A stretch of DNA of 64,000 nt from Phycisphaerales bacterium. GTDB taxonomy: Bacteria > Planctomycetota > Phycisphaerae > Phycisphaerales > UBA1924. The DNA lies in contig JAIEOW010000055.1 in NCBI GenBank assembly GCA_019750095.1, forward strand, positions 1-64,000. Reading direction: 5' to 3'. The stretch's first letter is position 1. Every line of letters begins with the position of its first letter. Positions 1 to 64,000 of this stretch are shown piece by piece. A model generated the notes under the pieces. The model did not search any database. It saw only the letters and a list, made by a program, of their open reading frames with translations, and was not told the origin of the DNA. The translations under genes were made by a program, and so were the position numbers.

Positions 1-2
1 CC

Positions 3-59
3 GACTGGCGCGATTTGCAAGTCAATGCCAGCAAAGCAGTTGCGGCACAATCTGCTTAG
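3..59 (+). CDS. possible C-terminal end of an upstream gene
   Basis: One frame is open from the window edge to a TAG and reads DWRDLQVNASKAVAAQSA. This looks like an ordinary protein C-terminus, but at 18 codons it cannot be identified and the open frame could be chance. The following stretch up to 244 shows no gene; it ends in GGCACTA-type repeat units. Confidence 0.25.
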   Translation, partial: DWRDLQVNASKAVAAQSA

Positions 60-204
60 CCATGGTTCACGGCGTTGCGTGCTACCCGCCGGAACGCTCT
101 TGCCCATCGTCGGCTCCTGACGACGTTTTTCCACCCTCACCCCCCGCGCCCGCTCGCAGACGCTCGGGGTTCCTTCCGACGGCCTCCCCTCAGGCGGCCT
201 TCCT

Positions 205-246
205 CCGGCTAGTGCCTATTGCCCGGTGCCTAGTGCCTTCTGCCTT
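205..246. repeat. degenerate GGCACTA-type heptad repeats
   Basis: The stretch after the rny stop codon contains several copies of TAGTGCC (reverse complement GGCACTA) separated by related units. It belongs to the same family of short GGCA-containing tandem units as 12991-13030, 13333-13367, 18588-18690, 22112-22240 and 56914-56982. Confidence 0.55.
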
Positions 247-1975
247 ACCGCGCAAACTCAATCGCCCGAGTCTCACGCAGCACCGTCACCCGGATCTCAC
301 CCGGGAACGTCATCTCTTCGCTCACCTTCTTGGCGATGTCAAACGCGATCCGCTGCGCCTCGTCGTCGTTCACTCTCTTTGCGTCGACCATCACGCGCAC
401 CTCGCGCCCGGCCTGGATGGCAAACGCCTCCGTCACGCCCGGCTGCCGCAGCGCGATGTCCTGCAGCTCGTTGAGCCGCTGGATGTACTTCTCCATGCTC
501 TCGCGCCGCGCGCCCGGCCGTGCGCTGCTCACCGCGTCCGCGGCCATCACGATCGGGGTGTAGAACGTCGTGCTCGGGATATCCGCGTGGTGCCCGCCGA
601 TCGCGTTCAGCACGGCTTCCTTCTCGCCGTACTGCTTGGCAAAGTCCATGCCGATCTTCGGGTGCCCGCCCTCCATCTCGTGGTCCATCGCCTTGCCGAT
701 GTCGTGCAGGAATCCGCACCGCCGCGCCAGCGTGCCATCCAGCCCAAGTTGGTCGGCGATGATCTGGCTGAGATACGCCACCTCCACCGAGTGCCGCAGC
801 ACGTTCTGGCCATAGCTGGTGCGGAAGCTGAGCTTGCCCATCGCCTCGACCATCTTGGGGTGCAGGCCGCGGAGGTTCACCTCCAGCACCGCGTCCTTGC
901 CCGACTTCTGCACGCGCTCGTCCATCTCGCCCTTGACCTTTTCCACCACTTCCTCGATCCGCGAGGGGTGCATCCGCCCGTCGGCGATCAGCCGGTTCAA
1001 GCTCTCCACCGCCACGGCCTGGCGGATCTTGTCAAAGCAGCTCACCACGATCACGCCCGGCGTGTCGTCCACGATGATGTCGACCCCGGTGGCCTTCTCG
1101 ATCGCGCGGATGTTCCGCCCCTCACGCCCGATGATCCGCCCCTTCATGTCATCAGACGGAATCGGCACCGCCCGCACCGTGCTCTCGGCGGTGTGCTCGC
1201 TCGCATACCGCTGGACGGCCATCAGCGTGATCTCCTGCGCCTTGGTCTTGGCCTCGGCGTTCGCCTCGTCCACGATCTTGGCGACCACCTTCGACATCTC
1301 GTGCCGGGCGTCTTCCTCAACGCGGATCAGCACCTCGCGCTTGGCCTCTTCCACGCTCATCTGCGAGATCGCCAGCAGCTTCTCGCGCTGCTGATCGATC
1401 GCACGCGACAGCTCCTCGTCCTTCTTGTCCAGCGCGGCTTCCTTGCTCTTGAGCGACTCGCTCTGCCGGGTGACCTGCTCTTCCTTCTGCGTCAGGGTTT
1501 CCAGCTTCTTGTCCAGAAGGTCTTCGCGCTTGGCGATCCGCCGCTCGGCCTCGCGCATCTCCCCGCGGCTCTTGTCCAGCTCGGTATCCACCTGGGCCTT
1601 GCGCTCGATCGCAACTCGCTCGGCGTCCACCTTGGCCTTGTCCATCAACCCCCGCGCGTCGGACTCAGCCCGGCTGCGCAACTCGGTCGCCTCTTCCCGC
1701 GCACGCTTCAGTGTCTGTCCGCGCACCGCGCTCACCACAAAGAACCCGACCCCAAGCCCCACGACATGGGCCACGATCGCGATGATGATCCAGAGCAGCG
1801 GCACGCTCTCTGAGCCGTTCCCGCCGGCCTGAGCAAGCGTGAAATGGTCCATCGGAATCGCCGCGAGTGTCTGCATTGAGCACAGCGTCATGCCGAGCCC
1901 TCCGGAAAGAACGCGCGCGACGGCATGCGTCACGTGCGGGAAGTTCCCGCGCGTCATGCGCAGCAATCCGATCAC
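245..1975 (-). CDS. rny: ribonuclease Y
   Basis: This is a membrane-anchored endoribonuclease that starts mRNA decay. The 576-residue frame has one hydrophobic segment near residues 55-80, then a long charged coiled coil rich in E, K and R. A KH RNA-binding domain follows (GRIIGREGRNIRAIE), then an HD phosphohydrolase domain with the HDIGK motif and downstream GGHHAD. Length and domain order fit RNase Y. The first roughly 40 residues before the membrane segment are longer than usual, so the true start may be an internal ATG, for example the one reading MDHFTLAQAGG. The gene is transcribed leftwards, divergent from the YCII gene at 2542. Confidence 0.95.
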   Translation of the reverse strand: MIGLLRMTRGNFPHVTHAVARVLSGGLGMTLCSMQTLAAIPMDHFTLAQAGGNGSESVPLLWIIIAIVAHVVGLGVGFFVVSAVRGQTLKRAREEATELRSRAESDARGLMDKAKVDAERVAIERKAQVDTELDKSRGEMREAERRIAKREDLLDKKLETLTQKEEQVTRQSESLKSKEAALDKKDEELSRAIDQQREKLLAISQMSVEEAKREVLIRVEEDARHEMSKVVAKIVDEANAEAKTKAQEITLMAVQRYASEHTAESTVRAVPIPSDDMKGRIIGREGRNIRAIEKATGVDIIVDDTPGVIVVSCFDKIRQAVAVESLNRLIADGRMHPSRIEEVVEKVKGEMDERVQKSGKDAVLEVNLRGLHPKMVEAMGKLSFRTSYGQNVLRHSVEVAYLSQIIADQLGLDGTLARRCGFLHDIGKAMDHEMEGGHPKIGMDFAKQYGEKEAVLNAIGGHHADIPSTTFYTPIVMAADAVSSARPGARRESMEKYIQRLNELQDIALRQPGVTEAFAIQAGREVRVMVDAKRVNDDEAQRIAFDIAKKVSEEMTFPGEIRVTVLRETRAIEFAR

Positions 1976-2541
1976 CGGCGCTCATGGCCGGTCTGGAGGG
2001 CAATCTCAGATCGAGGGTGTTCCTGCACGCAGCGGTTCGAACGGTCGCACGGGCTCTGGCTGGCCACATCCCGCGAGCGGATGTCCACACATGGCGTATC
2101 GCTTTCGAGCGATCGCCCCCAAGGCCCCTGTCCTGCGATTGGTGCGAGAAGACTGCATCACGGGAAGACACTCTCGATCTATCCACGCGGGGGGTGGTTG
2201 TCCCCCAACATGGGCGGTTCACTTTTTTGCCGAGACGGAGCAGGGCTCAACATCTGGACGAATCGGTGCGCCGCTGAAACAGCCGCCAGGTCGGATGCCG
2301 CGCATCGCGCCAGGTGGTTGGTTGTCGCCCACCGCGATGGTGAGCGTTGTTCGGATTCTCTCAGGTTGTTGTGATTTCGTCAAGCGGAATGCCCAACCAA
2401 GAGTGTTCGTTTGTATGGCGTTTGGTATGAATGTGATCATCTTTATCACATTCCGTGTCGCGCGATGGGTTTGCCACCCGTCACGTCTCCAGACCGCGAC
2501 GCCGCGTCGCGGCTGAAGCCGCCCCCGTATGGAGATGTCTC
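1976..2541. other. intergenic region between divergent rny and YCII gene
   Basis: No convincing gene was found in these 566 bases; the open frames have no recognisable domain. It should hold the promoters of both divergent genes. The most structured element is the inverted repeat at 2429-2453. A smaller hairpin (GGGGG, 7-base loop, CCCCC) lies near 2191-2207. Confidence 0.5.
2429..2453. promoter_or_regulatory. inverted repeat, possible operator of the YCII/sigma genes
   Basis: GAATGTGAT and ATCACATTC form a perfect 9-bp inverted repeat around a 7-base spacer, about 90 bp upstream of the YCII start at 2542. It resembles a CRP site, but the spacing between TGTGA and TCACA is 9 rather than 6 bases. 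A regulator-binding site or an RNA hairpin are both possible. Confidence 0.4.
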
Positions 2542-3060
2542 ATGCGATCTCGAGTCCTCATGCTGTCAGCAGTTGTTCTTGGCTCCGCGCTCGTCCTGTC
2601 GGGTGCACTCCGTGCCGCCGGTGATGAGCGGACCAAGCCCGCATCCTCGGTTTCGATGTCTGCTCCCCCGGCCGGCAAGCAGCGGTACACGCTGTTCATC
2701 TATGAGTCCCCGAGCGAGCACGCCAAGCGTGCGCTCACCGGCGAAGCCGCCGCGGCATATTGGGGGCCGTACATGACCTACACCCAGCAACTCACTGACG
2801 CGGGCGTCATGGTCCCCGCCGGGTGCTGCCTCGCGCCCGACAGCGCATCGCGCGTCGTTCGCAATCGCAATGCTCAGACCACCACCGCCGTCGGCACCCA
2901 CGCGCCGGGGCGCGATGGAGACATCCTCGGCGGATACTTCGTCATCGATGTCGCTGGCATCGACGAAGCCCTCTCCTGGGCGGCCAAAGCCCCGAACGCA
3001 TCCACCGGCGCCGTCGAGGTGCGCCCCAGCGTTGTGCCCCCGATGCCCACAAAGCCCTGA
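2542..3060 (+). CDS. exported YCII-related (DGPF-like) protein
   Basis: The start at 2542 is chosen because GGAG lies 8 bases upstream and the product then begins with a clear signal peptide (MRSRVLMLSAVVLGSALVLS, ending near ALRAAG). The mature part has the YCII/DGPF fold pattern: YTLFIYESPSEH strand, AYWGPYMTYTQQLTDAG helix, and DILGGYFVIDVAG with EVRPS at the end. The usual HVxDGPF sequence is altered to APGRDGDILGGYF. The gene lies 50 bp upstream of a second YCII gene and of an ECF42-type sigma factor. YCII proteins are of unknown biochemical role; export is unusual. Confidence 0.8.
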   Translation: MRSRVLMLSAVVLGSALVLSGALRAAGDERTKPASSVSMSAPPAGKQRYTLFIYESPSEHAKRALTGEAAAAYWGPYMTYTQQLTDAGVMVPAGCCLAPDSASRVVRNRNAQTTTAVGTHAPGRDGDILGGYFVIDVAGIDEALSWAAKAPNASTGAVEVRPSVVPPMPTKP

Positions 3061-3110
3061 TCACTCGGTCGTACGCTTCCCAACCCACAGACACGTTCAC
3101 GAGGTTGTTC

Positions 3111-3455
3111 ATGAAGTTCGCCCTCATCATCTATGAAACTCCAAGTCAACTCGCCAAGCGGTCCAGCCCGGATGCCCCGGCCTACTGGGCGGCGTGGTCC
3201 GCATACAACGAGGCGATGAAGTCCGCAGGCATCGCCGCAGGTGGCGCGGGGCTGCAGCCCCCTTCCACCGCAACGACCGTGCGCGTCACTGGCGACGCCA
3301 GGCACGTCCAGGACGGTCCCTACGCCGATACCAAGGAGCAACTCGGCGGGTTCTTCATCGTCGATGTTCCTGATCACGATGTCGCCAACCAGTGGGCCGC
3401 ACGAGCGCCGGTGCACGGCGGCGTCGTCGAAGTTCGGCCGCTCATGACGATGTGA
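3111..3455 (+). CDS. YCII-related (DGPF) protein
   Basis: This is a 114-residue cytoplasmic YCII/DGPF-family protein. It begins MKFALIIYETPSQ, has the family helix AYWAAWSAYNEAMKSAG, the signature HVQDGPYADTKEQLGG followed by FFIVDVPDHD, and ends VVEVRPL. Members of this family are typically the genetic partners, and proposed targets, of ECF42 sigma factors, which fits the sigma-factor gene starting 68 bp downstream. The chemical activity of the family is unknown. It is shorter than, and lacks the signal peptide of, its upstream paralogue. Confidence 0.88.
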   Translation: MKFALIIYETPSQLAKRSSPDAPAYWAAWSAYNEAMKSAGIAAGGAGLQPPSTATTVRVTGDARHVQDGPYADTKEQLGGFFIVDVPDHDVANQWAARAPVHGGVVEVRPLMTM

Positions 3456-3522
3456 CCATCCCCACGCAAAGACTCCCTCCGTCGCGGCCGAACCATGGTC
3501 GCGACGGAGCTTCACCCTTCCG

Positions 3523-4743
3523 ATGATCTCTCACGACGAGGCGGCGCGTGCCGCGCAAGAGTCCTATGGCAAGCTCATCGCGATCCTCGCGAAGGGCGGC
3601 GTGGCGATTCAGGATGCCGAGGACGCATTGTCAGAGGCGTTCGTCGCCGCCCTGAGGTCCTGGCCCTCGGAAGGCGTGCCGCACTCACCCGAAGGATGGC
3701 TTATCACCGCCGCTCGTCGAAAACTGATCGATGGTGAAAGGTCGCGCTCCGCGAGGCAGAAGCACCTTGCCGACATCGTTTCTGTCGCCTTTTCCGCACG
3801 CGCAACCGACGGCATTGCGGATGAGCGACTGGGATTGATGTTCGCCTGCGCCCATCCCGCGATCGATCCTGGCGTCCGCTCGCCACTCATGCTGCAGACG
3901 GTCCTCGGTCTGGATGCCGGGTCGATCGCCTCGGCGTTTCTCGTCAGCCCCGCCGCGATGACGCAGCGGCTGGTTCGCGCAAAGGCATCACTGCGAGATC
4001 GCGGCGTGCTGATCGAGATTCCTGACCACACCCAGCTCGCACCACGATTGGACGATGTGCTCTCGGCGATCTATGCCGCCTTCAATGCCGGGTGGGACGC
4101 CACGCTGGTGCCCAGTTCGTCGGCGCACACGCTCACGTCGGACGCACTACTTCTTGGGGACATCACAAGGCGGCTGCTGGCCGATGAGCCCGAAGCGCTC
4201 GGGCTCGCCGCACTCATGCGATACTGCGCCGCGCGAGCTCGGGCCCGTGTCGATGAGCATGGTCGCTACGTGCCGCTGGATCGGCAGGATGTGGGCCGCT
4301 GGAGCCGATCGATGCTGGCTGAGGCAGAGACGCTGCTGCGAGAGGCAAGTCGAATGGGCATCTCCGGACGCTTCCAACTCGAGGCGGCCATCCAGTCGGC
4401 GCATGTTCACCGGCTCATGCACGCGCACGACAACTGGGCGGTGATCCTGGACATGTACGAGGCGCTGGTGTCCATCTCTCCGACCATGGGAGCAATGCTG
4501 GGGCGTGCCGCCGCTCTGGCCGAGGTGGCGGGGGCCGAGCGTGCGCTCGCATTCATCGACCAGCTTCCCCAGGCACGTGCCGCGGATCACCAGCCATTCT
4601 GGGCGCTCAGGGCGGAGCTCTGTGCCAGATCGGGCCAGCTTGAGGCGGCACGCAACGCCTATCGGCGAGCGATCGGCTTGAGCGATGCCCAGGCGATTCG
4701 CGCGTACCTGCTTGAAAAACTCGATGCGCTCGCGATGGCCTAG
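3523..4743 (+). CDS. ECF42-type RNA polymerase sigma factor
   Basis: This 406-residue protein has a sigma-70 region 2 at about residues 10-75 (AEDALSEAFVAALRSWP, then EGWLITAARRKLID) and a region 4 helix-turn-helix near 125-165 (LDAGSIASAFLVSPAAMTQRL). A long alpha-helical C-terminal part follows, ending in TPR-like helices (RAELCARSGQLEAARNAYRRA). That architecture and the adjacent YCII/DGPF genes define group ECF42, which works without a classic anti-sigma factor; the C-terminal extension is thought to control activity. The stop codon overlaps the convergent desaturase stop by 4 bases. Confidence 0.9.
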   Translation: MISHDEAARAAQESYGKLIAILAKGGVAIQDAEDALSEAFVAALRSWPSEGVPHSPEGWLITAARRKLIDGERSRSARQKHLADIVSVAFSARATDGIADERLGLMFACAHPAIDPGVRSPLMLQTVLGLDAGSIASAFLVSPAAMTQRLVRAKASLRDRGVLIEIPDHTQLAPRLDDVLSAIYAAFNAGWDATLVPSSSAHTLTSDALLLGDITRRLLADEPEALGLAALMRYCAARARARVDEHGRYVPLDRQDVGRWSRSMLAEAETLLREASRMGISGRFQLEAAIQSAHVHRLMHAHDNWAVILDMYEALVSISPTMGAMLGRAAALAEVAGAERALAFIDQLPQARAADHQPFWALRAELCARSGQLEAARNAYRRAIGLSDAQAIRAYLLEKLDALAMA

Positions 4744-5930
4744 TGCGCGCGGTGGCGAGACTTCTTGCACGCCTCGATCGGTAGCGCAACGTAGTACCGC
4801 CACATGTACGCCAGATACGACCCGCGCCACTCCATGCCCTGCCGCGCCGACTCCGGGGTTGCCCGAAGCTCACGGTCCGCGATCGGCAGGTTGTAGTACG
4901 GAATGCTCGGCCACAGGTGGTGACCGATGTGATAGTTCATGTTCATCGGCGACAGCACCAGCCGCTCGATCGGGTTGGACAGGAACGTGATCAGCCGATG
5001 CTCGTCGGCGATGTCGTCATCCTCAGGGTGGCTGTGCTCGACAAACGCGCGGATCAGGTTTGGCAAGTAGGTGAAAAGATACACCGGCATGATCCAGAGC
5101 ACCGGATAGCCCCACCAGCCGCGGGTCAGAATGCTCAGCGGCGAATCGATCGATCCCCCGAACGCGAGCCCCACAAGCATCGTCAACCCGACGATCAGCC
5201 CGATCTGCCACGCGCCGATGATCAAGAGATCGCGCACGCCGTGCGTGCGGCGGTTGGTGTCCGACGCGCTCGCGTCGCTCTCCGCCGCCGCGGACCTGCC
5301 CGCGGCATCCACCTTGCCCGTGCGCAGGAACAGATTCTTGAAGACATTGATCACGCTCGCCAGACCCGTCAGAAACAGCACATACTCCAGCTTGTCGGCT
5401 TTGTTGAAGCACGCGTGCTTGTGCAGATCCGGATCGTCGTCATTGGCGAGATTCTGATGGTGCTCCAGGTGCCCGCGGCTGTTGATCCGGTTCACCATCC
5501 CGATCGGCCCGATCAGAAACAGATCCGTAAACAAGTCGCTCGCCGGCCCGCTGGTAAAGATCCGCCGATGCATCCCGTCGTGCCCGATGATGAACAGTGC
5601 GTAATAGCGCGTCCCGATCACCGGCACCGCCAAGAGCACGGCCCACCAGGTTGGGACAAAGTACACCAGCGCCCACGCCGCCGCGATCCACGCCCAGCAC
5701 CAGATCGTGTCGCGCACGCTGATCCACGGCCGCAACTGCGAGAGTTCCCTCACACGCTGCGGCGGCAGCAGCTTGCGATACGCGACATACGGATTTCGAC
5801 GCACGCCGCCAGCTTTGCCAGAAGCCGTGTCTGACGGAACCTTCACCTCTATGGGCGTGCGGGAGAGTGCTGTTGCGGGGAGTGCGCTCATCGTTACCTC
5901 GTCCATGACCGGCACTTCGCGGGCCTGCAT
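4740..5930 (-). CDS. membrane fatty-acid desaturase
   Basis: This is a 396-residue integral membrane di-iron desaturase. The three histidine clusters expected of the family are visible: HDGMHRR, HLEHHQNL and HIGHHLWP, separated by hydrophobic segments (for example WAWIAAAWALVYFVP and QIGLIVGLTMLVGLAFGG). Enzymes of this family introduce double bonds into acyl chains, or hydroxylate related substrates, at the membrane surface; the exact substrate cannot be read here. The start could be the annotated ATG or the one at MDEVTMSALP eight codons later. It is convergent with the sigma-factor gene. Confidence 0.88.
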   Translation of the reverse strand: MQAREVPVMDEVTMSALPATALSRTPIEVKVPSDTASGKAGGVRRNPYVAYRKLLPPQRVRELSQLRPWISVRDTIWCWAWIAAAWALVYFVPTWWAVLLAVPVIGTRYYALFIIGHDGMHRRIFTSGPASDLFTDLFLIGPIGMVNRINSRGHLEHHQNLANDDDPDLHKHACFNKADKLEYVLFLTGLASVINVFKNLFLRTGKVDAAGRSAAAESDASASDTNRRTHGVRDLLIIGAWQIGLIVGLTMLVGLAFGGSIDSPLSILTRGWWGYPVLWIMPVYLFTYLPNLIRAFVEHSHPEDDDIADEHRLITFLSNPIERLVLSPMNMNYHIGHHLWPSIPYYNLPIADRELRATPESARQGMEWRGSYLAYMWRYYVALPIEACKKSRHRAH

Positions 5931-5994
5931 GGCGCGGGAAGGATACGGTCATTGGCCTGTTCGGGGGTGGCCCAGCGGAGGATTCGGAGCGTTC

Positions 5995-6582
5995 ATGCGA
6001 CCTGCCGTGTTCCTGGATCGCGACGACACGCTGATCGTGAATCGCGCCATCACCGCGCACACGCCCTACCCGGGTTCGCTCTTTGACCCAAACCTCGTCA
6101 AACTTTGTCCAGGGGCGGCCCAGGCCTGTCGATCGCTGCGGCATGCCGGGTTTGCGCTGGTCGTCGTGACCAACCAGGGGTGCGTCGCCCGGGGTGAGTG
6201 CACGGTCGAACAGGTCGAAGCGACCAACGCCCGCGTCCGGGCGGCGGTCTTTGCCGAGGCGGGGGTCGATCTCGACGGCGTGTACTACTGCCCATACCAC
6301 CCAAAGGGCACGGTTCCGCCGTTCCACGTGGAACACCCGTGGCGCAAGCCCAATCCGGGGATGATTCTGTGGGCTGCCGATGACCTGCGTCTGGATCTTG
6401 CCCGCTCGTGGATGATCGGCGACGCCGAGCGCGACATCGTCGCAGCACTTCGGGCGGGAATCGGGCGTGCGCGGACGATCATCGTGGGCGATGCCTCGGC
6501 GGCGGAGGTGGGCCACCGCGTGGCGACGATCGCACAGGCCGCGGAGATCGTGCTGCACTCGGCAAAGGAATCGCCGCGGTGA
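5995..6582 (+). CDS. HAD-family heptose-bisphosphate phosphatase-like protein
   Basis: The start at 5995 gives FLDRDDTLI, the HAD motif I (DxD), at residues 7-15. VVVTNQG is motif II, and RKPNPGM plus MIGDAERDI are motifs III/IV. This matches GmhB/HisB-N type phosphatases, which remove a phosphate from D-glycero-D-manno-heptose 1,7-bisphosphate in LPS core synthesis. In GmhB the loop before RKP carries C-x-H and C-x-C zinc ligands. Here the loop reads CPYHPKG then FHVEHPWRKP, so the second pair is missing. FHVE is encoded by a parS-like palindrome. It overlaps the next gene by 4 bases (GTGA). Confidence 0.85.
   Translation: MRPAVFLDRDDTLIVNRAITAHTPYPGSLFDPNLVKLCPGAAQACRSLRHAGFALVVVTNQGCVARGECTVEQVEATNARVRAAVFAEAGVDLDGVYYCPYHPKGTVPPFHVEHPWRKPNPGMILWAADDLRLDLARSWMIGDAERDIVAALRAGIGRARTIIVGDASAAEVGHRVATIAQAAEIVLHSAKESPR
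6320..6335. other. parS-like palindrome, site 1
   Basis: The 14-base perfect palindrome GTTCCACGTGGAAC (6321-6334), followed by A, lies inside the HAD phosphatase gene. It matches the known bacterial ParB-binding consensus (TGTTnCACGTGnAACA) and is identical to the parS core used in Pseudomonas. A second identical copy lies 776 bp downstream. Confidence 0.7.
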
Positions 6583-7685
6583 GTCGCTCATCGAACGACA
6601 TTCCCCGCGTCGTCGGCAAGCCGCTTCGGTTGCTGGTGATCTGTCCATCATGGCTCGGCGATGTGGTGATGGCGACACCCGCACTTCGGCTGCTGCGAAA
6701 ATCACTTCCCGGCACGTTCATTGGTGCGCTCGTGCGGCCCGGGTTGGATGAGTTGCTGGCCGGGAGCGATCTGGTGGATGAGGTGCACGTGGATCGGGCG
6801 CGGGGCGTGATGGGACCGAAGGTGGTGGCCAGTCGGATTCGACCGCGCAGATACGACGCCGCGCTGCTGCTGACAAACTCGTTCTCGACCGCGCTGATCG
6901 CTCGGCTGGCGTTCATCCCACGGCGCGTGGGTTATGACCGCGATGGGCGGGGTTTGCTGCTGACGGATCGGATCAAGCCCGATCGCGTTCCGGGTTCGGG
7001 CGCGTTTGCGTGCGTGCCGGCGGTGGAGTACTACTTGCGGGCGGGGCGAGCTTTGCTCGGGATCGAGGGCGGAGGGGGTGGGGGGGGTGGGGGGATGTTC
7101 CACGTGGAACTTTCGTGTTCGCCCGAGCAGGAACGTGCGGGGGAGGCGGTTCTGGAGCGCGTGGGGATCGCACCCGGAACGAGGTACGCCGTGCTGAATC
7201 CCGGGGCGAACAACCCGGCGAAGCGCTGGCCCGGGGAGAGGTTTGCCCAGATTGCCGCACATCTGGTGCAAAAGCACGGTTTGCACGTGCTCGTGAGCGG
7301 CGGGCCGGGCGAGAGTGAACTGGTGGATGCGGTGGTCGAGAAGAGCGGCGAGCCGGCGCGGGTGCATGGGCTGGTGAAGGCGGGTGTGACGATCGGTGCG
7401 CTGAAGCGCGTTGTGCGCGGGGCGGCGCTGATGGTGAGCAATGACACGGGGCCGAAGCACATCGCGGCGGCATTCAAGGTGCCGACGGTGACGCTGTATG
7501 GGCCGACCGATCCGCGGTGGACGACGTTGCCGGCGAGTTCGGCGGCGTTTGTGGAGATCGTGGCCGATCCAACACTGCCCGCGGATCAGATTGCGGATGA
7601 TCATCCGGAGCGGTGCGCGATCGATCGGATCGAGCTCTCGCGCGTGCGTGAGGCGGTGGACGCACTGCTCAGCGGTGCGTCATAG
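6579..7685 (+). CDS. glycosyltransferase family 9 (LPS heptosyltransferase)
   Basis: This 368-residue protein transfers heptose (or a related sugar) to the LPS core at the inner membrane. The N-terminus LLVICPSWLGDVVMATPAL and the C-terminal nucleotide-sugar site (VLNPGANNPAKRWPG, then SNDTGPKHIAAAF and TLYGPTDP) are typical of GT9 enzymes of the WaaF type. The GTG start at 6579 overlaps the HAD phosphatase stop, so the two are translationally coupled and likely act in one pathway. Between the two Rossmann domains is an odd glycine run encoded by G-rich DNA (about 7068-7095), immediately followed by FHVE from a second parS-like palindrome. Confidence 0.88.
   Translation: MSRSSNDIPRVVGKPLRLLVICPSWLGDVVMATPALRLLRKSLPGTFIGALVRPGLDELLAGSDLVDEVHVDRARGVMGPKVVASRIRPRRYDAALLLTNSFSTALIARLAFIPRRVGYDRDGRGLLLTDRIKPDRVPGSGAFACVPAVEYYLRAGRALLGIEGGGGGGGGGMFHVELSCSPEQERAGEAVLERVGIAPGTRYAVLNPGANNPAKRWPGERFAQIAAHLVQKHGLHVLVSGGPGESELVDAVVEKSGEPARVHGLVKAGVTIGALKRVVRGAALMVSNDTGPKHIAAAFKVPTVTLYGPTDPRWTTLPASSAAFVEIVADPTLPADQIADDHPERCAIDRIELSRVREAVDALLSGAS
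7068..7095. repeat. G-rich low-complexity tract
   Basis: An almost uninterrupted run of G residues codes for consecutive glycines in the heptosyltransferase interdomain linker. It directly abuts the parS-like palindrome. Length variation in such a tract would change the reading frame of the gene. Confidence 0.75.
7096..7111. other. parS-like palindrome, site 2
   Basis: TGTTCCACGTGGAACT contains the same perfect 14-base palindrome as site 1. It sits in the variable linker of the heptosyltransferase gene, in the same reading frame (encoding FHVE), next to a G-rich tract. Confidence 0.72.
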
Positions 7686-7747
7686 GCACTCTTGCATTGT
7701 TTCAGTGTTTGATAACGCAGTGTGTCAAGCAACGTGCAGAGAGACAG

Positions 7748-7771
7748 ACAGGCGGGACGCCTGTGCCACCA
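7748..7771. repeat. 24-bp dispersed repeat (REP-like)
   Basis: The element contains GGCGGGACGCCTGTGCCACC, with an internal stem CAGGCG-GGA-CGCCTG. An identical 24-bp copy is at 13057-13080, and a two-armed version is at 48076-48144. It lies between the convergent heptosyltransferase and citrate synthase genes. Confidence 0.8.
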
Positions 7772-7785
7772 TGATTCACGATGGC

Positions 7786-9006
7786 TCAGCCGTTCCACTT
7801 CTTCTCGGCGGGGCCGGTGTAGATCGAGAGCGGGCGGATGAGGCGGTTGTCTGAGTGCTGTTCCATGATGTGGGCGCACCAGCCGGTGATGCGGGCGGCG
7901 ACGAAGATGGGCGTGTATTGCGGGACGGGGATGCCCATGATGAAATACGTCATGCCGCAGGGGAAGTCGACGTTGGGGTGGATGTTCTTCTTGGTGTGCA
8001 TGATCTTCTGGACCTGCTCGCCGAGTTCGAACCATTTGGGTGCGGGGATGCCGCCGAAGTTGCCCTGGAGGGTGGCGGCCATCTTCTTGCCGAGGCCGTG
8101 CAGGATTCCGGCGCGGTGGTCGCCGTTTTTGTAGACGCGATGGCCGAAGCCCATGAGCTTGCGCTTGGTGGTGAAGGCGTTGTCCATCCAGGCGTCGACC
8201 TTGGGGGTGCCGATGCCGGCTTCGCCGAAGGAGGCGAGCATTTCCTTGAGCATGTCCATGGCGGCTTCGTTTGCGCCGCCGTGGAGGGGGCCTTTGAGTG
8301 CGGCGACCGCGCCGCAGACCGCGCCGTGCATGTCGCTGAGCGTGCCGGCGATAACGCGGCTGGTGAAGGTGGAGGCGTTGAACTCATGCTCGGCGTAAAG
8401 GATGAGCGAGACGTCGAGGACGCGGGCCTCGTCCTTGCTGGGCTTGCGGCCGGTCATCATGTAGAGCATGTTGGCGGCGTGATCGAGGGTCGGGTCGCCG
8501 CCGAGTTCGCGGCCGATAATGCCACGTCCATCGATGACGTTTTGCATGTGCCCGATGATGGTCGGGATCTTGGCGAGGAGGCGCTTGCTCTTGCGTAGCT
8601 CGGCGGCAGCGGAGTTGTCCTGACAATCCGGATCGGTGTGACCCAGGATGCTGATGGCGGTGCGCAGGACGTCCATCGGCACGGCGCGGCCACTGGCGAG
8701 CCAGCCCGCGGAGGACTCGATGAAGCTCACGACCGCGGGGTGCAGGGCACGCTCGGCGACAAGCTCGGCCTTGAAGCGGCGGAGCGCGGGAACGTCGGGG
8801 CGGTGGCCTTCGAGCATGAGGAAGGCGACTTCTTCAAACGTGGCGTGCTCGGCGAGATCGTGGATCTCGTAGCCGCGGTAGATGAGCTTGTCCTGCTCGA
8901 TGGAGCAGACGGCGGTCTGCCCGCCGATGACGCCGTCGAGGCCCTTGGCAAACGCGGCGGCTTTGTCGGCGGCGGTCGTTGACGCGGGCTTGGCGATGGT
9001 GGTCAT
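7786..9006 (-). CDS. citrate synthase / 2-methylcitrate synthase
   Basis: This 406-residue enzyme condenses oxaloacetate with acetyl-CoA or propionyl-CoA. The family signatures are visible: YRGYEIHDLAEHATFEEVAFL near the N-terminus, the catalytic-region GPLHGGANEAAM, GFGHRVYKNGD, and the C-terminal RPLSIYTG. Length and the small-form N-terminus suit bacterial type-II-like PrpC/CitZ proteins. A PrpB-like lyase gene lies 3 kb away on the same strand, which makes a methylcitrate role possible. No prpD was found in the window, so the substrate remains open. An AAAGGAAT ribosome site precedes the ATG. Confidence 0.9.
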   Translation of the reverse strand: MTTIAKPASTTAADKAAAFAKGLDGVIGGQTAVCSIEQDKLIYRGYEIHDLAEHATFEEVAFLMLEGHRPDVPALRRFKAELVAERALHPAVVSFIESSAGWLASGRAVPMDVLRTAISILGHTDPDCQDNSAAAELRKSKRLLAKIPTIIGHMQNVIDGRGIIGRELGGDPTLDHAANMLYMMTGRKPSKDEARVLDVSLILYAEHEFNASTFTSRVIAGTLSDMHGAVCGAVAALKGPLHGGANEAAMDMLKEMLASFGEAGIGTPKVDAWMDNAFTTKRKLMGFGHRVYKNGDHRAGILHGLGKKMAATLQGNFGGIPAPKWFELGEQVQKIMHTKKNIHPNVDFPCGMTYFIMGIPVPQYTPIFVAARITGWCAHIMEQHSDNRLIRPLSIYTGPAEKKWNG

Positions 9007-9273
9007 GTGCGGATTCCTTTGAATTTAGAAGGGAGAAGAGTGTAGGGGCGGGGCGTGCGGAGTGTGGGTGTTTGGGGTTGGTGTTCGTGCAGAGTTGGGG
9101 TAGGCCTTGGGGGGTGTCGTGGGGGATGTTTGAACGTTGCACGCGGACGGTGGTGGCCGGGAGTGCGTCGCCCGCTCCGCGGGCTTGGGTGAGCGTGTGC
9201 GTGTGATGAGGAAGCGACGGATCAACCGGGGCTTGCGCCCTGGTCTGCGGTTCTTGTTGCCCGCTCCGCGGGC
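9007..9273. other. gap with two short CCCGCTCCGCGGG hairpin motifs
   Basis: No gene was seen. The motif CCCGCTCCGCGGGCT occurs twice (near 9170 and 9260, the second at the 3' end of the photolyase gene). Each can form a small stem. The rest should be the citrate synthase promoter region. Confidence 0.4.
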
Positions 9274-10989
9274 TCAAGATTTCTGGCGTTCGGCACTGAT
9301 GCCGAGTTTCCGCCGCAGCAGGTTCGCGTCGATCGTGATCTGCGTGCGTGCTTGCAGCGTCAATCGATCGACGTTCTTCAGGATCATCGCCATGCGCTGG
9401 TTGTCCGCGAGAACCTCGCGGTTGCGGATGAGGAAGTCCCAGTAGAAGACGGTGAATGGGCATGCCGTGGGGTCGGTGCGCTCGGCGGGGTCGTAGCGGC
9501 AGGATGTGCAGTAGTTGCTCATGCGCTGGATGTACTTGCCGCTGGCGGCGTAGGGCTTGGTGCCGACGAGGCCGGTGATGCCTTTGGTGGCGTCGGGCCT
9601 GCGGTCGGCGTGCATGACCATGCCGAGGGCGTTTGGGAGGGTGACCCAGTCGATGCCGTCGACGAACATGCCGAGGTACCAGTCGCTGAGTTGCTTTGGG
9701 TGGACGCCAGCGATGAGGGCGAAGTTGCCGGTGACCATGAGTCGCTGGATGTGGTGGCCGAAGCCGGAGTTCAGCACCTGGCCCACGCAGGATTTCATGC
9801 AGGCCATGTCGGTGTCGGCGGTCCAGTAGAGCGGGGGGAGTTGGCCGTGGTGGTTGAGGGAGTTGCGGGTTTCGTAGGTGGGGCCTTCGAGCCAGTAGAC
9901 GCCGCGGATGAACTCGCGCCAGCCGATGATCTGGCGGATGAATGCTTCGACGGATTGCAGCGGGGCTTTGCCGGCTTTGTACGCGGCGATGGCGCGTTCG
10001 CAGCACTCGCGTGGATTCAGAAGTTTGAGGTTGAGGGAGCTTGAGAGGGTGGAGTGGTAGAGCGTGGGCTCGGTGGACCACATGGCGTCTTCATACGGGC
10101 CGAAGTTGGCGAGGCGATGGGTGATGAAGTCATCGAGTACGGCGAGGGCTTGATCGCGGGTGACAGGCCAGGAGAACGAGTCGGCGTTGCCTGGGAGATC
10201 GGGCAGTGTGCGTGTGATCGCGGCGAGCACGTCGCGGGTGATGTCGTCGGGATTAAAATTGAGCGGCGGGCGTGGGCGTGGGGACGGGCCGGATTTGCCG
10301 AAGGGAAGGCGGTTTTCTTTGTCAAAGTTCCAGAGGTCGCCTTCGGGCTTGGCGGACTTGCCGCGGCCTTGCATGAGGTAGCCGGTCTTGCGGCGCTGCT
10401 CGCGATAGAAGTATTCCATCGTGAGCGAGGCGCGGCCTTTGGCCCACGCGGCGAACTCTTCTGGGGTGGTGAGGAAGTGATCGTCGGGGAGGATGGTGAG
10501 CGGGATGGCGAGGGCGTTGCTGACGCGATGGAGCATCGCGAGCACCCGCCACTCGCCGGGATGGATGCAGACGAGTTCGGCGGGTTTGAGGTCGCTCGCG
10601 GCGCGGGTGATCTCGGTGTCGAATGCGTTGGTGTTGTTTGAGTCGTCGAGGTTGATGTAGCGGACGTTGATCTTGCGGCGGGAGAGATCGGCGGCGAAGT
10701 GCCGCATGGCGGAGAGGAAGAGCGCGGTGCGCTGGATGTGGCTGGGGACGTGGCGCGACTCGGCGGCGACTTCCATCATCAGGACGGTGTCGCTTGGGGT
10801 GAGCGAGCGGATGAGGGCGGTGTCGGGGTCGAGTTGGTCGCGGTGTTTGAGGGCGTGGCGCGTGCGTGGCGGGGCGGGCTTGGGGCTGGATCGGGGGGTG
10901 GGTGATGCGCGCGGATGGGGTGTGGGGCGGCGGCGGGCCGCTGAGGGGATTCGGTGGGGCGTGGGGATCGATTCATGGATGTACACCAT
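9274..10989 (-). CDS. iron-sulfur photolyase/cryptochrome (FeS-BCP, PhrB-like)
   Basis: This flavin- and probably iron-sulfur-containing protein belongs to the photolyase-related class that includes Agrobacterium (6-4) photolyase PhrB. Visible landmarks are the N-terminal antenna domain (VAAESRHVPSHIQRTALFLSAM), FIRQIIGWREFIRGVYW, HHIQRLMVTGNFALI and GIDWVTLPNALGM. Cysteines in MACMKSCVGQVL and in YCTSC with a third 12 residues later (TACPF) reproduce the C...C-x2-C-x12-C pattern that binds a 4Fe-4S cluster. The first about 45 residues are Pro/Arg-rich and not conserved, so the true start may lie downstream at a non-ATG codon. The probable role is light-driven repair of UV-damaged DNA. Confidence 0.88.
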   Translation of the reverse strand: MVYIHESIPTPHRIPSAARRRPTPHPRASPTPRSSPKPAPPRTRHALKHRDQLDPDTALIRSLTPSDTVLMMEVAAESRHVPSHIQRTALFLSAMRHFAADLSRRKINVRYINLDDSNNTNAFDTEITRAASDLKPAELVCIHPGEWRVLAMLHRVSNALAIPLTILPDDHFLTTPEEFAAWAKGRASLTMEYFYREQRRKTGYLMQGRGKSAKPEGDLWNFDKENRLPFGKSGPSPRPRPPLNFNPDDITRDVLAAITRTLPDLPGNADSFSWPVTRDQALAVLDDFITHRLANFGPYEDAMWSTEPTLYHSTLSSSLNLKLLNPRECCERAIAAYKAGKAPLQSVEAFIRQIIGWREFIRGVYWLEGPTYETRNSLNHHGQLPPLYWTADTDMACMKSCVGQVLNSGFGHHIQRLMVTGNFALIAGVHPKQLSDWYLGMFVDGIDWVTLPNALGMVMHADRRPDATKGITGLVGTKPYAASGKYIQRMSNYCTSCRYDPAERTDPTACPFTVFYWDFLIRNREVLADNQRMAMILKNVDRLTLQARTQITIDANLLRRKLGISAERQKS

Positions 10990-11038
10990 GCGAAAGATGC
11001 CGCGTATGCCGTGGCGATTTGTGGAAGCGGCGAGCTAC

Positions 11039-11270
11039 GCCCCGAAGGGGCGTTGGGCTGTAGCCACGGGTGGAGCGCGGCGCAACCCGTGGAAAGTGTC
11101 GCGTTTCATTGATCTTGCCCCGAAGGGGCAGAGGCGGTTTTTCTTTGGGTGCTACTCAGTGGGTCGCTGTCGATTCCTCCGCCCCTGCCGGGGCGGGTGT
11201 GTGTCGCGCTTCCGTTCCACGGGTTGCGCTGCGCTTCACCCGTGGCTACAGCCCGTGGCCCCTTCGGGGC
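11039..11270. repeat. large inverted repeat with 56-bp arms
   Basis: The arms 11039-11094 and 11215-11270 are reverse complements at 51 of 56 positions by eye. Each has GCCCCGAAGGGGC at its outer end and GCGCAACCCGTGGAA at its inner end. Inside are further small palindromes (GCCCCGAAGGGGC at 11117-11129, and GCCCCTGCCGGGGC near 11181). The right arm runs into the 3' end of the neighbouring zinc-ribbon gene and encodes its last residues. Confidence 0.85.
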
Positions 11271-12054
11271 CAGAAGGCCTGTTGGTGGGCCGGTGAGGGT
11301 TGGTTGCGGGCGTGTGGATGCCGTGGGGCTTGCCGCACTCGGGGCAGGTTGGGGAGTGGAGATCGCGGCAGTTGTAGTTGCAGGTGGGGCAGCGATGGTG
11401 GCGGCGGCGAGAGCGTCCCAAGAGAAAGCGAATCCCGCCGATGAAGAAGTACACGAGTCCGGCGGCGAACAGCGAGTTGAATGCAAAGCCGACGGGTAGA
11501 ATGTTCAATGGCACAACAGTCTCGGTGCCGCCGAGTGCCGAGGCGAGACGATCCGGGAGCATCCATCCTCCGCCTTCGAGAAGTCGATCAGTGCTATTGA
11601 CGGAAAAGTACTGCATCGAGCGCATCGGAAACCCCGATCGGTACCGAGTGATGTCTTGATTCCATGGGGAGACCTGGGCGAGTTCCAGCAGCTTGTTGGG
11701 CAGTGGGACATTGCGCGGCAAAAGACACGTTGTGTTCGGGTCGAGCATGCCGTGTGTTACGATGGCATGATCTGGAGTTAGGGCGCTCGCGCGTACGAAG
11801 GTTCTCAAACTCGCGTATTGAGGGCTCAGTAAGACAGCAACCCAATACTCGTATTCGCACCCAAGATATGAGTATTGTGTGTACTCAATGAGCCAGTGGC
11901 TCATCAGCGTAGTTTCGACCGATGCTCGTTTCAGCTGATATCCATATCCGAACGACGGCAGCCAAGAGACTAAGGTCGTGCAGATCGCGCCAGCGATCAG
12001 GCACAACGCCGCGCGAACAAGTTGAACTCGGCATGTTCGTGTAGTTCGTCGCAT
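11236..12054 (-). CDS. membrane protein with C-terminal zinc ribbon
   Basis: The function is unknown. The 272-residue frame has an N-terminal membrane segment (about 12-32, LVRAALCLIAGAICTTLVSWL) and a second near residue 195-215 (FAFNSLFAAGLVYFFIGGI). A C-terminal zinc ribbon follows (RCPTCNYNC, then SPTCPECGKPHG), a motif common in planctomycete membrane proteins. The last about 17 residues (TNRPSGPEGATGCSHG) are encoded by the right arm of the inverted repeat, so the original C-terminus has probably been replaced. Base composition is more AT-rich than its neighbours. It lies 12 bp upstream, on the same strand, of no close functional partner. Confidence 0.6.
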   Translation of the reverse strand: MRRTTRTCRVQLVRAALCLIAGAICTTLVSWLPSFGYGYQLKRASVETTLMSHWLIEYTQYSYLGCEYEYWVAVLLSPQYASLRTFVRASALTPDHAIVTHGMLDPNTTCLLPRNVPLPNKLLELAQVSPWNQDITRYRSGFPMRSMQYFSVNSTDRLLEGGGWMLPDRLASALGGTETVVPLNILPVGFAFNSLFAAGLVYFFIGGIRFLLGRSRRRHHRCPTCNYNCRDLHSPTCPECGKPHGIHTPATNPHRPTNRPSGPEGATGCSHG

Positions 12055-12066
12055 ATCGGTGGCGAT

Positions 12067-12963
12067 CTACTTCCATCGGCACGCCCACTCCACTCCCGGC
12101 GTGTAGCCGATGGTCTGGTAGAGCTGTTCGCGGGTTTGCATCTGGTCGAGGACGTTGTAGACGCTGCCGTCGCGTTTCAGGGTGGCGAGGGCTTTGGTCA
12201 CGGCGCCCATGGCGATGCGGAGCATGCTGACGGGGAAGATGACGCAGGAATAGCCCATGGCGGCGAAGCGTTGCGCGGGGATGATCGGGGTCTTGCCGAA
12301 CTCGGTCATGTTGGCGAGCAGATAGGGCTTCTTGGCGGCGGCGGCTGATCGCAGGCGGTCGGCGACGAAGCGGAACTCTTCTTCGCTCTGCAGGCCCTCG
12401 GGAAAGATCATGTCGGCACCGGCGTCGAGATAAGACTGGGCGCGTTTGACGACGGCGTCGAGGCCTTCGACGCCGCGGGCGTCGGTGCGGGCGCAGATGA
12501 TGAAGCCCTCGCCCATTTCCTTGGCGGCTTTGGCGGCGGCGGCGACTTTCTCGGCGGCGTGATCGAGGGGGATGAGCTTTTTGCCGTCGAGATGGCCGCA
12601 GCGTTTGGGGAAGACCTGGTCTTCGATGTGCAGGCCGGCCGCGCCGGCGCGGGAGTATTCGACGACGGTTCGGCGGACCATCTCGGACTCACCAAAGCCG
12701 GTGTCGGCGTCGGCGATGAGGGGCAGACCGGAAGCGTCGGCGGCCTCGCGGATGAGTCGGCAGAAGTGTTCGAGGGTGAGCAGGCCGACATCGGGTACAC
12801 CGGCCGAGACGCTGGTCGCCGCGCCGGAGATGTATGCGCCGTCGAAGCCGGCGTCTTTGATGGCTTTGGCGCAGAGGGCGTTGAACGCGCCGGGGAGCAT
12901 GACGCAGGCGCCGGGTTTATCCATGAGGGCGCGGAGGCGTTGGCCGGGGGGCAGAGTGGTCAT
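12067..12963 (-). CDS. prpB: isocitrate lyase/PEP mutase family, PrpB-like
   Basis: The protein belongs to the isocitrate-lyase/PEP-mutase superfamily and most resembles 2-methylisocitrate lyase, which cleaves methylisocitrate to pyruvate and succinate. Diagnostic segments are MLPGAFNALCAKAIKDAGFDGAYISG split by SGAATSVSAG, the metal site LIADADTGFG, LHIEDQVFPKRCGHL carrying the KRCGH catalytic loop, and IICARTDARG. The start at 12963 (MTTLPPGQRL) is used because the 24 codons before it are only GGCATCGA-type repeat DNA. The synthase at 7786 could supply the preceding step. Confidence 0.88.
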   Translation of the reverse strand: MTTLPPGQRLRALMDKPGACVMLPGAFNALCAKAIKDAGFDGAYISGAATSVSAGVPDVGLLTLEHFCRLIREAADASGLPLIADADTGFGESEMVRRTVVEYSRAGAAGLHIEDQVFPKRCGHLDGKKLIPLDHAAEKVAAAAKAAKEMGEGFIICARTDARGVEGLDAVVKRAQSYLDAGADMIFPEGLQSEEEFRFVADRLRSAAAAKKPYLLANMTEFGKTPIIPAQRFAAMGYSCVIFPVSMLRIAMGAVTKALATLKRDGSVYNVLDQMQTREQLYQTIGYTPGVEWACRWK

Positions 12964-12990
12964 GTGGGGATGATATTCGGGGGGAGAGGC

Positions 12991-13030
12991 AGTAAGGCAG
13001 CAAGGCATCGAGGCATCGAGGCATCGGGGC
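12991..13030. repeat. GGCATCGA octad repeats
   Basis: Tandem 8-bp units GGCATCGA with variants GGCAGTAA, GGCAGCAA and GGCATCGG lie just upstream of prpB. A further partial copy lies at 13088-13108. Read in frame they produce the false peptide MPRCLDASMP. Confidence 0.8.
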
Positions 13031-13056
13031 ATCAAGGGAGGAGGGGATCAAGGCAC

Positions 13057-13080
13057 ACAGGCGGGACGCCTGTGCCACCA
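13057..13080. repeat. 24-bp dispersed repeat (REP-like)
   Basis: This is a 24-of-24 match to the copy at 7748-7771, built around GGCGGGACGCCTGTGCCACC. It sits between two blocks of GGCATCGA repeats. Confidence 0.82.
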
Positions 13081-13125
13081 GGAGTCAGAGGCATCGAGGC
13101 ACGGAGGCTAACAGATCATCTGGGC

Positions 13126-13165
13126 AAAAAAGCCGAACGCCGCGAGGGACACTCGCGGCGTTCGG
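13126..13165 (-). terminator. strong intrinsic terminator, leftward
   Basis: On the minus strand a perfect 14-bp stem (13152-13165 with 13133-13146) and a 5-base loop are followed by a run of six T. It would end transcription coming from the GAGAGA-rich region or from the haloperoxidase gene. Confidence 0.85.
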
Positions 13166-13330
13166 GGGTTCAGTAAGCGATTGTTGTGGACGCACTCTCT
13201 CGCCACTCTCTCGCTTACTGTGGGGCGGGTGGTCGCTTTCGCGACGCCGCATCCCTCTCTCTCGCACTGCATCTCTCTCTACCGCCGAGATCTCTCTCTC
13301 CAGCGGCACTCTCTTCCTCCGGATCTGAAG
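13126..13330 (-). ncRNA. candidate structured RNA with six GAGAGA motifs
   Basis: On the minus strand six copies of GAGAGA or longer occur (forward 13195-13201, 13206-13212, 13255-13263, 13272-13280, 13291-13300, 13309-13315). They are separated by short self-complementary stretches: a 10-bp stem CAGTAAGCGA/TCGCTTACTG (13171-13180 with 13211-13220), and GTCGC-GAAA-GCGAC, a GNRA-tetraloop hairpin near 13233-13246. The region ends in the intrinsic terminator. The overlapping 87-codon frame runs through that terminator and into repeats, so an RNA gene or a regulatory 3' UTR is more likely than a protein. Its function is unknown. Confidence 0.45.
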
Positions 13331-13332
13331 GC

Positions 13333-13367
13333 ATTGGGCACTAGGCACTAGGCACTAGGCACTAGGG
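13333..13367. repeat. GGCACTA heptad repeats
   Basis: Four tandem copies of GGCACTA follow a related GGCATTG unit, directly after the haloperoxidase stop codon. Confidence 0.85.
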
Positions 13368-13379
13368 AGGCAGTCTGAT

Positions 13380-14690
13380 TTAGCGTCGGCGACGCAGGGC
13401 CAGGACGCCGACGATGGCGAGCATGCTGCTGGCACCGGGGGCGGGGATGGCCTGGAAGTAGTTGGCGAGGACATAGCTGGAGACGTCCGCGCCGATCTGC
13501 TGGCCGAAGACGTTGTCAAAGCTGAAGTGGATGCCGCCGTAGATGCGGCTGAGCCCGGCTTCGTTCGCTGCGCCGTCGAGACTGGTGAGCAGGCGTGAGA
13601 CGCCGAAGTCGCCCTGGAAGTTGACGTTGATCGCGTCGCTGCCGAGCAGGGCGGCGAGGGTGTTGGCGGCGGCTCGGCTGAAGGTCGAGTGACCGCTGAC
13701 ATACGTGGGGTGATTGGGCGTCGCAAGGAGGGGCGTCCAGTTGAGATCGGGGTCGGTGAGGGCGTTGCCGTCGGTGTCGGCGAGTCGGATGGCGTCGACG
13801 GGGCGCCACATGTCCTGGGTGTACTTGCAATCCCAGGCACAGATGGCGGCGTCGGCCATGGCGACGTTCATGGCGGCGAACATGCGGGCGTTCTCGGTGA
13901 GCGAGAGGCCGCGGGATTGACTGACGCTCTGCGCGATGAGGTTCCACGCGCCAGGCGGGGTCTTGGTGCCAGCGTTGAAGGCCCAGGCGCGGGCGATGTC
14001 GGCCTGCTCGGGTGTGCGGGTCGGGCTGTTGATCGCGCCGAGCTGTTTCACTTCGTTCAAGGCGGCGGCGTACTCCGCGCTGCCGATGGTCGGCGGAACG
14101 CCGGGACGGAAGGATGCGCCCGAGGGCACGGCAAAGGGCGTGACGCTGCCCCAGTGCGGGAGAGCGGCGGCGACGGGATTGTCGGCGGCGGGACGCCAGC
14201 GGCCGGGCGTGGTTGAACCGGGGAACGTGATCGCGCCGGGGTTGTTCGCCTGATCGTTGGTGCGGGCGAAGTTCATGGTCAGGCCGATGGTCTGGCCAAG
14301 GGTCATGCCGGCGGCTTTGCCGGGAGAGTCGGGGATGGCCGCGAGCTGCGTGTCGCGGAGCGCGGTGAAGGTCGCGGCCTGTGTCGGGAAGAGCGAACTT
14401 GCGACGGTGAACGCGGCGACGGCGGCGGCGGCCTCGCGGCTCGTTCCCGGCGCGGCGACGGTGTTCACCATGTATGGCTGAAAGGTGCGATCAACGGAGT
14501 TCACCGCGTCATACACCGCGCCGTGGATCATCGCGAGCGCCCGGCTGGCACGCGGCGGCGGGGTTGAGGTGCTCTGCACCGCGTTGAGCGCGGCGACGTT
14601 CCAATCGGTGATGGTGTCGGCGGCTGCGGAACCCGCGAGGGTGAGCAGGGCTACTGCGCCGAGGCCGGCGCGCACAAATGCACGGCACAT
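13380..14690 (-). CDS. secreted vanadium haloperoxidase/PAP2-like protein with PEP-CTERM-like tail
   Basis: The start at 14690 gives a signal peptide (MCRAFVRAGLGAVALLTLAG, cleaved near SAAADT) with GGAG upstream. The body matches vanadium-dependent haloperoxidase/acid-phosphatase proteins: KYTQDMWRPVDAIR, then PTYVSGHSTFSRAAA and SRIYGGIHFSFDN supply the K/R...SGH...R...H residues that bind phosphate or vanadate. Such enzymes oxidise halides or hydrolyse phosphate esters. The C-terminus PAPGASSMLAIVGVLALRRRR minus its first residues is a PEP-CTERM-like sorting tail, so the protein is probably anchored or processed at the envelope. Confidence 0.85.
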   Translation of the reverse strand: MCRAFVRAGLGAVALLTLAGSAAADTITDWNVAALNAVQSTSTPPPRASRALAMIHGAVYDAVNSVDRTFQPYMVNTVAAPGTSREAAAAVAAFTVASSLFPTQAATFTALRDTQLAAIPDSPGKAAGMTLGQTIGLTMNFARTNDQANNPGAITFPGSTTPGRWRPAADNPVAAALPHWGSVTPFAVPSGASFRPGVPPTIGSAEYAAALNEVKQLGAINSPTRTPEQADIARAWAFNAGTKTPPGAWNLIAQSVSQSRGLSLTENARMFAAMNVAMADAAICAWDCKYTQDMWRPVDAIRLADTDGNALTDPDLNWTPLLATPNHPTYVSGHSTFSRAAANTLAALLGSDAINVNFQGDFGVSRLLTSLDGAANEAGLSRIYGGIHFSFDNVFGQQIGADVSSYVLANYFQAIPAPGASSMLAIVGVLALRRRR

Positions 14691-14967
14691 GAGAGAGACT
14701 CCAGTTTCGTTCGAGCCAGGGAGAGAGGAACCTTTGATCACGTCGAGCGACCAAGATCAACGTGACAGACAGAATCTACCTCACACCCCGAAAAAGGCCA
14801 CCAACCGGCTCGCGTGGTATCTTCGGTGCATGTGGAAACTGATGCGGAATCGGTAGAGCTTGCCCATGTTGACGGTTGGAAGCTGAAAGCCGTGGTCTTT
14901 TGGGACGCCGCGAGGGTCGAGAACGTGTGAACTTGCCCAGATTCACGGGTCGTGCGATACTCCGCGG
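14691..14967. other. divergent promoter gap
   Basis: No gene was seen. The region separates the leftward haloperoxidase gene from the rightward lipoprotein gene and should contain both promoters; no convincing operator was recognised. Confidence 0.4.
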
Positions 14968-15546
14968 ATGAAGATCTTGAAATCAGCCACGCGCGGAGTC
15001 ATCGCAGGAGCGACGGCGGTGTTGGCTTTGAGCGCAATGAGCGCGTGCGGCGGGAAGGAACGGGGTCTCGTCATGGTCGATGGACGCAGCGGGTTTGCGG
15101 TTGAGGACCTGAGGAACGCCGAGCGGGTGGAGGGAGTGCTCGATCGCCTGCACGCGGCGGCGAGTGCCGCGGATGGCTCGGCGTACTGGGCGTGCTATGC
15201 ACCGAATGCCGTGTTTCTGGGGACGGATGCGAGCGAGCGTTGGACGCTGGAAGCGTTCAAGGCGTATGCCGAGCCGCTGTTTGCGAAGGGGCGCGGGTGG
15301 ACGTATGTAAAGACGCAGCGCACGGTGACGATTCAGGACGAGCGCACGGCGTGGTTTGATGAGTTGCTGGAGAATGCGAAGTACGGCACATGCCGCGGAT
15401 CGGGTGTCGTGGTGCGCGGGGGCGATGGTGTCTGGCGGATCGCGCAGTACAACCTGAGTGTGCCGGTGCCGAATGACCTGCTGGAAGGGTTCGCCGTGCG
15501 GATACGCGAGCACGAGGCGGCGAAGAAGGCGGCGGGCGGTCGATGA
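14968..15546 (+). CDS. lipoprotein with SnoaL/NTF2-like domain
   Basis: The 192-residue product starts with a lipoprotein signal (MKILKSATRGVIAGATAVLA then LSAMSAC, with Cys near residue 27). The rest resembles the SnoaL-like/DUF4440 NTF2 fold: LDRLHAAASAADGSAYWACYAPNA minus ends, VFLGTDASERWTLEAFKAYA, and WRIAQYNLSVPVPND at the end. Such domains bind small ligands or serve as catalytic pockets; no specific activity is evident. The ATGA overlap with the next gene indicates one transcript. Confidence 0.75.
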   Translation: MKILKSATRGVIAGATAVLALSAMSACGGKERGLVMVDGRSGFAVEDLRNAERVEGVLDRLHAAASAADGSAYWACYAPNAVFLGTDASERWTLEAFKAYAEPLFAKGRGWTYVKTQRTVTIQDERTAWFDELLENAKYGTCRGSGVVVRGGDGVWRIAQYNLSVPVPNDLLEGFAVRIREHEAAKKAAGGR

Positions 15547-17861
15547 GCCAGCATGGGCGTGAGTACACACCGCGAGCATTGAGCTGGGCGAGAGCGCCGG
15601 CGCGGGCTTGGCCGCTGTGGGTGTTTCCGGTGATGGTGTGGTTTGTCGGGTCGTTCTTTCTGCTAGGGGAGCTCGGGAAGCTGACCGACGATTATGCGGC
15701 GCACTGGCGCGATCCGGTGACGGGCGGATTTGCGTGGGGCGATCTGCTGCGGTATCCGTGGTGGTTCTTCTGGCGTCCGGTGCACGTGCAACTGGTGTAC
15801 ACGCTGCAGACGCTGCTGTGGAACCACGACTGGGCGAACCACTTGTTCAGCGCGGCGATGCATGCGCTGGCGTGCGTGAGCGCGTGGAGCTTTGTGCGGG
15901 ATGCGGGCGTGCGCGGGTGGATCGGGGCGGGCGTGCTGGTGTTGCTGCTTGCGGCCACGCCGGGGTACGAGGCGATCTTCTGGCCGGCGACGGTTTCGAC
16001 GAGCATCGGTGCGGCGGGGCTGTTTCTGGCCGCGAAGATCGTGGTGCGATTCGCACAGGGGCGGCATAGCAAGGGCGGGCCGTGGGTGCTTGCGGGGCTT
16101 GGGGTGCTCGTGCCGTGCTGTTATGAGCAGCCAGCGGCGGCGATGTCGATGCTGCCGATCGCGTATCTCGCGGGGATGCTCGACCGAAAGCGATTGAGTG
16201 AACGTGTGCGCGTGATGTCGATGGGTCGCCATGCGCTTCGGATGATCGGGGTGCTTGCGCCGGTGGCGTTGGGCATTCTCGCCTATGTGGCCCTGTTCGC
16301 GATCACGGTGCGGCAGGATCCGTTTGCGCGAGAGAGCCAGCTTGCGCTGGCCGAGGGGTTCTGGAGTCGGGTGCAGTATCTGCTTGAGTGGTATGGGAAG
16401 CTGCTCGATCCAACATACGGCTTTGGACCGGCGTTCCAAGCAGGAATCGAGCGGTGGGCGGCGGCGCGGTGGTGGGAGTTTGGCGTGCTCGTGCTCGCGG
16501 TGCTGAGCGGCATCGCGTGGGTGATGTCTTCGACGCGGGTGGCGGGTTCAGCAGCAAGTACGCGGCGCGGGGTGATGGTGCTGATCGCGGTGTTTGCCGC
16601 GTCTGCGATGCTGATGGGGCTTGTGCCCGTGATCGCGATTCGGGGCGCGGGGTTGAGTTCGCGGCTGATGTACCTGCCGACGATGTGCGCGGTGGTGGGG
16701 TTGGCGGCGATGGTCGAGGCGGGAGCGCGGAGCTTTGGTGGAAGGAAGGGGCTCATGTTCGCGGTGGGTAGGGGCTTGATACTTGGCGGGGCAGCGATTG
16801 CCGCGGCGCTGGGGTGTGTGACGCTTGTGGGGGTGCAGTCGATGTATCAGAAGCGCCATGCACAGGACATGGCGTCGCTGCGCGATGTGGTGGAGCGATT
16901 GCCGAACCCGCGACCGGGCACGGTGTTTGTGCCGGTGCGGATCGCCGTGCCTGAGCAGGGACCGACGACCGATCGACTGAGACAGACGCTTCACAGCATC
17001 TGGCAATCGCCGTGGGCGATCAACACGATGATCAAGCACGCGTATCGCCGGAAGGATGTGCACGCGACGACGATCTATGCGCACAACCAGTCGAACGCGA
17101 TTTTTCGCATGGGCGCGAAGACACGGCTGACATGGTCGCACTTCTTCTGGAGTCTGCCCACGCCTCGGATGATTGAGGAGTATCCGGAGTTTGAGAATGA
17201 ACTGGTCGTGCCGATCGGCCTGGATGAGAGGGGCATGGTGGAGTCGATCGACCGGATGGTGGTGACATCGCCGGGAGGCGAGCGGTTGGAGTTCCCGGTT
17301 CATCAGCGGCTGGCGCAGCGCGCCAGCGACACTCCGGCGGCGGTGCTTCCGGTCGGTGTGCCGATCGACGATGGTGGGGTGTGGCAGGAGCGTTGGACGT
17401 GGACAAGCGGCGAGCGCGACGGGAGCAAGGTGAAGTTTCTGCGCACGAGCGCGTTCGGTGCGGCCGAGCCGGCGGTGCGCATGCACCCGCCGACTCCGGG
17501 CGTGAAGATCGCCGAAGGTGATACCGATGCGATGGTCACGGAGCTGTCCGCGAGTGATCGTGCACGGAAGATGGTCTTCTGGTGCACGTTCGACGAGGCG
17601 ACGATTGATCTATCGGCGATGGGCGATGGCGTGGAGGTGATCTGGTCGATCGACGGCGCAGGGGAGATTGCTCGGGCGATGATCGACCCGAAGGTTGTGC
17701 AGCGCGAGCGGCGATGGATCCGGGTGGTCGTGGAGATTCCGGTTGGGGGCGTGAAGGGAGCGGGCCGGCAACTGCGGGTTGTCGTCGGGCCCGGAGCGGC
17801 TGGGAACAACAGCTACGATCGCGTGCTTGTGTCGTGTGGTTCATTGATGCCGCCTGAGTGA
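15543..17861 (+). CDS. large polytopic membrane protein, glycosyltransferase-like topology
   Basis: This 772-residue protein was not recognised by name. About ten hydrophobic segments fill residues 20-440, including WPLWVFPVMVWFVGSFFLL, IGAGVLVLLLAATPGYEAIF and MLMGLVPVIAIRGAG. They are followed by a 330-residue soluble C-terminal part with no recognised motif. The early sequence DDYAAHWRDP and the pattern HVQLVYTLQTLLWNHDWANHLFS is similar in style to GT-C fold or O-antigen-ligase-like membrane proteins, where an acidic residue in the first loop is catalytic. That resemblance is inference only. The start overlaps the lipoprotein stop by 4 bases. Confidence 0.6.
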   Translation: MSQHGREYTPRALSWARAPARAWPLWVFPVMVWFVGSFFLLGELGKLTDDYAAHWRDPVTGGFAWGDLLRYPWWFFWRPVHVQLVYTLQTLLWNHDWANHLFSAAMHALACVSAWSFVRDAGVRGWIGAGVLVLLLAATPGYEAIFWPATVSTSIGAAGLFLAAKIVVRFAQGRHSKGGPWVLAGLGVLVPCCYEQPAAAMSMLPIAYLAGMLDRKRLSERVRVMSMGRHALRMIGVLAPVALGILAYVALFAITVRQDPFARESQLALAEGFWSRVQYLLEWYGKLLDPTYGFGPAFQAGIERWAAARWWEFGVLVLAVLSGIAWVMSSTRVAGSAASTRRGVMVLIAVFAASAMLMGLVPVIAIRGAGLSSRLMYLPTMCAVVGLAAMVEAGARSFGGRKGLMFAVGRGLILGGAAIAAALGCVTLVGVQSMYQKRHAQDMASLRDVVERLPNPRPGTVFVPVRIAVPEQGPTTDRLRQTLHSIWQSPWAINTMIKHAYRRKDVHATTIYAHNQSNAIFRMGAKTRLTWSHFFWSLPTPRMIEEYPEFENELVVPIGLDERGMVESIDRMVVTSPGGERLEFPVHQRLAQRASDTPAAVLPVGVPIDDGGVWQERWTWTSGERDGSKVKFLRTSAFGAAEPAVRMHPPTPGVKIAEGDTDAMVTELSASDRARKMVFWCTFDEATIDLSAMGDGVEVIWSIDGAGEIARAMIDPKVVQRERRWIRVVVEIPVGGVKGAGRQLRVVVGPGAAGNNSYDRVLVSCGSLMPPE

Positions 17862-17882
17862 CACATTCATGGAGCGCGAGCG

Positions 17883-18566
17883 ATGTCAAAGACGTATCTG
17901 GTGACGGGCGCGAACCGGGGACTTGGGCTTGAGTTTGCGAAGCAGCTGTCGGCTCGCGGGGACACGGTGATCGGAACGTCGCGATCGATCGAGAAGGCTG
18001 TTGCGCTGCGTGATCTTGGCTCCCAGGTTCGGGTGGTCGCGCTGGATGTGACCGATCCGGCATCCATCGCGGGCCTGGGTCAGCGGGTGGGGGCGGACGC
18101 GATCGACGTGCTGATCAACAACGCTGGCGTGAGTTCGACGAGCAAGAGCGTCGGTCAGCTCGACGCGGCGGAGATGCAGCGGGTGTTTATGGTGAACAGC
18201 GTGGCACCGCTGCTGGTGACGGGTGCGCTCCTGCCGCAGCTTCGGAGCGGTCGCGGAAAGTTGATCGTGCAGATCACCAGCCAGCTCGGGTCGATCGCGA
18301 ACAACACGGGCGGTTCGACCTATGCGTATCGCGGGAGCAAGGCCGCGCTCAACCAGATGAACAAGTGTTTGGCCAACGAGCTTGGACCCGAGGGGTTCCG
18401 GTGTGTGGCGGTGCACCCGGGCTGGGTGCGCACGGACATGGGCGGGCCGAGCGCGCATCTGTCGCCGGAAGAGAGCGTGCGGGCGATGCTGAAGACGATC
18501 GACGGGGCGGATGCCCGGATGAACGGCGCGTTTGTGAACTATGACGGAGGGGTGCTGCCGTGGTGA
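17883..18566 (+). CDS. short-chain dehydrogenase/reductase
   Basis: This 227-residue SDR is a likely NAD(P)-dependent oxidoreductase. The cofactor site TGANRGLGLEFA, the NNAG motif (LINNAGVSS), an active-site serine in QITSQLGS and the YxxxK motif (YAYRGSKAALN) are all visible. The end (FVNYDGGVLPW) matches sniffer/C-factor-like carbonyl reductases. The substrate cannot be predicted. It begins 21 bp after the membrane-protein gene and may belong to the same transcript. Confidence 0.88.
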   Translation: MSKTYLVTGANRGLGLEFAKQLSARGDTVIGTSRSIEKAVALRDLGSQVRVVALDVTDPASIAGLGQRVGADAIDVLINNAGVSSTSKSVGQLDAAEMQRVFMVNSVAPLLVTGALLPQLRSGRGKLIVQITSQLGSIANNTGGSTYAYRGSKAALNQMNKCLANELGPEGFRCVAVHPGWVRTDMGGPSAHLSPEESVRAMLKTIDGADARMNGAFVNYDGGVLPW

Positions 18567-18587
18567 GAGGGAGGGGGGAGGGGGGAG

Positions 18588-18690
18588 GCAAGGGGCAAGA
18601 GGCAGGAGGCAAGAGGCGATAGGCAGGAGGCATCGAGGCATCGAGGCATCGAGGCATTGAGGCATTGAGGCATCTAGGCATCGAGGCACC
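18588..18690. repeat. mixed heptad/octad repeats
   Basis: The block begins with 7-bp units (GGCAAGA, GGCAGGA) and changes to 8-bp units (GGCATCGA, GGCATTGA, GGCATCTA). It directly follows the SDR gene. Confidence 0.88.
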
Positions 18691-18915
18691 GGGCTAACGA
18701 GACAGGAAGGCCATCGTGTGTTGTGCTGAAAGTGCGTCGGGAGGTGGTGTTGTGGGTGTGGGCTGCTTGAATGTGCGCAGAGTGTGCGCGGGGTGATGGG
18801 GATTGGGGGTCCGATAAGCGGTGGGGAAGAACATCACTGAAAGTGGGTTGGAAGCCGCGCCGATATCCGGGGGAACCGAGATTTTCTCTCGGACTCTTGG
18901 AGGCGCGGACGCATC
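18691..18915. other. globin upstream region
   Basis: No gene was seen. A small hairpin (CCGAGA, TTTTC loop, TCTCGG at 18876-18892) lies just before the GGAGG ribosome site of the globin gene and may influence its translation. Confidence 0.35.
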
Positions 18916-19344
18916 ATGATGACCAGTGAACAGATCGATCTTGTGCGTGCGTCGTTCAAGGAGCTGTCGCTGCGCGGCGACGAACTGTCTGAGCAGTTCT
19001 TCACGCGGCTGCTCACCAAGCAGCCGATGCTGCGCGCGATCCTGCCGCGGGATCAGTGGCAGCGGACACACGAGCTGATGGGCGGGCTGGGGATGATCGT
19101 GAAGGGGCTGGGCAAGATCAACGCGATCGAGCCGATGCTGATGGAGTTTGGGGCGCGGGCGCAGCGTGCTGGCGTCATGCCGCAGCACTATGGAATAGCG
19201 CGTGAGGCGCTGGTCGACACGTTTCGGCATCTCTCCGGGCCGCAGTGGACGGCTGAAATGGAGGAGAGCTGGAGCGGGGCGCTGAACACGGTCAGTTCGC
19301 TTGTTCTGCTCGGCGCGGGACGGGCACGAGCCCGGGCGGCGTGA
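18916..19344 (+). CDS. single-domain globin
   Basis: This 142-residue protein has the globin fold and probably binds heme. The A-helix pattern TSEQIDLVRASFKEL, the CD region FFTRLLTKQPMLRAIL and the F-helix MPQHYGIAREALVDTF, with H as the likely proximal heme ligand, are characteristic of bacterial haemoglobins. There is no reductase domain, unlike flavohaemoglobin. Possible roles are oxygen or nitric-oxide chemistry. Two ATG codons occur in tandem (18916 and 18919), both served by GGAGG at 18899. Confidence 0.85.
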   Translation: MMTSEQIDLVRASFKELSLRGDELSEQFFTRLLTKQPMLRAILPRDQWQRTHELMGGLGMIVKGLGKINAIEPMLMEFGARAQRAGVMPQHYGIAREALVDTFRHLSGPQWTAEMEESWSGALNTVSSLVLLGAGRARARAA

Positions 19345-19391
19345 GCGCAGCTGCGTGGGCGGCGGGCAATCTGCGGAAAAACAGTCGCACA

Positions 19392-19423
19392 GGGGCCGGA
19401 CTTACCTATAGTCGGCCCCTTTT
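19392..19423 (+). terminator. intrinsic terminator after the globin gene
   Basis: GGGGCCGGAC (19392-19401) pairs with GTCGGCCCC (19411-19419), leaving a single bulged G, and is followed by TTTT. It separates the globin gene from aspS. Confidence 0.75.
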
Positions 19424-19468
19424 CATTGGATCCACGGAAGGTTTTTTTCTCACTGAACTGAGTGCACC

Positions 19469-21337
19469 ATGCTTCGACGGACCGTCACCTGCGGCGAGCT
19501 GCGCGACGAGCACATCGGACAAGCCGTTGTCCTCAACGGCTGGGTCAACTCGTATCGCGATCATGGCAACCTGATCTTCATCGATCTGCGCGACCGCTTC
19601 GGGCTGACCCAGCTTGTGTTCGATCCGGACAACGGCGTGAGCCAGGCGATGATGGATGCGGCGGACAAGCTGCGCAACGAGGACGTGATCGCCGTGCGCG
19701 GCAGCGTTCGCACGCGCGTCGGTGGGCCGAACCCCAAGCTGGCGACGGGCACGGTTGAGGTGGTGGTGCAGGAGCTTGAGGTGCTGAGCAAGACGGCGAA
19801 CCCGCCGTTCCTGCCCGACGACATGGGCAAGCTGCCGAACGAAGAGATTCGGCTGAAGCACCGCTACGTGGACCTGCGCCGTCCGCGGATGCAGCAGATT
19901 CTTGGGCTGCGTCACCGGGTGATGCAGTCGACGCGTCGCTACTTTGATGAGAACGGGTTCCTTGAGGTTGAGACGCCGATTCTCTACAAGAGCACGCCGG
20001 AGGGCGCGCGAGAGTTTCTGGTGCCGAATCGGCACGTGCCGGGTTCGTGGTACGCGCTGCCGCAGAGCCCGCAGCTCTTCAAGCAGATTCTGATGGTGTC
20101 GGGGTGCGATCGGTACATGCAGATCTGCCGATGCTTCCGCGATGAGGACCCGCGTGCCGATCGCCAGGCGGAGTTCAGCCAGATCGATCTGGAGATGAGC
20201 TTTGTCCGGCGCGAGCACGTGATGGAGATGATGGAAGGGTTCGCGCGGCGGCTGTGGAAGGATGTCCTCGGGCTGGACGTGCCCAAGTTCCAGGTCATGG
20301 GCTATCGCGATGCGATGGAGACCTATGGCATCGATCGGCCTGACACGCGGTACGACCTGAAGATCGTCGACGTCAGCGAGCTGGCGGCGAAGACCGACTT
20401 TGGCGTGTTCAAGACCGCGCTGGAAAAGGGCAAGGACCGCCCGCGCTTCAACAGCAAGAAGGGCGTGGTCAAGGCGATCCGCGTGCCGGGCGGCGGCGAG
20501 AAGCTGACCCGCAAGCTGACCGACGGGTACACCGAGTTTGTCAAGGGCTTCGGCGCTGGCGGCGTCGCCGTGAGCAAGGTCGTGGCCGGGCCCGATGGGC
20601 AGCCGATGTTCGAGACGGGCGTGGCGAAGTTCCTGGAGCCATCGCGCCAGGAGTGGCTGAGCGCGCTCGGGCTGAAGGTCGGTGACACGGTGCTGTTTGT
20701 CGCCGACGCGTATTCGATCGCGACCAAGTCGATCGGCGAGCTGCGTCAGAAGGTGGCGCGGGACATGGACATGGTGCCGAGGCCGGGGGTGGAAGGCGGG
20801 CCATGGAACTTCCTGTGGGTGGTTGATTTTCCGATGTTCGAGCGGAACAAGGACACGGGCAAGTGGGTGGCGATGCACCACCCGTTCACGTCGCCAACTG
20901 ACGATCAGATGCAGGCGTTCCTGGACGCGGACCCCGAAGACGAGGTGACGATCGAGTCGATCGTGAGCGCGGGATACGACATGGTGCTCAACGGCAGCGA
21001 GATCGCCGGCGGCAGCGTGCGCATCCACAATCAGGACGTGCAGAGCAAGGTCTTCAAGCTGCTGGGCCTGACGCCCGAGCAGGCAAAGGAGAAGTTCAGC
21101 TTCCTGCTGGAGGCGCTCAGCTTTGGTGCGCCGCCGCACGCGGGGATCGCGTTCGGGCTGGACCGGCTGATCATGCACCTTGTGGGGACGGACAACATCC
21201 GTGACGTGATCGCGTTCCCAAAGACGCAGATCGGGCAGGACCTGATGACAGGTGCGCCGGGGTTTGTCACCGAGCCGCAGTTGAAGGACTTGTTCGTGAA
21301 GAACGTGCTGCCGGAGCCGGTGAAGAAGCCCGAGTGA
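19469..21337 (+). CDS. aspS: aspartyl-tRNA synthetase
   Basis: This class-II synthetase charges tRNA-Asp (possibly also tRNA-Asn). The N-terminal OB-fold anticodon domain (VVLNGWVNSYRDHGNLIFIDLRDR, taken in parts), motif 2 (FRDEDPRADRQAEFSQID) and motif 3 (GIAFGLDRLIMHLVG) are clear. The bacterial GAD insert lies between residues about 290 and 420. The length of 622 is slightly over the usual bacterial 590. The stop codon abuts the stop of the convergent SDR gene with no gap (shared TGATCA). Confidence 0.97.
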   Translation: MLRRTVTCGELRDEHIGQAVVLNGWVNSYRDHGNLIFIDLRDRFGLTQLVFDPDNGVSQAMMDAADKLRNEDVIAVRGSVRTRVGGPNPKLATGTVEVVVQELEVLSKTANPPFLPDDMGKLPNEEIRLKHRYVDLRRPRMQQILGLRHRVMQSTRRYFDENGFLEVETPILYKSTPEGAREFLVPNRHVPGSWYALPQSPQLFKQILMVSGCDRYMQICRCFRDEDPRADRQAEFSQIDLEMSFVRREHVMEMMEGFARRLWKDVLGLDVPKFQVMGYRDAMETYGIDRPDTRYDLKIVDVSELAAKTDFGVFKTALEKGKDRPRFNSKKGVVKAIRVPGGGEKLTRKLTDGYTEFVKGFGAGGVAVSKVVAGPDGQPMFETGVAKFLEPSRQEWLSALGLKVGDTVLFVADAYSIATKSIGELRQKVARDMDMVPRPGVEGGPWNFLWVVDFPMFERNKDTGKWVAMHHPFTSPTDDQMQAFLDADPEDEVTIESIVSAGYDMVLNGSEIAGGSVRIHNQDVQSKVFKLLGLTPEQAKEKFSFLLEALSFGAPPHAGIAFGLDRLIMHLVGTDNIRDVIAFPKTQIGQDLMTGAPGFVTEPQLKDLFVKNVLPEPVKKPE

Positions 21338-22087
21338 TCACGCGCCGCCGGTGGCGCCTTTGCGCATGAAGAGCGTTTGGCCGTTCTTCAGATCGCGCTC
21401 GCCCGTGACGCACGCGAGGATCTCCTCGGCGACCATCTCCGGCGTCAGACAGTTCGCCGACGGGAGCGTGCTGGTGTCGAAGATGGCGCGGAGCATGGGC
21501 GTCTCTACTGCGCCCGGGGCGACGGCGAACGCCCGCACGCCAATCTCGCGCCCTTCCTTTGCGCACGACTTGGCCATGAGGTTGAGCGGCGACTTGCTCG
21601 CGGCATAGACAAAGAACCCGGGAAACGGGTCGTCGGTGCCGAGTGTTGAGACGTTCACGATGCAGTGGCCCAAGGGCGACATGCGATCCTCGGCGTGCTG
21701 ACGCTTGAAGACGGTCCAGGCCGCCGCGATGGCGCACGCAGGGCCCACGGCGTTGGTCATGTAGACCTGCTGGATGAGTTCCGGCGTTGATTTGTCGATC
21801 GCCAGCAGCGGGGCGGCGGCGGCGTTGTTGATGAGCACGTCGAGTCGGCCAAAGTTGGCGATCGCCGCGGCGACCATCTGCTGCCCGCTGGCGGGGTCGG
21901 ATACGTCCATGGGCACACTCACGCCCTCGGACTCTTCGGGAAGGTCGTCGAGCGTCTGATCCAACTGTTCAACCCGCCTGCCAACCAGCACGACGCGCAA
22001 CCCTTCACGTCCGAGCGCAAGCGCGGTGGCCCGCCCGATCCCCGAACCCGCGCCGGTCACGATCGCCACAGGACGTGTGTTCTCCAT
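21338..22087 (-). CDS. short-chain dehydrogenase/reductase
   Basis: This is a 249-residue classical SDR. It has the TGAGSGIG cofactor loop, VLINNAAAAPLL, the catalytic serine in VNVSTLGTDD and YAASKSPLNLMAK, with AVAPGAVETPM after it. The start at 22087 (MENTRPVAIVTG) is chosen because the 50 codons upstream are entirely GGCAAGA-type repeat DNA giving LASCLLP heptapeptides. The substrate is unknown. It converges exactly on aspS. Confidence 0.88.
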   Translation of the reverse strand: MENTRPVAIVTGAGSGIGRATALALGREGLRVVLVGRRVEQLDQTLDDLPEESEGVSVPMDVSDPASGQQMVAAAIANFGRLDVLINNAAAAPLLAIDKSTPELIQQVYMTNAVGPACAIAAAWTVFKRQHAEDRMSPLGHCIVNVSTLGTDDPFPGFFVYAASKSPLNLMAKSCAKEGREIGVRAFAVAPGAVETPMLRAIFDTSTLPSANCLTPEMVAEEILACVTGERDLKNGQTLFMRKGATGGA

Positions 22088-22111
22088 GGGCGGAGCGTAG
22101 TCGGAAGGGGT

Positions 22112-22240
22112 GGGGGAGGAGGCATGAGGCAGGAGGCAAGAGGCGGGAGGCAGGAGGCAAGAGGCGGGAGGCAAGAGGCGGGAGGCAGGAGGCAAGAGGC
22201 AGGAGGCAAGAGGCAGGAGGCAAGAGGCAAGAGGCATCTA
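22112..22240. repeat. long block of GGCRRGA heptad repeats
   Basis: Some seventeen tandem 7-bp units, mostly GGCAAGA, GGCAGGA and GGCGGGA, end in GGCATCTA units. This is the longest block of this family in the window and lies between divergent genes. Confidence 0.9.
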
Positions 22241-22301
22241 GGCATCTGATACCTTCTGACTTGGCCTCTCGACCACTTCCCCTCCCCCGTACACTCGGGG
22301 C

Positions 22302-24095
22302 ATGGGGCAACGATTCATCGTTCTCGGGCTGCTTGCGCTGGTGCTTGCGCTGCCGTTTGTCGTGCGGGCGATGGCCGGTGGTGGGCGTGCGGCGTCGGCA
22401 GGGCCGTCTGCTGACGGGGTGAAGCTTGTGGTCGTCACGCCGCATATCGAGCAGATCCGCGAAGAGTTCGGAATCGCCTTTGATCGCTGGCATCGCAAAG
22501 AGTTCGGCACCCCCGCGTACATCGATTGGCGCACGCCCGGCGGCACGTCGGACATCATGAAGCAGCTTGAGGCGTCCTTTGCCGCCGCCGCTCGCAGTGG
22601 AGCGATCGACGCTGCGGGCGTCGCGACCAAGGGCTCCGCACCGTTTGACCTCTTCTTCGGTGGCGGGTCGTTCGAGCACGGCAAGATGAAGGAAGTCCGC
22701 TCGGCCACCGGACCGGGGGGAAAAGCGATCAGCTATCGCCTCGGCCGGCCAGCCGGCTTTTCACAGGCCCAACTCGACGAGTGGTTCGGCGAGAACCGCA
22801 TCGGCGCGCAGACGCTCTATGACCCGGATCGCTATTGGATCGGCACCGCGCTGTCGGGATTCGGGATCGTCTTCAACAAGGATGTGCTCGCCCGCCTGGG
22901 TCTGCCCGAGCCGCGGTCGTTCGCGGATCTGTGCGACGCTCGCTATCGCAACATGCTCGCGCTCGCCGATGGCCGCCAATCGGGTTCGGTCACGACCACG
23001 TACGAATCAATTATGAACAAGGAAGGGTGGGGGGGCTGGCGGACGCTGCGAGAGTTGTGCGCGAATGCTCGCTACTTCGCCTCGGCCGCGACGCGCCCGC
23101 CGATTGATGTCAGCCAGGGCGAGGCCGCCGCGGGGCTTGCGATTGATTTCTACGGGCGAGGCCAGGCGCAGGCGGTGCTCTCGCCCGGACAAGACCCGGC
23201 AACCGGGCGCGTGGGGTATGTTGACCCTGCGGGAGCGGTGTATATCGATGCCGACCCGGCGTCGATCCTGAATGGCGCCCAGTCGCCCGAACTGGCCGAG
23301 CGGTTCATCGTGTTCTGTCTGACGGAGCAGGGGCAATCGCTCTGGCAGTTCAAGAGCAAGGAGCGACGACGCTCGGTTGCGGGAGGCGCCGGCAGCGAAG
23401 ACGCCGCGCTCGCGGAGATGGGGCCGGAGCGTTACGAGCTTCGGCGGATGCCGGTGCGACGCGTGATGTACGAGAAGCACCTGGCGATGCTGGTCGATCA
23501 GGCCGACCCGTTCAAGCTCGCCAGCGACGTGAAGCCCAAGGGCTGGCGGAGCGCGATCGCGCCGATGATGGCCGCGTTCGGAATTGATACCGCGCCCGAT
23601 CTGCGCGAGGCATGGCGCGTTCTGAACCTCGCCCGCGAAAAATCCAAGGGTGGCGGATTCCCAGCGGCGGTGCTTGCAGAAATGGAGACGCTGTTTTACG
23701 CGATGCCCACACACCAGTTTCGCCCGGGTTCGTTGTACGGCGATCCGGCGATTCTTGCCGAGATTCCCAAGCCCGCGCTCGATGAGCTCGCATCTCGCAA
23801 AGTCACGACCTTCGCCGCGCTGGCGAGCATGCTCGAGAATGCTGAACTGAAAGCGAAGTTGAAGCCCGAGATCGCCGCGGCGTGGGAAACGATCCTCTCT
23901 CGGCGGGCCCAGTTCGAGCGATCAGAGAGCGTGCCGACCGCGCCATTTAGCGAGCAGACCTTTCGCGCCATCCGCATGGATGTCGATTCCTTCCGCGATC
24001 TTGAGCATGGCAAGCGGACGCTGATCGCCTATACCAAGTTCTTCAAGGACAACTATCAGCGGGTGATTCGACTCGGCGCGGAGAACGGCCTGTGA
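22302..24095 (+). CDS. iron-type solute-binding protein with long C-terminal extension
   Basis: The protein has an N-terminal signal/anchor (RFIVLGLLALVLALPFVVRA). The first about 350 residues resemble periplasmic binding proteins of the Fe(III)/type-1 class: VKLVVVTPHIEQIREEF, FFGGGSFEHG, YWIGTALSGFGIVFNKD and AIDFYGRGQAQAVL with DPASILNGAQSPE. About 240 further helical residues have no recognised domain; ordinary members are near 350 residues. No permease or ATPase gene is adjacent, so transport through a remote system or a non-transport role are both possible. It overlaps the pyruvate kinase start by 4 bases. Confidence 0.8.
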   Translation: MGQRFIVLGLLALVLALPFVVRAMAGGGRAASAGPSADGVKLVVVTPHIEQIREEFGIAFDRWHRKEFGTPAYIDWRTPGGTSDIMKQLEASFAAAARSGAIDAAGVATKGSAPFDLFFGGGSFEHGKMKEVRSATGPGGKAISYRLGRPAGFSQAQLDEWFGENRIGAQTLYDPDRYWIGTALSGFGIVFNKDVLARLGLPEPRSFADLCDARYRNMLALADGRQSGSVTTTYESIMNKEGWGGWRTLRELCANARYFASAATRPPIDVSQGEAAAGLAIDFYGRGQAQAVLSPGQDPATGRVGYVDPAGAVYIDADPASILNGAQSPELAERFIVFCLTEQGQSLWQFKSKERRRSVAGGAGSEDAALAEMGPERYELRRMPVRRVMYEKHLAMLVDQADPFKLASDVKPKGWRSAIAPMMAAFGIDTAPDLREAWRVLNLAREKSKGGGFPAAVLAEMETLFYAMPTHQFRPGSLYGDPAILAEIPKPALDELASRKVTTFAALASMLENAELKAKLKPEIAAAWETILSRRAQFERSESVPTAPFSEQTFRAIRMDVDSFRDLEHGKRTLIAYTKFFKDNYQRVIRLGAENGL

Positions 24096-25651
24096 GTGAT
24101 CCAACTGTTCCGGCAACCACGGCACGTCGGGCCATGCCCACGCTGGCCAATATCGTCGCCACCATCGGCCCGGCGAGCGATGCGCCCGAGACCATCGCCA
24201 AGCTGATCGAAGCGGGCGTGAGCGTGTTCAGAGTGAACTTCTCGCATGGCACGCTCGATGATCACGCGCGGCGAGTCTCGGCGATCCGCGCCGCGGCTCA
24301 GGCCGCGGGTCAACCCGTGGCCATTCTGGGCGATTTGCAGGGGCCCAAGATCCGCGTCGGCGTGATGCCCGAAGGCGTGGTTCTCGAATCCGGGCAAGAC
24401 GTTGTCTTTGCCACCAAGGTTGATCAGCGGTTCGATCCAAAGAACGCGTGTGTGCGTCTGCCCACGGACTATGCGGGGCTCGTGCATGATGTGTCGCCCG
24501 GGCAGCGCGTGCTGATCAACGACGGTGCCATTCGCCTGCTCGCGGTGGATCTGGAGCCGGGTGATGATCGCGGACTGCTGCGCTGCCGCGTGCTGGTCGG
24601 CGGCCTGGTGACGTCCAAGAAGGGGATCAACCTGCCGGATTCCAAGGTGCGCACGAGCGCGATCACCGAGCAGGATTGGGGGCACGTTGAGTGGGCGGTG
24701 GCGCACGGATTGGATTTTCTCGCGCTCTCGTTCGTGCGCACCGCGGATGAAGTCCGCGACCTGAAGAAAGCTCTGCAGGGCATGTGCCCGATTGACTTCA
24801 ACGTTGAGAAGACGGGCGCGGGCGCGATGATCCCGGTGATCGCCAAGATCGAGAAGCCGCAGGCGCTCGACGAGCTCGACGCGATCGTCGAAGCCGCCGA
24901 CGCGATCATGGTCGCCCGGGGTGATCTGGGCGTTGAGATGGATCTGGCCGAGGTCCCGATGGTGCAGAAGCGGCTGATCGCCAAGTGCGACGAGTGGGGG
25001 AAGCCCTGCATCGTGGCGACGCAGATGCTCGAGAGCATGATCTCCAGCGTCACCCCGACGCGGGCGGAGGTCTCTGATGTCGCCAACGCCGTGCTGGATG
25101 GGGCCGATTGCGTGATGCTGAGCGCCGAGACGGCCAGCGGCAAGCACCCGACGATCGTGGTCGACACCATGCGCCGCGTGATCGAGGCCGCCGAGCGCAT
25201 GCTTGTGGAACGCTCGGTGACCGCCACGCCCTCGGCCCGCCTGGTGCAGAGCCGCTATCGCACCGCCGCCCTTGCCCATGGTGCGTGGCACGTGGCAAGA
25301 GATATCGGCGCCAAGGTCGTGGCCTGCTGGTCTCAAGAGGGCGGCACGGCACGCTATCTCTCGCAAACCGGGCTCAACATCCCGATTATCGCGTATTCCT
25401 CTGATCCGCGGCAAGTGCGACGCATGGCGCTTCTGCGCGGAGTGACGGCCCGCGACATGCCCGTGCCGCCCACGGGCACCCTTGCCGAGTGGAACGAGAT
25501 GGTTGAAAGCGACCTCATCGCGCTCGGATGGCTCCAGCCCGGCGATCCGATCGTGCTGCTGGCAGGCAAGCCGCTGGGCGTCAAGGGTGCGACCAGCACG
25601 CTCGCGGTGCATTACACGGGCAATCGATCGACAGGATTCATGCGACTCTGA
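24092..25651 (+). CDS. pyk: pyruvate kinase
   Basis: Catalyses phosphoenolpyruvate + ADP to pyruvate + ATP, the last step of glycolysis. Visible segments are IVATIGPASDAPETI at the N-terminus, VFRVNFSHGT, ILGDLQGPKIRVG, the catalytic IPVIAKIEKPQALDEL, IMVARGDLGVEMD and CIVATQMLESMI with ACWSQEGGTAR in the C-terminal domain. The GTG start overlaps the solute-binding-protein stop (GTGA), so translation is coupled. Length 519 is slightly above the bacterial norm of about 475. Confidence 0.96.
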   Translation: MSDPTVPATTARRAMPTLANIVATIGPASDAPETIAKLIEAGVSVFRVNFSHGTLDDHARRVSAIRAAAQAAGQPVAILGDLQGPKIRVGVMPEGVVLESGQDVVFATKVDQRFDPKNACVRLPTDYAGLVHDVSPGQRVLINDGAIRLLAVDLEPGDDRGLLRCRVLVGGLVTSKKGINLPDSKVRTSAITEQDWGHVEWAVAHGLDFLALSFVRTADEVRDLKKALQGMCPIDFNVEKTGAGAMIPVIAKIEKPQALDELDAIVEAADAIMVARGDLGVEMDLAEVPMVQKRLIAKCDEWGKPCIVATQMLESMISSVTPTRAEVSDVANAVLDGADCVMLSAETASGKHPTIVVDTMRRVIEAAERMLVERSVTATPSARLVQSRYRTAALAHGAWHVARDIGAKVVACWSQEGGTARYLSQTGLNIPIIAYSSDPRQVRRMALLRGVTARDMPVPPTGTLAEWNEMVESDLIALGWLQPGDPIVLLAGKPLGVKGATSTLAVHYTGNRSTGFMRL

Positions 25652-25678
25652 TCGCTCGCCAGCACCGAATGGCTTTGC

Positions 25679-27052
25679 ATGACGTCTACGTCCATATCAC
25701 ATCATCGCGCCGCGATCGTCTCCAGCGGGGACGAGATCATGCTGGGCCAGCTCCAGGACACCAACGCGCGGTGGATCGCCGAGCAGCTCGTGAGCATGGG
25801 CATCAAGCCCGTGGAGTTTGCCTCCGTTGGCGACGACGCCACGCACATCGCCAGCACGCTCGAACGCCTTTCGTCGAGCGTGCCGCTCATCATCATGACC
25901 GGCGGCCTGGGCCCGACCGAGGGCGACCTGACACGTGCCGGGCTGGCCCAAGCCCTTGGCGATGCGATCGTTCGCGATGATCGGGCCTATGCCGAGCTCG
26001 ATGCCAAGTTGCGCGCCCGCGGACGCTCAATGACCGATGCGCAGGCACGCCAGGCGACCCGGCCGGCGGGCGCGACGTGTCTCTCAAACGCTGTCGGCAC
26101 CGCGCCGGGGTTGCACGCGGTGCTGCCGGTGACAGCGCGACGCTCGACGCCGTGCGATGTCGTCTGCCTGCCCGGTCCGCCGAATGAACTCAAGCCGATG
26201 TGGACGAGTGTCGCGGCGGGTCTGCTCCGACCACCACCGGGACAAGTCATCGTCACGCGTCTTCTCACCGTGGTCGGGATCGCCGAGAGCGATCTGGTGA
26301 AACGGCTCGGCCCGCTGATGCTACGTGATCGCTCGCCGCTGGTGGGGGTCACGGCGAGCGATGGTGTGCTCACCATCCGCATTCGTTGCGAGAAGGAACG
26401 CGACGCCGCCCGGTCTCGTGCGCTGGTCGAGGCCGATGCTGCCGAGATCGCTCGACAACTCGCCACCCACGTGGTCTCTGACCGCGGCGTGCCCGTGCCC
26501 GCCGCCGTGATCGACATGCTGCGTCAGCAGACGCGCACACTCACCACCGTCGAATCCTGCACCGGCGGCATGCTGGGCCAGATGCTGACCGATGTCCCCG
26601 GATCTTCCGCGGCGTACGTCGGTGGGTGGGTGACGTACAGCAACGAAATGAAGACCAAGCTCATCGGTGTCGATCCGGACTTGATCGCTGAGCACGGCGC
26701 GGTGAGCGAGCCCGTCGCCCGCGCCATGGCCATCGGCGGGCTGGAGCGCAGCGGCGTGCACGCCGCACTGGCGATCACCGGCGTCGCCGGTCCCGATGGC
26801 GGCACGCCCACCAAGCCCGTCGGCACGGTCTGGGTCGCGCTTGCCAACCGATGGTCCATCGATGGTCCGATCACGGTCGATGCGAGGAAGCTCTCGATCC
26901 CCGGATCGCGGGCCGACGTGCGTCGCCGGGCGGCGGGGGCGGCGCTCGCGATGCTCTGGTTCCGCTCGGCTTCGGGAAGCCAGCCGATGGATCAGTCCAT
27001 GCCAAGATTGCTCTGGGAATCGGCCTCCCTTGCTCCCTCGGCCCCGGTCTGA
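25679..27052 (+). CDS. cinA: CinA-family protein
   Basis: The 457-residue protein has two domains: an N-terminal MoaB/MogA-like (COG1058) domain (AIVSSGDEIMLGQLQDTNARWIAEQL in parts, then MTGGLGPTEGDLT) and a C-terminal CinA domain with the nicotinamide-nucleotide amidase motif (TVESCTGGMLGQMLTDVPGSS, AITGVAGPDGGTPTKPVG). In other bacteria CinA salvages NMN and is linked to competence. It follows pyruvate kinase by 27 bases. Confidence 0.92.
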   Translation: MTSTSISHHRAAIVSSGDEIMLGQLQDTNARWIAEQLVSMGIKPVEFASVGDDATHIASTLERLSSSVPLIIMTGGLGPTEGDLTRAGLAQALGDAIVRDDRAYAELDAKLRARGRSMTDAQARQATRPAGATCLSNAVGTAPGLHAVLPVTARRSTPCDVVCLPGPPNELKPMWTSVAAGLLRPPPGQVIVTRLLTVVGIAESDLVKRLGPLMLRDRSPLVGVTASDGVLTIRIRCEKERDAARSRALVEADAAEIARQLATHVVSDRGVPVPAAVIDMLRQQTRTLTTVESCTGGMLGQMLTDVPGSSAAYVGGWVTYSNEMKTKLIGVDPDLIAEHGAVSEPVARAMAIGGLERSGVHAALAITGVAGPDGGTPTKPVGTVWVALANRWSIDGPITVDARKLSIPGSRADVRRRAAGAALAMLWFRSASGSQPMDQSMPRLLWESASLAPSAPV

Positions 27053-27078
27053 GCCGGGGCGGGGGTCTCGCCCGTTTT
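27041..27078 (+). terminator. GC-rich hairpins with T-tract after cinA
   Basis: GCCCCGG/CCGGGGC forms a 7-bp stem over the cinA stop codon. An overlapping alternative stem GGGCG/CGCCC (27057-27073) is followed by GTTTT. These are mutually exclusive foldings, and the second looks like a weak terminator. Confidence 0.5.
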
Positions 27079-27136
27079 CCGACCAATTGCAGACGGACGT
27101 CTGGTGCTCGACTTCGCCTCACTATGATCTTCACCG

Positions 27137-29059
27137 ATGATCGCACGGGGACACCATCAAAGCAGGTTTGGGGCGAGCACATCTCTGCGGACACCGCGCG
27201 GCGTGCTCAGTGCGATGCTGGCAACCTTCGCGTGTGTCGCGCTCTTGCTCATGGGCGGGCCGGCGTGGGGCCAGGGGCCTTCAGCCGCACCTTCGACATC
27301 GGGCAAGGATCAGACTCCGCCGCCGGTTTCGTCCGCGTCGCCCACCAACCAGCTCTATCGCGGCATCCCCGCCGCGCGGGCGGCGAAGAACGTCGCCGTC
27401 ATCACGATCCATGGCGAGATCGACGAGTGGACGGCTCGCAGTGTCCAACGACGCATCGAGTTCGCCGAGGCCTCCAACGCCGACGCGATCGTCTTCGACA
27501 TCGACACCCCCGGCGGCGAACTGCAGGCGATGCTTGTCATCTCGGGCATGATCAAACGCGGGAAGATCGCCAACACCGTCGCGTGGATCAACCCGAATGC
27601 CTATTCCGCGGGATCGGTCATCGCTCTGGCTTGCCGCGAGATCGTGATCGCTGAGGGTGCGGCATTCGGCGACGCGTTGCCCATCGAAATCAGCTTGTTC
27701 GAGGGGTTCAAGGCGATTCCCGACGCCGAGCGCGAGAAGTTTCTCGGTCCGGTCATGGCCGACCTCATCGAGTCGGCCCGGCGCAACGGCAAAGATGAAG
27801 TGCTCGTGCAGGGGCTGGTCCGCCGAGGCGTCGAACTCTGGCTGATCGAGCACGCCACCACGGGCGAGCGGCTGTTCGTGACCGAGGCCCAGTATCGCGT
27901 CGCCGTGGGTGAAGAGCCGCAGCGCCTGAGCCCTACCACGCGATCGATCACCGGCCCGGTTGATCCCAAGCGGCGCACGAGAAATCTCACCGGCGGAGCG
28001 GCCCGCGCGCCCGGCTCGGCCAGCCCGGATGCTCCTGGCACTGCCGGCAAGGCAACCGACGTCGTTCCCGCGGCTCCGGACATGTCGCCCAAGCTGCTCG
28101 CCGAGGTCAATCAGTCATTGGACAACGTGGGCGCACCAAGCGTCCGTCCGAATCTTGCCGCCGCCGAGCACGCGGGCAAGTACAAGGTGATCGAATACGT
28201 CAGCGACGGCTCCGGCGTGCTCACGCTGCGCGATGCCGAGTTGCTCCGCTATCGCGTGGCCGTGGAAAAAGTCCGCGATGATCAAGAGTTGAAGAACTTC
28301 TTCGGCTCGCCCAATATCGCCCGATTGGACGAAGGGTGGAGCGAGCGCCTCGCCCGCCTGCTCTCGCACATCGCCGTCAAGGCGCTGCTCATCGTCGTCT
28401 TCCTCATCGCTCTGTTCGTCGAGATGACCCATCCCGGATTGATCCTGCCCGGGCTTATCGCGGCGTTCTGCCTTGTGGGGCTGGTGCTGCCGCCGATCAT
28501 CGCCGGGCTCGCCGGATGGTGGACGGTCGTGGCGATTCTGGCTGGCATCGCCCTCATCGCGGCGGAACTGTTCATCGCGCCCGGTGTGGGCATCTTCGCA
28601 GTCCTCGGCGTGCTCCTGCTGTTTGGCGGCATCGTCGGCACCTTCGTCACGACCGGACGCGGCTTGTTTCCAGGTGGTCCCGCGGGGTCCGGCGGTGGCG
28701 CGGGAGAAGTCGCCTGGGCACTGGTCGTCACCTTCGGGTCGATCTTCGTCGCCGGCGTTGTCATCGCCCTCATCGCACGCAACTTCCAGAATCTCCCGAT
28801 GCTCAATCGCCTGGTGCTCAAGTCGGCGAGCGGCGACCCGCCGCCGGAAGACCTGCTCGTCGCCATGACCGAGCCCGAGCCCGCGATCCCGGCAGGGACC
28901 ACCGGCGTCGCCATCACCACCCTTCGGCCCTCGGGCCGGGTGCAAGTGGGGGAGAAGATCATCGACGCCATCGCTGACAGCGGGATTATTCCTGCCGGTG
29001 CTCAGGTGCGAGTGGTCCGATCCAACTCGTTTGAAACGATCGTCGAGTTCATTTCCTGA
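27137..29059 (+). CDS. NfeD-family membrane serine protease
   Basis: This 640-residue protein joins a ClpP-like protease domain to a membrane domain. After a signal peptide (the start may be the internal ATG at 27215, MLATFACVALLLMGG), the protease part shows VAVITIHGEID, DTPGGELQAML and the serine motif NAYSAGSVIALAC. C-terminally there are several membrane segments (ALLIVVFLIALFVEM, WWTVVAILAGIALIAAELF) and an OB-fold (GVAITTLRPSGRVQVGE). NfeD proteins cleave membrane substrates and partner with flotillin/stomatin proteins, as here with floA 0.7 kb downstream. Confidence 0.9.
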   Translation: MIARGHHQSRFGASTSLRTPRGVLSAMLATFACVALLLMGGPAWGQGPSAAPSTSGKDQTPPPVSSASPTNQLYRGIPAARAAKNVAVITIHGEIDEWTARSVQRRIEFAEASNADAIVFDIDTPGGELQAMLVISGMIKRGKIANTVAWINPNAYSAGSVIALACREIVIAEGAAFGDALPIEISLFEGFKAIPDAEREKFLGPVMADLIESARRNGKDEVLVQGLVRRGVELWLIEHATTGERLFVTEAQYRVAVGEEPQRLSPTTRSITGPVDPKRRTRNLTGGAARAPGSASPDAPGTAGKATDVVPAAPDMSPKLLAEVNQSLDNVGAPSVRPNLAAAEHAGKYKVIEYVSDGSGVLTLRDAELLRYRVAVEKVRDDQELKNFFGSPNIARLDEGWSERLARLLSHIAVKALLIVVFLIALFVEMTHPGLILPGLIAAFCLVGLVLPPIIAGLAGWWTVVAILAGIALIAAELFIAPGVGIFAVLGVLLLFGGIVGTFVTTGRGLFPGGPAGSGGGAGEVAWALVVTFGSIFVAGVVIALIARNFQNLPMLNRLVLKSASGDPPPEDLLVAMTEPEPAIPAGTTGVAITTLRPSGRVQVGEKIIDAIADSGIIPAGAQVRVVRSNSFETIVEFIS

Positions 29060-29136
29060 ACCGCTTCCACACTTCGAGCGAATACCATCTGTTCGCGGTA
29101 GCAGGGCCAAACCCGAGCCGCGGCTGGAGGGTTCAC

Positions 29137-29628
29137 TTGGAATCACTGTTGATCTGGGGCATCGTGCTGCTCGCCGCCGGGCTGGTGGTGGTCTTCGTCG
29201 AGGTCTTCGTGCCCTCGGGGGGTCTGCTGTCGCTGGTCGCCGGCGCGCTGGGCGTGTCAGGGTTGATCTGCCTCTACCTGCATGATGTGGTCTGGGGCAT
29301 GGTGGGCACCGGGCTGGCCGCGGTGCTCGTCCCGGCGGTGGTCGCGTTCGGGTTCAATCTCATGCCATCGACGGCGATGGGACGCAAGCTGCTCTATGGC
29401 GAATCCGGCAAGCCCGAACCTGTGATTCCTGACAACCAGCCCAATCCCTACGCCGCGCTGCTGAACGCCGAGGGCGAGGCCCTGACCGATCTGCGTCCCG
29501 TCGGCACGATCCGAGTGAACGGCGAGAAGCACGAGGCCCTGTCGGAAACTTCCTACATCCGGGCGGGCGTGAAAGTCCGGGTCACCAGCGTCGAGGGATC
29601 GCAGATCAAGGTGCGACCCATCGCTTAA
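29137..29628 (+). CDS. short NfeD-family protein
   Basis: This 163-residue protein has two or three membrane segments (LIWGIVLLAAGLVVVFVEVF in parts, LVPAVVAFGFNLM) and the C-terminal NfeD OB-fold ending with RPVGTIRVNGEKHEAL and GVKVRVTSVEGSQIKV. It lacks the protease domain. TTG is taken as the start because GGAGG lies 6 bases upstream. The short NfeD form usually pairs with flotillin and is thought to help assemble membrane microdomains. Confidence 0.9.
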   Translation: MESLLIWGIVLLAAGLVVVFVEVFVPSGGLLSLVAGALGVSGLICLYLHDVVWGMVGTGLAAVLVPAVVAFGFNLMPSTAMGRKLLYGESGKPEPVIPDNQPNPYAALLNAEGEALTDLRPVGTIRVNGEKHEALSETSYIRAGVKVRVTSVEGSQIKVRPIA

Positions 29629-29679
29629 GGACCGATCGCTCCGGCTTTGGATCTGCAATCATCATGTTGTTGATGGCCA

Positions 29680-29696
29680 TCTCGCGCCACGCGAGA
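29680..29696. promoter_or_regulatory. small dyad upstream of floA
   Basis: TCTCGC and GCGAGA form a 6-bp inverted repeat around 5 bases. A TATACT sequence resembling a -10 box follows at 29698, but no well-spaced -35 was found. It may mark a separate floA promoter. Confidence 0.3.
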
Positions 29697-29761
29697 GATA
29701 TACTGCAATCACATCCTGCCTGACGCGATGAGCGCGGGGCAGTGACTGGGGAGCTTTCACC

Positions 29762-30829
29762 GTGACCATGTACTTCGCGTTTGGTTCCTTCACTCTCGCT
29801 CAGGGCACCGCAAGGTTTGACCCCGTGACGGTCGCCCTCTGGGTCGGCGGTGGCGTGCTCGCCATCGTCCTGCTCATCTTCCTGATCGTGATGGCCAACT
29901 TCTTCAACCTCTGGCTCCAGGCCTATCTCTCAGGCGCCAAGGTCAGCTACTTCGAACTCGTCGGCATGCGGCTGCGCAAGGTCGACATCCGCACCATCGT
30001 CATCAACCGCATCCGCGCGGCCAAGGCCGGTTTGCAGGTCGCCACCAGCCAGCTCGAAACCCACTACCTCGCCGGCGGCAACGTGACCAAGGTCATCAGC
30101 GCACTCATCGCCGCGCGTGGCGCGAACATTCCCCTGGATTGGGGCACCGGCACCGCGATCGACCTCGCCGGGCGCGACATCCTCGATGCCGTGCAGACCA
30201 GCGTGAACCCCAAGGTGATCGACTGTCCCGACCAGCGCGGACCGCGTTCGACGATCGACGCCGTCGCCCAGGATGGCATCCAGCTCAAGGCCAAGGCCCG
30301 TGTGACCGTGCGGACCAACCTCAAGCGCCTCGTGGGCGGTGCGACGGAAGAGACGATCATCGCCCGCGTCGGCGAAGGCATCGTGACCACGATCGGTTCC
30401 GCGGCGAGCCACAAGGCCGTGCTTGAGAATCCTGACCGCATCTCCAAGACAGTGATGGAAAAGGGACTGGACGCGGGCTCGATGTTCGAGATTCTGTCGA
30501 TCGATATCGCCGACATCGACGTGGGCGAGAACGTGGGTGCCAAGCTGCAGGCCGACCAGGCCGAGGCCGACAAGAAGCGCTTCCAGGCCGAGGCCGAGAA
30601 GCGTCGCGCGCTGGCGATGGCGCTCGAACAGGAGAACAAGGCCAAGATTCAGGAGAACAAGGCCCTGGTCGTGCTCGCCGAGGCCGAGGTGCCCAAGGCG
30701 ATGGCCGAGGCGTTTCGCAAGGGCAACTTCGGGATCATGGACTATTACCGGATGCGAAACCTTCAGGCCGACACGGCGATGCGCGGCTCGATCGCGGGTG
30801 GCGACGGACAGAGCGGTCCGCAGACATAA
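29762..30829 (+). CDS. floA: flotillin-like protein FloA
   Basis: The 355-residue membrane-microdomain scaffold has an N-terminal hairpin anchor ([20 protein letters not shown]) and the flotillin-like core: [62 protein letters not shown] and a C-terminal EA-rich coiled coil ([20 protein letters not shown]). GTG at 29762 is preferred over ATG at 29768 because GGGGAG sits 8 bases before it. It forms an operon-like group with the two nfeD genes. Confidence 0.93.
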
Positions 30830-30978
30830 CGATCCTCGTGCAGCAGATTCAGGGGTTCTCGGACCGGCAGATCCCACCGAACGCGGGTTCGTGTATGCCT
30901 CGTGTAAATCCCGCGATCCCCAGTATCCCAGACCCGAAAGCGGGTCCTTGAAACCGCCGATTTTGAAGCCCCGGCAGC

Positions 30979-32982
30979 ATGGGTGCTTCAGAATCAATCA
31001 TCGGTCCGAGTTCTCTCGTAGACATTCCGTCGCGGATGCTGCGCGTGCAGACCGCCCACCGTCTGTACGGAGTTGATCACCCTACGTTTCGATCCGCGCT
31101 CGCAGCGACCATCCAGGTCCTCGTGAGCGCGGCTGAGGCGGCGCCCAATCGGCAGATCTCGTTGCGATTCGAAGAGCGATCGACGATGATCGACGCCAAC
31201 GCCTTTGCGGACGAGGCTGGTCGAGAACTGGCCGAGATCTGGCACTCCGCGGGCGTTGCTGAGGTCGTGGTGCGATCGTCGGCCACGACCTCGGATCTTC
31301 AGGCTCTCATGCAACTGATGGTCGCGGGATGGTCGCGGGAAGACTCCGCTCGACTGGCAGCGGACACCGGCGGTCGCATCGTCACACGCGGCGTCGCAGA
31401 GGTCGCCTCGCAGCTCACCGCATCCGGCGGAAGTACCTGCGGCGACTGGTCCGGTGTGATCCGCAAACTCATCGGTGAGAACTCGGGCGACGAATGGTCG
31501 GACATCGACGAGGCCGCAGCCAGCGCCGCACTCGAGACCGCGCTGAACTCCAGTCAGGTCGACGCCTGCGTCGAGCAACTCGCCAGCGGGCTAGGCTCGG
31601 GCGATGCTCGTCGCGACCAGCGCACGCGGGCACTTGTGCAGAAGCTCGTTGCCCGGCTGACCGACGATCAGATCGCCAATCTCCTTCGACTCGATCAGTC
31701 CTTGAGTCAACAGGACGGCGCTCGATTGGCATCGATCTCCGGCGTGCTGCCGGCAGAGGCGATCAAAGGTGCGATCGACCATCTGTCGCGCTGCGGCAAG
31801 GCCCCGCCGCGCGAGACGCTGCTGCTGCTGTCCAGATTCTCCGGCCTGGCGTCTGGCCCATTGACGCCCGGATCCGGTGCGCCCGTTGACGCTCGCGCGC
31901 TCGAGGCGGTTCTGCGAGCCCGGGCCGACGGCGCCGAGTACACGCCCGATGACTATCGCCAGGACCTCACCCGAAGTGCCCACCAGGGTGTGAAGCCACC
32001 CAGCAACGTGCCGGCCGATCTTCGGGCCGCGTGGACGCGCCCGCTTGCCCATGCGCTCTCGATGCTCGCCCAGATGCTCCGCGCAGCAACGCTTGCGGAT
32101 GAGTGTGCGGCGATCTTTGACGCGCTGGAGCACCGCATCCGAAACACCCGAATCATCGCCCAAGACCTCGAGCGTCTGAGGGCCTTTGTCTCAGTGATTG
32201 CCGAGATCACCCTCGCCGATGCGCCGGAGTTGGCACGGAGCAGATGGCTTCGCCTGCTCCGCGACAGTCGATTCCTCGCCCAGATCGAGGGCGATCTCCG
32301 CGATGGCCGCCTGGAGCTGAGTGCGGTGCGGTGGATCCTCAGTTCGCTCAATGGGTCGCAGCTGATTCCGCTCTTGAGTGCGATCGCCGCCAGGCCCGAC
32401 GGCCGCGAGGCCGCCAGGGAGTTCATCGCGGCTCGCGGATCCGGGCTCGACGAGATCGTGCGCAGTGTTCAGGAACTCCCGCGTGAGGCGGCAGGCCTCG
32501 CCGCTGTTCTTGTGAGCGCGGTTGAGGACGCCCGCGTCGCCGACGTCTGCCAGAGCATCCTGCCAACGCTCGCCGATGCACCGGGTGAGGCGGAGTGCAT
32601 GATGTCGATCGCCGACACGCGTCTCACCGACTGGCCGCCCGACCTGGTGATCGCCGCCCTGCGATGCCCAGCCGACGCTGTTCTCCGGATGGGCATTCGC
32701 CGCGCCGTTGCCGCGACCCATCCGTATGTGCGAGCGATGCTCATGGACGTTCTGTCGGGCGATCTCGCCGACGCCATGTCTCCCGAGCGTCACATCGCCA
32801 TGGTGTATCACTGGGCTCATCAGCATCCCAGGCCCAAGGCCGCGATCCGCCAGTTGATCTCCCACGAGTTGCGCACGCTCCGCCCGAGCGCGATGGCACG
32901 TGCGGCGCGGCTCACGAAAGCACTGCTCAAGTCCGACGCGCCGCCGCCTTCCATGCAGCCACCGCTGAGGAGGTCCGCATGA
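30979..32982 (+). CDS. large hypothetical protein paired with an HD-GYP protein
   Basis: The 667-residue protein has no recognised catalytic motif and looks wholly alpha-helical and soluble, possibly a HEAT-like solenoid. Its first about 110 residues (TAHRLYGVDHPTFRSALAATI, and ISLRFEERSTMIDANAFADEA in parts) align by eye with the N-terminus of the next gene (MIPLYGADHEAVRSHAALAA, VTFAGKHVICDG). The two share a sensory or interaction domain. ATGA overlap with the HD-GYP gene indicates co-translation. It may be the regulatory partner of the phosphodiesterase; this is inference. Confidence 0.65.
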   Translation: MGASESIIGPSSLVDIPSRMLRVQTAHRLYGVDHPTFRSALAATIQVLVSAAEAAPNRQISLRFEERSTMIDANAFADEAGRELAEIWHSAGVAEVVVRSSATTSDLQALMQLMVAGWSREDSARLAADTGGRIVTRGVAEVASQLTASGGSTCGDWSGVIRKLIGENSGDEWSDIDEAAASAALETALNSSQVDACVEQLASGLGSGDARRDQRTRALVQKLVARLTDDQIANLLRLDQSLSQQDGARLASISGVLPAEAIKGAIDHLSRCGKAPPRETLLLLSRFSGLASGPLTPGSGAPVDARALEAVLRARADGAEYTPDDYRQDLTRSAHQGVKPPSNVPADLRAAWTRPLAHALSMLAQMLRAATLADECAAIFDALEHRIRNTRIIAQDLERLRAFVSVIAEITLADAPELARSRWLRLLRDSRFLAQIEGDLRDGRLELSAVRWILSSLNGSQLIPLLSAIAARPDGREAAREFIAARGSGLDEIVRSVQELPREAAGLAAVLVSAVEDARVADVCQSILPTLADAPGEAECMMSIADTRLTDWPPDLVIAALRCPADAVLRMGIRRAVAATHPYVRAMLMDVLSGDLADAMSPERHIAMVYHWAHQHPRPKAAIRQLISHELRTLRPSAMARAARLTKALLKSDAPPPSMQPPLRRSA

Positions 32983-34142
32983 GCGCGACGTCCGATCTGG
33001 CCAGCCGAGCGCTGATGGAGCTCAACGCCGCCGCGGCGATGATCCCGTTGTATGGAGCCGATCACGAGGCCGTGCGATCCCATGCCGCCCTCGCCGCCTC
33101 GGCATTGCAGGCACTCGGCAGCACCTCGCCCTCTGTCGCCGTGACCTTCGCGGGCAAGCATGTGATCTGCGACGGACTCGTGCTTGCTTGCAGCAAAGAC
33201 GTGATGCGTGGCATCGGCGCGATGTTCCTGGCTCGCGGCGCGAATCGATTGGTGCTCGACGCTCGCGCAACGCCCGGCGACATCGTCAATCTCGCACGCT
33301 TTGCCCAAGGCGATGCCCAGGCCGGCTCGGCGATTCGAAGCTCGGGAATCGCCATTGGCCACGCCGGTGTCGCGAGCGGTTCGGATGCCGCAGCGGACGA
33401 TCTCGATCCGCTCGAAGACGCGATCACCGAGAATCCTCCGGACGCGGCTCGATCGATGGAAATCACCGCGATCTGGAACCAGGTCGTCGGCACGGGTCGC
33501 GTTCCCGCCGAGGCCCTGGGCGCGCTCGCCGCAAACATCGCTTCAGCCGCCGCTCCGAACGCTCAGGCGATGCTGGCGCTTGCCGACATCAAGAGCAACG
33601 ACGAATACACCTATGTGCACACGGTGAATGTCTCCTTGATGTCGTCGGCTCTTGCACAGGCGTGCGGCCTGTCCCTCGATGACGTCCACGACGTGACCAC
33701 CGCCGCCGTGCTGCACGACATCGGCAAGACCCGTGTCCCGCTGGAGATCCTGAACAAGGCGGGCAAGCTCGACCCGGCGGAACTCACGGTCATGCGATCC
33801 CACGCGCCCGAGGGCGCGAGGATGCTCCTGGCCATGCCGAACATCCCCGAGGTCGCGGCGATCGTCGCCTTCGAGCACCACATCGTGCTCGACGGCAGTG
33901 GCTATCCGAACGTCGGTTCGTCCTATCGCACGCACATGGCCAGCCGGATCGTGCAGATCGCCGACATCTTCGACGCCCTGCGCACCCATCGCCCGTACCG
34001 CGCCGCGCTGCCATTCGAAGAGGCCCGCGGGATCATGACGCGTGACGCCGGTCGGCGTCTGGATGCCGAGCTGCTCCAGGTCTTCTTCGATCACGTCGTT
34101 CCACGCACCGCAGCGAGTTGTGAAACGCAAGCCGCCGCCTGA
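32979..34142 (+). CDS. HD-GYP domain protein (probable c-di-GMP phosphodiesterase)
   Basis: The 387-residue protein carries an HD-GYP domain at about residues 200-370: VHTVNVS at 213-219, VLHDIGKTRVP with HD at 246-247, the histidine pair EHH at 299-301 and DGSGYP at 305-310. Such domains degrade cyclic di-GMP or related nucleotides. The N-terminal 130 residues replace a receiver domain and resemble the neighbour's N-terminus. The start at 32979 overlaps the upstream stop (ATGA) and has GAGGAGG nearby. A hairpin terminator follows. Confidence 0.9.
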   Translation: MSATSDLASRALMELNAAAAMIPLYGADHEAVRSHAALAASALQALGSTSPSVAVTFAGKHVICDGLVLACSKDVMRGIGAMFLARGANRLVLDARATPGDIVNLARFAQGDAQAGSAIRSSGIAIGHAGVASGSDAAADDLDPLEDAITENPPDAARSMEITAIWNQVVGTGRVPAEALGALAANIASAAAPNAQAMLALADIKSNDEYTYVHTVNVSLMSSALAQACGLSLDDVHDVTTAAVLHDIGKTRVPLEILNKAGKLDPAELTVMRSHAPEGARMLLAMPNIPEVAAIVAFEHHIVLDGSGYPNVGSSYRTHMASRIVQIADIFDALRTHRPYRAALPFEEARGIMTRDAGRRLDAELLQVFFDHVVPRTAASCETQAAA

Positions 34143-34177
34143 ATCCCATTCGGCCGCATCGGAGCTTTCCAAGCTGG

Positions 34178-34202
34178 CTGGGGTATACCCCAGTTTGCTT
34201 TT
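34178..34202 (+). terminator. intrinsic terminator after the HD-GYP gene
   Basis: CTGGGG-TATA-CCCCAG is a perfect 16-base palindrome, followed by TTTGCTTTT. The perfect symmetry also permits an operator role. Confidence 0.65.
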
Positions 34203-34256
34203 GGTCCAGTCTTCCAGTGTTGCTGATTGGTAAAGGCGATGTAGTCTGACGAAGTA

Positions 34257-34273
34257 CCTGTAACTGATACAGG
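34257..34273. promoter_or_regulatory. dyad symmetry next to a ribosome site
   Basis: CCTGTAACTGATACAGG has 14 of 17 positions symmetric and lies 19 bases upstream of the secreted-protein start at 34293. It could be a repressor operator or an RNA hairpin that affects translation. Confidence 0.4.
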
Positions 34274-34292
34274 ACCAACTAGGAGAGAGAGA

Positions 34293-34949
34293 ATGAGAAG
34301 CGCGTACTTCGGTGTGGTGCTGGCCGCGATGGCCGGCTCGTCGGCGTCTGCCGCCACGGTCTACGTCGACCAGTCGACGGCCCCCTGGCTCGGATTCATG
34401 AACGTGTTCGACCTCGGCGGCGGATTCGTGTTCCCAAGCCCCTGGGGCGTCAGCGATCTGCGGGCCTCGTTCAACGATCCCGCCCAGCAGCTCACCTTGA
34501 GCCCGAACACCATCGGCGATCCGGATCCGTTCTGGTACCAGGGCGGCGGCGCTCCCGGCTCACCTGGCAACAAGATCATGGAGGCGAACCTCTACCAGGA
34601 AGTCGTCACCGGACTCAGCGGCCAGAACGTTGTTTTTCAGGGAAATGTTCTCTCGAACACCTTCACGTCCGCCCACGTCGCTCGGTTCTTCATCCGTGAC
34701 TTCGCGCCGGACTTCTCGTCGGTGAACGAGACCTTCGCTCCCGTGGTGCCCGGTGCGTTCAGCCTCAGCTTGAACACGCTCCCGGGCGCTGGCCGAGTGG
34801 TGCAGTGGGGCGTGCAGGTTCGCGGCGTCAATGTCTGGGTGACCGACACCGCTCCGTTCGGAACCGCCGTGATCCAGACCATTCCGGCTCCGGCCTCGGC
34901 TGGGCTGATCGGCCTGGCGGGTCTGCTCGCGTCGCGTCGGCGTCGCTAA
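34293..34949 (+). CDS. secreted protein with PEP-CTERM-like tail
   Basis: The 218-residue product has a signal peptide (MRSAYFGVVLAAMAGSSASA, cleaved before ATVYV), a beta-rich body of unknown function, and a C-terminal tail IPAPASAGLIGLAGLLASRR plus two arginines. The tail pattern (PAP, hydrophobic, basic) is that of PEP-CTERM sorting signals, implying processing or anchoring at the cell envelope by an exosortase-type system. AGGAGAGAGA precedes the start. No catalytic motif was found. Confidence 0.75.
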   Translation: MRSAYFGVVLAAMAGSSASAATVYVDQSTAPWLGFMNVFDLGGGFVFPSPWGVSDLRASFNDPAQQLTLSPNTIGDPDPFWYQGGGAPGSPGNKIMEANLYQEVVTGLSGQNVVFQGNVLSNTFTSAHVARFFIRDFAPDFSSVNETFAPVVPGAFSLSLNTLPGAGRVVQWGVQVRGVNVWVTDTAPFGTAVIQTIPAPASAGLIGLAGLLASRRRR

Positions 34950-34981
34950 ATCGAAGTACTTGTCCAGCAAGTGTTTCCAAG

Positions 34982-35017
34982 CACCGCCAATCGATGAGAT
35001 TGGCGGTGTTGCTTTTT
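34982..35017 (+). terminator. intrinsic terminator
   Basis: CACCGCCAATC (34982-34992), loop GATGA and GATTGGCGGTG (34998-35008) make an 11-bp stem, followed by TTGCTTTTT. It ends the transcript of the PEP-CTERM-like gene. Confidence 0.9.
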
Positions 35018-35129
35018 GTGCCGATGGATGCACCGATTCTGGGGAGATCGCGATGCTGCGCGATATTGCGAAACAACGCCGCATCGGATCGTGCCCGCCT
35101 CAGGGCATTCTCAAAAAAGTTCAGATACA

Positions 35130-35146
35130 GCAACCGTAACAGTTGC
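35130..35146. promoter_or_regulatory. candidate operator upstream of the dockerin protein
   Basis: GCAACCGTAACAGTTGC is a 17-base dyad with 14 symmetric positions, about 95 bp upstream of the next start codon. Its form is like LacI-family operators, and a LacI-family regulator is encoded at 36285. The link is inference. Confidence 0.45.
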
Positions 35147-35240
35147 AGTGCAAGAAATGTTCAGGTAGATTGAAGGTGAAAGTGCCGCATTCTGCGGCGC
35201 GTGCGTCTGAATGCACCTGACTTTTTTCGGAGATGTACAC

Positions 35241-36191
35241 ATGTTTCAGAAGTTCCTGAGCATCACGGCGGTGGTGGCGGCGGGGTGTATCGCGTCGACG
35301 GCCAGCGGGCAGTCTGCGGTGGGCAATCCCGGCTTTGAGGTCGATGCCCTGTACGATCAGCCCGCACCGCCTCTTGGGAACTGGACCGGGTTCTTCGGCG
35401 GGCCTCCGTCTTCGACGCTGACCGCAATTCGTGACACCACGGCGCCGCGGACCGGCGCATCGGCGCTGAAACTCGCCATCTCCGGCGACGGCAACGCGTT
35501 CTGCGGCGTGCAGCAGCCGATCTCCGGCATCCAGCCCGGCGTCACCTATCGCATGCAGATGTGGGCTCGCGCTGGCGGTCCGATCAACAACGGGGTCGAG
35601 TTCCGCATCGAGTGGAAGAACGCCGGCGGCGGATTCACCGCGGGCCAGTTCGACCTCAATCAGGCCATCCAGAACTCGCTGACCAACACCTATCAGCAGT
35701 ACACCATCGAAGCCGTCGCTCCGGCGGGTACCACTCAGGCCACGCTGGTATTCGCCGCTCAGACCTTCACCTTCAACCCGCTGACGCCGGTCTTTGACAC
35801 GACCGCGTTCATCGACGATGTGACCTTCGCCGCTGTGGCGCTCCCGACGCAGGCGGCGTGCTGCCTGCCCGATGGTTCTTGCGTGGTGGCGCTCGTCGGC
35901 GCGTGTCCTTCTGGCTCGACCCAGCAGGCCACGGGCACCACGTGCTCGCCCAACAACTGCCCGGCTCCGAGCATCGGCGCCTGCTGCAACAATGCCACCG
36001 GCGGCTGCCTCGTGGTTGATCAGTCCGTCTGTGTGACCCTCGGCGCGAACTACCGCGGCAACGGCACAACGTGCAGCGTTGGCCAGTGCCCGGTCACGCC
36101 CGTCTGCCGTGCCGACTTCAACGGCCAGAACGGTGTCGACGTGCAGGACATCTTCGAGTTCCTGAATGCCTGGTTTGCCGGCTGCCCATAA
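35241..36191 (+). CDS. secreted protein with single GC-type dockerin repeat
   Basis: The start at 35241 has CGGAG 8 bases upstream and yields a signal peptide (MFQKFLSITAVVAAGCIAS). Residues about 30-205 form a carbohydrate-binding-like beta-sandwich (GNPGFEVDALYDQ, YRMQMWARAGG, TTAFIDDVTFA). Two cysteine-rich repeats follow (ACCLPDGSCVV and ACCNNATGGCLVV), then one GC-type dockerin half repeat (CRADFNGQNGVDVQDIFEFL). The GH16 enzyme in this locus carries two such repeats. The protein is probably surface-attached and part of polysaccharide capture; no catalytic residues were seen. Confidence 0.8.
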   Translation: MFQKFLSITAVVAAGCIASTASGQSAVGNPGFEVDALYDQPAPPLGNWTGFFGGPPSSTLTAIRDTTAPRTGASALKLAISGDGNAFCGVQQPISGIQPGVTYRMQMWARAGGPINNGVEFRIEWKNAGGGFTAGQFDLNQAIQNSLTNTYQQYTIEAVAPAGTTQATLVFAAQTFTFNPLTPVFDTTAFIDDVTFAAVALPTQAACCLPDGSCVVALVGACPSGSTQQATGTTCSPNNCPAPSIGACCNNATGGCLVVDQSVCVTLGANYRGNGTTCSVGQCPVTPVCRADFNGQNGVDVQDIFEFLNAWFAGCP

Positions 36192-36207
36192 GCTGCGGCC
36201 GAACCGT

Positions 36208-36250
36208 GCCGGGAGGCGGCCCGTGCCGCCCGCCTCCCGGCGATTTTCTT
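36208..36250 (+). terminator. intrinsic terminator before the LacI gene
   Basis: GCCGGGAGGCG (36208-36218) pairs with CGCCTCCCGGC (36231-36241) and is followed by GATTTTCTT. It insulates the regulator and sugar operon from the dockerin gene. Confidence 0.88.
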
Positions 36251-36284
36251 TGCTTCTAACCAAGGGCTGAGCAAGGACTGCCGC

Positions 36285-37346
36285 ATGTCTTCGGTACGAG
36301 CCATCGCCAAAATCGCCAAAGTCTCGGTCGCCACGGTCTCTCGCGCGCTCAACAACCACCCGGATGTTGATCCGGCGACACGCGACCGGGTCCTCTCGGC
36401 GGCCAACCAGAGCGGATACGCGCCCCAGATGGGAAAGCGGCTGACCACCGTCATCGGGCTGGTCTATCCGGGCGAGCCGGTCAAGGCCGATTACGGCGCG
36501 TTCGACTCGGCGGTCCTCGCCGGCATCCTGCGCGGGGTCAACGACCACAAGTTCGATGTCAAGCTCATCAACCTGCAGCGCGACAAGTCCATCGAAGAGA
36601 CGTACACCCAGTTCTTCATGCGCAAGGGGCTTCGAGGCATCGTCCTGCGGACGTTTGAGAACACGCGGTCAATCTGCTCGGCGGTGGCGGCGGAGGGCTT
36701 TCCCTCCATCGTCGTCGCTGACCGATTCGAAGATCCGCGGGTGAACTTCATCTGCTGCGATTCCAAGGGCGACAGCCGACGGGCGGTTGAGCACCTCATC
36801 CAGCTCGGGCATCGTCGCATCGCCTGCTGCGTGCACCATGTTCCCGATACCGACCACCGCGATCGTCGCGAGGGTTATGCCGAGGCGCTCCAGGATCATG
36901 CGATCCCGTTCGATCCCGCGCTCGCGTACGACATCGTCGGCAGCTTTGACGGTGGCGTGGCCGCGATCAACCGGATCATGGGTCAGCCCCGCCCGCCCAC
37001 GGCGATCTACTTCACCGATCCCCTGGCGACGCTCGGCGCGATGCGGCGCTGCCAGGAGCTGGATGTCCGTGTCCCGCATGATCTCTCGATCGTCGGTTTC
37101 GATGACAGCGATATCCGCCAGCACACCTGGCCTCCGTTCACGGCCGTCTGCCAGGATGCGAAGATGCTCGGCGAAGAGGCCGCCCGATGGCTGACCGCCA
37201 GCGTGCTTGGCCAGGCGCCGTCTCGTCTGCGTCTCATCCGGCAGACGATGTTGGAAGTCAATCTCACCACCGCGCCACCACCCAAGGTTCAGTTCCGCGT
37301 GCTGCCCGACGGCACGCGCTTGTCCGTCGGTGAAACCCAGTCCTGA
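36285..37346 (+). CDS. LacI-family transcriptional regulator
   Basis: The 353-residue regulator has an N-terminal helix-turn-helix ([20 protein letters not shown], with [14 protein letters not shown] after it) and a periplasmic-binding-protein-like sugar domain ([36 protein letters not shown]). It stands at the head of the sugar-transport and glycosidase genes and probably represses them until a breakdown sugar binds. The family size and motif order are normal. Confidence 0.92.
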
Positions 37347-37405
37347 ATCACTCCGTCCGGAGCGCGTCTCGTGCTCCGTGTGTTGCACACACTTTTGAGG
37401 GCGAC

Positions 37406-38356
37406 ATGAAAAGCATCTGTCAGCATCGCCAGACCAGCACCCAGGTTCGTTTCGGATTTACACTCATCGAACTGCTGGTGGTCATCGCGATCATCGCCCT
37501 GCTCATCGGCATCCTGCTGCCGGCGCTCGGCAAGGCGCGGGACTCGGCGCGCGACATTCTGTGCCGATCCAACCTCCGCCAGCTTGCGCTCGCGCAGAAC
37601 ATCTACGCGACCGACAGCAACGGCAAGTTTCCGCCGATTCTTGAAGCTGCTCCAGACCCCGAGACCAACAAGCTCAACATGATCTGGTACGACGAGACCC
37701 GGATCGGGCGTTATCTGCCGCAGCAGAACGACTCGAACCTGCTCACGACCAGCCCAAAGAACAACACGGTGGGCGGCGGGGTCATGCAGTGTCCGAATCA
37801 TCCTCAGGCGGGTCGCTCGTACAGCATGAACTTCTGGGCCGCGAGTGCGGGCAGTTGGCGGAACACCTCGGGCAAGCTGGAGTCCTTTGCTCCGGGCGCG
37901 AATCCTCTTGTCCCTCAGGAGGCTCAACTTGGGCGCGGATTCGATCTGAACGTGGACCTGCCTTCCAAAACCCTCGTCATGGGCGAGGCATGGGGCACTT
38001 TCCGCTCCGATGATCCGGCCAAGCCCCGCACATGGTTCACCAATGGTCAGATCGGGTACATCGGTACTCCGGGGCTGCGTTTCGGCGGCGGCACCGGGCT
38101 CGGCGGATTCGCGTTCCCGGAAGTTGACTTCCGGCTGTCTCCGGAATGGACCGGCACATTCCCCAAGTCTTACCTGCCCTATTACCGCCATCCCCGGCGG
38201 ACCGCGGAACTCGACGCGCTCAAGGGCAGTACCAACATCGGCTTCGTCGACGGCCATGTTGATCAGTTCGGTGTTGAGAAACTTGTGAATCGCGCCACCG
38301 GCAAGAGCACCAAGAACGTCCTCTGGTCCACGCTCGATTTCACGATGGAGCCGTGA
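37406..38356 (+). CDS. prepilin-like protein (H-x-DG planctomycete type)
   Basis: The N-terminus has a type IV prepilin cleavage and transmembrane segment, [20 protein letters not shown] with cleavage before F. The C-terminal [13 protein letters not shown] matches the H-x-DG motif of the very large planctomycete family of type II secretion-like pseudopilins. Such proteins often lie beside glycan-degrading genes, but their function is not established. GAGGGCGAC precedes the ATG. It lies between the LacI regulator and the ABC transporter in the same orientation. Confidence 0.88.
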
Positions 38357-38387
38357 TCGCTTCAGCCACCATCTTGGATCAAGACCA

Positions 38388-39797
38388 GTGATCGACGCCG
38401 TGATCGATTCGATACGACGATGGTCGGCCTCGCTCGGGGTCCTGGTCATCGCGTTGCTGGCGATCGGGTCATCCATCGCGGTCGTCGCCATCCCCGCGAA
38501 GTCGGCGACCGGCGTGCAGATGTGGACGTTTGCCCGGCTGCACAAGCAGATGTACGACCCGATCATCGCCGATTGGCCCGCGGAATCTCGGCCGCAGATC
38601 GCGCTGCTCAGCCATCCCGCACTCGAGCGGCGCATGCTCCAGGGTTTTCTGACCAGCACGCCCACGGCGGATCTGATCGAGTGTGAACGCCGCTCGGTCG
38701 GCCGCGCCTTTGTGGGGCCACTAGACAGCGTCGGGTTCACGGACATGACCGATCGATTGCGATCCGAGGGGCTGCTTGAACAGATCAACATGCCGTCCTT
38801 CGGGCCGTGGTCATCGCGCGGGCGGATCTTCGGCCTGCCGCACGATGTGCATCCGGTGATGCTGGGGTATCGCGCCGACATTGTCGAGGCCGCCGGGATC
38901 GATGTTTCGACGATCGAGACGTGGGACGACTTCGTTCGCGTGCTCGGTCCGCTGATGAGCGAGAAGGGGCCAGACGGCAAGCCCAAGCGGTATCTGCTGA
39001 ACATCTGGGAAGACAAAGAGGATCTGATCGAACTGCTGCTCCTGCAGGCCGGCGGCGGGTTCTTTGATGAGCAGGAGCGCGTGCGGATCGCCACGCCGAC
39101 CAACGCCCGGGTGATCTCGACCATCGTGACATGGTGCCGAGGACCTGGGCGCATCGCGGCAGACGCTGCCGACTTTTCCGCAAGCGGCAATCAGCTCAAG
39201 GCCGACGGATACGTCGTCGCGGCGTTCATGCCCGATTGGATGTGCAACGTCTGGAAGAACGAGATTCCGCAGCTCTCGGGTAAGATCCGATTGATGCCGC
39301 TGCCGGCGTGGACCAAAGGCGGCCGAAGGACCAGCGTGTGGGGCGGCACGATGCTCGGAATATCGAAGACGGCCCCGGATCAGGAGCGACTCTGGAAGAT
39401 CGCCAGCAAGCTGTACCTGTCGCCCGAACTTGCCCGATCGCTCTACAGCACCGGCGACATCATCACGCCCGTGCGCACGCTCTGGAATGACCCGATCTTC
39501 AGCGAGCCCGATCCGTACTTTTCCGGGCAGCGCAAAGGACGGGACTACATCGCCCTCGCGCCCGATGTGCCGATGAGGACGAGCTCGCCTTACAACGTGA
39601 TGGCCAAGCTGCGCGTGCAGACGGCGGTGATCTCCCTCTCGGCCCACGCGCAGCGCGTGGGCGCAACGAGTGTTGAGGCCCTTGAGCCCAGGGCGATGGA
39701 GCTGCTGAAGGTCGCCGAAGATCAGGTGAGGGCACAGATCGAACGAAACGTCTTTCTGAACACCAGCGCCGAGCGCCCGGCGCGAGGTGGAGTATGA
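38388..39797 (+). CDS. sugar ABC transporter substrate-binding protein
   Basis: This 469-residue binding protein has an N-terminal hydrophobic segment (VLVIALLAIGSSIAVVAIP), so it is anchored or exported, and resembles family-1 sugar-binding proteins: GRIFGLPHDVHPVMLGYR, ETWDDFVRVLGPLMSEKG, and RRTSVWGGTMLGISKT. The GTG start is at 38388. Stop and start of the next permease overlap (ATGA). Together with the two permeases it forms an importer for an oligosaccharide. Confidence 0.88.
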   Translation: MIDAVIDSIRRWSASLGVLVIALLAIGSSIAVVAIPAKSATGVQMWTFARLHKQMYDPIIADWPAESRPQIALLSHPALERRMLQGFLTSTPTADLIECERRSVGRAFVGPLDSVGFTDMTDRLRSEGLLEQINMPSFGPWSSRGRIFGLPHDVHPVMLGYRADIVEAAGIDVSTIETWDDFVRVLGPLMSEKGPDGKPKRYLLNIWEDKEDLIELLLLQAGGGFFDEQERVRIATPTNARVISTIVTWCRGPGRIAADAADFSASGNQLKADGYVVAAFMPDWMCNVWKNEIPQLSGKIRLMPLPAWTKGGRRTSVWGGTMLGISKTAPDQERLWKIASKLYLSPELARSLYSTGDIITPVRTLWNDPIFSEPDPYFSGQRKGRDYIALAPDVPMRTSSPYNVMAKLRVQTAVISLSAHAQRVGATSVEALEPRAMELLKVAEDQVRAQIERNVFLNTSAERPARGGV

Positions 39798-40687
39798 AGC
39801 GCGGCGCGCCGAAGTTCAACGTCGCGCCATGGGTGCTGCTCGCGCCTTTTCTCGTCTGCTTCGGCGTGTTCTTTGCCGTGCCGTTGGTGCAGTCGGTCGG
39901 TCTGTCGATGCGGCAGACCTTTGGCCCCGCGCACTCAGAGTTTGTCGGTGCGGCAAACTATCGAAACGTGCTGATCGATCCGCTGTTCTGGAAAGCCGTC
40001 CGGAACACGATCGCGTTCACCGCCGGCAGCGTGCTCATCCAGCTTCCGCTTGCGCTCCTGCTGGCGATGCTGCTGAATCGGCCGGGGATTCGCGGCCGCG
40101 CGATCTTTCGCGCGATCTTCTTCGCCCCGGTGCTGGTCGGGGTGGTGTTCGTGGCGATGATCTTCGGCGTGATCTTCGAGAAGCGCACAGGGCTTGTGAA
40201 TCAGGCCCTGCACTCGATGATCGGATGGGATCTCGACTTTCCGTGGCTGCAGATGTACGTCATGCCCGCGCTCATCATCGCCTCGCTGTGGCAGTATCTC
40301 GGCTTCAATATGGTGTACTTTCTCGGCGCGCTCCAGAACGTTCGCAAGGAACTGGTTGAGGCCTCGACGCTCGACGGCGCAGGGCCATGGCAGCGCTTTC
40401 GGCACGTGATCGTTCCCCAGATCCGCCCGGTGGCGAGCTTCGTCGTGCTGCTCTCCATCGTCGGGAGTTTTCAGATCTTTGAGCTGCCGTATGTCCTGTT
40501 CAACGGCACGGCGGGCCCGGACAACCGGGGACTCACCGTCGTCATGTATCTGTATCAGATGGGCTTTGATCAGGGCGATCTGGGATATGCCAGTGCGGTC
40601 GGGTGGTTGCTCGCGGTGCTGCTGATGGTGTTCGCGCTGTTCCAGCGTCGGCTTGCCGGGGAGTCCAAACAGGGGGTCCGCGCATGA
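39794..40687 (+). CDS. sugar ABC transporter permease (MalF-type)
   Basis: The 297-residue inner-membrane permease has six hydrophobic segments, beginning PWVLLAPFLVCFGVFFAVPL. The EAA motif (ELVEASTLDGAGPWQRFRHV) that contacts the ATPase is clear. It overlaps both the binding-protein gene and the second permease by 4 bases. The pair corresponds to MalF/MalG-type (CUT1) importers. Confidence 0.93.
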   Translation: MKRGAPKFNVAPWVLLAPFLVCFGVFFAVPLVQSVGLSMRQTFGPAHSEFVGAANYRNVLIDPLFWKAVRNTIAFTAGSVLIQLPLALLLAMLLNRPGIRGRAIFRAIFFAPVLVGVVFVAMIFGVIFEKRTGLVNQALHSMIGWDLDFPWLQMYVMPALIIASLWQYLGFNMVYFLGALQNVRKELVEASTLDGAGPWQRFRHVIVPQIRPVASFVVLLSIVGSFQIFELPYVLFNGTAGPDNRGLTVVMYLYQMGFDQGDLGYASAVGWLLAVLLMVFALFQRRLAGESKQGVRA

Positions 40688-41544
40688 GCGAAGCACCGAA
40701 GCACGATCGCACGCACTGGGGCGTGTACATGCTGCTGCTGCTGGGCGCGGCGCTCACGCTTGTGCCGTTTCTGTGGCTCGTGTGCGGGGCATTCAAGCGC
40801 AACGAGGACTTTTTCACCTCCACGTTTCTCCCGCGGGGCGAGGGCTTCCTCGGCATCGCGTGGTCCAAGCTGACGCTGGACAACTTCCGGACCTTGCTCG
40901 ACTCATCGGGCATCCTCCGGTCGATGCTCAACTCGGTCTTCCTGTCATCGGTGACCGCCGTTCTGGCGACGCTGGTGTGCGCAGCCGCCGGGTTTGCGCT
41001 CGCCAAGCACGAGTTCCGCGGTCGACGTCTGATCACGGCGATCGTTCTTGTGGCCGTGATCGTTCCGCCCACGCTCCTGCTCGCGCCCGGGTATCAGTTG
41101 CTCTTCAAGCTGGACATGCTGAACTCGTTCAGCGGGCTCGTTATCCCAGCGCTCGCGCCGGCGTTCGGCGTGTATCTGTTCCGTCAGGCCGCGTCCAGCT
41201 CTGTGCCCAACGAGCTGATCGAGGCCGCTCGGATCGATGGTTGCGGCGAGCTGAGAGTCTTCTTCACCGTGGCAATGCCGCTGCTCCGACCGATGGCCGG
41301 GGCGTTCATGTTGATCACGTTTCTCGGGGTGTGGAACAACTTCATCAACCCGCAGATCGTGCTGCAGAGCGAGAGCAAGCTTCCGCTCGCGGTCGCTGTC
41401 AGCCAGCTTCGGGGTGTGTACTACCAGGACTACGGCCTGCAGATCGCGGGCACGCTTGCATCGGTTGTTCCGGTGCTGGCGCTCTTTCTGCTTCTTCAGC
41501 GTGAGTTCATTTCCGGTCTGACCAGCGGTGCGGTCAAGGAGTGA
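40684..41544 (+). CDS. sugar ABC transporter permease (MalG-type)
   Basis: The start at 40684 gives a 286-residue permease with six hydrophobic segments (VYMLLLLGAALTLVPFLWLV at the N-terminus) and the EAA loop ELIEAARIDGCGELRVFFTV. It is the second membrane subunit of the CUT1-type importer. No ATP-binding subunit is encoded nearby, which is common where a shared MsmK-like ATPase serves many importers. It overlaps the beta-glucosidase start (GTGA). Confidence 0.93.
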   Translation: MSEAPKHDRTHWGVYMLLLLGAALTLVPFLWLVCGAFKRNEDFFTSTFLPRGEGFLGIAWSKLTLDNFRTLLDSSGILRSMLNSVFLSSVTAVLATLVCAAAGFALAKHEFRGRRLITAIVLVAVIVPPTLLLAPGYQLLFKLDMLNSFSGLVIPALAPAFGVYLFRQAASSSVPNELIEAARIDGCGELRVFFTVAMPLLRPMAGAFMLITFLGVWNNFINPQIVLQSESKLPLAVAVSQLRGVYYQDYGLQIAGTLASVVPVLALFLLLQREFISGLTSGAVKE

Positions 41545-42983
41545 CCGCATCAGGAGTTGACGACACGATGTTTCCAGAGACTTTCAAATGGGGCGCCGCT
41601 TCGAGCGCCTACCAGATCGAGGGTGCCGCGGCGGTCGATGGCCGCGGGCCGTCGGTGTGGGATGAGTTCTGCAAAAAGCCCAACGCCGTCCACCTCAACC
41701 AGACGGGAGAGACGGCGTGCGATCACTACCACCGATTCCGCGAAGATGTCGGGATCATGCAGTCGATCGGGCTGAAGGCCTATCGGTTCTCAATCTCTTG
41801 GCCCCGAGTGCTGCCCGAGGGCACCGGCAAAGCCAACGCTGCCGGGCTTGAGTTCTACGACCGCCTGGTCGACGCGCTGCTTGAGAAGGGCATCGAGCCC
41901 TGGGTCACGCTCTTTCACTGGGACATGCCGCAGGCCCTGCAGGCACGCGGCGGGTGGCTCGAACGCGACTCGGCCCACTGGTTTGCCGACTATGCCCGCG
42001 TGATGGTCACGCGGTTGTCGGACCGCGTGGGGCACTGGATCACGCTCAACGAGCCGCAGGTGTACATCAATCTGGGTCATAAGGATGGCAAGCACGCGCC
42101 GGGGCTGACGCTGAGCTTTGCGGATTGCCTCAAGGCAAGCCATCACACGCTGCTCGCCCACGGTCTGGCGACGCAGGCACTCCGCGCCCACGCCCGCAAG
42201 CCGATCAAGATCGGCTGGGCACCCGTTGGTCACACAGTGTGCGCCGCAACCAAGGAAGTGGCCGACATCGACGCTGCACGCACGGCGATGTTTGCGATCA
42301 CGCGCAAGGACTTCTGGAACAACACCTGGTTCGGCGATCCGGTCTGCCTCGGGCACTATCCCGCCGATGGTGTCGAGCTCTTCGCGGGCGACATGCCGAA
42401 GATCGAACCCGGAGACATGAAGACGATCTGCCAGCCGCTCGACTTCTACGGCGTGAACATCTATAGCGGATCCGAAGTTCGTGCAGGCCCGGATGGCAAG
42501 CCGCAGGAGATCGCTCCGCCACCCGGCGCGCCGATCACCACGTTCCGGTGGCTCATCCGCCCCGAGGTGCTCTACTGGGGTCCGCGGCTGATCGCAGAGC
42601 GGTACCGACTTCCGGTGGTCATCACCGAGAACGGCATGTCCAACGTGGACCTCGTTGATCTCGATGGGCGAGTGCAGGACCCCCAGCGCATCGACTACAC
42701 CCGGCGGCACCTTCTGGAAGTGCAGCGGGCGATCGCTGATGGCGTGAACATTAGCGGGTACTTCCACTGGTCCATCATGGACAACTTCGAGTGGGCAGAA
42801 GGTTATAAAGAACGATTCGGCATGGTCCATGTTGACTATGTGACTCTGCAGCGCAGACTCAAGGAGTCCGCCATGTGGTACAAACAAGTCATCGCAACCA
42901 ACGGCGCATCGCTCGCGAAGAGACTCGATGCCGCTCTGCCGGTCGTGCTTCCGCGGTCTGCCGCGAATCTCTTGAACAAGTGA
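41541..42983 (+). CDS. GH1 beta-glucosidase
   Basis: Family GH1 retaining beta-glycosidase, lacking a signal peptide and so cytoplasmic. The acid/base glutamate is in TLNEP (E171) and the nucleophile in ITENG (E363), both exactly as expected; FKWGAASSAYQIEGA and GYFHWSIMDNFEW are further family marks. It would hydrolyse imported beta-linked gluco-oligosaccharides to glucose. The GTG start overlaps the permease stop, though ATG at 41568 (MFPETFKWG) is a plausible alternative. Confidence 0.94.
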   Translation: MTASGVDDTMFPETFKWGAASSAYQIEGAAAVDGRGPSVWDEFCKKPNAVHLNQTGETACDHYHRFREDVGIMQSIGLKAYRFSISWPRVLPEGTGKANAAGLEFYDRLVDALLEKGIEPWVTLFHWDMPQALQARGGWLERDSAHWFADYARVMVTRLSDRVGHWITLNEPQVYINLGHKDGKHAPGLTLSFADCLKASHHTLLAHGLATQALRAHARKPIKIGWAPVGHTVCAATKEVADIDAARTAMFAITRKDFWNNTWFGDPVCLGHYPADGVELFAGDMPKIEPGDMKTICQPLDFYGVNIYSGSEVRAGPDGKPQEIAPPPGAPITTFRWLIRPEVLYWGPRLIAERYRLPVVITENGMSNVDLVDLDGRVQDPQRIDYTRRHLLEVQRAIADGVNISGYFHWSIMDNFEWAEGYKERFGMVHVDYVTLQRRLKESAMWYKQVIATNGASLAKRLDAALPVVLPRSAANLLNK

Positions 42984-42991
42984 GGCCCATC

Positions 42992-44413
42992 ATGCCATGT
43001 TTCCATTTGAGCGCACGTCAGGTTTTGGCCGGGCTCGCCTGCTCGTCGATCGGTGCCGCGGCAATCGCCCAGCAGCCGAGCGTGCCGGGCTATCGACTCG
43101 TCTGGACGGAGGAGTTCTCCGGATCCACGGTCAGCCCGACGCGCTGGAACTTTGAGAACGTCGCCTGGCCGTACAACGGCGAGGCCCAGTTCTACCTCCC
43201 GCAGAATGCTTCGGCCAGCGGCGGGTTGCTCCGGATCCGCGCCGAGCGACAGACCTTTGGCGGTCGCCAGTACACATCCGCCCGGATCAACACCGACAAC
43301 AAGTTCGAGCAGCAGTTCGGTCGTTTCGAGGCCCGCATGAAGGTTCCCGCCGGCCGCGGCTACTGGCCCGCGTTCTGGCTCCTGCCCGCCAGCGGAGCGT
43401 GGCCGCCCGAGATCGACGTCATGGAGATCCTCGGCCATCAGACCAGCACGGTCTACATGACCCAGCACTTTGGCCCCACCAGCGCACCCGCGAACAACGG
43501 CGGCAGTTTCACCGGCCCCGACTTTGCCGCGGACTTCCACGACTTTGCCGTCGAATGGTCGCCATCCAGGATCGATTGGTTCGTTGACGGCGTGCTCCGG
43601 TTCAGCACCACCACCAATGTGCCGCAAGAGCCGATGTACGTCGTGCTCAACCTCGCCGTGGGCGGTTTCTGGCCCGGCTATCCCGACGCGTCCACCGTCT
43701 TCCCGCAGAACATGCTCGTCGACTGGGTGCGCGTTTACTCACGCGATGAGCCGCTGGCGAATCCCAGCTTCGAGACGCTCAACGCGAGCGCACCCGCCTC
43801 CTGGCAGCTCTTCGGCAATGCCCAGTCCTCAACGACTGGCGCCACCACCGGCACGCGCAGCGTCCGCGCCTTCGGCGTCGGTGGTGCGGGTCCGCACTAT
43901 TCCGGCGCGTTTCAAAGTCTTCCCGCTTCGCCGGGCCAGGTCTGGCGAGCGACGGCGAATCTCCGCCACCTCGCGTCGGATCGCCTCGCTGGGGCGAGCT
44001 TCGTCGACTTGAAGATCGAGTGGTACAACCGATCGAATCAGCTCATCCTCGCCAATCTGGTGACCGCGCTCAACCCGTCATCTCCCACCGACACCACCGT
44101 CCCTGCGGTGGTTCAGGCCACCGCGCCGCCAAACACCGCGTCGGCGCGCATCGCGATTGTCTACGCCCAGCCGGGCGTCGGGTCCGGCTCGGTCTATGTT
44201 GACGATGCCACCTTCGGCTACATCTTTCCAGCCCAGACCACCGTCTGTGTCGCCGACGTGAACAACTCCGGCACGCTGGACATCGTTGACGTCTTCGAGT
44301 TTCTCAACGCCTGGTTTAGCGTTGCGCCGATCGCCGATTTCAATCGCTCGGGCGACATCACCGTGCAGGACATCTTTGATTTTCTGAACACCTGGTTCCA
44401 GGGCTGCCCATGA
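42992..44413 (+). CDS. secreted GH16 beta-glucanase with GC-type dockerin
   Basis: After a signal peptide (LAGLACSSIGAAAIAQ) comes a GH16 catalytic domain at about 30-250, with the active-site ExDxxE in PPEIDVMEILG (E140, D142, E145) and FWPGYPDASTVFPQ. A beta-sandwich domain at about 255-415 (NPSFETLNASAP, VYVDDATFGY) is probably a carbohydrate-binding module. Two GC-type dockerin repeats follow (CVADVNNSGTLDIVDVFEFL and ADFNRSGDITVQDIFDFL). GH16 members with this motif include laminarinases (endo-beta-1,3-glucanases). The start lies 8 bases after the GH1 stop and the stop overlaps the next gene. Confidence 0.92.
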   Translation: MPCFHLSARQVLAGLACSSIGAAAIAQQPSVPGYRLVWTEEFSGSTVSPTRWNFENVAWPYNGEAQFYLPQNASASGGLLRIRAERQTFGGRQYTSARINTDNKFEQQFGRFEARMKVPAGRGYWPAFWLLPASGAWPPEIDVMEILGHQTSTVYMTQHFGPTSAPANNGGSFTGPDFAADFHDFAVEWSPSRIDWFVDGVLRFSTTTNVPQEPMYVVLNLAVGGFWPGYPDASTVFPQNMLVDWVRVYSRDEPLANPSFETLNASAPASWQLFGNAQSSTTGATTGTRSVRAFGVGGAGPHYSGAFQSLPASPGQVWRATANLRHLASDRLAGASFVDLKIEWYNRSNQLILANLVTALNPSSPTDTTVPAVVQATAPPNTASARIAIVYAQPGVGSGSVYVDDATFGYIFPAQTTVCVADVNNSGTLDIVDVFEFLNAWFSVAPIADFNRSGDITVQDIFDFLNTWFQGCP

Positions 44414-46317
44414 TCATCCATCGCCTCGCCGCGTTCGTCCTCCCGGTTTTCCTCTGCGCTCTGTTCGCCTTCGCCGCGCCTCCCGCGGCCAAGACGCGAT
44501 ACCAGGTCGTCCGCGACGATGCCGGAATCTGGTGGTATCAGGCTCCCGATGGGACACGTTTCTTCTCCCTCGGCATCAACAACATCAGCCCCGAACCCTA
44601 CATGCCCCGTCCGGGCACCAAGTTCTACAACCCGGTGCCCACAGAGTTCAAGGGCGATCTCGCCGCATGGGGCAAGTGGGCGAGCGACCTGCTGCGCACC
44701 CACAACTTCAACACCGTCGGCGCCTGGAGCTCCGGGGCGATCCCCACCGGCAAAGGCATCGTCTCCACGCCCGTGCTCTATGTTGTTGAGCACGAGGGCA
44801 CGCGATGCCTCTCCCCGCTGCGCCCGGACTTTGAGCAGTTTGTCCGCGCCAACACACGCACCGCCATCGCCAAAATCCCCAAGGATGCCGACCTCCTGGG
44901 CGTCTTTCTCGACAACGAGATGCCCTGGTACGGCAAATCCGGCTGGGACGACATCGCCACCTACACCCTGCTCGAACAAGCACTCGAACTTCCCGCCAAG
45001 GACGATCGCCGAGTCGCGGCGATGAAGTTCCTCGCTTCACGCCACAGCAGTGTTGAGAGTTTCGCCAAGGCGTACGAAGTCGACATCAAGTCCTGGGACC
45101 AGATCACGGCTGAGTTGTTCAAGATGAACACCACCGCCGCGGCGATGCAAGACCGCACCGCCTTCACCGCAATGCTCGCCGAGAAGTTCTACGAGACCAC
45201 CACACGCATCGTCCGCGAGGAGCTCCCCGGCACGCTCATCCTCGGCACCCGCATCCCCGGCAACGCGCCTGATGCCGTCATCCGCGCCTGCGGCAAGTAC
45301 TGCGATGTCATGTCGCTGAACGAGTACCGCGCCGAGCCCTCCGCCAGCGAACACTCGCTCACCCGCTTCTGGCTCCTCGGCGGCAAGCCGATCATGCACA
45401 CCGAATACTCCTGGCGCGCCAAAGAGAACGCCAGCGGCAACCCCAACACCCGCGGCGCGGGTTCTGTCGTACAGACCCAGGCCGATCGCGGACGCAACTA
45501 CCAGTCCATCGTCTCCGACATCGCCACCGTCCCGTATGTGATCGGCTCGCACTGGTTTGAGTTCGCCGACCAGTCGCCCCAGGGGCGATTCGACGGCGAA
45601 GATTCCAACTACGGCGTCGTCAGTCTCAACAACAAGCCCTATGTCGAACTCCTCTCGGCTATGCGTGAGACCAACGCACGCGTCCACAAGCTCCACGGCG
45701 AGAGCAAACGCATCATGCCCACCGAGATGCCGAGGCCCAAGGGCGTCACCTTCGTTCCGGGTCAGCACCCCGGCCGACAGCCGAAGATGGACCTGCTCGC
45801 GCCATGGGTCCGTGAACCAGAAATCTGGGGCGGAGCAGAGTCCAAGATCAACTGGAGTCGCAAGGACTCGACGCTCGTCCTCGAGTATGACACCGGCAGC
45901 CAGTTCGGCGCGGGCATGAACATCTTCGGCCCAAAGTCCATGGCCATCACCCGCGGCCCCGGCAACGCGACCGATCTTGACGGCTACGCCACCGTCGTTC
46001 TGGATCTTGAAGCCCCCAAGGGCGTGCAGATGAACCTCGTCCTCGCCGAAGCCGGCGCGGCACATCCCGGTGCTGGCGCGTTCGACGTCTCCGCTGGCGA
46101 CGACGGCGAGGGCTTCATCTCCCTGCCCTTCTACGGCAAGGGCTCACGCGAGACCTACCGAATCCAGCTCACCGACCTCACCCGCCAGATGTTCTTCGGC
46201 AACCAGTCCGGCGCACTCCGCGTCGACATGCAGGCGATCCGCAACACCGGCCTGCAGTTCTCCGGCTCCCCACGCAAGGGGACTGTGATCGTCCACGCCT
46301 TCTATCTCGAACGCTGA
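44410..46317 (+). CDS. secreted clan-A glycoside hydrolase (agarase/GH158-like)
   Basis: The 635-residue enzyme has a signal peptide (FVLPVFLCALFAFA) and a TIM-barrel glycosidase of clan GH-A. The likely acid/base is E170 in GVFLDNEMPWYG and the nucleophile E332 in GKPIMHTEYSWRAKE. Sequence style (FFSLGINNIS, RTHNFNTVGAWSS, GSHWFEFADQ) resembles beta-agarase-like families (GH50/GH86) and the related GH158 endo-beta-1,3-glucanases; the locus context favours a beta-glucan. The C-terminal about 150 residues look like a beta-sandwich (LDGYATVVLDLEAPKGV). The start overlaps the GH16 stop (ATGA). Confidence 0.82.
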   Translation: MIIHRLAAFVLPVFLCALFAFAAPPAAKTRYQVVRDDAGIWWYQAPDGTRFFSLGINNISPEPYMPRPGTKFYNPVPTEFKGDLAAWGKWASDLLRTHNFNTVGAWSSGAIPTGKGIVSTPVLYVVEHEGTRCLSPLRPDFEQFVRANTRTAIAKIPKDADLLGVFLDNEMPWYGKSGWDDIATYTLLEQALELPAKDDRRVAAMKFLASRHSSVESFAKAYEVDIKSWDQITAELFKMNTTAAAMQDRTAFTAMLAEKFYETTTRIVREELPGTLILGTRIPGNAPDAVIRACGKYCDVMSLNEYRAEPSASEHSLTRFWLLGGKPIMHTEYSWRAKENASGNPNTRGAGSVVQTQADRGRNYQSIVSDIATVPYVIGSHWFEFADQSPQGRFDGEDSNYGVVSLNNKPYVELLSAMRETNARVHKLHGESKRIMPTEMPRPKGVTFVPGQHPGRQPKMDLLAPWVREPEIWGGAESKINWSRKDSTLVLEYDTGSQFGAGMNIFGPKSMAITRGPGNATDLDGYATVVLDLEAPKGVQMNLVLAEAGAAHPGAGAFDVSAGDDGEGFISLPFYGKGSRETYRIQLTDLTRQMFFGNQSGALRVDMQAIRNTGLQFSGSPRKGTVIVHAFYLER

Positions 46318-46368
46318 CTCATCCCCCGGCAGGCGACGGCAAACCCAGTCCGTCGCCGAGCCCCGCAA

Positions 46369-46441
46369 TACACCCGAGAGGACTCGAACCTCTAACCCTC
46401 GGTTCCGAAGACCGATGCTCTATCCATTGAGCTACGGGTGC
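46369..46441 (-). tRNA. tRNA-Arg (anticodon TCG)
   Basis: Reading leftwards, GCACCCG at the 5' end pairs with CGGGTGT at the 3' end, with a G-U closing pair. The D loop GTAGCTCAATGGATAGAGC, anticodon stem TCGGT/ACCGA around CTTCGGA, and T arm with GGTTCGAGTCC are all present. Anticodon UCG reads CGA. The discriminator is A and CCA is not encoded. Confidence 0.93.
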
Positions 46442-46524
46442 GAACGCCCAACTGTACGCGGGCAACCGGCGCTCCGGGCGACTCGGGAACTGGGCGTTCA
46501 GAAATCCCGAGGTACACTCCAAGC

Positions 46525-46764
46525 ATGTTCGACGCGATCTTCTCGCGTGAGTTCTGGATGGTCCGGGGTGAGGCGATGCGGCGCTTCCACTCTCGGTGGC
46601 TCACTCGTGCCGTGCAGCACGGCGTACGCCCGCCGCGCATCCCCGTCCGCAAAGTGACCGAAGACGGTAAAGGCGGCTGGGACGCGCTCATGTCCACGCC
46701 CGAAGGCCGTGCCTGGGCCGAGGAGTTCTGGCAGGGCGCTTTTGAACATCCGGATTCCAAATAG
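46525..46764 (+). CDS. small conserved-type hypothetical protein
   Basis: The 79-residue frame from 46525 begins MFDAIFSREFWMVRGEAMRR and ends GRAWAEEFWQGAFEHPDSK. It is rich in aromatic and basic residues with no known motif. Upstream in-frame codons run into the tRNA gene, so the longer start at 46438 was rejected. The function is unknown. Confidence 0.55.
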   Translation: MFDAIFSREFWMVRGEAMRRFHSRWLTRAVQHGVRPPRIPVRKVTEDGKGGWDALMSTPEGRAWAEEFWQGAFEHPDSK

Positions 46765-47170
46765 CGGGTCAATGGCATTTCCCGATCTGCGATCGTTGCG
46801 AACACTCGTCGGTTTCCGATTGCGTGGCCTTGGACGGCGACGCCGTCGAGGTGAAGAGTCGGGGGTCGCCGCGACCGCGGCACCCCCGCGATCTGCTGCG
46901 AGCAATCGCTGCACCACGTATGTGGTGCAGGGAGGTGGGCGCAGTTGATCACGCCAGTCCTTGCGTTTTGCTACCCGCGATGCAAAGACACCGGCACCGC
47001 TGTCGCGGTGCATGAAAATGACAATCTCGCATGCCGGGGGTGCCGCTGTCGCGGCAACCGCCCGGCTATTCACCAGGAGGGCTGCGCCCTCGGTGAGCGA
47101 GTTCTTCGATCCCCCGATCGAAGTAACCCGTGCCGCACCCGCGCTGCTCCGCGACGATACCATCTCCCGC
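46765..47170. other. gap with several hairpin repeats
   Basis: There is no convincing gene in these 406 bases. The gap holds CTGCACCAC/GTGGTGCAG (9-bp stem, 46909-46930), and two related hairpins that share the loop CTGTCG: GCACCG/CGGTGC at 46994-47011 and TGCCG/CGGCA at 47041-47056. A GCGACCGCGGCACC-like sequence near 46870 may be a third member. The pattern suggests a local REP-like family. Confidence 0.55.
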
Positions 47171-48061
47171 ATGTCCGTCCTGACGCACATCCTCGCCCAA
47201 GCTGGCGGCCCGCAGTTGCAGCAGTACATCCACCTGTTTGTGGTTGTGCTGATCATGCTCTCGTCGGTCTTCGGCTGGCTCTTCAAACGCATGAAGGAGC
47301 AGCGGGAGAAACGCGAGGCCGACGCTCTCCGCCGGCGTCTGCAGGAAGAGACCCTCCGCACCGGCCGCCCCATGTCGGCGTCGATGAGCGCCCCGCCCAC
47401 CGCCTCACCCTCCAGCACCCTGCAACCCTCGATCGAAGATGAGGCCAAACGCAAGCTCGCCGAACTCGCCGCCCGTCGTCGGCGCGAGCTCGCCGAGATG
47501 ATGAAGCAGTCCGGCGGCGGCGGTGGGGGGGCAGGTAGTGGGGCGGGCACTCCCGCGGCCCCAGCCGGCACGCCGGGATCTTCGTGGTCGGCCCGTCCGG
47601 CAAACACGGCTTCCGCGCCAACCTCACGCACCGCGCCCCCGACGGCTCAGCCGATGAATCGGCCTAAGCCGGCCGATCGATTGGGCAAGGCCCTTCGGCC
47701 TCAGTCGATCGAGCAGCAACAACGCACCCAGCGCGAGCGCGTGGCCAACGACAAGGCCGATCGCGATGCCGCCGTTCGCCAGGGTGCCAAGCAGCAGGAA
47801 CTCGCTCGGCGTCAAAAAGAAGAGGCCCGAGAGCGGGCCGAGCGCGAACGCGAACGACGCGAGGCCGACGAAGTCCCGCACATGCGTCGCGACGCCGTGG
47901 ACCCCTCGCAGGCCGAAACGCCCGCCATGGCCCGCATGGCCGCCGCGGCCAAGGCCGCCGCCGGAATCTCCGCTGGCTCGGATTGGCGCCGGGCCATCGT
48001 CATGGCCGAGCTGCTGAATCGCCCCTTGGCGATGCGAGAGCCCGACGAACGAATGCTTTGA
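47171..48061 (+). CDS. membrane-anchored coiled-coil hypothetical protein
   Basis: Start at 47171 gives MSVLTHILAQAGGPQLQQYI, followed by one membrane segment (IHLFVVVLIMLSSVFGWLF, about 20-38) and a long charged, low-complexity region rich in A, R, E and Q. Coiled-coil stretches (KRKLAELAARRRRELAEMMK, QKEEARERAERERERREADE) flank a Gly/Pro/Ala/Ser linker. No catalytic motif was seen. The longer frame from 46961 reads through the repeat region and was rejected. Confidence 0.6.
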   Translation: MSVLTHILAQAGGPQLQQYIHLFVVVLIMLSSVFGWLFKRMKEQREKREADALRRRLQEETLRTGRPMSASMSAPPTASPSSTLQPSIEDEAKRKLAELAARRRRELAEMMKQSGGGGGGAGSGAGTPAAPAGTPGSSWSARPANTASAPTSRTAPPTAQPMNRPKPADRLGKALRPQSIEQQQRTQRERVANDKADRDAAVRQGAKQQELARRQKEEARERAERERERREADEVPHMRRDAVDPSQAETPAMARMAAAAKAAAGISAGSDWRRAIVMAELLNRPLAMREPDERML

Positions 48062-48075
48062 GAATCCTCTGCATT

Positions 48076-48144
48076 TGGTGGCACCGGCGTCCCGCCTGTG
48101 TCCGCGATCCCGGACAGATCAAAGGCCAGACGCCTGTGCCACCA
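48076..48144. repeat. paired REP-like repeat
   Basis: The 48076-48099 segment is the reverse complement of the 24-bp repeat with one change. 48129-48144 is the direct orientation (GACGCCTGTGCCACCA). Together they can form a long hairpin, giving a paired-element structure like BIMEs in enterobacteria. Confidence 0.82.
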
Positions 48145-48294
48145 GATCCAAGACTTTGCGATTCGCCCGCCAGCGAACCGGTATTCGTCGACCAGACTCG
48201 TTGATCAACCCCGGCTACCGTTCTGCCCCCACGCATGGCGGGCATGTATCCGTCAGGCGTCCCGGTCGAGCTTTTCCCTTTGAAGGATGCACTC

Positions 48295-49188
48295 ATGCAG
48301 TCGCGCGCTTCGGTGTTGGGCGGTCTGATCGGACTGACCCTTGGCCTTTCGCTCATCGCTCCGGCGCTCGCCGAGCCACCGGCCGGTGACAAGCCCGCCG
48401 CGACCACGGCATCTCCCCAGACCCCGCCGCCGGCCGCCGAACCCAAGGAAGAAATGAAGCCCAAATCTCTCCCCGTGCCCTCCGACCTCCCCGTCATCGA
48501 AAAGAAAGAACTCGAAGGCGGCCTGATCATCGAAGACCTCAAGATCGGCGGCGGCATGGAAGTGCGCCCCGGCGCATCGGTCTACGCCCACTACCACGGC
48601 ATGCTTAAGAGCGACCTCACCAAGGTCTTTGACTCCTCCTACGAGCGCGGCGAGCCCGCCGCCTTCCCGCTCAATGGCGTCATCCAGGGTTGGCAGAAGG
48701 GCGTCCCCGGGATGAAGATCGGCGGCATCCGCCGACTGACCATTCCCGCCGCCATGGGCTATGGCGAGCGCGGCGCGGGCGAGAAGATTCCGCCAAACTC
48801 CGACCTGGTGTTCATCGTCGAAGTCGTCGACGCGGTCGCGTTTGAAGAAATCACCGAGGGCATCGGCGAAGCCGTTGGCTCCCGCGCCATCGTCGTCACC
48901 GCTTTCAGCATGAAGGATGCCGAAGGCAAGGAAATCGACAGCGCGACCAAAGAAAACCCCTTTATCTGGGTGCCCGGCGAGAACAACGGCATCACCAGCG
49001 GCATCGAGGGGATGAAAGTCGGCGGCAAGCGGAAGATCCGCATTCCCGCCCAGTTCAACGTCACCCCGCCCAACGCCCCGAACCCCAAGAACCGCCCGAG
49101 CAACATCGCCGTCGATGTCGAGATCGAGATTCTGAACGTCAAGAATCTTGTTCCCCCGACCCCCCCGACCGGCGCGCCAAAGAAGTAA
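48295..49188 (+). CDS. exported FKBP-type peptidyl-prolyl isomerase
   Basis: From the start at 48295 (GAAGGA upstream) the protein begins with a signal peptide (LGGLIGLTLGLSLIAPALA). After a Pro/Ala-rich spacer there is an FKBP domain (GASVYAHYHGML, VFDSSYERGEPAAFPLNG, VIQGWQKGVPGMKIGG and IPPNSDLVFIVEVVD). A second FKBP-like repeat follows (GITSGIEGMKVGGKRKIRIP, with VDVEIEILNV). It would catalyse proline isomerisation in periplasmic protein folding. Confidence 0.9.
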   Translation: MQSRASVLGGLIGLTLGLSLIAPALAEPPAGDKPAATTASPQTPPPAAEPKEEMKPKSLPVPSDLPVIEKKELEGGLIIEDLKIGGGMEVRPGASVYAHYHGMLKSDLTKVFDSSYERGEPAAFPLNGVIQGWQKGVPGMKIGGIRRLTIPAAMGYGERGAGEKIPPNSDLVFIVEVVDAVAFEEITEGIGEAVGSRAIVVTAFSMKDAEGKEIDSATKENPFIWVPGENNGITSGIEGMKVGGKRKIRIPAQFNVTPPNAPNPKNRPSNIAVDVEIEILNVKNLVPPTPPTGAPKK

Positions 49189-49232
49189 CCGATCGCTGAC
49201 CTTTGGGCGTTCAAATCAAGCTCTCGCACCCC

Positions 49233-49257
49233 ACAACGGGCCTTTCCGGCCCGTTGT
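49233..49257 (+). terminator. hairpin after the FKBP gene
   Basis: ACAACGGGCC pairs with GGCCCGTTGT around TTTCC (10-bp stem). The downstream T-tract is weak (GTCATTT), so termination may be partial. Confidence 0.65.
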
Positions 49258-49362
49258 GTCATTTCGGAGACAGATCGCCGCCCACGGCGCAGGCATCGCG
49301 AAATCCACTCGTATTCTCCGATATCCCAACCAGTTTGTTTCGCTCTCACACGGAGGCCGCCC

Positions 49363-50514
49363 GTGGTCAAAGCACGCTCTCAGACAACCCTATTGGCCAT
49401 GGCCGTCGCGCTTGGTGTGTCGGCCGCGCCGGTCTTCGCCCAAGGCGGCGGCTCCGGCGGGATCCAGACCATCCCGGACGTCTCCAAGCCCGAACGCACT
49501 CCGCCCGCGCCCACCCCTGGCGGCCTGATCGACCTCCGCCCAAAGTTCCGCGCCGGACAGACGATTCGCTACGTCTTCCAGCAGACCGCCCAAAACAAAG
49601 TCCGCGGCCCCGACAAAGACGATGACACCCTGAACACCGATTCCGAACTCTCGCAGCGCATCGCGTTGGTCATGCGCACTACGCGCGCCGATCGCGATGG
49701 CACCACCATCGAACTCGTCTACGAATCCGTGCGCGTCACCTACAAGGCCGGCGATGAGGAAGCAGTCTTCGACAGCAGCAAGCCAAAGACCCCTCCAGCA
49801 CCCGCCCCAGGAACCACGCCGCCCGTCAAACCCACGCCCTCGGCTCCTGCCAAGTCTCCAGGCGCACCAAGCCAGCCCGGCACACCACCCGAGCCCGCGC
49901 CGGTCGATTCCCTCGCCGCACTCGATCTTGATGCCATGCTCGAAACCATGCTCCGTCCGATGGTCGGCTCAAAGGTCACGGTCGAACTCGACGCTTCCGG
50001 CGCGATCACCAAGGTCTCTGGCGGCCAGGCCCCCGGCGGCGCACTCGGCCCGACCGGTGCGCTGCCCGGCCTGGGCGGCGCGGGCTTCCTGCCCGATCCC
50101 AAGCAACTCGCCGACTGGCTTGTCAATGGTGCCGCCGGGTCCACCGGCATGGTTCGTGTCGGCCAGACCTGGACCAACGCCGACGCACTTGGCAACACGC
50201 CTGTCGGCCCGATGCGCATGCGCACCACCCACACCCTGCGCAGCGCGCTCAATGGCGTCGCCCAGGTCTCCTTCACCGGCGGCATTGAGGGCGGCGGGTC
50301 CGACGCCGGTGCACCGATGGGCGTCCAACTCAAGGACGCTGGATACACCGGCACCTATCAATGGGACACCCGCGAGGGTGCGCTCGCCGGCATGCAGGCC
50401 GACATGCGTGTGGACATGCAGGGCGGGGCCAATCTGCTCAATCTCCGCATGAACTCTCAGACCCAGGTCCGTGTTTCAAGGGTGGATCAATCCGGACCGC
50501 CGCGGCGCGATTGA
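49363..50514 (+). CDS. secreted DUF6263-like protein, paralogue 1
   Basis: Start GTG at 49363 yields a signal peptide (AMAVALGVSAAPVFAQ). The mature protein shares a pattern with the genes at 51382 and 52579: IDLRPKFRAGQTIRYVFQQT at the start, a hydrophilic Pro/Ala linker, then TGTYQWDTREGALAGM near the end. The pattern is close to the secreted family named DUF6263. The function is unknown. It is the first of three such genes. Confidence 0.75.
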   Translation: MVKARSQTTLLAMAVALGVSAAPVFAQGGGSGGIQTIPDVSKPERTPPAPTPGGLIDLRPKFRAGQTIRYVFQQTAQNKVRGPDKDDDTLNTDSELSQRIALVMRTTRADRDGTTIELVYESVRVTYKAGDEEAVFDSSKPKTPPAPAPGTTPPVKPTPSAPAKSPGAPSQPGTPPEPAPVDSLAALDLDAMLETMLRPMVGSKVTVELDASGAITKVSGGQAPGGALGPTGALPGLGGAGFLPDPKQLADWLVNGAAGSTGMVRVGQTWTNADALGNTPVGPMRMRTTHTLRSALNGVAQVSFTGGIEGGGSDAGAPMGVQLKDAGYTGTYQWDTREGALAGMQADMRVDMQGGANLLNLRMNSQTQVRVSRVDQSGPPRRD

Positions 50515-50530
50515 CCCAGTACCATTCGAC

Positions 50531-51208
50531 ATGACCGATCGTGTGATGGGCGACGCGCAGAGCGTCCCGGCCGAGCCGCCGGCGGTGCTCAATGCGCGAC
50601 GAGCGTTTGTCACGCCCCTCGCCACCCTCAGCAGCCCGCACGTTGACATTGCCTCGGCCCGCCGCAGAGAGGTCTCTCTCCCTGATCTCGATGCGCTCGA
50701 ACGCGAAGTGCATCTCATCCGCGAGGCGATTTAGCCCGGCGCCCGCGGCCTGCACGTCACCGGCAACTGGTCCGTGGGCCAGATCCTGCACCATCTCACA
50801 CGCACGATGGTCGGCTCCATCGATGGCTTCGGTCAGGTATCCACGCATCGCGTTCAGTCCCCGCGCCCGTTTCGTGATGCTCCGATCCTCGGGCGCGTGC
50901 TCCGCAGGATCGATCGTCAGGACGCCGAGGCGATGCGCACGCTCGATCGTCGGCGTCTGCTCATCGATGCGCTCTCGCCAAACGCCCCGAGCATCGCGCA
51001 TCCCGAGCAACTCACCCCCTTTGCCCAGGTCTGGACAGCCGACGCCGCCGCGTGGCTCCTCGCGGCGATCGCCCGTCTTCGTTCTGGTGCGCCGATGCAC
51101 CACGACAGTCCCACCATCGGGCCCATGACCCACGATCAGTGGCTCGCGTTTCACCTGCGGCATGCCCAATGGCACCTTGCCTTTGTCCACTTTGGACCGG
51201 GAATCTGA
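50531..51208 (+). pseudogene. DUF1569 (DinB-like) gene with in-frame TAG
   Basis: Two open stretches in the same frame, 50531-50731 and 50735-51208, are separated only by TAG at 50732-50734. Before it the product reads FVTPLATLSSPHVD and EREVHLIREAI. After it GNWSVGQILHHLTRTMVGSI and HLRHAQWHLAFVHFGP match the DUF1569 family end. The join aligns without insertion, so the frame is intact apart from one nonsense codon. It could be a pseudogene, a sequencing error or readthrough. Confidence 0.7.
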
Positions 51209-51381
51209 TCACCAAACTCCGGGGGTCTCCCGGCAAGGTCGGCAGAGTTCCAAACCCGCGGCACCCAATCGCCAGTTTGCCGGTAGAACATCTGCGGGTC
51301 GCCCGATGCTCACGCGATCACGGTGCGTTCTCCCCGCGTCCGATAATCGTCGGTCGTCGTCGTCTCACGCCTGGAGTCTTC

Positions 51382-52428
51382 ATGCCTCGGCCTCAGCCTG
51401 CTCGTCATCTCACGCTCGCCCTGGGCCTCTGCGCGGCGGGTCTTTGCGTTCCGCTTGCACACGCCGTCGAACGCGATCAGCCCGTTGCCGCCACATCCAA
51501 AGACGCCGCGGCTGCGGTGCGTCTGCGCCCGAAGTGGGTCGCCGGTGAGACCTCGACATATGACATGCGTCTGGAAACCCGCATGGCGGCGAGCGTGCTC
51601 ACCAACGAGGGCGGCCGCCAGACGCAGCTGTATCGCCAGGAAGCCCGCCTCTCGCGCCGAGTCGTCAAGACCAGCCCGGAAGCCACCATTCTGCTCGTGA
51701 CCATCGAGCGGCTGCGCATGCAGGTGTCTGCGGGCGGGCAGGTAGTCTGGCACGACAGCGCGTCCAAAGAGTTCAACAACGAAGCTCCGGAGCTCAAGCA
51801 GGCGATCGACGGTGCCGTCGGCCGACCGATCACGATCACGCTCAATGCCGCGGGAGAGATCACCAGCATTGAGGGCAATCAGGACCCCGAGCCCACGAAC
51901 GAGCAAGAGGCCAAGCGCCCGCGCATTCCGCAATCGATCCTCGGCGACAAAGTCATCCGCGGCGTCTGGCGACCGCTGTTTGGAATTCCCGGCGCGCCCG
52001 AGACCGCAGCCCCCGGCCATTCCTGGACGCTCGAAGAGCAGACCTCCGAGAGCGCGATGGGCATCTTTCACACCAAGATAACCTCGACGCTCGCGCCCAC
52101 GACCGGAGCAAGGGCGAGCGTCGCCATCACCGGCACCGCCCGATTGACCCCCGCCATGGGCCCATCCGCGATCAAGGGCGAACTGAAAGAGTCCAGCATC
52201 ACGGGTACCTACGAGTGGGACGCCGCCTCGGCGGCCCTGCGATCCATGGTCGGCCGCCAGTTCCAATCCGTCGAAGGTGAACGCGGCGAGTTCAAGCAGC
52301 GCGTTGATACCACCACTCTCCGCCAGTTCACCCGCGTGAATACCAATGCTCCCGAAGCCGACTGGGGCTCAACCAACCCGCCGCGCGGCCCGGAAGTGCC
52401 TGAGCCGGCCAAGACTGAGACCAAGTAA
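51382..52428 (+). CDS. secreted DUF6263-like protein, paralogue 2
   Basis: Start at 51382 with GGAG nearby; signal peptide LTLALGLCAAGLCVPLAHA. The mature part repeats the family pattern with VRLRPKWVAGETSTYDMRLE near the N-terminus, an internal GRPITITLNAAGEITSIEGN and TGTYEWDAASAALRSM near the end. At 348 residues it lacks the long Pro-rich insert of its neighbours. The function is unknown. Confidence 0.75.
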   Translation: MPRPQPARHLTLALGLCAAGLCVPLAHAVERDQPVAATSKDAAAAVRLRPKWVAGETSTYDMRLETRMAASVLTNEGGRQTQLYRQEARLSRRVVKTSPEATILLVTIERLRMQVSAGGQVVWHDSASKEFNNEAPELKQAIDGAVGRPITITLNAAGEITSIEGNQDPEPTNEQEAKRPRIPQSILGDKVIRGVWRPLFGIPGAPETAAPGHSWTLEEQTSESAMGIFHTKITSTLAPTTGARASVAITGTARLTPAMGPSAIKGELKESSITGTYEWDAASAALRSMVGRQFQSVEGERGEFKQRVDTTTLRQFTRVNTNAPEADWGSTNPPRGPEVPEPAKTETK

Positions 52429-52578
52429 TCACACCGCAACCCAAGGGCGGCCTCGTCTACGATGTCGCCCATCCGCTTACCCGCACGTTCGTGCATGGAA
52501 TCTGGCGCTTGGCCTCGGTCCAAGCTCCACTTCCCCGCCCCCAAACCGCAAGTACTTTTTTTCTCCCGGAGACAGGTC

Positions 52579-53718
52579 ATGAAGAGCGTTCGACTGATGA
52601 CGGTGGCCGCTGGACTCGCGCTCGGACTCGCTGCCGTGATGAGCTCGACGCTCTTGGCTCCGGTCGCCCACGCGACCATCACCAACAACTCGGCGGACCA
52701 GATCGACCTGACGCCCAAGCTCAAGGCCGGCGCGAGCATGATCTTTGTCCAGCACACCAAGCGGACCGATGTCATGACCGTGGGCGGCGCACTGCCAGAG
52801 ATGAAGCCATCCGAGAAGCCCGCGATCGGCAACCCGGCCGAACCAGCCAAGCCCGCGGACGCCCCGAGCGACAAGCCCGCCGACAAGCCGTCTGAGAAGC
52901 CCGGCGATGCCGCGAAGGACGCCGGAAAGACCGAGCCCGCCAAGAGCGAACCGGCCAAGAGTGAACCGAGCACTCAGAAGCAGGGCCAGGGCATGAGCTC
53001 GACGACCACGATCGATCAGACCGCCGAGTACGAAGTGCGTGTGATCTCGGCGAGCGAAGAGGGGGCGCAGCTCGAACTCGAGCTCAAGGCCGTGAAGGCC
53101 TCGGCGACCGTTCCGGCGGGCGATTTCAACTGGGATTCGACCGCCCCGCGCGACGACAGCGAGATCGTCAATCCGATCGCTCAGGCCTTCCGCCCCATCA
53201 TCGGGGCCGTGCTGAAGATCAGCTTGAACGCCGACGGCAACATCACCAGCGTCCAGCCCGACCCGCGCGTGAACCCCAACTCGCGCGGCCCGCTGGCTCC
53301 GAACATCCAATCGCTCGTCGGCCCCGACCTGGTTCGCGTGCGCTGGAACTCGGTCCTGTGGGTAAAAGACGGCAAGAAGCCCGCCGCCGTCGGCGAAAAG
53401 TGGACCAACACCGATGAGCTGAATGCCGCCGCCGTGGGCAAGTACGCGTTTGTCACGAACAACACGCTCGCCTCAGTCAAGGACGGCGTCGCCGCCATCA
53501 CCTTTGAAGGTCGCATCGATCTCACGGGCTCTGAACCCGGCAAAAACCCCGCCGGCACGCTCAAGGACCAGTCGCTCAAGGGCTCGGTCGAGTGGGACAC
53601 CGCCTCGGGCACGGCGAAGAAGTTCGTCCACGAGCAGCGTCAGACTCTGGACATCAACGCCATGGGCATTCCGGTGACGCGGATCAGCGACTTTGTTGTG
53701 ACGACGACGCGCAAGTGA
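52579..53718 (+). CDS. secreted DUF6263-like protein, paralogue 3
   Basis: Start at 52579 follows a CGGAGACAGG ribosome site and gives a signal peptide (TVAAGLALGLAAVMSSTLLA). The body has IDLTPKLKAGASMIFVQHT, a Lys/Pro/Ala-rich insert (PSDKPADKPSEKPGDAAKD), AVLKISLNADGNITSVQ and SVEWDTASGTAKKF. It is the third member of the tandem family. Confidence 0.75.
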   Translation: MKSVRLMTVAAGLALGLAAVMSSTLLAPVAHATITNNSADQIDLTPKLKAGASMIFVQHTKRTDVMTVGGALPEMKPSEKPAIGNPAEPAKPADAPSDKPADKPSEKPGDAAKDAGKTEPAKSEPAKSEPSTQKQGQGMSSTTTIDQTAEYEVRVISASEEGAQLELELKAVKASATVPAGDFNWDSTAPRDDSEIVNPIAQAFRPIIGAVLKISLNADGNITSVQPDPRVNPNSRGPLAPNIQSLVGPDLVRVRWNSVLWVKDGKKPAAVGEKWTNTDELNAAAVGKYAFVTNNTLASVKDGVAAITFEGRIDLTGSEPGKNPAGTLKDQSLKGSVEWDTASGTAKKFVHEQRQTLDINAMGIPVTRISDFVVTTTRK

Positions 53719-53764
53719 TGCTGGTCGGGATGGCCGGATCGAGTCGGGCTTGGCTGGGTGCAAG

Positions 53765-53792
53765 TTGACCTTGCGCCCGACCGATCTACGAT
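53765..53792 (+). promoter_or_regulatory. sigma-70-type promoter of tRNA-Ala
   Basis: TTGACC and TACGAT are separated by 16 bases, about 49 bp upstream of the tRNA-Ala 5' end. This is the clearest housekeeping promoter seen in the window. Confidence 0.65.
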
Positions 53793-53840
53793 GACCCCTC
53801 CCGGTAGAAAATGCCCACCGGGAGCTGTTTTGAACCCCAC

Positions 53841-53913
53841 GGGGGCGTAGCTCAGTTGGTAGAGCGCATCCATGGCATGGATGAGGTCACGAGTTCGAGT
53901 CTCGTCGCCTCCA
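53841..53913 (+). tRNA. tRNA-Ala (anticodon GGC)
   Basis: GGGGGCG pairs with CGCCTCC, including the G3-U70 pair that identifies tRNA-Ala. D arm GTAGCTCAGTTGGTAGAGC, anticodon stem CATCC/GGATG around ATGGCAT, and T arm GAGTTCGAGTCTC are clear. Anticodon GGC reads GCC. CCA is not encoded. A strong terminator follows. Confidence 0.95.
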
Positions 53914-53924
53914 CTTCCCGTGAA

Positions 53925-53957
53925 CAGCCCCGGCCTTGTGCCGGGGCTGTGGTTTTT
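53925..53957 (+). terminator. intrinsic terminator after tRNA-Ala
   Basis: CAGCCCCGGC (53925-53934) pairs with GCCGGGGCTG (53940-53949) around CTTGT and is followed by TGGTTTTT. Confidence 0.92.
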
Positions 53958-54022
53958 GGGGTTCGAGATCTGGAGAAGGTCTTCCGGTTCTCTGGAATCA
54001 CCAAGACATCCGTACTTTATCC

Positions 54023-54940
54023 TTACTGATCTGAAAGCGACTGGCCAGATTGTTCTTTGGACAATTGGCTAGATCCAGCATCAGCGATGTCGAAGTGAGG
54101 GTCATCGGTGCGAATTGGCTTGACAGGAGCAACTTCGGACCCGATGATTGTGGATGAGACTCGGTGCTGGACTTTTTCCCCAGTCATAGGCTTTGCGGCC
54201 GCCGAGTCTGTTTTCTTTCTCAAAACTCGAAGGCTGCTTATTCTTTGTTCTCCGACATACGAGCGGTAGAACATGTGCTTTGCCTTCAACCACAACGGGT
54301 AGATTGTCTCGTTGCCTTGAAATCTGCAAGAAATCACGGTGGTGACCAAGTCCGCAAGTTGCAGGCCGTAGTTATTGGCCTTGGAAACTCCAAAAAATGG
54401 AGTTTTGATGATGGAATCGTACCCCATTCCTCGGGTGCTTCTTGACAAAAAGTTGGTCGTTGCGCGACCATTTTTGGCGTTGGTGCTATGCCCGCGGTCG
54501 TCGAAAACGAGCTTTACGAACCGCTGTGGGAATTTCTCTCGCATGTAGAGGTCTACGCGTTCGAGAAGTGCCATATACGTGGTGTCGAGTCGAGTATCGT
54601 TGGCACAGATAAGCGACTGATATTCGTCCTGAAAACACACTACGCCGAACACTCGGAATTTTCGTGTAATGCTGTAGTTCAATAAGTCCTCCGCAAGACT
54701 CCAATGCGCGGAGTACTTTCCCTGCTCCTTGACACGCATCGTGGTCGATCCAAGCAGTTCGTTTCCATGAACGTCATGATCCGCTTTGAGCACTACGCCG
54801 TGGTAGGGGCGAACGACTTCGAACCAGTCTCGCTGGAACACTGAAAACGTATCCTCGGGGATCGCGACTCCGGCGATCACGCTGAATCCAGCTCCGGTTC
54901 GGCGGTGCTTTCTGAAGCTTTCATCGAGAAAAACCAGCAC
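54023..54940 (-). CDS. DUF3800 domain protein
   Basis: The 305-residue protein begins MLVFLDESFRKHRRTGAGF, with the DES motif typical of DUF3800. It has FDDRGHSTNA and GLQLADLVTTVISCR, in which an acidic residue in the LADL segment is also a family mark. DUF3800 proteins are predicted RNase H-fold, metal-dependent nucleases common in defence and mobile regions, but unproven. Its base composition is clearly lower in GC than neighbouring genes, and it sits between a tRNA gene and the ribosomal operon, which suggests horizontal acquisition. Confidence 0.82.
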   Translation of the reverse strand: MLVFLDESFRKHRRTGAGFSVIAGVAIPEDTFSVFQRDWFEVVRPYHGVVLKADHDVHGNELLGSTTMRVKEQGKYSAHWSLAEDLLNYSITRKFRVFGVVCFQDEYQSLICANDTRLDTTYMALLERVDLYMREKFPQRFVKLVFDDRGHSTNAKNGRATTNFLSRSTRGMGYDSIIKTPFFGVSKANNYGLQLADLVTTVISCRFQGNETIYPLWLKAKHMFYRSYVGEQRISSLRVLRKKTDSAAAKPMTGEKVQHRVSSTIIGSEVAPVKPIRTDDPHFDIADAGSSQLSKEQSGQSLSDQ

Positions 54941-55227
54941 TTGGGTCTCCTATTGAGTATGGTCACTAAGCGTAGCCAAAGCTGAGGCAAGCCGTTCTGC
55001 TCATTGCGAATCGATCAGTCGTCTGATGCTGGATTGCCCAAATCGTCGCTTGCTGGTTTTCGGCCATGACCTTGCCTACCCTTTTCTCCGTGCCCGGAGC
55101 CATTGTGGCCTGCCGGGCGACAGCCAAGACCGTTACACCACTTGCTCGCGTCTTCCCGGCCGGAAGCCGCTGAGCCCGAAACCGCCTCTGGCGGCGAACC
55201 GGGCGAGCCAGTGGGAGGTGGAGCAGC
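54941..55227. other. upstream region of rplK
   Basis: No gene was seen. There is no nusG or secE, which usually precede rplK. This must hold the operon promoter and leader; GGGAGGTGGAG is the rplK ribosome site. No specific L1 or L10 leader structure was recognised. Confidence 0.4.
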
Positions 55228-55659
55228 ATGGCCAAAAAAGAAGCTATCAATAAGATCAAGGTGATGGCCCCAGGGGGCAAGGCGACGCCTGCGCCGCCAC
55301 TGGGTCCGGCGCTGGGTGGCGCGGGCATCAACCCCGGCCAGTTTGTCCAGCAATTCAACGCGGCGACCGCCAAGCTCAACGGCAAGGTCGTGGGCTGCGT
55401 GATCACGGTCTACAACGACCGCTCGTTCAGCTTCGAGATCAAGAGCTCGCCCGCCGCGGTGCTCATCCGCGAGGCGGCGAAGATCGAGAAGGGCTCTGGC
55501 GTTCCGAACAAGGAGAAGGTCGGCAAGGTCACCAAGACGCAGGTCAAGGCGATCGCGCAGGAGAAGATGGCCGACCTGAATGCCGGTTCGATGGAGGCCG
55601 CGATGCGGATCATCGAGGGTCAGTGCCGGAACATGGGCGTTCTTGTGGTGGAGGGCTAA
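55228..55659 (+). CDS. rplK: 50S ribosomal protein L11
   Basis: This 143-residue protein binds 23S rRNA at the GTPase centre. INKIKVMAPGGKATPAPPLG, ALGGAGINPGQFVQQFNA, and LNAGSMEAAMRIIEGQCRNM are classic L11 segments. It is the first gene of the rplKAJL-rpoBC cluster and precedes rplA by only five bases. Confidence 0.98.
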   Translation: MAKKEAINKIKVMAPGGKATPAPPLGPALGGAGINPGQFVQQFNAATAKLNGKVVGCVITVYNDRSFSFEIKSSPAAVLIREAAKIEKGSGVPNKEKVGKVTKTQVKAIAQEKMADLNAGSMEAAMRIIEGQCRNMGVLVVEG

Positions 55660-55664
55660 AGACC

Positions 55665-56366
55665 ATGGCAACAAAGATCTCCAAGCGCTCCAAGGCCAAC
55701 GCGGCCCTGATCCCGCAGAACGTGATGACCGCCGCCGAGGCCGTCAGCGCGGTCAAGAAGTTCAAGGGTCCGAAGTTCGACCAGACCGTCAACATCGTGA
55801 TGCACCTGGGCATCGACGCGGATCAGGCCGATCAGGCCATTCGTGGTTCGGTCTCGCTTCCCAACGGCATCGGCGTGAAGAAGAAGGTCATCGCCTTCTG
55901 CCGCGAGGACAACATCAAGCCCGCGAAGGAAGCCGGCGCACTCGAAGCCGGTGGCGAGGATCTCGTCGCCAAGATCGAGGGCGGCTGGATGGATTTCGAC
56001 GTGGCCATCGCCACGCCGGACATGATGCGTGTGGTGTCCAAGCTCGGTAAGGTGCTCGGTCCCAAGGGGCTCATGCCCTCGCCCAAGAGCGGCACCGTGA
56101 CCAACGACGTGGCGACCGCCGTCAAGGAATACTCGGCCGGCAAGGTCGAGTTCCGCAACGACAAGGCCGGCAACGTGCACGCGGTGGTGGGCAAGATGAG
56201 CTTTGCGACCGACGCGCTCACGCAGAACGTCGAGCACTTCATCAAGCACATCGAGAAGATGCGACCGTCCTCGACCAAGGGCGCGTACATCAAGAAGTGC
56301 GTCATCGCGGGGTGCATGACCCCGGGCGTGCAGATCAAGATCGAAGCCCCGAAGGTGGAGGATTAA
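55665..56366 (+). CDS. rplA: 50S ribosomal protein L1
   Basis: The start at 55665 (MATKISKRSK) follows GGAGG and yields 233 residues, the normal L1 length. KKFKGPKFDQTVNIVMHLGI, VLGPKGLMPSPKSGTVT and KVEFRNDKAGNVHAVVG are diagnostic. L1 forms the L1 stalk and in many bacteria represses its own operon. Only 3 bases separate it from rplJ, so the L10 leader seen before rplJ elsewhere is absent. Confidence 0.98.
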   Translation: MATKISKRSKANAALIPQNVMTAAEAVSAVKKFKGPKFDQTVNIVMHLGIDADQADQAIRGSVSLPNGIGVKKKVIAFCREDNIKPAKEAGALEAGGEDLVAKIEGGWMDFDVAIATPDMMRVVSKLGKVLGPKGLMPSPKSGTVTNDVATAVKEYSAGKVEFRNDKAGNVHAVVGKMSFATDALTQNVEHFIKHIEKMRPSSTKGAYIKKCVIAGCMTPGVQIKIEAPKVED

Positions 56367-56369
56367 TCC

Positions 56370-56915
56370 ATGAGCAAGGCCGTCAAGGAAATGCTGATTC
56401 GTGAGACGGGCGCTCGCCTGACCGGCGTGAGCAACGCCGCGCTCATCTCCATCCGCGGGTTCAAGGCGATCGACACCACCAAGCTCCGCGCGACTCTTCG
56501 CAAGAAGCAGGTGAAGGTCACCGTCGTCCGCAATGCTCTGGCCCAGAAGGTCCTGGCTGGCTCGGGTCTCGATCCGTTGTTCCCCATGCTCACGGGCTCC
56601 AATGCCTTTGTGCACGGCGGATCCAGCGTGGTCGAGATCGCCCGCGAGCTGACCAAGGCCCTCGCCGATTTCCCCGGTGTGGAGATCAAGGGTGCCGTCC
56701 TCGATGGCACGCTGTTCTCCGGCGAGAAGGGCGTGAAGGAGCTCTCGAAGTATCCGACCCGCGAGGAAGCGCTCGGCCAGACCGTCACGCTGATCCTCGG
56801 GCCGGCTCGCAAGCTTGCCGCACAGATCAAGGGTCCGGGCGCGAACATCGCCGGGCTCGTCAAGGCGATCGAGACCAAGCTGGAAAAGGGCGAGGCGATC
56901 GCAAAGCAGGCATGA
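56370..56915 (+). CDS. rplJ: 50S ribosomal protein L10
   Basis: This 181-residue stalk base protein anchors L7/L12. SKAVKEMLIRETGARLTGVS, LRKKQVKVTVVRNALAQKVL and the C-terminal helix (LVKAIETKLEKGEAIAKQA) that binds L12 dimers are visible. The stop codon lies within the first unit of a GGCAAGA-type repeat. Confidence 0.96.
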   Translation: MSKAVKEMLIRETGARLTGVSNAALISIRGFKAIDTTKLRATLRKKQVKVTVVRNALAQKVLAGSGLDPLFPMLTGSNAFVHGGSSVVEIARELTKALADFPGVEIKGAVLDGTLFSGEKGVKELSKYPTREEALGQTVTLILGPARKLAAQIKGPGANIAGLVKAIETKLEKGEAIAKQA

Positions 56916-56982
56916 GGCAAGAGGCATCAAGGCATCGAGTTTGAACTTGACGCCTCGATGCCTTGATCCCTTGATGCCACGT
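56914..56982. repeat. GGCATCRA repeats forming a hairpin between rplJ and rplL
   Basis: Units GGCAAGA, GGCATCAA and GGCATCGA occur first in one orientation and then inverted, so that ATCAAGGCATCGAG (56926-56939) pairs perfectly with CTCGATGCCTTGAT (56954-56967). This is a 14-bp stem inside the ribosomal operon. Confidence 0.88.
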
Positions 56983-57109
56983 ATTGAGACATCACCGCAC
57001 CTGACTGGGCCCGCAAGGGCTTAAAGATCGGAGCAGTTCCGAGACCTCTTGGGTGCATGACACGACGGTTCGCCCTGTGCGAGCCGCCAGAAACGAAAGG
57101 TTTGATTCC

Positions 57110-57493
57110 ATGTCGACGATTCAGGAACTCGGTGACAAGCTGGCTGGCCTCTCCCTCAAGGACGCCGTCGAGCTCGGCAAGTATCTCAAGGACACCTATG
57201 GCATCGAGGCCTCTGCTGGCGGCGCGGTGGTGATGGCTGGCGGCGGCGGCGCGGCTGCGGCTCCGGCGGCTGAAGAGAAGTCCAACTTCGACGTCATCCT
57301 CAAGGGCTCCGATGCCGCGAAGAAGATCGGCGTCATCAAGGTCGTCCGCGAGGCGACGGGTCTGGGTCTGGCCGAGGCCAAGGCCTTCGTCGAGGCTCCG
57401 GGCAAGCCCGTCAAGACCGCGCTCCCCAAGGCCGACGCCGAGAAGCTCAAGAAGCAGCTCGAAGAGGCTGGCGCGACGGTCGAGCTGGCCTAA
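57110..57493 (+). CDS. rplL: 50S ribosomal protein L7/L12
   Basis: From the start at 57110 the product is 127 residues, the normal length. An N-terminal dimerisation region ([20 protein letters not shown]), an Ala/Gly hinge ([10 protein letters not shown]) and the C-terminal factor-binding domain ([32 protein letters not shown]) are present. The stalk recruits translation GTPases. A 195-bp spacer with repeats separates it from rplJ, an unusual distance. Confidence 0.97.
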
Positions 57494-57524
57494 GCCTCGT
57501 CGATTCGCAGCAGTTTAAACAGAC

Positions 57525-57554
57525 AAGGGCCTCCCTGATTGTGGGGAGGCCCTT
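57525..57554 (+). terminator. attenuator-like hairpin between rplL and rpoB
   Basis: AAGGGCCTCCC (57525-57535) pairs with GGGAGGCCCTT (57544-57554), 11 bp, without a good T-tract after it. Partial termination between rplL and rpoB is known from other bacteria and would lower rpoBC relative to rplJL. Confidence 0.75.
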
Positions 57555-57782
57555 CGTATTCATCTCAGGGCGCGGCAGGACTGGCCACAGCAAGCGGCGG
57601 GCCACGGCGTGGGAATCCGAGCCGGTGGGCTTGCTCTCGCGTCCGGGGCTGGGTAGACTTGGCGATTCCTTTGCGAGCGGCAGCACAACGGGTCTAGGGC
57701 GACTTGAAGTACTCGGCATAGTTATACATCCGATCCGCCCGGCCTGAACCGCCGGTCGGCTATCTCAACCATCACGAGGATC

Positions 57783-61595
<3,813 letters not shown>

Positions 61596-61630
61596 TCGGT
61601 CAGTTCGAGCGCAGTTGAGGTGCGAGCACT

Positions 61631-62029
61631 TTGCAGGAACGAGAATGGGACAAGTTGGGCAGGGAGTGCTTGCAATCGAGCAAGCTGTTGCTTGAGCACG
61701 GTCATTTCCGTGCTGCTGTTAGCCGCGCGTACTACTCAGCCTACTCAATGGTCACATCAGGGCTGATTCAGTCAGGACACACCGTGTCCGTTGGCGAAAG
61801 GCCCAATCCGTCGCATGCCCAAGTGGCCGTCATGATCCAGCACAATCTCGATAAACGTCGGTTTGACAAGATCGCGATCAGGGAACTATCCAGAAAGGTT
61901 CGTCGGCTCTACGCTATGCGGCTTTCTGCGGACTATGCGCCGCAAGATTCGATCGAACAGGCTGAAGCATTGCAGGCGGTGCGGGATGCCAGCACCGTGC
62001 AGATCAAACTCGGAGACGCGTTCAAATGA
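61631..62029 (+). CDS. HEPN-domain protein between rpoB and rpoC
   Basis: The 132-residue helical protein shows the HEPN pattern: FRAAVSRAYYSAYSMV near 27-42, an R-x4-H motif (RPNPSH, R57 and H62) that is the proposed RNase active site of HEPN toxins, and the C-terminal MRLSADYAPQDSIEQAE. The start is TTG at 61631 with GAGGTG upstream; the whole frame is open. It overlaps the next gene by 4 bases (ATGA). Composition is a little lower in GC than rpoB and rpoC. Its role is unknown, but HEPN proteins often act as toxins with a partner. Confidence 0.85.
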   Translation: MQEREWDKLGRECLQSSKLLLEHGHFRAAVSRAYYSAYSMVTSGLIQSGHTVSVGERPNPSHAQVAVMIQHNLDKRRFDKIAIRELSRKVRRLYAMRLSADYAPQDSIEQAEALQAVRDASTVQIKLGDAFK

Positions 62030-62301
62030 ACATCGAGCCAATTCTGGTCGCCAAGAATGTGCAAGAGATGTTGATCGCAAAGAACGCGCACACGGCCAAG
62101 GCGCGTGTGCTCGGTGATGAAGTGTGGCACGATGCTGACCTCTGGTATGTGCCAGTGTCTGTTCAAAGGGACACCGAATGGATGGCGACGATTTATGACA
62201 CGTTTTCTGAGATCGAGGAAGAGCTCGAGGAACAAAAGGGTCTTAGAGTTCTGATCGTGCCAAGGATCGTTCCGTTTCAGCGGTGGTCAGAAACCGCATA
62301 G
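62026..62301 (+). CDS. small partner of the HEPN gene
   Basis: This 91-residue acidic protein (MNIEPILVAKNVQEMLIAKN, ending VLIVPRIVPFQRWSETA) was not recognised. It lacks the GSxxxG/DxD pattern of the nucleotidyltransferase (MNT) antitoxins that usually accompany HEPN. The ATGA overlap with the HEPN gene strongly suggests that the two act together, possibly as toxin and antitoxin. An 82-base gap separates it from rpoC. Confidence 0.7.
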   Translation: MNIEPILVAKNVQEMLIAKNAHTAKARVLGDEVWHDADLWYVPVSVQRDTEWMATIYDTFSEIEEELEEQKGLRVLIVPRIVPFQRWSETA

Positions 62302-62383
62302 ATGGTCGCGAAGCGAGTGAGAGCCAGGTTTGGGTTTGGTTTGATAGACACGACAACGGGCTTGACCCGGTTTGGAGTTGCGC

Positions 62384-64000
<1,617 letters not shown>

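Follow-up and report, generated by a model that had tools for sequence, protein, structure and literature searches.

Perfect parS-type palindromes inside two adjacent envelope genes of a Phycisphaerales bacterium

Sites of the parS type belong to the usual machinery by which bacteria segregate their chromosomes. Chromosomal ParB loads on them before it spreads to adjoining DNA and, if other bacteria are a guide, recruits SMC there. Nine of the ten parS sites of Pseudomonas aeruginosa lie in coding sequence, and two of its good sites (parS1 and parS4) carry one outer mismatch (PMC4368675). Streptomyces coelicolor and Listeria innocua have 20-23 parS sites near the origin, ParA is absent from some species, and the number and spacing of parS sites vary much between species (PMC7333895). 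Recognition of parS is specified by the residue pair R173 and G201, at which positions Noc has Q and R (PMC7383237). Nothing was found on parS in Phycisphaerales in the literature searched.

Two palindromes in overlapping reading frames

The window analyzed here is a 64,000-nucleotide stretch from a draft genome of a Phycisphaerales bacterium (G000; 4.19 Mb, 202 contigs). The features under study are as follows.

5995..6582, + strand: HAD-family phosphatase (GmhB/HisB-N type) that holds parS site 1; Pfam Hydrolase_like, HAD_2 and PNK3P, with the family-wide EHPWRKP loop
6321..6334, no strand given: parS site 1, GTTCCACGTGGAAC, exact match, read in the frame (P)-F-H-V-E-H
6579..7685, + strand: GT9 heptosyltransferase (WaaF-like) that holds parS site 2; Pfam PF01075, E 2e-32
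7070..7096, + strand: G-rich tract immediately upstream of parS site 2; it encodes a run of glycines (from the sequence)
7097..7110, no strand given: parS site 2, GTTCCACGTGGAAC, exact match, read in the frame (M)-F-H-V-E-L

The initial annotation had described two perfect copies of GTTCCACGTGGAAC at 6321-6334 and 7097-7110 and none elsewhere in the window, and a window scan allowing up to two mismatches recovered these two matches and no other. The number expected from base composition is 0.00024 for the window and 0.016 for the genome, and none of 100 shuffled window sequences reached two copies. The genome scan that the annotation proposed returned seven exact copies of GTTCCACGTGGAAC, against none of the reversed control pattern. 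Both copies had also been said to fit the consensus TGTTnCACGTGnAACA; this is true of the 14-base core, which is perfect in each, but one outermost base is off both in 6320-6335 (CGTTCCACGTGGAACA) and in 7096-7111 (TGTTCCACGTGGAACT). The core was rightly equated with that of Pseudomonas, since P. aeruginosa uses the same one (PMC4368675). The two copies share one reading frame, giving FHVE, as had been noted, and they do so in real genes (an HAD phosphatase and a GT9 heptosyltransferase) that overlap each other. FHVE is just what a parS site encodes when it is read within a soluble protein, and both host genes probably stay functional because the site, read in this way, fits their loops.

Among Phycisphaerales relatives the phosphatase loop reads F/W/Y-x-x-E-H-P-W-R-K-P, and in most organisms outside the order it reads C-x-C-R-K-P. 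The annotation had proposed that conserved metal ligands of this loop were lost to parS. The second Cys pair is indeed absent, but it is absent in the whole order; because EHPWRKP replaces CxCRKP across Phycisphaerales with or without parS, the loss is an order-level trait, and displacement of the ligands by the site is rejected. Around window positions 6270-6350, the Phycisphaerales GmhB-type phosphatases retain CPYHP, but where the metal site would have its CxC half they carry E-H-P-W.

All 14 bases of site 1 are identical at the homologous place in gmhB of a congener, Phycisphaerales bacterium UBA4658 (G002), the nearest named relative. Third-position identity between the two gmhB genes is 55%, and 9% of their 14-mers are identical; conservation with one congener would, on its own, be weak evidence. 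In a second congener (G001), the gmhB loop codes for WNMEH and has no parS site. The reading length of gmhB is equal with and without the site, and therefore nothing was inserted there; a small number of base changes, in a loop already encoding F-x-V-E-H, probably created the site. The length of the heptosyltransferase loop with site 2 differs among family members, and a conserved E-L comes after it; the site would fill the end of the variable loop, just ahead of these residues. The matching contigs of both congeners stop at this G-rich loop.

The parB locus in this genome and its relatives

A ParB_N search of the genome found a single protein (contig C169, 8432-8722), the full length of which comprises ParB_N, HTH_ParB and ParB_C domains. 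Three exact copies of GTTCCACGTGGAAC (6488, 7313 and 7465) and two copies with one mismatch (7024 and 7736) lie within 2 kb upstream of this only detected parB. The two window copies are on a different contig, and the other two exact copies in the genome are intergenic (contigs C155 and C173). The window sites would thus be outlying members of a set that has its core cluster just upstream of parB. Residues R173, N178 and G201 of the ParB recognition helix (Caulobacter numbering) are kept in this genome and in 29 of 29 other aligned relatives; this is the residue pattern specifying parS, not the Noc site (PMC7383237). Among the ORFs listed for the 18 kb surrounding parB, none was recognized as parA.

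The association of motif and gene extends to the relatives. In nearly all of 30 relatives examined, the motif or a near variant is no more than about 1.5 kb away from parB (as GTTTCACGTGAAAC in family f5), and exact copies occur in 82 of 136 family genomes, ranging from 0 to 22 per genome, with only five reversed-control matches across all 136. The form GTTCC-N4-GGAAC with another centre is concentrated at parB: the 176 kb of parB loci contain it 16 times (about a dozen distinct), and 1,632 kb from elsewhere contain it 5 times. A genome scan of the congener G001 gave no exact parS copy; near its parB there are three GTTCC-N4-GGAAC sites with drifted centres (L100: 5759, 5990 and 6820), which suggests relaxed central recognition or decay.

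How cleanly a centromere site can be preserved within a protein-coding gene, at one codon in about 30 genomes, is shown by the NUDIX gene next to parB. Our survey covered 38 loci (parB loci L047-L076 and L253-L260; the UBA4658 site is at L094, 5321). The gene was found in 33 of these, and about 30 of them have parS, or a variant close to it, at the same homologous codon (VFHVEH). Of 28 Glu codons at the site 27 are GAA, compared with 34% GAA elsewhere in these genes (P about 6e-12), and selection therefore acts on the DNA and not on the protein alone; the recurrence of FHVE is due to this DNA-level selection on parS. The NUDIX parS of the genome studied here has decayed by one base (FHVQ).

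The excess of copies in the genome, the cluster at parB, the presence of the motif at parB in relatives and the ParB residues together lead us to read both window sites as genuine intragenic parS, an identification that, judged from sequence, is very probably correct. From it we infer ParB binding and SMC loading at the window sites, as well as their position relative to the origin.

Origin distance and dispersed copies

The initial annotation had suggested that this part of the chromosome may be an origin-proximal, ParB-loading region. The parS identity is well supported by the parB cluster and the ParB residues, while the origin part is suggestive only. In the draft assembly the window contig is joined neither to the parB contig (C169) nor to the dnaA contig (C146). 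In relatives where the genes share a contig, gmhB is 100 kb from dnaA in G008 and 92 kb from parB in G035, and in G026 the distance is 188 kb to dnaA and 261 kb to parB; in a 5.7 Mb single-contig genome (G056) it is 132-152 kb from both, and on the closed 4.1 Mb chromosome of PNC22 about 494 kb separate it from parB. These distances are at most suggestive of origin-proximal window sites, since those on short contigs are biased low. GC skew in 20 samples of the closed PNC22 chromosome is too noisy to locate the origin.

Sites scattered at random round the chromosome had been named as evidence against a ParB-loading region, and scatter is in part what we found, in relatives, several of which have 9-22 scattered copies with lineage-specific flanks. 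One such genome (G021; L077-L091, L102-L113) has 22 exact copies, most of them inside a larger palindrome, GGGGGTGTTCCACGTGGAACACCCCC (extended by GGGGGT/ACCCCC), with a common left flank GCGC...AGAGGGGG and a C-rich right flank. All 22 abut G/C tracts (P 7e-18), and the dispersed copies lie between convergent, tandem and divergent genes, often at 3' ends. Another relative (G152; 2.9 Mb; L277-L285) has ten dispersed copies in unrelated contexts, spread over five or more of its eight contigs; the extension AATT...AATT (CAATT/AATTG) is common to most of them. Three of its copies are spread over 609 kb of a contig (C8) that has no parB, which places at least one copy some 0.7 Mb or farther from parB.

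In five relatives (G036, G088, G149, G152 and G022) a second palindrome, of the GCGC type, is found within 60 bases of the copies far more often than expected by chance, in some genera 4-17 bases from parS; near the parS copies of the present genome the GCGC motif is absent. Several of the ten copies in G088 (L234-L240) form composite intergenic elements consisting of parS, about 11 bases, TTGCGCGCGC, about 15 bases and TTTCaGAAACACGG, so that a third motif recurs there at similar spacing. The flanks vary by lineage and the 14-base core is constant. In the present genome any shared flank ends after about 2-4 bases, the two window sites have none in common, and a G/C tract is found near 3 of 7 sites, including that at 7097 (P 0.016).

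These comparisons show a parS set that is evolutionarily labile in the family, and the dispersal does not weaken the parS reading. One tentative interpretation, which we think somewhat less probable than its opposite, is that parS in this family is no fixed origin-proximal centromere: it may have been amplified time and again into a chromosome-wide set of as many as 22 perfect sites for ParB loading, with an extended palindrome peculiar to each lineage and, in some genera, the second, GCGC-type palindrome. The window sites could then represent an early stage of dispersal.

Alternative explanations and described systems

Some of these flanks resemble what would be expected of a dispersed palindromic repeat (REP/MITE-like, or an in-frame insert of the Rickettsia palindromic element type) that merely contains a parS-like core. 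The G/C tracts at every copy in G021, most of which share extra flank, speak for such a repeat, as does the tract at three of the seven sites here. Conservation beyond the core at all copies, as in a palindromic mobile repeat, is seen in G021; in the genome studied here it is not, and the window sites have no flanks in common. An origin of the sites as insertions is rejected on the unchanged length of gmhB. Flanks that depend on lineage around a constant core, and the clustering of sites at parB in most relatives, also argue against a repeat, which we consider unlikely.

The intergenic location of many dispersed copies in relatives would suit operators of a transcription factor that shares the palindrome (CACGTG core), but the window copies are deep inside genes and the motif follows parB. 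A regulon is rejected on the gene orientation around the copies in G021, and we give operators very little credence. The palindrome could also be a coincidence of codon usage, arising from FHVE written in common codons: the peptide is compatible with both loops, and from codon fractions TTC CAC GTG GAA is expected for about 9% of FHVE. This is scarcely credible for two perfect copies in 64 kb at the expectation given above, the more so as parS requires GAA, the less used Glu codon (31% across nine genes of the window), and the site is retained in UBA4658.

Read as intragenic parS, the window sites belong to a known class as a further example, and they add a well-supported ParB-parS system in Phycisphaerales. 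The part worth following is the unusual multiplication and scatter of parS in the family, where the range of copy number, which reaches 0-13 inside one genus (that of G149 and G152), makes variation in parS number testable between close relatives.

The system has the protein superfamily, the fold and the dispersed sites in common with Noc and its binding sites (NBS). It differs in that the NBS core is ATTTCCCGGGAAAT and Noc has Q173 and R201, while here a parS-type site goes with R173 and G201; a Noc-binding site is rejected on these residues (PMC7383237). With P. aeruginosa ParB-parS it shares the GTTCCACGTGGAAC core, intragenic sites, a principal cluster together with dispersed sites, and single outer mismatches; six dispersed sites are imperfect in that species, whereas the outlying copies here are perfect 14-mers (PMC4368675). 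In Pseudomonas parA adjoins parB; no parA was recognized in the 18 kb surveyed here. The 22 sites of the relative G021 are comparable with the high parS numbers of S. coelicolor and L. innocua; unlike the origin-proximal sites of those species, the sites of G152 extend over at least five of eight contigs, one of them at least about 0.7 Mb from parB.
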